The position numbers and the translations under genes are program-made. DNA of 20,469 bases from a virus. Shown here one piece after another: positions 1 to 20,469 of the stretch; positions within the stretch are counted from its first letter, which is position 1; every line of letters begins with the position of its first letter. Location: positions 1 to 20,469 of IMG/VR virus record IMGVR_UViG_3300007734_000440. One strand, written 5' to 3'. The notes below the pieces were generated by a model. That model was not told the origin of the DNA, made no database searches, and saw only the letters and a program-made list of their open reading frames with translations.

Positions 1-250
1 CCCAGACGCCTACGACTTTGGAATATCTTGTCTCGATCCAAATTTTAGGGCCACCACAAGTTATAACTATTTCAGCCCCCAGAAGTTCGCCTCTTGAATT
101 GTAGATATAGTTAATATCCAAAACGCTCTCAATAAATGAGTTTATCGCCTCATCTTGGCTCACCGAATAATATTCGGCTAACTTATCAACACTAGAGAGT
201 GCGTCCGCTAATCTTAAGTCGCTGTTTAAAAGTTGTTCTTCGCTGTTCAT
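1..250 (-). CDS. Hypothetical phage protein, 3' end cut by window edge
   Basis: This leftward reading frame stays open from an ATG at 250-248 to the window edge, giving 83 visible residues. The start is well supported: AGGAG lies just upstream (251-260 read on the minus strand is AGGAGATAAA). The N-terminal half is acidic and probably helical. The visible C-terminal part has a short beta-rich stretch around ITCGGPKIWIETR, followed by a VVGVWG-like end. Small phage proteins with a 'CGGP' strand are familiar to me, but I cannot name the family or a function. It lies downstream of the acidic protein gene at 378-722 and is separated from it by a hairpin that looks like a leftward terminator, so it may be expressed partly by read-through. 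Its full length is unknown because the gene is cut. Confidence 0.75.
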   Translation of the reverse strand, partial: MNSEEQLLNSDLRLADALSSVDKLAEYYSVSQDEAINSFIESVLDINYIYNSRGELLGAEIVITCGGPKIWIETRYSKVVGVW

Positions 251-282
251 TTTATCTCCTGTGCTCGTTTGAGCAAAATTGA

Positions 283-305
283 GGGGGCTTTGAAAGGTAG
301 CCCCC
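283..305 (-). terminator. Stem-loop between two leftward genes, terminator-like
   Basis: GGGGGCT (283-289) and AGCCCCC (299-305) form a perfect 7-bp stem with a 9-base loop. Read leftward, the stem is followed by TCAATTTT, a modest U-rich tail. It lies after the acidic protein gene (and a tiny possible reading frame) and before the partial gene at the left edge. It could be a partial terminator that lowers expression of the downstream gene. Read rightward, no gene ends here, so the leftward reading is preferred. Confidence 0.5.
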
Positions 306-306
306 C

Positions 307-375
307 TTAAACCTGGTTTTTACAACTGCTCCCGTCCACCTGAAAACCCATTTTAGATAAGGTTTCGTTAAACAT
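307..375 (-). CDS. Possible 22-residue peptide (micro-ORF)
   Basis: A leftward ATG at 375-373 lies two bases after the stop codon of the acidic protein gene and opens a frame of 22 codons ending in TAA at 309-307, just before the hairpin at 283-305. The first twelve bases (ATGTTTAACGAA, coding MFNE) are identical to a stretch inside the start of the upstream gene at 704-693. There is no clear Shine-Dalgarno at good spacing, so translation would depend on coupling to the upstream gene. It may equally be untranslated spacer. Confidence is low. Confidence 0.2.
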   Translation of the reverse strand: MFNETLSKMGFQVDGSSCKNQV

Positions 376-377
376 TA

Positions 378-722
378 CTACTTACCGCCTTCCAAGTAAT
401 GAACGCATAATTCGATTGACTGAAAGATTTCTGTGAGTGTTTCATCTGAATCCAAAATTGGATCCCAGTCCCAACTGGTGACAATCTGACAAGCATTTTC
501 AGGGTGTTCAAAGTCCATACCAAAGTTGAGATTAACGAGAAGTCCCCCCTCAAAGGAGTCTGGAATTCTGCCTCCGTATAATTCGGTTGCGGTGAAGATA
601 AAATCTCCACATTCTCTCGTAAGCCAGTAATAATCTTCGTACGACTTTTCAGTTGTTAAGGAGAAGTCCTCATCACAAGCACCCCAAACATCTTCGTTAA
701 ACATAGCCCTAAAGTTATTCAT
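378..722 (-). CDS. Very acidic 114-aa phage protein of unknown function
   Basis: The start ATG at 722-720 has a strong leftward ribosome site (AAGGAGAA, about 7 bases upstream). I count roughly 24 Asp/Glu against 5 Lys/Arg, so the protein carries a net charge near -19 over 114 residues. It is also rich in Trp, Tyr and Phe. I see no signal peptide, membrane segment or catalytic motif. Small, highly acidic, early-region phage proteins are often DNA mimics or inhibitors of host enzymes (T7 Ocr is the classic case). That role is a guess from charge and size only. The gene is the first well-supported one in a leftward unit, read from a promoter-like region at 758-845. Confidence 0.8.
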   Translation of the reverse strand: MNNFRAMFNEDVWGACDEDFSLTTEKSYEDYYWLTRECGDFIFTATELYGGRIPDSFEGGLLVNLNFGMDFEHPENACQIVTSWDWDPILDSDETLTEIFQSIELCVHYLEGGK

Positions 723-909
723 ATTTTATTCTCCTTGGAGGGTAATTCCTCAAGCACAGATTACTATGCACCTTCAGGGTGTCAAGAGATATTTTCATAA
801 TTCTTTTAAGGTCAAGAGTCTCTTGAGTTTCTCTTAATAAGAGAAGAGGGGAATAGGATAGTAGAGAACAGATGGTAACCAGGAGAGTAACTAACCCCCT
901 TTCCTTCAT
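715..909 (-). CDS. Doubtful small hydrophobic protein upstream of the acidic protein
   Basis: A leftward frame of 64 codons runs from ATG at 909-907 to a stop at 715-717, overlapping the acidic gene's start by 8 bases. GAGGGG lies about 7 bases upstream of the ATG. The N-terminal part (residues 5-24, with GLVTLLVTICSLL) could form one membrane helix. Against it being a gene, the same DNA contains two adjacent perfect palindromes and two TTGAC(A/C) elements and is strongly pyrimidine-skewed, which fits a regulatory region better. Listed so that it is not overlooked. Confidence 0.2.
   Translation of the reverse strand: MKERGLVTLLVTICSLLSYSPLLLLRETQETLDLKRIMKISLDTLKVHSNLCLRNYPPRRIKYE
758..785 (-). 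promoter_or_regulatory. Candidate leftward sigma-70-type promoter
   Basis: Read leftward, TTGACA (785-780) is followed after 16 bases by TAATCT (763-758). The -35 is perfect and the -10 is weak (3 of 6 matches). It would start transcription about 30 bases before the acidic gene's ATG. A second leftward TTGACC lies farther upstream, within the adjacent palindromic region. Confidence 0.4.
812..845. promoter_or_regulatory. Two adjacent palindromes, possible operators
   Basis: TCAAGAG-T-CTCTTGA (812-826) is a perfect 15-base inverted repeat with a single central base. Immediately after it, TTCTCTT-AAT-AAGAGAA (829-845) is a second perfect inverted repeat. They lie just upstream of the leftward promoter candidate and share the element CTCTT/AAGAG. 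Paired dyads next to a promoter suggest binding sites for a dimeric regulator. Either could instead form an RNA hairpin. Confidence 0.45.
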
Positions 910-984
910 CTCCCTTCCCCTCACCAATTAAAACTATAAACCCTTGACCTTAGTTAAGCTGAATGTCTCCAGATAGTTAGGTGT

Positions 985-1073
985 GGTTATCCTTATGTAT
1001 ATACGTAGGTTATAACGTATGTATATGCTGGTAATAGTAGGGTTATGCGTATGTAATGCGTAGGTAATGCCTG
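985..1073. repeat. Tandem ~11-bp repeat array (iteron-like)
   Basis: From 1030 four adjacent 11-mers line up: GGTAATAGTAG (1030), GGTTATGCGTA (1041), TGTAATGCGTA (1052) and GGTAATGCCTG (1063). Upstream, weaker units keep nearly the same register: GGTTATCCTTA (985), GTATATACGTA (997), GGTTATAACGT (1008) and ATGTATATGCT (1019). The rough consensus is GGT(A/T)ATGCGTA. One unit is close to one turn of B-DNA, so a protein could bind each unit on the same face of the helix. Such arrays are typical of replication initiator sites, partition sites or cooperative regulator sites. No convincing reading frame crosses it. Confidence 0.6.
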
Positions 1074-1154
1074 AGCAATTCAATGTTAGCCTAGGGGGGG
1101 GTATGGGGACTGCTCAGGTGATGGTGTAAATATATACCCCTCCACCTCTTTTTT
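1068..1154 (+). terminator. GC-rich pseudoknot or terminator-like element
   Basis: Two perfect long pairings interlock. CCTGAGCA (1070-1077) pairs with TGCTCAGG (1111-1118). Also, 1095-1105 (a G-run ending GGTATG) pairs with 1133-1143 (TATACCCCTCC) over 11 bp, including two G-U pairs that exist only in a rightward transcript. The second stem is followed by six Ts at 1149-1154, as in a rightward rho-independent terminator. The two stems cannot both form as simple hairpins. They either make an H-type pseudoknot or act as alternative states (terminator versus antiterminator). Confidence 0.45.
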
Positions 1155-1177
1155 ACAGCCCTTTTTCAAATCCCTTA

Positions 1178-1206
1178 TTGACACTAAGTATTGCAATCAT
1201 TACACT
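1178..1206 (+). promoter_or_regulatory. Strong rightward sigma-70-type promoter candidate
   Basis: TTGACA (1178-1183), a 17-base spacer and TACACT (1201-1206) match the bacterial housekeeping consensus with a perfect -35 and ideal spacing. Transcription would begin near 1213. No credible gene follows for more than 500 bases, but the downstream sequence is densely self-complementary. The promoter is therefore best explained as that of a non-coding RNA, with possible read-through into the late operon. Confidence 0.6.
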
Positions 1207-1212
1207 TAGGAT

Positions 1213-1682
1213 ATATTTAGCGTCAATCGCCTTAACACCTTGAGCAAGAGTTACAATCTCGCCTTCTTTCAGGCAAGATGTTTAACACCTTTTCGCAAAG
1301 AGTTAATGGTTACCCAACTAAAACGGCCTCTGGTTGCTCGGTGGGCCTCATTGGTATCTCATACAACGCTGGACTTATAAACTTAACCATTAGCTTATAA
1401 GTTTGTGGTTAATAAAAACCTTTCTATCTTCAGATTTATCGAATATCTCGTCTTGGCAGACTTACCCTTATACTGCTCGTGGAGTCGTAACTCCTTCTCG
1501 GCAATCTTTACAAACGGGGTATGCCCCTAGCCTTTCGACCCTGTAAAGCGAAGACCCCAAGAGTAGCGACCGTAGTCGGATATGTCTACCCTCAGCATCC
1601 CAAGTAATCTTTTCAGAACGAAGCCTATTTGGTACTTGGTGGAATTCTGTTAAAAAAACCAGACCCAAATTCAGCATACCAC
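1213..1682 (+). ncRNA. Candidate large structured non-coding RNA
   Basis: No convincing ORF lies here, but perfect stems are packed along the whole stretch: TAAC-AC-CTT/AAG-A-GTTA (1233-1253), ATCT-C-GCCT/AGGC-A-AGAT (1256-1279), TTAAC-AC-CTTT/AAAG-A-GTTAA (1282-1306), GTCT/AGAC (1450-1461), GGAGT/ACTCC (1481-1494), CTTTACA/TGTAAAG (1506-1548) enclosing GGGG/CCCC (1516-1527), GTAG+CGAC/GTCG+CTAC (1563-1589), and CCAAGTA/TACTTGG (1600-1639). ACTTATAA/TTATAAGT (1373-1402) interlocks with TTAACCA/TGGTTAA (1383-1412) as a pseudoknot. A 12-bp long-range pairing joins 1301-1312 to 1384-1395. Extra G-U pairs favour the rightward strand. Size, intricacy and phage setting recall the GOLLD and ROOL RNA classes of phages, but I cannot confirm membership. 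The 3' end is uncertain. No tRNA or tmRNA signature was seen. Confidence 0.5.
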
Positions 1683-1714
1683 AAAATTTTCAGGAAAAAA
1701 AACGAAAATAAGAC

Positions 1715-1742
1715 TTGACACAAGGTAAAATAGGGGTAAACC
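1715..1742 (+). promoter_or_regulatory. Candidate promoter of the late operon
   Basis: TTGACA (1715-1720) is followed after 16 bases by TAAACC (1737-1742). The -35 is perfect and the -10 is poor. It lies about 30 bases upstream of the first rightward gene (ATG 1771), whose ribosome site is AAGGGGG. A weak -10 can indicate that an activator or a phage factor is needed. Alternatively the operon is read from 1178 through the RNA region. Confidence 0.4.
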
Positions 1743-1770
1743 TAGTGATGTTAATACTTAAGGGGGTTTA

Positions 1771-1956
1771 ATGATTAAAATCTTTTTTTCCGAGGAGGCT
1801 TATCAAAAGGCCATTGATGAAAGGGTGATGTTTTTAACAGAACACATCGGTCGTTTGAATAAGACCATTGATGACTTGGTAGAGCAAGTGACCCTATCAA
1901 AGCACAAAAAGGTCAATAACTTCATCAAAAACAAGGCTAATAAAAAGAAGAAATAA
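1771..1956 (+). CDS. Small 61-aa helical protein with basic tail
   Basis: The ATG follows AAGGGGG by a few bases and the frame ends in a TAATG overlap with the peptidase gene, so the two are probably translationally coupled. The protein looks almost entirely helical (a likely coiled coil at about residues 9-45) and ends in a Lys-rich tail (NKANKKKK). I do not recognise the family. Being the first gene of the operon and coupled to the predicted peptidase, it could be a partner or adaptor of that enzyme, or an independent nucleic-acid binding peptide. Neither idea has direct evidence. Confidence 0.75.
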   Translation: MIKIFFSEEAYQKAIDERVMFLTEHIGRLNKTIDDLVEQVTLSKHKKVNNFIKNKANKKKK

Positions 1957-2507
1957 TGACCGCTATTGTGGCTTACAAAGATGCTGAGTTTATTTACTAC
2001 GGGTCGGATTCCAGAGTCTCTTTTGATAATGGGTCGGTTTATGATACCTGTAATAAGTGGCGGGTGATGGCAGGTCGTTCGTCCAAGTTCCCTATTATTG
2101 TAGGGTGTGCAGGTTCGGCTAGGCTGGATAACCTGATAGTGTCAAGTGCTAAAAATTTCGAGGCGGCTGAGACACCTTTTGAGGTGGCTGACTTGATTAA
2201 GAAAGCCATTTCACTAGACGGATGGAAAGAAGAAAAGGATGAGGGAGGCGAACCGCCTTCTTATTCGGTTGATGTGTTAATTATCTTTGAAAAGAACCTT
2301 TATCGCATTGGTTCAGATTTATCGGTAACGGAGATACAAGACTTTCAGTTTGTAGCCATAGGCAGTGGCGAACCTTATTGTTTAGGGGCGGCTTACGGAA
2401 GTAAAAGTAAGAAACCTAAAGAAATGATTAGAACGGCTTTATCCGCAGCAATTAAGTTTGATCCTCACTGCGGAGGCAAGATGTTTATAGGAGCCATTGA
2501 AAAATGA
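1956..2507 (+). CDS. Proteasome/HslV-type threonine peptidase (Ntn-hydrolase)
   Basis: After removal of Met the protein starts with Thr. Numbering that as Thr1, Asp falls at 17 (GSDSRVS) and Lys at 33 (NKWRV). These are exactly the positions of the nucleophile, Asp and Lys that define active beta-type proteasome subunits and HslV. Further family features are a first strand TAIVAYK, IIVGCAGSA (like the AGFAG of HslV), VAIGSGEPY (the HslV-type IGSG turn, Ser136), and DPHCGG near the C terminus, aligning with the DxxSGG motif but with Cys for Ser. At 183 aa it is the size of HslV. No propeptide is seen, since the Thr follows the initiator Met directly. No unfoldase (HslU, ClpX) is present in the window. 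It could mature virion proteins, degrade host factors, or have lost the ring assembly. The fold is fairly certain; the role is unknown. Confidence 0.8.
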   Translation: MTAIVAYKDAEFIYYGSDSRVSFDNGSVYDTCNKWRVMAGRSSKFPIIVGCAGSARLDNLIVSSAKNFEAAETPFEVADLIKKAISLDGWKEEKDEGGEPPSYSVDVLIIFEKNLYRIGSDLSVTEIQDFQFVAIGSGEPYCLGAAYGSKSKKPKEMIRTALSAAIKFDPHCGGKMFIGAIEK

Positions 2508-2695
2508 GTTTTAAAGCCCCTACCATCCCCTGTAAGCACTGCGACAAGGTTTTATCGCTGACGGAGTATTCGGCCTCGCTATTGGCTTTAAGGGGGCCTT
2601 ATCACGCTACTTATCTTTATCGCTGTGAATGTACCCCTAGTGAAGTTCAAGTTTTACCCATTGATCGTTACCCCCAAATAGGAAAGGCTTTTTGA
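2504..2695 (+). CDS. Small zinc-ribbon-like protein
   Basis: This 63-residue protein starts at an ATG that overlaps the peptidase stop codon (ATGA) and ends in a TGATG overlap with the next gene. It has CKHC at residues 10-13 and CEC at 41-43, a pair of cysteine knuckles that could hold one zinc ion. The middle is hydrophobic, with SLLALRGPYHATYLY. Small zinc-ribbon proteins of this type are common in phage operons as nucleic-acid or protein adaptors. I cannot assign a specific family. Confidence 0.7.
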   Translation: MSFKAPTIPCKHCDKVLSLTEYSASLLALRGPYHATYLYRCECTPSEVQVLPIDRYPQIGKAF

Positions 2696-3240
2696 TGTCC
2701 CAGTTACCTGTACCCAAATTAACCTACAAGCACTCGATGAAAGACAACCGAGATGTGATTACTGTCTTTGATAGTTCAGGAAAGACTTTTGTCTCATTTG
2801 ACGATATCTCTTTAGACCGAGCGATACTGGGAGCTTCCGAATATATTAGATTGAAGATTGAAGATTTATTAAGAATAGCCACCCCGCCTTATTTGAGAGA
2901 GCTGCTTAAGCCCTGTGAGAAGAAAGGCGATGGAAGATTGCCAATTGATAAAGCCCAGTGGAAAGAAATTACACTTTCAGATTGGACACACGGCCATTTG
3001 GGTGTGATTACCCAAGCCGAACTAGGAAGAATCAGGGGCGTGTCAAGACAAGCCATCAATCAATCCGTTAATCGAGGCGATATTGAAATCTTTGTTTGGC
3101 GAGACGAGAAGTATGTGCCATTCGACACGGTGATGGTTCACCCCAAGGTCATTGAAACAATTGGCAATCCGATGGTTTTATACTATGCCGTTCAGAAAGA
3201 TAAAAAGAAACCCCGAAGACGATACAAGGAGTCATCTTGA
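2695..3240 (+). CDS. Helix-turn-helix DNA-binding protein
   Basis: I chose ATG at 2695, which forms TGATG with the preceding stop and has AGGAAAGG at good spacing; a TTG one codon earlier is possible. Of 181 residues, about 104-130 form a helix-turn-helix: VITQAELGRIRGVSR then QAINQSVNRGDIEI, with the 'SRQAINQSVNRG' recognition helix typical of site-specific binders. The C terminus is strongly basic (KKKPRRRYKESS). The N-terminal ~95 residues contain no motif I recognise. It is the only clear sequence-specific DNA-binder in the operon, so it may regulate late genes or bind the 985-1073 repeats. That link is a guess from proximity. Confidence 0.75.
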   Translation: MSQLPVPKLTYKHSMKDNRDVITVFDSSGKTFVSFDDISLDRAILGASEYIRLKIEDLLRIATPPYLRELLKPCEKKGDGRLPIDKAQWKEITLSDWTHGHLGVITQAELGRIRGVSRQAINQSVNRGDIEIFVWRDEKYVPFDTVMVHPKVIETIGNPMVLYYAVQKDKKKPRRRYKESS

Positions 3241-3491
3241 AAAAGGGAATGTTAGATACTTTAGCAAATGTTGCTGCAAATCTTGAAAGTTTTGACGGAG
3301 TTTATGTCATTACGATTCAGAAGGGCGTAGACCAAAACGATGATGATATTGGTTTTGCTGCCAGTGGTAATACGCTTTCCTATTTAGAGTCTATTGGGCT
3401 ATCAACTTTGTTCGCAAGGTTTATTGAAGCCGATGCTGCTTTAAGACAAGCCGAACAAAGAGAGGATGATGAAGATGATGAAGATGAATAA
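3237..3491 (+). CDS. Small protein with poly-acidic C-terminal tail, TTG start
   Basis: TTG at 3237 is the best start: AAGGAG (3226-3231) lies five bases upstream, and the codon overlaps the previous stop (TTGA). The only early ATG (3249) has its purine tract too close. The 84-residue protein has a helical N-terminal half (TLANVAANLESF), a strand-like VYVITIQKG, and ends in a nearly pure Asp/Glu tail. That tail is encoded by a GATGATGAA-type repeat which also carries the start codons of the next gene. The function is unknown. Confidence 0.7.
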   Translation: MKKGMLDTLANVAANLESFDGVYVITIQKGVDQNDDDIGFAASGNTLSYLESIGLSTLFARFIEADAALRQAEQREDDEDDEDE

Positions 3492-3717
3492 CTGGGCCAA
3501 GTTAGACCGAGAAGCCCTTAGCGGCATTATTGAATATTTAGATTATGCTGAAAAAGTATTTCCAGACGGTACAACCGAAATGGATGTTGATGAGATTAGA
3601 GATTTGCTCACGGCTTATACGCATTTAATTATTTGTTGTAAAACACTTTTGCTAAATGCCGATCCTGCCTATCGTGAGCAAGTAGAAAAGGATCTTCTTT
3701 TTAAAGGAAAAAAATGA
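3475..3717 (+). CDS. Small hypothetical protein, start ambiguous
   Basis: Five in-frame ATGs (3466, 3469, 3475, 3478, 3484) are crowded together within the repeat that codes the upstream gene's acidic tail. ATG 3475 lies nine bases after AGAGG and is my choice, though any of them is possible. The protein of about 80 residues begins MMKMNNWAKLDREALS and appears helical. It has a Cys pair in LIICCKTLL, and its basic C-terminal FKGKK ends in an ATGA overlap with the next gene. I recognise no family. Confidence 0.65.
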   Translation: MMKMNNWAKLDREALSGIIEYLDYAEKVFPDGTTEMDVDEIRDLLTAYTHLIICCKTLLLNADPAYREQVEKDLLFKGKK

Positions 3718-4166
3718 GTCAGCCACAAAGCACAGAAGTTTGGCAAGAAGAAAAGCCCAAGGGTGGTTTTGGCGTTGCGATGACCCCTGAGCAGTTTGAG
3801 GCTTTGGCTTTTAAAATGAATTTTATATCTGAAGAAACCGCAAGGAGAGAAAAGGCTGTTGCCGATTCTTTGCAAGATTTAAAAAAGATCGAGGCTGTTA
3901 GAACTTATGCTTCTTTTGTTAAAGACATTACAACGAGTATCCAAACGCTAAGTACGCTACCCAATACAGAATTAGTAAGAGAAGAATTATTAAAATCATT
4001 ACACAAAGTCAATGAGAATTTTACCCCCAGTAAGGAGCTACATTTTGAGGAAGAACTACAACTTCAAACTCTCTCCAGAGCAGTCGAAGCGAATCAAGCG
4101 AATGGTGTTCTATATGAACTTCACCCGCAATCCCAAGAAGAAGAAGGAAATGAGACAAAAAGTTAA
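3714..4166 (+). CDS. Hypothetical 150-aa protein before the small terminase
   Basis: The start ATG overlaps the previous stop (ATGA) and has AAAGGA upstream. The protein is hydrophilic and mostly helical, beginning with a disordered MSQPQSTEVWQEEKPK stretch followed by a MTPEQFEALAFKM helix. Its last ~50 codons (4012-4166) overlap an open frame that continues into the small terminase, and both frames read like plausible protein there. Either the terminase begins near 4150 and this gene is complete, or the true product ends earlier through a frame change. No function can be assigned. Its position suggests a packaging accessory protein. Confidence 0.65.
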   Translation: MSQPQSTEVWQEEKPKGGFGVAMTPEQFEALAFKMNFISEETARREKAVADSLQDLKKIEAVRTYASFVKDITTSIQTLSTLPNTELVREELLKSLHKVNENFTPSKELHFEEELQLQTLSRAVEANQANGVLYELHPQSQEEEGNETKS

Positions 4167-4755
4167 TTCGTACAAGGGTCAGTTAGACCGTATCCGTAGA
4201 GATGCTCACGCAGACGAGTGGGTTATCAACGGTATTGCTCACTCACGCCAAGATGTGATTTATAAAGTTTTGGAGTGGGTATCCGAAGGCAATGCTTTAA
4301 AAATGTTTGCCGAACAACCTGGGGCCCCTGCCGTTGGAACGATCTATAAATGGTTTAAGAATCATCCTGACTTTGAAAAAGATTTCCGATCTGCCGAAGA
4401 AGCGTCAGGTCATATTCTTGCCGATAGAGCCTTGACCGAAGTTCTTCATTTAACTGATAAGGAAGAAGTGCCCGTGGTTAAACTTCGGTATGATGCTCTT
4501 ACCAGACGAGCCGCACAGATGAATCAACGCTTTCAGGATAAGCAAGTCTTCAGGCAAGAAGAAGATGTTAAAAGTTTATCGGATGATGAACTCAAGAAAA
4601 GACGAGATGATCTTTTTGCCAAGGTTAAAGAAGAACTCAGGCAAGAAGGATGGGTAGCCCCTGCGGGTGAAATAGACATAAGTGTTGAAAACAATGAAGT
4701 TACAGAAGAAACAGAATCTGATGAAGTAGATAACCCTAATGATAACAACACTTAA
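4150..4755 (+). CDS. Terminase small subunit
   Basis: The small terminase recognises phage DNA and delivers it to the large subunit for packaging. From ATG 4150 the protein has 201 residues. A helix-turn-helix covers about residues 36-72 (VIYKVLEWVSEGNALKMF, then GTIYKWFKNHPDF), followed by a helical region (KDFRSAEEASGHILADRAL, then KLRYDALTRRAAQMN). This pattern is familiar from terminase small-subunit-like proteins of many phages. The C terminus is acidic and disordered. The frame is open upstream to ATG 4012, which would add 46 residues overlapping the previous gene. I chose 4150 for the purine-rich AAGAAGGAA just before it and the shorter overlap, with reservations. A terminator follows three bases after the stop codon. 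Confidence 0.75.
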   Translation: MRQKVNSYKGQLDRIRRDAHADEWVINGIAHSRQDVIYKVLEWVSEGNALKMFAEQPGAPAVGTIYKWFKNHPDFEKDFRSAEEASGHILADRALTEVLHLTDKEEVPVVKLRYDALTRRAAQMNQRFQDKQVFRQEEDVKSLSDDELKKRRDDLFAKVKEELRQEGWVAPAGEIDISVENNEVTEETESDEVDNPNDNNT

Positions 4756-4757
4756 AC

Positions 4758-4784
4758 AAAAAAGGAGTCCGAAGACTCCCTTTT
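4758..4784. terminator. Bidirectional rho-independent terminator
   Basis: GGAGTC (4764-4769) and GACTCC (4774-4779) form a perfect stem, flanked by six As on the left and CTTTT on the right. Read leftward it is a textbook terminator: stem, UUCG tetraloop, then six Us. It therefore ends the leftward cassette gene at 4802-5032. Read rightward, with a CGAA loop and four Us, it can also end the small-terminase transcript. Confidence 0.85.
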
Positions 4785-4801
4785 CGTTACATCAAAAAGG
4801 C

Positions 4802-5032
4802 TTATTCGGCCTTAGCGGTGTAGCCAGTGGTTTTATAAGCAGAACCCGTAGCGGATTTGCCCATATCAACATCGGCTTTAAAAGAAGCGAACTCAGGTCG
4901 AGCCGATTGGCCGCCACCTTCGCCATCAGAAGTTTCCTTCATCAAGGCTTCGGGGCTTTCACCTTCAACTACTTTGATGGTGTTTTTGCCAAACTCAACG
5001 GGGAGTCCTGCCATTTTTTTTTCAAGAGACAT
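4802..5032 (-). CDS. Leftward moron-like gene between the terminase genes
   Basis: This 76-aa reading frame runs against all its neighbours. It is supported by GAGGT about five bases before its ATG, an extended -10 promoter at 5075-5083 and a UUCG-loop terminator after its stop. It begins MSLEKKMAGLPVEFGKNT, has a central Gly-rich stretch (DGEGGGQSARPEF) and ends in GYTAKAE. I see no membrane segment, signal peptide or known motif. A gene with its own promoter and terminator, inverted within structural genes, matches the definition of a phage moron. Such genes often act in the lysogen or early infection (exclusion, host modification), but this product's role is unknown. The 115-codon rightward frame over the same bases (4739-5086) lacks such signals. 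Confidence 0.7.
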   Translation of the reverse strand: MSLEKKMAGLPVEFGKNTIKVVEGESPEALMKETSDGEGGGQSARPEFASFKADVDMGKSATGSAYKTTGYTAKAE

Positions 5033-5074
5033 TTCGTACCTCGTAGATTAAGAGTGCCATCTAAACCCAAATAT

Positions 5075-5102
5075 ATTATAACATAGGAATCTTATGAGTG
5101 AA
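5075..5102 (-). promoter_or_regulatory. Extended -10 promoter for the inverted gene
   Basis: Read leftward, TGTTATAAT (5083-5075) is a perfect extended -10 (TGn plus TATAAT). TTCACT (5102-5097) lies 16 bases upstream as a 4-of-6 match to the -35. Transcription would start near 5068, giving a leader of about 36 bases before ATG 5032. The -35 falls inside the first codons of the large terminase gene, so rightward late transcription would run straight through this promoter. Confidence 0.65.
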
Positions 5103-6476
5103 TGGTCTGAATTAGAAAAAATAGAAATGGAACTTTCCAGAAGGGAACGGGAGAGCAAACTCAAGAACTTTAGACCCTACCCTAAACAACTAGAGTTTAT
5201 GAACGACAAGCACAAGGTCGTGGCTCTGTTTGGGGGTAATCAATCGGGTAAAACCACCGTAGGATCAGCCTTTGTAGCCTATCACCTTACGGGGGAGTAT
5301 CCTTCTTGGTATAACGGCATCAAGTTTGACCGACCCGTGATGGTTTGGGTGGCAGGAGAATCCTCAACTCGTGTTCGAGATACCCTACAAGAGAAGCTTT
5401 TTGGCCCTTTAGGTGAATGGGGAACAGGTTTAATACCTAAGCAGACCCTTGTAGGTGACCCTATTCGCAAAGGGGGTATTCCTGGAGCCATTGATATTTG
5501 CAGAATTAAACATAAATCAGGCGGTACAAGCACCATACAGTTCTTTTCTTATGACCAAGGTCGAGAAAAGTTCCAAGGCAGTACCGTAGATCTTGTTTGG
5601 TGTGACGAAGAACCCCCTGAAGACATCTATAAGGAAGCCAAAATGCGTACCATTGCCGCTTCTGGGTATGTTTTCCTTACCTTTACACCTTTGCGTGGTA
5701 TAACGCCTCTATGCGATGAAATGATAGGCAATAAAGACAACATTTATGGCGTTCATTACCTTACCTGGGATGATGTGACCCATTTATCCGAAGTAGACAA
5801 GCAAATGCAGGTAGCAGGACTTGGCCCCCACGAAATTGAAAGCCGTAAATATGGAAAGCCGAGTATTGGTTCAGGTAAAATCTATCAATTTGACGAATCC
5901 GAGTACACTGTAACCGATTTTACGATTCATCCTAAGTGGCGAAGCATTGCGGGTCTTGATGTGGGTATTTCTCATCCAACCTGTGCCGTTAAATTGTCTA
6001 TTGATGATGAATCAGGGGTCGGTTATATCCATAAAGAATATAAAGTGTCTGGAGAAACCTCTATTTACCACGCTTATAAACTAAAAGATTGGCCTTGTCG
6101 ATTTTCTATTGACCCAAATTCTCGTCAGCGTTCCATTGCAAGTGGAGACTCTCCTTATAAAATGTTTCAAGACATTATGGGTGATGATCGGTTGATTCCT
6201 GCCGACAATAGGGTAAACTATGGTATATCACTAATAAGAGCCAAAATCGCTACCGAGCAACTCTACATATTTGAGTCTTGCGTAGAAACCTTAAAGGAAA
6301 TGCGTTTGTATCGCTTTAAAGAAAACGGAGACATACACAAGGTTGATGACGATTTGATGGATGCGTTTAGATATTGTATAACCGCTTGGGACAAAGCCGT
6401 TGCTCCACCTGAGCTGAATAAAAAATATGAGTTAAACTATGAATGGAAGCCAACAAATAAAAGAATCGGTTACTAG
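5094..6476 (+). CDS. Terminase large subunit (ATPase and nuclease)
   Basis: This is the packaging motor and DNA-cutting enzyme that docks on the portal. The ATPase domain shows Walker A GGNQSGKTT at residues 47-55, Walker B VDLVWCDEE at 165-173 and the coupling motif TFTP at 196-199. The RNase H-like nuclease domain shows acidic residues at D289 (GLDVG), D340 (FSID) and the D418-D423 cluster (DDDLMDAFRY). At 460 aa it is slightly shorter than P22 gp2 (499 aa), and gene order with the portal and scaffold fits the P22 type. AGGAA precedes ATG 5094. Because a terminator and an inverted gene separate it from the small subunit, its transcription depends on read-through or a weak local promoter (a poor TATAAC at 5077). 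Confidence 0.95.
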   Translation: MSEWSELEKIEMELSRRERESKLKNFRPYPKQLEFMNDKHKVVALFGGNQSGKTTVGSAFVAYHLTGEYPSWYNGIKFDRPVMVWVAGESSTRVRDTLQEKLFGPLGEWGTGLIPKQTLVGDPIRKGGIPGAIDICRIKHKSGGTSTIQFFSYDQGREKFQGSTVDLVWCDEEPPEDIYKEAKMRTIAASGYVFLTFTPLRGITPLCDEMIGNKDNIYGVHYLTWDDVTHLSEVDKQMQVAGLGPHEIESRKYGKPSIGSGKIYQFDESEYTVTDFTIHPKWRSIAGLDVGISHPTCAVKLSIDDESGVGYIHKEYKVSGETSIYHAYKLKDWPCRFSIDPNSRQRSIASGDSPYKMFQDIMGDDRLIPADNRVNYGISLIRAKIATEQLYIFESCVETLKEMRLYRFKENGDIHKVDDDLMDAFRYCITAWDKAVAPPELNKKYELNYEWKPTNKRIGY

Positions 6477-6484
6477 GAGATATA

Positions 6485-8734
6485 ATGGGTCAAGAATTTT
6501 CGACTATTGAAGCGGGTAAACCCTTTAGCATTACTACGGGTTTAGCCAAATTAGTTCAAGATAAGTTTACTTGGTGCAGGAACTTACGCTTTTTACAACA
6601 GGAAAAATGGCTATCCGCAAAGATGGCCTTTGACGGTATTGATTATTACGGTGCGGATGAAGATGCCAACCAATCAGGTATCTTTTTGAATTTTACGCAG
6701 ATGAAAACAATGGCTGCCTATTCGCAGATTATGTCTACGATGACGGGCCCTGATGGATTTCCTTGGTCAATTAGCCCCACGCCCCATCCAGACTTGGTTC
6801 GATTGGGTTATGAAAGCGTCAGAGAAGCCGAAAAAAATCCCTCTTTACCTATGGATTTGCAAACAGAAATTCTCAAAGCCAACATTGCTTGTGACGGTAT
6901 GCGAGTTAAGATTGCAGATAATTTAGATGAAACACATTGGGAAGAAAAGTTTTCTCGTGGTGTTTTGGATATGGTTATTTTGGGAACGATGGTTGTTAAG
7001 GGGCCCTTCTCTGCACCGCCTAACCCAAAGAAGTGGATGCTGGTAGACGAAGAAGAAGACGCAGGTGTCTTGAGCAAGATAAAGGGTGCAATCGGAATCG
7101 TGGAAGCTAAAAAGCAAACCTATAAACTTGTTTCTCCCAATGAAGACCCACGACCCGATTTTGAAATTGTTTCTCCGTTTGAATTCTATCCTGACCCTTC
7201 CGCTTTTAATATTGAAGATTGTATGTGGGTGGTTCATCGTCACGTTCTTAACAAAGCTCAACTTGTAGAACTGTCTAAATCTCAAGGTTTTAATGCGGAA
7301 GAAATCGAAAAATGTTTAGATGCTTACCCTAAAGGAAACTGGACGGCTGAAACTTGGGAATCTCGTGTCTATGCTCTGAATCAAAGACAAACGCCTCTTA
7401 CTCGTGGTGATAGATTTGTGGCCCTTGAATATTGGGGATACATTTCTGGCCGAGAACTAGAACTCGCAGGTGTCGATATGCCCAATGGCTACGACAAACA
7501 TAAACAGTATATGGCTTGTATTTGGTCGATTGGTTCTTACTGCATAAAAATTGCTATGAGCCAACTTGAGAAACCTTACATTCCCTTCTTGGTTTGCCCT
7601 TACGAAAAAGTTCTTTATAATATTTGGGGTCGTGGTATTCCCGAAAAGATGCGTGACCCACAGGACATCGTAAATGCGGCTGCGAGAGCAATGGTAGACA
7701 ATATGGGTATTGCCGCAGGGCCTCAAGTCATTTATGACACGAGCCGAATGATTAATGGATTTAAGTTTGAGGGCATTAAGCCTTGGGGTGTTTGGCCTCT
7801 TAAGACGCTTGAGGGAATTACAGCCCCGCCTGTTACTTTTGTTCCTGTTCCCAGTATCTTAAACGAACTCAAACTCTTACAAGATAACTTTAAGATGTTC
7901 ATTCAGGAAGTAACCTCAATGCCTGATATGGCTTCAGGTTATGCAGGTTCGTCATCGGGACAGCACAACCGTACCGCTTCAGGTATGAGTATGTTGTTCA
8001 ATGCTGCCAATACCTACATTAAAGGCGTTGTATTTAACATTGATAACAACATTACCAAACCTATGATTAGGCGTATTTATGATTGGAATATGCAATATTC
8101 TAGCGATATGCTCATCAAAGGCGATTTCAATGTCGATGCAGGTGGAGTCCAGAAAATTATACGAAACGAAGGCAAAATGCAAAGTGTGCAAGAGTTATTG
8201 CAACTAATGCAGGATCCTGACTTTAAGCCGTATATTAATAAAATTGCTATTCTTAAAGAGTGGGTACGCAATCACGGACTTAATTCTTCGGATGTTATTA
8301 ATTCTGATGCTCAAGCCGAAGCCATCAAGCAAGAGATGGCACAGTCTCAAGCTCAGATGGCTCAAAATGCCAATGTGCCTAAACTCCGTGCCGAGATGCC
8401 TAGACCTGATGCGTTACTTGAAATGCTCACCAATACAGAGCCTTCAAGTCCTGCGTATCCTGCTATTTACGAGCAGGTTGCCTTGTCTCAGGATGCGATG
8501 AGTCCTTCTATGAAGGAATCTATTGACTTGATGAAGGCTCAGTCTTTTGCGGCTGCGGCTCAAACACTTCAATCGTTGCCCCCTCAGTTTGAAACGATGC
8601 CCCAACCTTCTCTTTCAAATTTTGAACGAGCAGCAGGTTATCCTCAAACGGCTCCTCCACAATTACCTCAAGTTCCTGCGTTGCAAGGTTTACCCCCGCA
8701 ACAAGGAATTCCACCTCAAGGTATGCCACAATAG
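6485..8734 (+). CDS. Portal protein (P22-like)
   Basis: The portal is a dodecameric ring at one vertex through which DNA is packaged and ejected. Evidence is its place directly after the large terminase, its length of 749 residues (P22 gp1 has 725), and a portal-like N-terminal region (KFTWCRNLRFLQQEKWLSAK, then FDGIDYYG). Further on, a helical stem region includes SMPDMASGYAGSSSGQHNR, which resembles the conserved 'sGxxgssSG' stretch near the wing and stem of such portals. The last ~90 residues are Pro/Gln-rich and disordered (QLPQVPALQGLPPQQG), replacing or extending the helical barrel known in P22. AGGAGA sits before ATG 6485. The stop codon lies in the loop of a hairpin (8722-8744). Confidence 0.9.
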   Translation: MGQEFSTIEAGKPFSITTGLAKLVQDKFTWCRNLRFLQQEKWLSAKMAFDGIDYYGADEDANQSGIFLNFTQMKTMAAYSQIMSTMTGPDGFPWSISPTPHPDLVRLGYESVREAEKNPSLPMDLQTEILKANIACDGMRVKIADNLDETHWEEKFSRGVLDMVILGTMVVKGPFSAPPNPKKWMLVDEEEDAGVLSKIKGAIGIVEAKKQTYKLVSPNEDPRPDFEIVSPFEFYPDPSAFNIEDCMWVVHRHVLNKAQLVELSKSQGFNAEEIEKCLDAYPKGNWTAETWESRVYALNQRQTPLTRGDRFVALEYWGYISGRELELAGVDMPNGYDKHKQYMACIWSIGSYCIKIAMSQLEKPYIPFLVCPYEKVLYNIWGRGIPEKMRDPQDIVNAAARAMVDNMGIAAGPQVIYDTSRMINGFKFEGIKPWGVWPLKTLEGITAPPVTFVPVPSILNELKLLQDNFKMFIQEVTSMPDMASGYAGSSSGQHNRTASGMSMLFNAANTYIKGVVFNIDNNITKPMIRRIYDWNMQYSSDMLIKGDFNVDAGGVQKIIRNEGKMQSVQELLQLMQDPDFKPYINKIAILKEWVRNHGLNSSDVINSDAQAEAIKQEMAQSQAQMAQNANVPKLRAEMPRPDALLEMLTNTEPSSPAYPAIYEQVALSQDAMSPSMKESIDLMKAQSFAAAAQTLQSLPPQFETMPQPSLSNFERAAGYPQTAPPQLPQVPALQGLPPQQGIPPQGMPQ

Positions 8735-8744
8735 TTGTGGTATA
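8722..8744 (+). promoter_or_regulatory. Hairpin enclosing the portal stop codon
   Basis: TATGCCACAA (8722-8731) pairs with TTGTGGTATA (8735-8744) over ten base pairs, one of them G-U. The three-base loop is exactly the portal stop codon TAG (8732-8734). It is not followed by a T run, so it is not a standard terminator. The next gene has a weak ribosome site and a TTG start, so the hairpin could affect coupling of translation or mRNA stability. Confidence 0.5.
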
Positions 8745-8769
8745 GTATTAAGTATTGGGAACAAACAAC

Positions 8770-9042
8770 TTGAACGATAAAGTTAAGTTACTAGAAGAAA
8801 TTAAACCGATAGTAAATAGTCCTTACTGGGCTAAGTTACAAATTTTAATTGCTGATATGATTGCCGATAAGCGAGATTCCTTAGAAAGAGTCTCTACCTT
8901 TGAGGAAGTGCTGAAGGCTCGTGGAAGTATTGAAGCCCTACGAGAGATAAGCGAGTTAGATAAAGCCATCAATTTTATTGATGAGGCCACTAAGCCACAA
9001 TTTCGTGACCGTGAGCCCAAATTATATGACCAAGCCAAATAG
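8770..9042 (+). CDS. Small helical protein between portal and scaffold
   Basis: The frame begins with TTG at 8770 (a GGGA lies about nine bases upstream); an earlier in-frame TTG at 8755 has no ribosome site. No ATG is available near the N terminus. The product of about 90 residues is predicted to be almost fully helical and rich in charged residues (KLLEEIKPIVNSPYWAKLQ, ELDKAINFIDEATKPQF). Its place between portal and scaffold is shared by small uncharacterised genes in many phages of this type. It may be an assembly or packaging accessory, but I cannot name it. Weak initiation signals suggest a low expression level. Confidence 0.7.
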   Translation: MNDKVKLLEEIKPIVNSPYWAKLQILIADMIADKRDSLERVSTFEEVLKARGSIEALREISELDKAINFIDEATKPQFRDREPKLYDQAK

Positions 9043-9059
9043 GCCGTCAGGAGAGAGAT

Positions 9060-10130
9060 ATGCCAAAAACAAAAATGCAAGAAATCCGTGAAAACGCTAA
9101 ACGAGCCGATGATATGGCAAAGCAGTTAGCGGCTGAAGGAAATCTGTTTCCAGCAGAAGGCGTAAAGAGTCAATTTTTTACGAATAATCTGCCTGACCTT
9201 TCCCAAGCCCCGACCACTGAATCTGATGTCAATGAAGCGGTACAAGCTGAACCTTCACAACCTGTTACAGAAACAGTTTCTTCAACGGACAACAATTTGA
9301 GTGCCAACGAAAATCCATCCGTAGAAGAAGTGAAGGATAATTTAGTTTCCGAGAGGCAGTATAAAGCGGCTGTTAAAGCAATGAATGATGCTCAGAGACA
9401 AAAGGCTGAATCAGATCGTATGCTTAAACAACAAGCCGAAGAACACGAAAGATTTAAAGCAGAATTAATGGCTATCAAGCAACAAGTTCAACAAGGAAGT
9501 AAACCGAATAATGTATCACTCGTTGACCAAGCATTATCGCCTTATGCCGAAGAATATCCTGACACATTTAAAATGGATATTCTCGCAGCAAATGCCGTCA
9601 AGGAAGAAGTGAGGAACCTCATTGATTCAAGATTTCAAAATGTCGAAGACCAACTTCGTCAGTCCCGTGAAGAACAAGATAGATTTAAAGTCCTTGAGCA
9701 GATTCGCTTAAGAGATGATAAGGTCAAAAAAGTTCATCCCGATTATGATGATGTTCGTTTATCCGATGATTTTAAAACTTGGATTTATGGTGAAGCACCG
9801 AGTCTATACAAAGCCGTTTATGAAGGAGCGATTCCCTTTGATGAGAGGGATGCCGTTAAAATCGTAAGCGACTTCAAATCGTACGCTACTCCACCTGTTG
9901 AAAATAAAACTGTCACTTCACGCCCCAAACCTGGTGCAGCCGAAGCTTCCGTGAGAACGGCTTCTGCGGTTGTTGCTGATATGGGGATTAATAATGAACC
10001 TGAATTTACTGCTGAAGATATGCAACGACTGCCGTATATGATTAATCGAGTTAAAGACCCTGTACAACGCAAGGCTTTAATGGATAGGGCACAAAATTTT
10101 ATGACTAAGCAGATTTCAAAAACCAAATAA
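9060..10130 (+). CDS. Scaffolding protein
   Basis: Scaffold fills the procapsid, guides coat assembly and leaves before or during packaging. The call rests on position (after the portal, before the coat) and composition. The 356 residues are very hydrophilic and helical, with a low-complexity acidic, Ser/Thr-rich stretch at 45-95. Likely coiled coils lie at about 97-146 (AMNDAQRQKAESDRMLKQQA) and 188-222 (FQNVEDQLRQSREEQDRFK). A basic helical C terminus ends QNFMTKQISKTK. P22 gp8 likewise binds coat with a positively charged C-terminal helical hairpin. GGAGAGAG precedes ATG 9060. Sequence match to any one family cannot be shown by eye. Confidence 0.8.
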   Translation: MPKTKMQEIRENAKRADDMAKQLAAEGNLFPAEGVKSQFFTNNLPDLSQAPTTESDVNEAVQAEPSQPVTETVSSTDNNLSANENPSVEEVKDNLVSERQYKAAVKAMNDAQRQKAESDRMLKQQAEEHERFKAELMAIKQQVQQGSKPNNVSLVDQALSPYAEEYPDTFKMDILAANAVKEEVRNLIDSRFQNVEDQLRQSREEQDRFKVLEQIRLRDDKVKKVHPDYDDVRLSDDFKTWIYGEAPSLYKAVYEGAIPFDERDAVKIVSDFKSYATPPVENKTVTSRPKPGAAEASVRTASAVVADMGINNEPEFTAEDMQRLPYMINRVKDPVQRKALMDRAQNFMTKQISKTK

Positions 10131-10145
10131 CTTAAGGAAACTTAA

Positions 10146-10586
10146 ATGGCAACTTATAATTTAACCACAGGCATTGATGGTTTATATCAAAAAGGAAGTA
10201 CAGAACTTACTACCTTTGCGAAAGAAATCGACTTTGCCAACTTTTCGGGCACGGGTAGTGCAGGGGCACAAAATGCTACTGCTGCTATCATCACGATTCC
10301 CGCAGGTTTTTACATCGTTGGTTTGACCACGGTTGTATTAACTGCAGGAACTGCCGCAAAAACAATCACTGTTGAACTGTCAAATGGAACCGATCTCCAA
10401 ACCGCAACCGCTATTGATGCTGCTGCTGGAACGGGCGTATCAACTGCGTTAAATACTTATTTAACAGCAGGAGATACCATCCAAGTCAAACTTTTGGATG
10501 CTTCTACTATTGCAGGAAAAATGGGTATTACGGTTGTTGGATTTCAAACTCCTCTAACCTACACCAATTCAACTTACGCTTTTTAA
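10146..10586 (+). CDS. Probable head decoration or small structural protein
   Basis: The 146-residue protein is rich in Ala, Thr and Gly and appears to be all beta: alternating strands such as AAIITIPAGFYIVGLTTVVL, AKTITVELSNGTDL and DTIQVKLLDASTIAGKMGITVVGF. A small beta-rich gene between scaffold and coat is the usual place for a capsid decoration (cement) protein. AAGGAAAC precedes the ATG at 10146, good for strong translation. The decoration role is inferred from place and composition. A head fibre or minor capsid role is also possible. Confidence 0.65.
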   Translation: MATYNLTTGIDGLYQKGSTELTTFAKEIDFANFSGTGSAGAQNATAAIITIPAGFYIVGLTTVVLTAGTAAKTITVELSNGTDLQTATAIDAAAGTGVSTALNTYLTAGDTIQVKLLDASTIAGKMGITVVGFQTPLTYTNSTYAF

Positions 10587-10614
10587 TCAATAACTAATTT
10601 AAAGGAATTTTAAA

Positions 10615-11496
10615 ATGGGTTTACAAGTTACACGAAGTGGTGCGAACCTTTCGGCTGGTGTATTTGTTCCGCAGATTTACTCCGCTAAACTGCAAGACAA
10701 ATTCTACGCTGCCTCTGTCGTTCCCGCCATTGCAAATCACAACTGGGAAGGCGAAATTATGGCTTTTGGCGATACCGTCAATATCCGTAAAGTCCCTACC
10801 ATTTCTATTCAAAACTATTCGGTGAATAGTGCTATCAATTATCAAGATGTGTCTGATGAACAGATTCAATTGCTCATCAACCAAGCGAAGTATTATGCTT
10901 TTAAGGTTGATTACATTGATGACTACCAGTCAGATATTGCTTTGATTGATACCATCACTCAAGATGCTGCTATGCAAATGGCAGTCACCGTTGACAAGTC
11001 CGTGCTTCAGTCAGTTTATGCTGATGCAGGTACGACTCTTTCATCGGTTGATCTTGCTTCTTTAACTACTGCCACTTACATTACTCCTCTCCTCGAAGCA
11101 GGACAGGCTCTTGATGAAAAGAATGTTCCTCGTGACGGCAAACGCTGGGCGGTTATTACGCCTGAGTATGCTCGTTACCTGAAACTGTCTGACTTAAAAC
11201 AAGTCCTTATTACGGGTGATGATGAATCTCCTCTCCGTAACGGGTTTGTGGGTCAGATTGACGGGATGAACATTTATGTTTCCAACAATGTTCTCAATGC
11301 TGTCGGTTCTACCTCTGGTTCACCTAGCCAAATGCTAGTGGGCCACGAGTCAGCACTGACTTTTGCGAGTCAGTTTGTGAAACACGAAATGTTGCCCTTG
11401 CAGAACACCTTCGGATACGGAATTAAAGGTCTACAAGTCTACGGATTTAAGACCGTGAAAGCCGATTCGTTGGTTTGTATTCCTGCCTATGTTTAA
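10615..11496 (+). CDS. Major capsid (coat) protein, P22 gp5-like
   Basis: Coat subunits form the icosahedral shell. The N-terminal FVPQIYSAKLQDKFYAASVV, then GDTVNIRKVPTISIQNY and the stretch from YYAFKVDYIDDYQSDI are typical of P22-type coats with the HK97 fold. 'RWAVITPEYARYLKLSD' and 'GFVGQIDGMNIYVSNN' match the region where such coats have their conserved 'vv.P..y..L' and 'G.i.G~.v~~Sn' motifs. At 293 aa it is much shorter than P22 coat (430 aa), so it probably lacks the inserted I-domain. AAAGGAA sits before ATG 10615. An unusual GC-rich hairpin follows the gene. Confidence 0.88.
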   Translation: MGLQVTRSGANLSAGVFVPQIYSAKLQDKFYAASVVPAIANHNWEGEIMAFGDTVNIRKVPTISIQNYSVNSAINYQDVSDEQIQLLINQAKYYAFKVDYIDDYQSDIALIDTITQDAAMQMAVTVDKSVLQSVYADAGTTLSSVDLASLTTATYITPLLEAGQALDEKNVPRDGKRWAVITPEYARYLKLSDLKQVLITGDDESPLRNGFVGQIDGMNIYVSNNVLNAVGSTSGSPSQMLVGHESALTFASQFVKHEMLPLQNTFGYGIKGLQVYGFKTVKADSLVCIPAYV

Positions 11497-11539
11497 TATT
11501 TTTTAATATACATAGCAGTCTCAAACGCAACAGGAGTAA

Positions 11540-11561
11540 ATGGGGGGTTTCGGCCCCCCAT
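11540..11561 (+). terminator. GC-rich hairpin after the coat gene
   Basis: ATGGGGGG (11540-11547) and CCCCCCAT (11554-11561) form a perfect 8-bp stem with a TTTCGG loop. The following bases (CTCTCCCTT) are pyrimidine-rich but not a T run. It may be an inefficient terminator that sets a high coat-to-tail mRNA ratio, or a stabilising 3' structure for the coat message. An AGGAG plus ATG at its left edge imitates a gene start but would be locked within the stem. Confidence 0.55.
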
Positions 11562-11587
11562 CTCTCCCTTACCCAATGGAGATAGAA

Positions 11588-11902
11588 ATGACCAAACAAC
11601 TTGCAAAGATCGTTAATACCGAAACAGGAAAGGTTTTTGATGGTTCTCACCTATCAAACGCAAATCTTATAGCCCACGCTGAAAACAATAGAGACACCTT
11701 TGATTTGGTCTATATGAACATCAAAGAAGATGAAGACGATTCAAATTCGCCCTATACACTACCTAAGCTTATGGCCAAGAGTGTCAAGGAACTACAAAAG
11801 TTAGCCACCGAAAAGAACATCACCTTTGGTGTTCCATTCAGCCATATGACTAAAGCAGAAATTGCTAATGTTATTATAGAAAGTACGAAGGGTAGTCAAT
11901 AA
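11588..11902 (+). CDS. Small protein with HeH/SAP-like C-terminal motif
   Basis: ATG 11588 was chosen because GGAGAT lies six bases upstream; an upstream ATG at 11540 would run through the GC hairpin and give a low-complexity GGFGPPSLPYP leader. The protein has 104 residues. Its N-terminal half includes a VNTETGKVFDGSHL stretch, then an acidic linker (KEDEDDSNSP). Residues 62-99 (MAKSVKELQKLATEKNI, then MTKAEIANVI) resemble the small helix-extended-helix modules of the SAP/HeH/Rho-N type, which often bind DNA or neighbouring proteins. Phages commonly carry such a gene right after the coat gene. It may assist head completion. Functional inference is weak. Confidence 0.7.
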   Translation: MTKQLAKIVNTETGKVFDGSHLSNANLIAHAENNRDTFDLVYMNIKEDEDDSNSPYTLPKLMAKSVKELQKLATEKNITFGVPFSHMTKAEIANVIIESTKGSQ

Positions 11903-11911
11903 GGAGATTGG

Positions 11912-13261
11912 ATGGCATATACCGTAAGGTCTATACTCGGAAAAACTAGGCTACACAGACCTGATTTACGGGAAGCCGAATTGGATTACTTAACGCAAGA
12001 AATTGTGCGTAGAATCTGCCGTCTCACAATGCTATCCCAAACAGAACTTAATTACACAACTGATGGGCCTATCACCCAAATTCCTATCGTAGACCCTGAC
12101 GGAAACGATATTAACCGAATCCACTTAGTTCGCTATCAGGATTCTGTTATTCCAACTCCAACTGTTCCAACCGTTGCACTTAACACGGGTACGGGTTACG
12201 CTCAAGACAAGTTAATTTTTTATACGGTTGTAGCCGTAGGGGGACAAGGTTGGGTATCTAATTACTCTCCTGTCGCTTTCACACAAACCACATCAAGCCA
12301 AAAACAAATCATTGTTACAATGCCGCCTATCCCAAATGCACCACAGGGGTTTGACCATTTTGATTTGTATAAGTATGTTTTACCGATTGCATCCCAAAAA
12401 ACAATTACAGGCATAAGCATCGCTACTCAGGCCGTTATTACATCGGCTGCTCACGGACTTATTGCAGGTGACTTTATTTGTGTTCAATCCGTTGCGGGTA
12501 TGACTCAGATAAACGGAAAAATCCTAGAGATATTAAGCGTTACCAGTAATACTATTACTGTTGATTTAGATACGACAAACGCTTCAAACTATTCTATTTA
12601 TACATCAGGTGGATTTTTAGCGTCGGTAGGTGACTTAACAACTTGGTATAAAGCCAACACCAAATTTACTAATTCTTTAACCGCAGGTGTTGATACCGAT
12701 AATACCTTTGCAGGAACCGTAACGATTGGAAATATCACTTACAACTATGTGAACTTTCAGACGGATACCGCAAGTCTTCCCTTAGAGCCAACGGGAGATT
12801 ACCGAACGCTAGGCGAAGGCAACTTGGTTGAAGTTAACAACGCACTAGCTAAACCCGATGCTGTCTTTGGAACACCTAATCTTTGGGCTTATGATGCCGA
12901 AACAGGTTATATCAAACTATACCCACCGCCTTCTCAAGACCTTCATCAAGCAAGATTCCAAGTTACCTACTCGGTAATTCCTGTTGGAGAAATTGATGAA
13001 ATACCTTTACTGCCCGAATCAGAAGAAGCCGTTTACTACGGAACTTTAGCTGAGGCTTATATGATTCCTGGGCCTGGGGCGAATCTTGAACTTGCCAAGA
13101 ACTACGAAGTTAAGTTTAATTTTGAAATGTCTAATCTAAAAGCCATTGCCATTCAGGGTCAAAGCGGAAGACTTAAGGTTATCAGCCGACCTCTTGGTGG
13201 CCGTAGGCGTACAGCGTATGGGGCTTTTGGAAGTTCGTGGTCATCTGGTTGGGGTTGGTAA
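11912..13261 (+). CDS. Head-tail adaptor protein with inserted FnIII and FCCH modules
   Basis: The N-terminal ~50 residues (SILGKTRLHRPDLREAELDYLTQEIVRRICRL) resemble helical adaptor proteins that sit under the portal. Between this and a C-terminal part (PLLPESEEAVYYGTLAEAYM onwards) lie inserted modules. Residues about 85-155 are FnIII-like (YTVVAVGGQGWVSNYSP, then GFDHFDLYK). Residues about 163-233 match the phage version of the E1 FCCH-type module (VITSAAHGLIAGDFICVQ, MTQINGKILEI, NTITVDL). The protein ends in FGSSWSSGWGW, an odd Trp/Gly tail. At 449 aa it is far longer than simple adaptors, consistent with the insertions. AAGGAG precedes ATG 11912. The stop overlaps the next start (TAATG). 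The adaptor role is inferred from order and N-terminal pattern. Confidence 0.7.
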   Translation: MAYTVRSILGKTRLHRPDLREAELDYLTQEIVRRICRLTMLSQTELNYTTDGPITQIPIVDPDGNDINRIHLVRYQDSVIPTPTVPTVALNTGTGYAQDKLIFYTVVAVGGQGWVSNYSPVAFTQTTSSQKQIIVTMPPIPNAPQGFDHFDLYKYVLPIASQKTITGISIATQAVITSAAHGLIAGDFICVQSVAGMTQINGKILEILSVTSNTITVDLDTTNASNYSIYTSGGFLASVGDLTTWYKANTKFTNSLTAGVDTDNTFAGTVTIGNITYNYVNFQTDTASLPLEPTGDYRTLGEGNLVEVNNALAKPDAVFGTPNLWAYDAETGYIKLYPPPSQDLHQARFQVTYSVIPVGEIDEIPLLPESEEAVYYGTLAEAYMIPGPGANLELAKNYEVKFNFEMSNLKAIAIQGQSGRLKVISRPLGGRRRTAYGAFGSSWSSGWGW

Positions 13262-14079
13262 TGACGGCTATTGTTTCTACACTTACTCCACAAACCCTAG
13301 AATCTTTACGAACCGACCTGCGATTGATCGTTGGAGATAACGAATCGTTATCAACTTCGTATTCTGATTCCACAATGAATCAAGCATTGAACTTTTCCGT
13401 ACAGCATTACTTGCTCGTAACGGGAAGATCCTATATCCAAAATACGCTTACACTTACAAGTGGAGAAGCCACCCTACCCAGTGCTTATATACAAGTAGGT
13501 CGTGTAGGTTACGGCAGTCCTAATAGTTGGTTGCTCCAAAGTTCGGTTACCGAAGAAACCAACAAAAACCCCTTATGGGAAAGTCTTGTAGGAAATCCTA
13601 AACGATGGGTTATGTTTGATGGTCAAACCGTTCGTGTAACGCCTGTGCCTAGCAACGGAACGCTTGTCTTGGGTTATGTCGAAGAACCTACGGCAATGGC
13701 TGATAAACGCACGATAACGGGCATTACACAAGCATCAAGCGGTGTAGTGACTTCGGCTAATCACGGATTCTCTGTAGGCCGTAAAGTCCAATTTGGTGGC
13801 ATTACCACGATGACTCAATTAAACAATCAGATTGGTACGATTACGGCAACCACCACTAATACCTTTACGGTGGATATCAATACGACGGGTTATACGGCTT
13901 TTGGAAGTGGAACAGGGTATGCCTACGATATGGTAGACCCAAGAGTTCCTATCACTCATCAAAGATTTTTGAAGTATGCTGCGGCTTATTGGTTATTGCT
14001 CATTGATGGAGATACGCAGAGTTTTCAAGGGGCAACTGCTTTTATGCAACAATTTATGGAATTGATTAAGGAGTCGTAA
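13261..14079 (+). CDS. Second head-tail adaptor-like protein with FCCH module
   Basis: ATG 13261 overlaps the previous stop as TAATG, the same junction style as several other genes here; a GTG at 13237 is a less likely start. The N-terminal TLTPQTLESLRTDLRLIVGD and 'YSDSTMNQALNFSVQHYLL' follow the pattern of small helical phage adaptors (a short helix, then 'ys..~ln.aln.a'). Residues about 150-220 hold a second copy of the FCCH-type module (VVTSANHGFSVGRKVQFGG, MTQLNNQIGTI, NTFTVDINTTGYTAF). The C-terminal VPITHQRFLKYAAAYWLLL is adaptor-like. The total is 272 residues. The likely role is to join the portal to the tail hub. The next gene again starts in TAATG. Confidence 0.7.
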   Translation: MTAIVSTLTPQTLESLRTDLRLIVGDNESLSTSYSDSTMNQALNFSVQHYLLVTGRSYIQNTLTLTSGEATLPSAYIQVGRVGYGSPNSWLLQSSVTEETNKNPLWESLVGNPKRWVMFDGQTVRVTPVPSNGTLVLGYVEEPTAMADKRTITGITQASSGVVTSANHGFSVGRKVQFGGITTMTQLNNQIGTITATTTNTFTVDINTTGYTAFGSGTGYAYDMVDPRVPITHQRFLKYAAAYWLLLIDGDTQSFQGATAFMQQFMELIKES

Positions 14080-14852
14080 TGTCACTTATTGGTAATCGCT
14101 ATGTTCAAGCTGGTGATCCAGGGGCTGTTGGTGTAGGTTACCAGTGGCTCGATACGGATACTTCGCTATTGTTTGAAAGAAATGGATCCAATACCGCTTG
14201 GGTTCAAGTCTACAATACCAATCAAGCCAATGGCGGTCTATTGCCCCAAACGGGTGGCTCGGTGACGGGTGCTATTACAGGGACAACAGGATGGGCCCCA
14301 TCCGACAACGCTAATTTTGCTACGGCAGCCAAAATTGCAGGACAAAATATTGCTACGGTTAATTATGTGAATCAGCAAGTGGCTTCTTTCAACGATGTTA
14401 TTTCGGCTAAGATATCACAAGCCATAGCGGCATCAACTACTTCAACTCAAACTAATAATAATATTGCAAAATCGGGTAGCGGTGCTAAGAATGATGGATA
14501 TTTTTCTCCTACGGGTTCACCCGCAGCAAGTACAACGGGAGATGCTGGTGTAACAGCCCTTCCTATAATACCGTTACCATACTATCCCGATAGTGGCGGT
14601 GAGGCTCAAGAGTCCGATTGTATATGGATTGGGTCTATGGGCTTAAGTGCATCAGACAGAAACCAATATAATTCTAAAATTGTAGATAATAGCGTTGCAA
14701 ATAAAAGTTGGATAAATATATTCTACCAATACTCATCTCGTACTTATAAATCATATTCTTACCAAGGTTCAGACAGCACTTTTGGAACAAATTTTACCTA
14801 TACACCTATGGGTATGAATTGGATGATTATTGCGGTGAATTCTGCACAATGA
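14079..14852 (+). CDS. Structural protein with fibre-like repeats, probable fibre or tail component
   Basis: The 257-residue protein begins MSLIGNRYVQAGDPG and has GYQWLDTDTSLLFERNGSNTAW, a small beta-hairpin motif seen in many phage fibre N termini. This is followed by GGSVTGAITGTTGW and 'DNANFATAAKIAGQNIATVNYVNQQ', which is typical of trimeric fibre shafts ('...A.vNYvn.q'). The C-terminal 120 residues include SGSGAKNDGYFSPTG and an aromatic-rich tail. Start and stop overlap their neighbours (TAATG, ATGA). It probably forms a fibre or tail appendage. It is unusual that such a gene lies between the adaptors and the gp10-like protein. Confidence 0.65.
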   Translation: MSLIGNRYVQAGDPGAVGVGYQWLDTDTSLLFERNGSNTAWVQVYNTNQANGGLLPQTGGSVTGAITGTTGWAPSDNANFATAAKIAGQNIATVNYVNQQVASFNDVISAKISQAIAASTTSTQTNNNIAKSGSGAKNDGYFSPTGSPAASTTGDAGVTALPIIPLPYYPDSGGEAQESDCIWIGSMGLSASDRNQYNSKIVDNSVANKSWINIFYQYSSRTYKSYSYQGSDSTFGTNFTYTPMGMNWMIIAVNSAQ

Positions 14853-17800
14853 CAAAACAAATCAGATTAGATTTCAGCGGTGGTGTTAATGTCATAGCCG
14901 ATAAGTCAGTTCTACCTGACAAGTTTGGCACGGTGATGGATAACATTGATGTTCGTAGCGGGTTTCCCCGTTGCTTCAAAGAACCCATATTTAATCAAAT
15001 TGTTGCTAATACTGATACGACTAAGATATTTAACTTTCGTGGTCGTTGGATATATTCGGAAAATTGGCGTGATTATGTAGCCGACTTTATTAATGGTATT
15101 GAACGCATCTATTGGACTGAAAGTATCAATAGCGTTGGATACGATGGTGATGGAGATTTAGCCCCACAAAAGATGATTGAAGGAACCGAGGTTCCATTGG
15201 GAACTAGCAGACCAGAAACAGCCCCCATTGTCTCGTCTGGTAAGAGTATTGTTCCGTTGATGAGTCCACCTGTTGCTATTGATGTAGGCGGATTAACCGA
15301 GGGCACTTATTATTACGCTGTATCTGCCGAATTTGGCAAAGGAGTCACAGCTCCTTCTGATATTGTAAATGTTGTTATTGCACAAAACGATACGGCTAAT
15401 ATTAAACTTTCTTGGAGTATGGTTACAGATGCTGTTGGCTATATCATTTGGGGTCGTGCGAATACCTATACGGCAATGAAAAGATTACAAAGGGTGTCTT
15501 CTGGATCACTTAGTTGGACAGACAACGGTAGTTTGACACCCAAGGGTGACAGCCCCAATGATTACTTTGACAACTCTCCTGTTTCCTATGTATATACCTA
15601 CGAAAGAGATGTTAATAATGTTTTTAATGAATCAGGATTAAGTCCCATTTCAGATAGGATTACTACAAATGCCTCAAGAAATATAGCCAGAGATTTTTTA
15701 AATGATGGATATCTTTCACAACCTACGGCTGTTGATATAAGTACCGATGATGGTTACGCTTTCACGGTAGAGCCTAGACCCTCAACGGTAGACACTTTTC
15801 CGTATTATGTACCCATTGAAATTATTGGTGCTGAATATCAACAGAGTTTAAATCAAGTTCTTTTTACAACATTGAATCCACACAGACTTACAACAGATGA
15901 TGAAATTATATTTACAGGTTCGGCTTGGCAAAGTCCTGCATACAACAACCAAAGATATAAGGTTGTTGTTACTAGCACAACTCAATTTGCTATTTTGAAT
16001 ATACCAGCACCTAATGACCAAATACTTGGGGGAATAGTTGATGATGGATATACCTTTGTCCCTGTAAGCGGTGGTATACAAACAACCAATTTATTTTCAG
16101 TTATAAGTGAAACGGGTGAGGGAACGGGTGCAATATTTGATGTAACTTTTTTCCTACCGCCTGTTGGCCCAGTCGATTCTATTGTAGATACGGTAACCGT
16201 AGATACTCCTGGATCGGGTTATGGAATTGGGGATATTGTTTATATTCAGATTGAACCAGTTTCCTATCAGTCACAACCTGCACCAGAAAGCATTGAACAA
16301 GGGGAATCTTCAACAACGATTACTAATGTTGGTTCAAGCTATCCAAAACCGAGTAGCATTAAGTCTTTTAACTTTACGAGTCCTGGGTCTGGTTACACAC
16401 CTGGTAATTACTCTGTCTCACTTACGGGTGGATCAGGCACTGGGGCAACCGCAACTTTGAACGTTGATACTGATGGTCTTGTAAACAATGTGCAATTGGT
16501 AGATTTGGGTGCAGATTATCAAATTGGAGATGTTTTATCGGCAACCATTACAGGTGGTTCTGGTTTTTCTATATCCGTATCTGATATTAACTATGGAACC
16601 TATGAAAATATTTCTCTTACAGGTGGTTCTGGTACTGGGGCAAAGGCCACTGTGACCGTTGATGCTGCGGGTCAAATGGCTGCTATTGATGTTACCGATG
16701 GTGGAACTGGATATACCAATTCTGACACCAATTTGGGCGTGTCGGGTTTAGCAACTGGTTCTGGTGCGTTACTTGATGTTCTTGCGACACAAATAAATTA
16801 TCAAAAACAATATTTTACTATTACTGAAGTTGATAGCAATAATGAAATAAGTATCTGTCGTTCACGCATTACCATCAGTCCCGTTCCAACCGAAGGAACC
16901 ATTAATGATGGCGATGCAATGTATTTAAATATGTCGGATTCTGCTATTGGAAGAATTTATAGAGTTACTTTTGTTGGAGGGAATGGCTTTAGGGATGGTT
17001 TGTATTCAGACATTCCTTTAGTTGGAGGTTCTGGTTCGGGTGCTACGGCTAATATCACTATTGCTGGTGGAGTAGTCACTGGCGTTGATATAGAAAATCA
17101 AGGATTAAATTATCTAGTTGATAATATTATTGCACCAACAACATATTCTTTAGAAAGTGAAAATAGCATAAACACAAAAACCCTAACCAATGGCGGAACT
17201 GGGTATGTTGATGCTGTCTATGCAGATGTTCCATTAACGGGTGGTTCTGGTAGTGAAGCCGAGGCACAGATAACCGTTGTAAGTGGAATTGTTACCGTAG
17301 TTACTATAACCAACTTTGGCAAAGATTATACTGCTGGAGATGCTCTTTCTGCTAACAATGCCAATCTTGGCGGTTCAGGTTCTGGCCTTGTTGTTACCGT
17401 TGATTCCGTATATATCGGTGCTGGTGCATCCATAACGGTTACCGCAATTGAAGATGCTGAAATTATTAATGGATTATACCAAGTCTACACAACCGACCTA
17501 GATGGTAATCCAATTCCCGAAGGCTCTTTTGATATTAATGAGTATGTTGGTGCTTGGACTGCCCCAACCGCCCTTGGTGCTTCTGCCCAATGGGTTCCGT
17601 TCAATGGATATTACCGATATTGGAATCTCTACCGAACAGGTGCAGCAGGTGCGTTTCAGCTTGTAGATCAGATTGATATTTATACTTCTAATTATTTAGA
17701 TAAAACAAGTACCGAATATCTAGGAACCACACCCTCGTCTTACTATACGGAGAATGGAATATTTGGCCCTGTCCAAGTAGATTTTATGCCCCCACCCTTG

Positions 17801-19156
17801 GGGCTACAATCACTTACAAGCCACTATGGAATGTTATTTGGGGTTGATGGACAACGAGTGAAGTGGACACCCATTGGACAACCTGACGCTTGGCCCGATG
17901 TTTTCTATTATGACTTTACCTATAAGCCCCTAGCCTTATCAAGTTTCGGTACGGCCATTATTGTCCTCTGCGAAGATGCAATTTACCGAATAGACGGTAA
18001 TAGGCCATCTGAAATGTCGCTATCCAAGACCAATGCCAACGAAGGCTGCATTGCCCCTTACACCGTTCAAAAGACCAACAAGGGTTTAATCTACCTCAGC
18101 AAACGAGGGCTAATGATATTCAACGGTATGGATGCCCAATGCATTACGGATAATCGAATCCCAAGTAATATGCTACTTGGCCCAAGCAAACTTGAAAATC
18201 CTGTTGATTTTTGGTGGATACCAACTAAACTAGGATACTTTTACGGCAACTTTGCTTTCAATGATGGAGTTTACTTTACCGATGAAAGTGCTAATCGATT
18301 TTACCAAACTAATCCTATTCCTTCCGCTATTTATGATATTAAATCTTTTTATCATAATGGTCGCTATTACCTTGTTTATACGACAAGCGATTTCTACTCT
18401 GCTCACACTACGCTTTGCGTGGATCTCCAAATTGAAGGCTTTCCTATCACAACCTTGGGCCTGAAACCCATTGATGTCATTGTTAATGAATTAGATGATG
18501 CTTATGCTTTATTCGGTAATCAAGGTAATGGTGACTTAACTAACCTATCAACCTTTAAGGCTCAGAACTCCGAAGCCGAGCCTTTTGTAACCGAAGAAAC
18601 CTATACCGTTCCCTCTAGCCCCTATGTGGTAACGGTAATCAATTCAACTACTTATGTATCTAACCAAAGTGTTTATAACTCTACTGATAGTGTTTTAATG
18701 ACCGAGGTTGCAAGTAGCCCATCTACTAACGAATATATGGTCACCAATGGGGTTTATACTTTTGGTTCTGCCAATCAAGGCAAACAAATTATTATTACTT
18801 ATCAATTTGGTTTTGCTGTCAATGCTGGACTTAGTGTTTGGAAGTTATTCAATGGCAAAAGCAATATGCCTCTTGTCATTCGTTCGGGTCAAAAAGGATT
18901 CGGTAATACCACCGAAAGAAGGAAGTATGAACATCTTGAGTTCTACGGCAACGGAACGCTTTACGCACGATGCTACATTGATGGCAATTGGATTGCTGAT
19001 GATATTGTAAGCTTGACCGAACTACCCTCTAAGGCAAGGAAGTTTAATCTACCCAAAGGGCAACGACTTGGCTACAACTTGGACTTTGAAGCCTACGGAG
19101 ATACCAATAGGTTAGTGGTAGAATATGGCTATGCAGAAATGGAGAGTCCGTCTTAA
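14849..19156 (+). CDS. Giant DNA-stabilisation/tail-hub protein (P22 gp10-like) with large insertion
   Basis: ATG 14849 overlaps the prior stop (ATGA). The 1435-residue product has a core like P22 gp10 or T7-type nozzle propellers. The N-terminal RLDFSGGVNVIADKSVLPDK region and the block at about 985-1250 (LFGVDGQRVKWTPIGQPDAW, IVLCEDAIYRIDG, NKGLIYLSKRGLMIFNG) are the characteristic propeller blades. P22 gp10 has 472 residues, so two-thirds is extra. The extras are an FnIII-like region (about 135-245), an FCCH-like module (about 325-395) and about five Gly-rich repeats (about 414-860). A C-terminal module (about 1253-1327, with YMVTNGVYTFGSANQGKQIIITY) is known from other phage tail proteins. 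It probably closes the head and forms the tail tube, with the insertion exposed outside. Confidence 0.8.
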   Translation: MTKQIRLDFSGGVNVIADKSVLPDKFGTVMDNIDVRSGFPRCFKEPIFNQIVANTDTTKIFNFRGRWIYSENWRDYVADFINGIERIYWTESINSVGYDGDGDLAPQKMIEGTEVPLGTSRPETAPIVSSGKSIVPLMSPPVAIDVGGLTEGTYYYAVSAEFGKGVTAPSDIVNVVIAQNDTANIKLSWSMVTDAVGYIIWGRANTYTAMKRLQRVSSGSLSWTDNGSLTPKGDSPNDYFDNSPVSYVYTYERDVNNVFNESGLSPISDRITTNASRNIARDFLNDGYLSQPTAVDISTDDGYAFTVEPRPSTVDTFPYYVPIEIIGAEYQQSLNQVLFTTLNPHRLTTDDEIIFTGSAWQSPAYNNQRYKVVVTSTTQFAILNIPAPNDQILGGIVDDGYTFVPVSGGIQTTNLFSVISETGEGTGAIFDVTFFLPPVGPVDSIVDTVTVDTPGSGYGIGDIVYIQIEPVSYQSQPAPESIEQGESSTTITNVGSSYPKPSSIKSFNFTSPGSGYTPGNYSVSLTGGSGTGATATLNVDTDGLVNNVQLVDLGADYQIGDVLSATITGGSGFSISVSDINYGTYENISLTGGSGTGAKATVTVDAAGQMAAIDVTDGGTGYTNSDTNLGVSGLATGSGALLDVLATQINYQKQYFTITEVDSNNEISICRSRITISPVPTEGTINDGDAMYLNMSDSAIGRIYRVTFVGGNGFRDGLYSDIPLVGGSGSGATANITIAGGVVTGVDIENQGLNYLVDNIIAPTTYSLESENSINTKTLTNGGTGYVDAVYADVPLTGGSGSEAEAQITVVSGIVTVVTITNFGKDYTAGDALSANNANLGGSGSGLVVTVDSVYIGAGASITVTAIEDAEIINGLYQVYTTDLDGNPIPEGSFDINEYVGAWTAPTALGASAQWVPFNGYYRYWNLYRTGAAGAFQLVDQIDIYTSNYLDKTSTEYLGTTPSSYYTENGIFGPVQVDFMPPPLGLQSLTSHYGMLFGVDGQRVKWTPIGQPDAWPDVFYYDFTYKPLALSSFGTAIIVLCEDAIYRIDGNRPSEMSLSKTNANEGCIAPYTVQKTNKGLIYLSKRGLMIFNGMDAQCITDNRIPSNMLLGPSKLENPVDFWWIPTKLGYFYGNFAFNDGVYFTDESANRFYQTNPIPSAIYDIKSFYHNGRYYLVYTTSDFYSAHTTLCVDLQIEGFPITTLGLKPIDVIVNELDDAYALFGNQGNGDLTNLSTFKAQNSEAEPFVTEETYTVPSSPYVVTVINSTTYVSNQSVYNSTDSVLMTEVASSPSTNEYMVTNGVYTFGSANQGKQIIITYQFGFAVNAGLSVWKLFNGKSNMPLVIRSGQKGFGNTTERRKYEHLEFYGNGTLYARCYIDGNWIADDIVSLTELPSKARKFNLPKGQRLGYNLDFEAYGDTNRLVVEYGYAEMESPS
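16090..17430 (+). repeat. Degenerate Gly-rich repeats within the gp10-like protein
   Basis: Five imperfect units share the pattern '..GGSGxGAxAxxxVdxxGxVxxVxitxxGxxYxxGDxL'. Anchors are TGEGTGAIFDV (~16110), LTGGSGTGATATL (~16430), LTGGSGTGAKATV (~16620), VGGSGSGATANI (~17025) and LTGGSGSEAEAQI (~17240), with a half unit GGSGSGLVV (~17375). At the DNA level, short stretches such as GGTGGTTCTGGTA recur, which could promote recombination and change in repeat number. Similar repeats occur in tail proteins of other aquatic phages. Confidence 0.7.
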
Positions 19157-19437
19157 TGTACCATCGTGTTTCTCAGGTTTCTGTCGAAGAAATCAATCGT
19201 GTTTTAAGGTTAGTTCAGGACAGTCCCAGTCTAGCGTATAAGGACAGGGGCGTTTCTGACACCAAAGCCGATTTGGGTGGTATATCTCAAACAAAAAACA
19301 CAGGCATTTTTATCGTTACTCAGCCAACGCCTATTGGCTTAACAAGCACTACACCAATTAATTTATCTGTCTCATATAGTACTGTCTATCCGACCTTTGG
19401 ATGGGGTTCTAATTGGGGCAATAACTGGGGTCTATAA
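19156..19437 (+). CDS. Small structural protein with Trp/Gly/Asn-rich tail
   Basis: The 93-residue frame is bounded by TAATG overlaps on both sides. The N-terminal half is helical (VSVEEINRVLRLVQDSPSLAYKDRG), the middle is polar and beta-rich (NTGIFIVTQPTPIGL), and the last residues are FGWGSNWGNNWGL. The end resembles the SSWSSGWGW terminus of the adaptor gene at 11912-13261. It lies between the gp10-like protein and a fibre gene. A role as tail plug, linker or fibre anchor is plausible by place only. I do not recognise the family. Confidence 0.7.
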   Translation: MYHRVSQVSVEEINRVLRLVQDSPSLAYKDRGVSDTKADLGGISQTKNTGIFIVTQPTPIGLTSTTPINLSVSYSTVYPTFGWGSNWGNNWGL

Positions 19438-20156
19438 TGAGTCAAATTACAGGGCCCGTATTTAGTATATTTGGGGGTCAAACCAACGATGGCGAGTCTC
19501 AGTGGAGACAGGCCACCAATCAGGCCCTATCTAAGATTGATGCGACCATATCCCTATCCGTACTTAATGTTGAACAAATTACCGTTCCAGCAACTCCGAC
19601 CCTTGGAGACAGGTATCTTATTGGTACAGGGGCTTCGGGGGTATTTGCAGGTAGAGCCAATCAATTAGCGGTTTATGGGTATTCAGCCAATGGAACACAA
19701 CAGTGGAACTACTATGCTCCTATTGACGGTTTAGTAGCCTACGAAACATCCACTACTTATACTTGGGTTTATCAAACATCAACGGTTTCTTGGGTTCCCA
19801 AACCCGTTGCTTCTGCTGCCTATATTATTCCCAATGTAGGAACGATAAGTGGAAGCACAATTACGGTTACAGGTGGTTCTCCAAATCAGGTTATTGACAC
19901 TATTGACAAACTTACTTTTTCTTCTGCCAAATATACCATACAAACCAAATACACAACTAACTATCAGGTTACCGAACTTCTTGTTACATCGGATGGCACA
20001 ATAGCCCAATATACTGAATATGCTAAACTTAAATCAAATCTTGATTTAGGAACCTTCTCGGCTGCTATATCAGGAAACAATATACAACTTCTCTTTTCGC
20101 CATCTAATTCTGGAACGATGACCCTTCGTATTATGAGAACAGCAATTTATATTTGA
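19437..20156 (+). CDS. Tail fibre-type protein with DUF2793-like domain
   Basis: The ATG overlaps the preceding stop (TAATG). The N terminus MSQITGPVFSIFGGQTND is followed by a domain at about residues 45-115 with 'TVPATPTLGDRYLIGTGASG', 'QLAVYGYSANGTQQWNYYAP' and 'GLVAYETSTTYTWVYQ'. This is the 'P..GdrYiv...a.G.W.g....ia......W.f..P..G....' signature of the DUF2793 domain in phage tail proteins. The C-terminal ~90 residues (SAKYTIQTKYTTNYQVTELL, then TEYAKLKSNLDLGTF) match a beta domain widespread in phage virion proteins. The protein is 239 aa long. It likely takes part in fibre or baseplate structure at the tail tip. Confidence 0.75.
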   Translation: MSQITGPVFSIFGGQTNDGESQWRQATNQALSKIDATISLSVLNVEQITVPATPTLGDRYLIGTGASGVFAGRANQLAVYGYSANGTQQWNYYAPIDGLVAYETSTTYTWVYQTSTVSWVPKPVASAAYIIPNVGTISGSTITVTGGSPNQVIDTIDKLTFSSAKYTIQTKYTTNYQVTELLVTSDGTIAQYTEYAKLKSNLDLGTFSAAISGNNIQLLFSPSNSGTMTLRIMRTAIYI

Positions 20157-20166
20157 GGATAAATAA

Positions 20167-20469
20167 TGTCTAATCAACAGTTTAAAGTAATTTTTGGGCT
20201 AGACGCAAATGCTCAGAACATTTCTAATGCCGCTTGGGATGGGGATGTTATTTCTGTTGCCAAAGGCGGCACGGGTACAGCCACAGGTTCTATTACAGGC
20301 ACAGGTGCGTTGAATTTTACCGCAGGTGGTGCAAATAGTAGTATTGTATTAACTCCGACAGGTACAGGAACGGTTAATGTTGGTGGCTTTAAAGTTACCA
20401 ATATGGCTACACCCGTAAGTGGAACCGATGCTACTACTAAAGATTATGTTGATAACTTAGTTCAAGGTC
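20167..20469 (+). CDS. Tail fibre protein, 5' part only (cut by window edge)
   Basis: GAGGAT precedes ATG 20167 by several bases. The first 101 codons are visible and the frame stays open to the edge. The sequence holds Gly/Thr-rich shaft-like repeats (AKGGTGTATGSITGTGAL, then ANSSIVLTPTGTGTVNVG) and then NMATPVSGTDATTKDYVDN. The latter is the classic phage fibre motif 'P.s.tDA.tK.YVD', which marks the joint between shaft segments. It is probably a receptor-binding fibre whose C-terminal, host-specific part lies outside the window. Confidence 0.8.

Follow-up and report, generated by a model that had tools for sequence, protein, structure and literature searches.

Very few large and intricate RNAs are known from phages, and the functions of the two that resemble the present RNA most, GOLLD and ROOL, are not established. 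GOLLD expression rises at lysis. The pRNA of phage phi29, at about 174 nt, is much smaller and is part of a different type of packaging motor. Genes for tRNAs are often found close to the known ROOL and GOLLD RNAs, both of which form RNA-only nanocages (PMC12286853). ROOL is borne by phages and prophages and is about 550 nt long, with many helices, pseudoknots and no open frame, whereas GOLLD often exceeds 800 nt (PMC12286853). RNAs of Staphylococcus phage K have been likened to ROOL and GOLLD in one paper by their location and abundance only.

The locus described here lies in a virus record of 20,469 bases (the window, i.e., the whole stretch of DNA that was analyzed). The best reading of the sequence comparisons is that it encodes a new family of large phage RNA, kindred to GOLLD and ROOL and a member of neither. 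It is like ROOL in its phage location, its size, its many helices with pseudoknots and its lack of an open frame; it differs in that neither RNA matched the other by sequence or covariance, no tRNA genes lie nearby, and the phages are different. Like GOLLD, it is a large structured phage RNA from environmental sequence, but it is only about 500 nt long, and its most conserved part is the 5' half instead of the 3' half. Other large RNAs of Rfam 15, among them OLE and HEARO, are comparable in size and intricacy, without a match at any reported threshold. The phi29 pRNA, too, is encoded near packaging genes, and it is transcribed on its own as is predicted for the present RNA, which has no Rfam match. 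What generally marks large structured phage noncoding RNAs, the lack of a conserved frame and an extensive covarying structure with pseudoknots, was found.

At the left end of the window, small genes run leftward, and from position 1771 a rightward late operon encodes an HslV-like peptidase, terminase subunits, the portal and the major head protein. The peptidase gene (1956-2507; phrog_1040, E value of 1.4e-16), which lies near the head of the operon and is kept in relatives, possibly encodes a head maturation protease. The stretch from 722 to 1771 is devoid of any convincing gene, in agreement with an earlier sequence-only reading that had noticed about 850 such bases. Within it, positions 1139 to 1690 are conserved in related IMG/VR contigs. 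The RNA is carried by 12 contigs, including the window (11 distinct sequences, 8 of them full length). All belong to one phage clade, a family known from environmental DNA only, and every examined contig of the clade that spans the site has the RNA. In contig L176, a relative whose TerL is 76% identical, the RNA is absent, and a T-run element and one TTGACA are followed directly by the HslV-like gene; the RNA is thus dispensable in a relative. In the window and contig L006, the 5' domain is identical except for one indel, whereas the terL DNA is 87% identical. Constraint on this domain at least equals that on the large terminase gene in the nearest relatives and is somewhat less in L011 and L012. 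The region is noncoding: no reading frame is kept among the homologues inside the RNA, and gap lengths in their alignment have no triplet rhythm (11, 62 and 29 gaps with remainders of 0, 1 and 2 modulo 3). The stretch gave no sign of the translated protein that the sequence-only reading had named as a counterindication. The features are as follows.

1178 to 1666, minus strand: predicted gene for a large structured noncoding RNA, from covariation, strand asymmetry, promoter position and homologues in 11 other contigs; 3' end tentative at 1178, possibly 1139, to which conserved sequence reaches.
1673 to 1681, minus strand: putative extended -10 box TGGTATGCT, whose consensus TGnTAnnnT does not vary among the 11 homologues and keeps a fixed distance to P1.
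1471 to 1667, minus strand: 5' domain (P1 to P5), the most conserved part, on which covariance model R1 was built.
1640 to 1667, minus strand: helix P1, 1664-1667 with 1640-1643 and 1661-1662 with 1647-1648; CG, UA and AU observed at column pair 18/32.
1600 to 1639, minus strand: helix P2 (CCAAGUA/UACUUGG), 1633-1639 with 1600-1606, compensated at 6 of 7 pairs, all cells paired; its 5' strand is followed by the conserved ACCAAAUAGGC (minus strand).
1553 to 1599, minus strand: helix P3, 1586-1599 with 1553-1566, three compensated pairs, one with five pair types.
1506 to 1548, minus strand: helix P4, 1542-1548 with 1506-1512, with inner hairpin P4a (1524-1527 with 1516-1519), from the consensus structure.
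1481 to 1494, minus strand: hairpin P5 (GGAGU-UACG-ACUCC), two compensated pairs, one pair broken in two sequences.
1450 to 1461, minus strand: hairpin P6, 1458-1461 with 1450-1453, compensated at 3 of 4 pairs.
1329 to 1434, minus strand: pseudoknot PK1, 1431-1434 with 1329-1332 in the P9a loop, compensated at 3 of 4 pairs, all cells paired.
1407 to 1420, minus strand: short hairpin P7, 1418-1420 with 1407-1409, one compensated pair.
1373 to 1402, minus strand: hairpin P8, 1392-1402 with 1373-1383, five compensated pairs.
1307 to 1389, minus strand: pseudoknot PK2, P8 loop 1384-1389 with 1307-1312, two compensated pairs and, with a weak outermost pair, 89.6% pairing overall.
1314 to 1354, minus strand: long-range helix P9, 1350-1354 with 1314-1318, compensated at 5 of 5 pairs, all cells paired.
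About 1345-1347 with 1326-1328, minus strand: P9a, enclosed by P9.
1257 to 1278, minus strand: hairpin P10, 1272-1278 with 1257-1264, from the consensus structure.
1178 to 1226, minus strand: 3' hairpin P11 (UUGACGCUA/UAGUGUCAA), recognized by eye in the window, L005, L006 and L011 only and outside the 89-pair consensus count.
1178 to 1206, plus strand: TTGACA-17-TACACT match, -10 part not conserved, judged nonfunctional.
1715 to 1720, plus strand: TTGACA of a likely divergent late-operon promoter, retained on the right-hand side of the RNA by 9 of 11 homologues.
1139 to 1149, no strand assigned: CTCTTTTTTAC element at the left boundary of the RNA, with a close variant, TCTTTTTTTTAC, in the RNA-less L176.

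The hand-made consensus comprises 16 helices and 89 pairs, including the two pseudoknots, and 98.1% of its cells are paired. Compensatory changes on both sides occur at 37 pairs; none of 500 shuffles did as well as the consensus, and sliding one helix side by 1 to 3 columns lowers pairing to 36 to 51%. Because the consensus was chosen on the same alignment, a column-permutation test provides the more independent evidence: a structure-free search of the minus strand yielded 8 stems that each had three or more compensatory pairs, whereas 150 permutations that preserved the phylogeny gave at most 2 such stems and never reached 8. The strongest helices are P2, P3, P8, the long-range P9 and PK1. 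Depending on the relative, the two arms of PK1 are UCUG/CAGA, UCUA/UAGA or CUUG/CAAG. Several compensated pairs depend on L011 alone, and the compensation in P2 comes mostly through this contig. The region 3' of P10 aligns poorly, and the structure there is uncertain. An RNAalifold pairing of columns 133-145 with 197-208 was dropped in favor of P4 and P5, which are better paired. The patterns of substitution indicate that many helices and two pseudoknots are under selection. Many stems, pseudoknots and a long-range helix, features of the kind that the sequence-only reading had listed, are present, and the homologues show the covariation that it had proposed as a check. Its proposal of a large multihelix noncoding phage RNA is strongly supported as to the nature of the element, by the covariation and the lack of an Rfam match, and failed as to the promoter and the strand, which is minus and not plus.

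The region is a conserved, structured, noncoding element of the minus strand, and we consider it probable that it is an independent leftward noncoding RNA gene with its own host-type promoter, giving a trans-acting structural RNA and not the leader of a specific gene. Upstream of P1, the TGnTAnnnT positions are the only invariant ones. In each of the 11 homologues, 6 to 7 bases separate them from the first G of P1, and this constant distance places the predicted RNA 5' end near 1666. The conserved motif points to an extended -10 promoter on the minus strand at 1673-1681, for which no clear -35 box was found. From about 1666 the RNA would run leftward for about 490 to 530 nt, so that the limits proposed earlier, 1207 to 1682, mark the same region but are better moved to about 1666 for the 5' end and about 1178, possibly 1139, for the 3' end. 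A search of the homologues for a conserved intrinsic terminator on the minus strand found none; in L011 alone, a G7/C7 hairpin on that strand precedes a U-rich run, and transcription may read through from the RNA into the leftward genes. Because 9 of 11 homologues retain the TTGACA at 1715 (a rightward TTGACA beside the RNA is absent from L180 and L014), the late operon is likely a divergent neighbor of the RNA.

In the proposed mechanism, host polymerase would start at about 1666 and proceed leftward, back to back with the rightward terminase and capsid operon, producing a separate molecule from the RNA's own promoter. The transcript would fold domain by domain into a compact multidomain body closed by PK1 and PK2 and would then serve in trans during infection, as an RNA-only assembly or as an RNA-protein scaffold. 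Action in trans is probable for this phage RNA, and its structural role may be of the kind proposed for GOLLD and ROOL. By analogy with these RNAs, assembly into an oligomer is conceivable, though we regard it as unlikely; the same holds for the idea that a new RNA class builds an RNA-only or RNA-protein particle for infection, like GOLLD and ROOL without homology to them. If that idea were true, phages would have evolved particle-building large RNAs several times independently. An RNA-less relative, a variable gene setting, helices and pseudoknots backed by covariation and a predicted start together offer a clean comparison for the function of such RNAs, and a length of about 500 nt is convenient for cryo-electron microscopy and chemical probing.

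The strongest rival reading is a leader in cis that, through antitermination or attenuation of the elongating polymerase, would modify leftward transcription in general. One leader that acts on polymerase is the put RNA of phage HK022, and the present RNA is far larger. A leader would fit the position of the RNA at the start of leftward transcription and the lack of a conserved minus-strand terminator after it. Against this, the next leftward gene differs between close relatives: it is a different gene in the window, L005, L006, L011, L015 and L017, and the sole pair with a common one is L017 and L013 (46% identity). L015 and L017 are 96% identical in DNA across the RNA region yet have unrelated next leftward genes, which makes a gene-specific leader unlikely; no downstream gene conserved together with the RNA, as expected of a gene-specific cis leader, was found. 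The next gene in the window has its own TTGACA-16-TAATCT site, and about 490 nt with two pseudoknots goes far beyond the needs of known leaders. A polymerase-modifying leader may, however, be indifferent to the gene that follows. We regard a cis-acting leader as improbable beside an independent RNA gene. Among relatives, the genes on the leftward side of the RNA vary greatly; in L006, the adjoining gene (421-1404, minus strand) encodes an ArdC-like antirestriction protein with ArdcN and zincin-like domains.

A plus-strand RNA, forming a long 5' leader of the late operon from a promoter at 1178-1206, as the sequence-only reading would have it, is very unlikely. The TTGACA-17-TACACT match exists in the window, its TTGACA is kept in most relatives, and in L014 and L180 no further TTGACA precedes the late genes. 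However, its -10 half is not conserved, the region contains 2 promoter-like sites against 2.9 expected from shuffles, and 9 of 11 homologues have a second TTGACA on the right-hand side of the RNA; pairing within P11 may explain the TTGACA that had been taken as a -35 box. The plus strand of the window folds no better than its dinucleotide shuffles (z = +0.56, with 71 of the 100 shuffles equally good or better), an outcome named beforehand as counting against structure, whereas the minus strand does (z = -2.19, a fold equaled by 1 of 100 shuffles). When each strand is compared with its own shuffles, minus does better than plus in 10 of 11 homologues, and the consensus folding energies are -48.9 kcal/mol for the minus strand and -24.7 kcal/mol for the plus strand. 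G-U wobbles legal on one strand only favor the minus strand by 65 to 4 in the helices used, but this helix list was picked on the minus strand. A fair count needs strand-neutral helices selected by Watson-Crick pairs alone, and there the ratio is 10 to 3. As a contrary case, one pair of P5 fits a plus-strand RNA better in two sequences. The structure belongs to the minus strand.

That the element is a divergent GOLLD, ROOL or other cataloged RNA missed by the Rfam models is very unlikely, although size range, phage location and pseudoknotted complexity are alike; a divergent member of GOLLD or ROOL had been one of two identities offered by the sequence-only reading, and the other, a class distinct from known ones, agrees with strong covariation and the lack of an Rfam match. 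No family in Rfam 15, OLE, HEARO and the tested large RNAs included, matched at the gathering threshold, and at E values up to 10 three homologues gave chance hits only (e.g., snoRNAs and P10), with neither GOLLD nor ROOL among them. The ROOL model (RF03087) recovered the known pMP118 copy as a positive control (E value of 1.1e-29) and had no match in the window and four homologue contigs; conversely, model R1 had no match in the pMP118 ROOL locus. The GOLLD model (RF02032), run without a positive control, did not match these five contigs. Staphylococcus phage K, tried as a ROOL control, gave no match and was replaced by pMP118. There are no tRNA genes near the RNA in the window and L011, the contigs being fragments. 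A blastn search against named phages and plasmids gave no credible match, and no description of the RNA was found among open-access papers, whose coverage is incomplete. Further homologues were sought with three other DNA patterns and with terminase and HslV-like protein searches; most of the new pattern matches were due to chance, and model R1 was negative in them. A 19-base core pattern matched bacterial genomes 13 times, never in the setting of this RNA and mostly in clpP-like coding sequence, and these matches were rejected as chance. The clpP-like genes concerned (in L242, L243, L244, L247 to L250 and L252; Victivallales and others) read the pattern as codons for QSEDPK.

The least probable alternative is an element acting at the DNA level, in packaging, replication or recombination, with palindromes that only look like RNA stems, to which the adjoining terminase genes and a conserved G-run/T-run element lend some color, but DNA hairpins would show no one-strand G-U preference, DNA does not need pseudoknots with compensated pairs, and the G-run/T-run element, present also in the RNA-less L176, is separate from the RNA. 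This element (window 1094-1149) consists of a G run, mostly of 6 to 9 bases, GGGAC or similar, about 50 bases, a C-rich arm and then CTCTTTTTTAC. The arrangement occurs at the same place in L005, L006, L011, L012, L013, L015 and L017 as well as in L176. It could insulate the late operon as a plus-strand terminator, or else serve as a site for packaging or replication.

Two kinds of repeats turned up in contig L011 and in none of the other contigs examined for them. A leader of 30 to 41 bases (CTTTGAGCAAACTNATTAAAACACAAACTACC...GGAGG, minus strand) is present in about 11 copies between 100 and 3560, one before most of the leftward small genes. In addition, the conserved RNA core (4127-4153) is repeated with 26 of 27 bases, in the same sense, at 2513-2539, inside a small leftward gene (2410-2649), in the protein stretch LPWGLRST.

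Follow-up and report, generated by a model that had tools for sequence, protein, structure and literature searches.

A divergent phage member of the proteasome homologues encoded near the head of a packaging operon

The gene at positions 1956–2507 of a 20,469-nucleotide viral sequence (positions 1 to 20,469 of IMG/VR record IMGVR_UViG_3300007734_000440, the whole of which we call the window) encodes a divergent phage representative of the group I proteasome homologues. Its product almost certainly belongs to the proteasome superfamily as an Ntn hydrolase of the threonine type. We show homology at the level of both sequence and fold, a conserved active site, purifying selection, a defined operon position, and the absence of an unfoldase from the DNA examined. 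The best explanation of the gene, to which we assign a probability of about 0.6, is that it belongs to the late operon and encodes an ATP-independent cytosolic ring peptidase that acts without an AAA+ partner.

Active site and family of the peptidase

An earlier note on this DNA had read the ORF as a proteasome/HslV-type peptidase with an intact active site, and the match to phrog_1040, the matches to HslV models, and the conservation of Thr1, Asp17, and Lys33 all bear this reading out. The 183-aa ORF is real and opens with ATG-ACC, so that Met is followed directly by Thr as described (Table 1). Upstream of this ATG the frame stays open for only four more codons (187 aa in total), and thus Met-Thr is likely the true start. 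With the Thr counted as residue 1, Asp17 and Lys33 do fall at their canonical positions, and the two further motifs that had been pointed out are both present, the IGSG turn at about residues 135–138 and the DxxCGG motif as DPHCGG close to the C-terminus.

Table 1. Coordinates of the features discussed, as positions in the window
Feature	Position	Strand	Remarks
61-aa ORF, operon head	1771..1956	+	In four relatives with upstream sequence; no family match
Proteasome/HslV/BPH-type threonine peptidase, 183 aa	1956..2507	+	phrog_1040 match, AlphaFold2 model, invariant Thr1 and Lys33
Thr1 codon ACC	1959..1961	+	Directly after ATG; Thr in 50/50 relatives
Asp17 codon GAT	2007..2009	+	Asp in 49/50, Glu in relative L004
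Lys33 codon AAG	2055..2057	+	Lys in 50/50
Acidic pore-loop segment WKEEKDEGGEPPSYS	2223..2267	+	Near-invariant in the window's group; aligned with the BPH acidic pore loop
GSG turn	2361..2369	+	Both Gly invariant in 50 sequences
63-aa ORF, CxxC/CxC, zinc-ribbon-like	2504..2695	+	ATGA overlap with the peptidase stop
182-aa helix-turn-helix-like protein	2692..3240	+	Weak MarR_2 match; synteny, downstream in all relatives
Terminase small subunit (TerS)	4012..4755	+	phrog_1482, 8e-14
Terminase large subunit (TerL)	5094..6476	+	phrog_2, 7e-35
Portal / head-tail adaptor	6485..8734	+	phrog_332, 1e-53
Scaffold-like protein (inferred)	9060..10130	+	Between portal and capsid genes, coiled-coil-like composition; no family match
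Major capsid protein	10615..11496	+	phrog_267, 1.6e-50 from residue 14; no long N-terminal extension

Conservation of the triad in homologues was examined in an alignment of 50 sequences that combines the window's own group with distant phage and cellular homologues. Thr1, Lys33, Gly135, and Gly137 are invariant, and Asp17 is present in all sequences except one, which has Glu. The exception is relative L004 (78% identical; gene at 611–1159), where GAG stands for GAT in an otherwise well-conserved sequence, and this Glu17 is either a natural variant or a sequencing error. Thr also follows Met in all 74 PPH-length phage homologues and in 47/47 homologues of a longer type, for which the choice of start favoured Thr or Ser. 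The peptidase gene is under strong purifying selection (dN/dS 0.075 against L002; about 0.04 against L004, with dS near saturation), and we predict that the enzyme is very likely catalytically active. Turnover does not follow from an intact triad, because no in vitro activity has been demonstrated for either the betaproteobacterial proteasome homologue (BPH) or Anbu (PMC5777263).

As a single sequence, the peptidase matches PHROG 1040, "peptidase HslV family," over essentially its whole length (residues 1–177, E 1.4e-16). The HslV models NF003964 and TIGR03692 are also matched over their full length with E about 1e-4, under their curated cut-offs, and identity with HslV was rejected because the score of 21 bits is far under the NCBIfam cut-offs of 137 and 158, respectively. 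The peptidase is like HslV (ClpQ) in this weak full-length match, in its similar size, and in its Met-Thr start, and unlike it in the distance from the cut-offs, in having an acidic loop in place of basic pore residues, and in having no HslU. Pfam Proteasome gives only 0.23 with the single sequence, and the best PDB chain is BPH. A profile of 21 phage homologues matches HslV at 3e-13 and BPH at 9e-13. In profile–profile comparison, the window group is nearest to phage homologues of ~180 aa (1.6e-17), a type that may be AAH, and its match to the BPH profile is weaker (2e-10); the match to Thermotoga HslV, a single sequence, is 1.7e-5. Identity with PPH was also rejected, since the peptidase has 183 aa and an extra long helix and the profile of 74 PPH-length phage sequences (142–162 aa) matches the window group at just 2.7e-5. 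In a tree, the window clade joins BPH and HslV with support of 98/87 and with long-branch warnings, and we do not rely on this placement because long branches meet there. A pattern scan of 84,980 prokaryote species genomes confirmed no relatives of the window group, and among 398 genomes of one phylum a profile search turned up distant, mostly partial matches only.

The phage proteasome homologues PPH, AAH, and CPH were described in 2021 by Fuchs, Alva and Lupas, with PPH as a viral family member, AAH in many phages, and no propeptide, AAA+ partner, or suggestive genomic context (PMC8665760). Since these proteins are known and phrog_1040 already carries its HslV-family label, a claim to a new type of protein does not stand, and the window peptidase is instead a new, divergent member of the known phage homologues. 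It is like PHROG 1040, PPH, and AAH in having Thr1 after Met, Asp17 and Lys33, a compact subunit, and neither a propeptide nor an AAA+ partner, and all of these are genes of tailed phages that often lie near packaging genes. The window group differs in sharing only 20–30% identity with them, in carrying GCAGSAR at the site of the longer phage type's G(F/Y)TSSFRMG, in its longer acidic pore loop, and in being ~35 residues longer than PPH, which has about 140 residues and is missing the second helix H2 (PMC8665760).

Predicted fold and the acidic pore loop

The AlphaFold2 model of the peptidase monomer, built from the 50-sequence alignment, has a mean pLDDT of 87 and a pTM of 0.84, and the BPH rows in that alignment may bias the model towards BPH. 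An earlier model built from five sequences of the peptidase's own group was poor (pLDDT 59), and its weak matches were still proteasome-family chains. Comparison of the 50-row model with HslV, Anbu, and proteasome beta subunits, which the earlier note had proposed as a check, gave a four-layer Ntn fold, with Z of 18–19.5 to BPH, HslV, and 20S beta chains. The best match is BPH–epoxomicin 5ovt (VIA-align Z 19.5, rmsd 2.7, 166 residues), and in this alignment model residue 2 superposes on BPH residue 1. HslV, 20S beta subunits, and Anbu come after BPH with Z of 18.0–18.6; the Anbu chains are at 18.0, and the model ends in a strand without a long C-terminal helix such as H5 of Anbu. A long helix is predicted at residues 74–96. 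The top Foldseek match is 5ovu (1e-10), and BFVD contains at least 31 viral proteins with the same fold at E ≤ 0.001.

BPH (5ovs, 5ovt, 5ovu) is a 14-mer barrel peptidase for which an unfoldase is not known (PMC5777263). Besides being the best match among solved structures, it shares with the window peptidase a long acidic pore loop; it differs in being only about 20% identical and in being encoded on a chromosome rather than by a phage, and the window peptidase was modelled as a monomer. The loop in the window group, WKEEKD(E/D)GGEP, varies at one position (E/D), and the predicted pore loop has 6–7 acidic residues in 20, compared with 6 in 21 for BPH. The pore of BPH is acidic, whereas that of HslV is basic (PMC5777263). 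A stand-alone ring like Anbu had been raised as an option; among the options raised, a stand-alone ring fits best, with BPH rather than Anbu as its model.

Operon position and linkage to packaging genes

The phage setting that had been assumed is confirmed by the IMG/VR record and by the TerS, TerL, portal, capsid, and tail genes downstream of the peptidase, and its place at the head of the late operon is upheld with the refinement that it is the second gene of a rightward operon, after the 61-aa ORF. The peptidase start shares one base (TAATG) with the stop of that ORF, and because of this overlap and the ATGA overlap on the other side, translation of the peptidase is probably coupled with that of its neighbours. 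In relatives with flanks, the order is the 61-aa ORF, the peptidase, the small Cys protein, the helix-turn-helix-like protein and, further on, TerS, TerL, portal, scaffold-like protein, and capsid, and in all of them the peptidase heads the head/packaging operon. Neither the 61-aa ORF nor the small Cys protein was found in a 59% identical relative.

Several other features of the window were seen along the way. The helix-turn-helix-like protein (GVSRQAINQS), two genes past the peptidase and directly adjoining it in L012, might be a late regulator. A 76-aa ORF on the minus strand between TerS and TerL (4802–5032) is conserved at 76–100% across five relatives (L009: 97%), frequently more than the neighbouring genes, and is probably a real antisense gene; a terminator-like stem-loop near it (4764–4779) is not above chance. 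Positions 14819–19156 encode an internal virion/tail-like protein of 1445 aa, in which several repeat segments of the GGSG(T/S)GA type match tail fibre and baseplate PHROGs. Promoter and terminator scans of the window gave no excess of sites over shuffles, and it contains no Rfam families or tRNA.

To look at linkage more widely, we used two sets of loci, one for the short (PPH-length) type and one for the longer type, each drawn from a single query and limited to its 80 best relatives, which means that the phages within a set are not independent. Of the 54 short-type loci with full flanks, 46 have packaging genes following the peptidase on its own strand, with TerL usually 0.6–2 kb away. For the longer type, the peptidase is within 5 kb of the portal gene in 17 of the 33 contigs with a recognisable portal, where random placement expects 8.3 (P about 0.0007), and the two genes are on the same strand in 30 of the 33. 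The homologues of T5-like and jumbo phages are instead surrounded by metabolic or takeover genes, and thus the packaging linkage is common but not universal. Only two papers on phage HslV-like proteins were directly relevant (PMC8665760 and PMC4936722), and packaging-module linkage is not described there. Three phage homologues match 177, 183, and 467 INPHARED records, in overlapping sets. In L028 (Aeromonas phage 4L372XY, 2001–3397) and L021 (2001–2989), an adjacent pair of genes carries HslV-family/nucleophile aminohydrolase annotations, possibly a paired or split peptidase.

One phage with virion data carries a homologue in the same setting. In phiAH14a, a culturable temperate phage of Pseudomonas sp. 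ANT_H14, the protein p58, "proteasome subunit beta" (KU708004, PMC4936722), is a phrog_1040 member (1.4e-42) encoded upstream of the terminase and portal genes, and it shares with the window peptidase AYKD...DSR...VYD and a C-terminal D..(C/T)GG. Unlike the window peptidase, p58 has 156 aa and lacks the second helix and the acidic loop segment. Mass spectrometry of phiAH14a virions detected the capsid protein at 92% coverage along with portal, head morphogenesis, and connector proteins; p58 was not among the proteins detected, in a shallow analysis of tailless particles (PMC4936722).

Proposed role and its alternatives

If the peptidase works as we propose, host methionine aminopeptidase would probably remove the Met to expose Thr1 as the nucleophile, with Lys33 and Asp17 and without a propeptide. 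The subunits would then probably form a double ring like that of BPH or HslV, with the active sites inside and the acidic loop at the pore. Judging by its operon, the peptidase would be made with the late genes and would act, unaided by an AAA+ partner, in the infected cell's cytosol. There it would probably not cut capsid precursors but degrade unfolded or unassembled polypeptides, such as surplus scaffold and head proteins or peptides of the host. We consider formation of a ring probable and a late cytosolic, non-virion role an even bet.

One alternative is that the enzyme is a prohead peptidase that cuts capsid precursors or removes scaffold within the prohead, and the protease content of these genomes bears on it from both sides. 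The gene heads TerS-TerL-portal-capsid operons, no S78 prohead protease (PF04586) matches anywhere in the window or its group, ClpP (PF00574) is absent from the group, including the 54.9-kb contig of the 59% identical relative, that contig also has no S49, and neither S78 nor S49 is found in 34 contigs with short-type homologues. However, S78 co-occurs with the longer-type homologue in 28 of 46 contigs, so a simple prohead-protease role misfits that type. In the window itself, a long N-terminal extension is missing from the capsid protein and a scaffold-like gene is present; phiAH14a likewise encodes a recognised scaffolding protein, and its virions contain almost full-length capsid protein and no detected peptidase. 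A barrel whose active sites lie inside would also be better suited to unfolded substrates than to trimming a shell that has already assembled. The option of a new prohead protease, raised in the earlier note, is therefore disfavoured, and we regard it as unlikely; from the S78 co-occurrence and the phiAH14a virions without p58, we instead favour late cytosolic proteolysis by an unfoldase-free ring. As a separate observation, the contig of L126 (G407), which carries a proteasome-type peptidase, has a ClpP-type protease gene adjoining the portal (29500–29991, minus strand).

Equally improbable in our view is that the peptidase stands in for the HslV of the host and receives its substrates from the host's HslU. 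Its sequence and fold are of HslV type, and the earlier claim that no unfoldase lies nearby holds for all the DNA searched, with no AAA+ unfoldase (PF00004, PF07724) in the window, four fragmentary relatives, or the 54.9-kb contig. Against this, the acidic loop replaces the basic pore residues of HslV (PMC5777263), and BPH, the closest solved structure, has no known unfoldase. We place similarly low odds on a host-takeover or counter-defence protease directed at specific host proteins: the T5-like and jumbo-phage homologues do lie away from head genes, in takeover and metabolic surroundings, but in the window's group the gene is in the late operon, and no association with defence or a target was found. 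Least likely is a non-proteolytic or inactive protein of proteasome fold, such as a connectase-like ligase or a binding ring, since the connectase precedent within the family (PMC8665760), the lack of known activity for BPH and Anbu, and the Glu17 of L004 are set against a Thr1 and Lys33 that stay invariant, and an Asp17 that is nearly so, across very divergent sequences.

Beyond the window, a wider reading is that proteasome-type threonine peptidases are a regular part of the DNA-packaging/head module in many tailed phages, where they would contribute to head assembly as unfoldase-free rings that might, for example, destroy released scaffold or unassembled portal, terminase, or capsid subunits. 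The window group would then form a branch apart, marked by an acidic pore like that of BPH. We offer this whole reading tentatively and think it somewhat unlikely as it stands. Where the longer-type homologue occurs, a gene of its own usually encodes the serine prohead protease. Proteasome homologues are present in hundreds of phages with no established function, and their linkage to packaging genes provides a testable lead.

What the first reader, a model, noticed from the sequence alone, without database searches (positions are those of the whole stretch)
4758..5102. Self-contained inverted moron between the two terminase genes
A leftward 76-aa gene has its own perfect extended -10 promoter (TGTTATAAT), good ribosome site and UUCG-loop terminator, in a place where terminase genes are usually co-transcribed. 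The promoter -35 lies in the first codons of the large terminase. Morons often encode lysogenic or defence functions, and this product matches nothing I know. It also implies rightward read-through is needed to express the large subunit.
Basis: partly seen in the sequence, partly recalled or inferred. Interest (0 to 1): 0.7.

Follow-up and report, generated by a model that had tools for sequence, protein, structure and literature searches.

The report
Conserved backward mini-gene between terminase genes
In a family of uncultured tailed viruses, a very small gene with its own start and stop signals runs backward between the two DNA-packaging genes; it is real and ancient in this family, but what its short, probably floppy protein does is unknown.

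Summary
Window 5102-4754 (minus strand) carries an extended -10 promoter, a leader, a Shine-Dalgarno site, a 76-codon gene and a UUCG-loop terminator between TerS and TerL. Promoter and terminator pattern matches alone are at chance level; conservation makes the case. All 16 IMG/VR contigs with a TerS relative carry the unit, in a 76-aa or a 42-51-aa form. The leftward frame is under purifying selection (dS 0.88, dN 0.16); the overlapping rightward 115-aa ORF is not. The terminator stem shows compensatory changes. A leader element with GGCACTC is conserved at least as well as the -10 and occurs once per genome.

It is not a sporadic moron. On a TerL tree the carriers form one 100/100 group. 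It lies on the early-gene strand; two sister genomes have a longer leftward block there that includes a YqaJ-type nuclease gene. Outgroup phages lack it. No integrase was found. The protein matches no family and is predicted disordered.

Most likely it is an ancient moron-like unit, read early by host RNA polymerase, making a small effector or regulatory peptide. Timing and function are inferred. In passing: a conserved structured RNA at about 1455-1650 (minus strand).

The parts
5075..5102 (-). Promoter: weak -35 TTCACT (5102-5097), 16-nt spacer that also holds the rightward terL ribosome site, extended -10 TG-T-TATAAT (5083-5075)
   Evidence: TGnTA...T invariant in 12 divergent sequences; -35 not conserved
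5047..5068 (-). Conserved leader element from the inferred transcription start (about 5068): GGGTTTAGATGGCACTC...AA; possible operator or RNA signal
   Evidence: mean 1.82 bits per column over GGCACTC; once per genome; hairpin reading not supported
5039..5042 (-). Shine-Dalgarno GAGG
   Evidence: SD-like sequence present in the relatives
4802..5032 (-). Leftward gene, 76 aa, hydrophilic, predicted disordered; shorter 42-51-aa forms in relatives share the C-terminal core E-[FY]-x(5)-A...K...G-x-A...T-x-GY-x-A
4754..4779 (-). Intrinsic terminator, C(UUCG)G loop and U-tract; the U-tract overlaps the TerS stop codon
4012..4755 (+). Small terminase subunit (Sf6-type, PF20901), convergent with the cassette
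5094..6476 (+). Large terminase subunit (Terminase_6N, PF03237), divergent from the cassette

Best explanation
An ancient, fixed, moron-like transcription unit. Host RNA polymerase with its main sigma factor reads leftward from an extended -10 promoter that overlaps the start of terL, through a conserved leader, a single small gene and a terminator just downstream of terS. The product is a short hydrophilic, probably disordered peptide. Shown: gene, purifying selection, terminator, conserved promoter and leader sequence, presence throughout the clade, same strand as the early-type genes. Inferred: it is made early, before or independently of late transcription; the peptide acts by binding a host or phage protein (host takeover or an anti-host function) rather than as an enzyme; the leader element is a regulatory site; and late rightward transcription, which makes RNA complementary to the whole unit, shuts it down later.
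For: 16/16 contigs with TerS carry it. dN/dS about 0.18 for window vs L013, and 9 synonymous vs 0 nonsynonymous changes for L015 vs L023. Terminator stem with compensatory changes and a stronger U-tract leftward in every lineage. Invariant extended -10, and a leader element occurring once per genome. Cassette on the early strand in G001 and G002; in L061 and G002 it heads a leftward gene block that reaches a YqaJ-type nuclease gene. Carriers are one side of a 100/100 branch. No integrase in G001 or G002. Low-confidence model, mean pLDDT 56, fits disorder.
Against: No expression data, so timing is inferred from strand and promoter type only. No homologue of known function. Homology of the products of L054, L061 and L062 to the window protein is weak or not significant by sequence; it rests on position and architecture. 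The L060 small genes are not similar to it.
Confidence: 0.5

Rival explanations
1. Transcription-interference or autoregulatory switch: polymerase bound at the leftward promoter covers the terL ribosome site and start codon and collides with late transcription, delaying terL; the peptide or another factor acts on the conserved leader element to release this.
For: The extended -10 lies close upstream of the terL start codon in all lineages; GGCACTC is conserved above the -10 and the block occurs once per genome. [quoted passage not shown]
Against: Compact spacing alone would also explain the overlap; the protein itself is under purifying selection, so regulation in cis cannot be the whole role; no RNA structure support for the leader.
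Confidence: 0.2
2. A classical moron of temperate phages: lysogenic conversion, superinfection exclusion or defence gene expressed from the prophage.
For: Own promoter and terminator, inverted in the late operon, absent from outgroup phages.
Against: No integrase or resolvase in two genome-length relatives; one TerL scan of bacterial genomes gave only one distant relative (34% identity); no defence family match; never absent in the clade.
Confidence: 0.15
3. A packaging or virion accessory peptide that acts with the terminase, kept next to its partner genes.
For: Always lies between TerS and TerL; co-inherited with this TerL lineage.
Against: Opposite strand to all late genes, with its own promoter; the sister genomes have a recombination-type gene in the same block.
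Confidence: 0.12
4. Chance ORF; the real gene is the rightward 115-aa ORF in the same bases.
For: The rightward ORF is open in the close relatives with the 76-aa form.
Against: In the rightward frame nonsynonymous change exceeds synonymous (pN 0.26, pS 0.12) while the leftward frame shows the opposite; the rightward ORF is not kept as such in the short-form relatives.
Confidence: 0.01

Closest known systems
Moron cassettes of lambdoid phages, in particular the ant moron / immI region of P22-like phages (PMC2629481)
   Same: Independently expressed gene or genes inserted in a late operon when related phages are compared; the P22 region is thought to affect read-through into a downstream late gene
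   Different: Different place (between terS and terL); never absent within the clade; single small gene of unknown family; no sign of lysogeny; one conserved leader element
Early host-takeover peptides of lytic phages (for example T7 gp0.x genes; own knowledge)
   Same: Small, hydrophilic, apparently read from a host-type promoter on the early strand
   Different: Isolated inside the late operon instead of the early region; no sequence match to any family

Membership tests
Moron (phage accessory cassette) | Own promoter and terminator | tested here: met
   conserved in relatives
Moron (phage accessory cassette) | Inserted between genes that are adjacent in related phages | tested here: met
   TerS or the next rightward gene overlaps or abuts TerL in EBPR podovirus 1, CV-1-33, RHph_Y25, Bjorn and several IMG/VR outgroups; only at the level of TerL about 34-38% identity
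Moron (phage accessory cassette) | Variable presence or content among close relatives | tested here: not met
   present in 16/16 close relatives; content differs only in the sister lineages
Moron (phage accessory cassette) | Expressed from the prophage | not testable with these tools
   no integrase found, no expression data
Any known protein family | Significant profile match | tested here: not met
   Pfam, PHROGs, NCBIfam, PADLOC, PDB. Best is phrog_33963 (unknown function), E 0.0074 with one member only: inconclusive
Early host-takeover peptide | Early expression and a host target | not testable with these tools
   strand agrees with the early-type genes; no expression or binding data

The most novel reading that the evidence does not exclude
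The unit is a lineage-defining timing switch: an early leftward promoter laid over the terL start, a unique leader operator and a disordered peptide that together hold back large-terminase synthesis until late in infection.
Probability: 0.12. Interest if true: 0.65.

Novelty: new variant of a known kind. Interest (0 to 1): 0.4.

Why it matters
It shows a moron-like unit that has become a fixed part of a phage lineage in an unusual place, between the two terminase genes, with a conserved leader element and a small-protein family not in the libraries searched. If it regulates terL or the host, it would be a compact, testable case of opposing transcription built into a packaging operon.

Tried and rejected
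Rightward 115-aa ORF as the real gene: rejected by codon selection. Leader hairpin (GGUUU...AAACC with a GGCAC loop): visible in single sequences but not supported by covariation. Pairing of the leader motif with a GAGTGCCAA site in the scaffold gene (second TGGCACTC match, 9299-9306): not found in all relatives, treated as chance. phrog_33963 as the known family: borderline, one member only. Structure prediction: low confidence, so no fold search was made. Named phages and plasmids: no significant protein match. A search for a T7-type RNA polymerase (PF00940) gave no hit, but its control rang nowhere, so absence is not shown. One pair count on the terminator failed on string length; one search serves instead.

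Full report
Observation. The window is a 20,469-base IMG/VR virus record. Between TerS (4012-4755, Sf6-type) and TerL (5094-6476) the minus strand carries TTCACT-16-TATAAT with an extended -10 (TG-T-TATAAT), GAGG six bases before ATG 5032, a 76-codon ORF to 4802, and a GGAGUC-UUCG-GACUCC stem with a U-tract that ends on the TerS stop codon. The pattern scans by themselves are at chance level, so the case rests on comparison.

Relatives. Searches with the product, with TerL and with TerS gave 16 contigs holding a TerS relative; all also hold TerL and all have a small leftward ORF that starts shortly before terL, about 57-70 bases in most and 32 or more in L054. Close relatives have the 76-aa form; others (TerL 80-86% identical) have 42-51-aa forms sharing the C-terminal core; L054 (TerL 76%, a 55-kb contig, G001) has a 44-aa form.

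Coding. In the close relatives changes fall mostly at third positions of the leftward frame. Window vs L013: dS 0.88, dN 0.155; the same bases read rightward give pN 0.257 over pS 0.124. L015 vs L023: nine synonymous and no nonsynonymous changes in 30 codons.

Signals. In 12 divergent sequences the extended -10 (TG..TA...T) is invariant, the -35 is not conserved, and a leader element GG(T)TTGA..TGGCACTC is conserved, with 1.82 bits per column over GGCACTC against 1.6 over the extended -10. A sequence model of this block finds one site per genome. A leader hairpin is not supported. The terminator is: in the alignment fold 6 of 13 pairs show double changes, and the leftward T-tract exceeds the rightward one in all ten sequences compared.

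Origin. In a TerL tree of 34 rows the 13 carriers are one side of a 100/100 branch. This count includes L060, L061 and L062 (TerL 42-47%), where the products are different or only weakly similar (blastp L061 vs G002 small protein E 0.002) but the layout is the same: promoter-like sequence, SD, one or two small genes, terminator. In L061 and G002 (the contig of L062) the leftward block continues with homologous small genes and a YqaJ-type nuclease (PF09588, E 4e-13 and 4e-14) before meeting TerS. In named phages with TerL 34-38% identical no leftward small gene was seen directly before terL, and a rightward gene overlaps or abuts it in most. So this is an insertion relative to outgroups but ancestral in the clade; the outgroup check was made on a sample, and absence there means no SD-preceded small leftward ORF at that place.

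Context. In G001 and G002 the early-type genes lie on the cassette's strand and the structural genes on the other. In the window the leftward ORF at the left end suggests the same. No tyrosine integrase or serine recombinase was found; completeness of the records is not stated by the tools, so absence is not absolute.

Function. No family match in Pfam, PHROGs, NCBIfam, PADLOC or PDB beyond one borderline PHROG of unknown function, and no significant match in phage or plasmid records. The AlphaFold2 model is of low confidence (mean pLDDT 56, ten sequences), in keeping with disorder but not proof of it. The most likely reading is an early, host-polymerase-driven unit for a small binding peptide; this step is inference. 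The P22 ant moron (PMC2629481) is the closest precedent for an inserted unit in a late operon that may also influence a downstream late gene.

Verdict. Real, conserved, and moron-like in build, but a fixed lineage feature; function open.

Noticed in passing
window about 1455-1650, minus strand: A conserved structured RNA between the divergent leftward and rightward operons: 44 consensus pairs, 14 with changes on both sides, in nine relatives, better on the minus strand (-43.5) than on the plus strand (-27.5); no Rfam or phage-record match. Not obvious in G001.
   Followed up: partly
window 1956-2507 (+): Gene resembling the phage HslV-type peptidase family (PHROG 1040, E 1.4e-16); an ORF of similar start lies at the matching place in G001 (20577-21131).
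   Followed up: no
window 378-722 (-): Leftward 114-aa ORF at the left end with protein-like sequence but no Pfam match; probably an early gene.
   Followed up: no
window 14819-19156 (+): 1445-aa protein with many GGSG(S/T)GA-type repeats; this stretch is much more divergent from contig G005 than the rest of the window, which is 99% or more identical.
   Followed up: no
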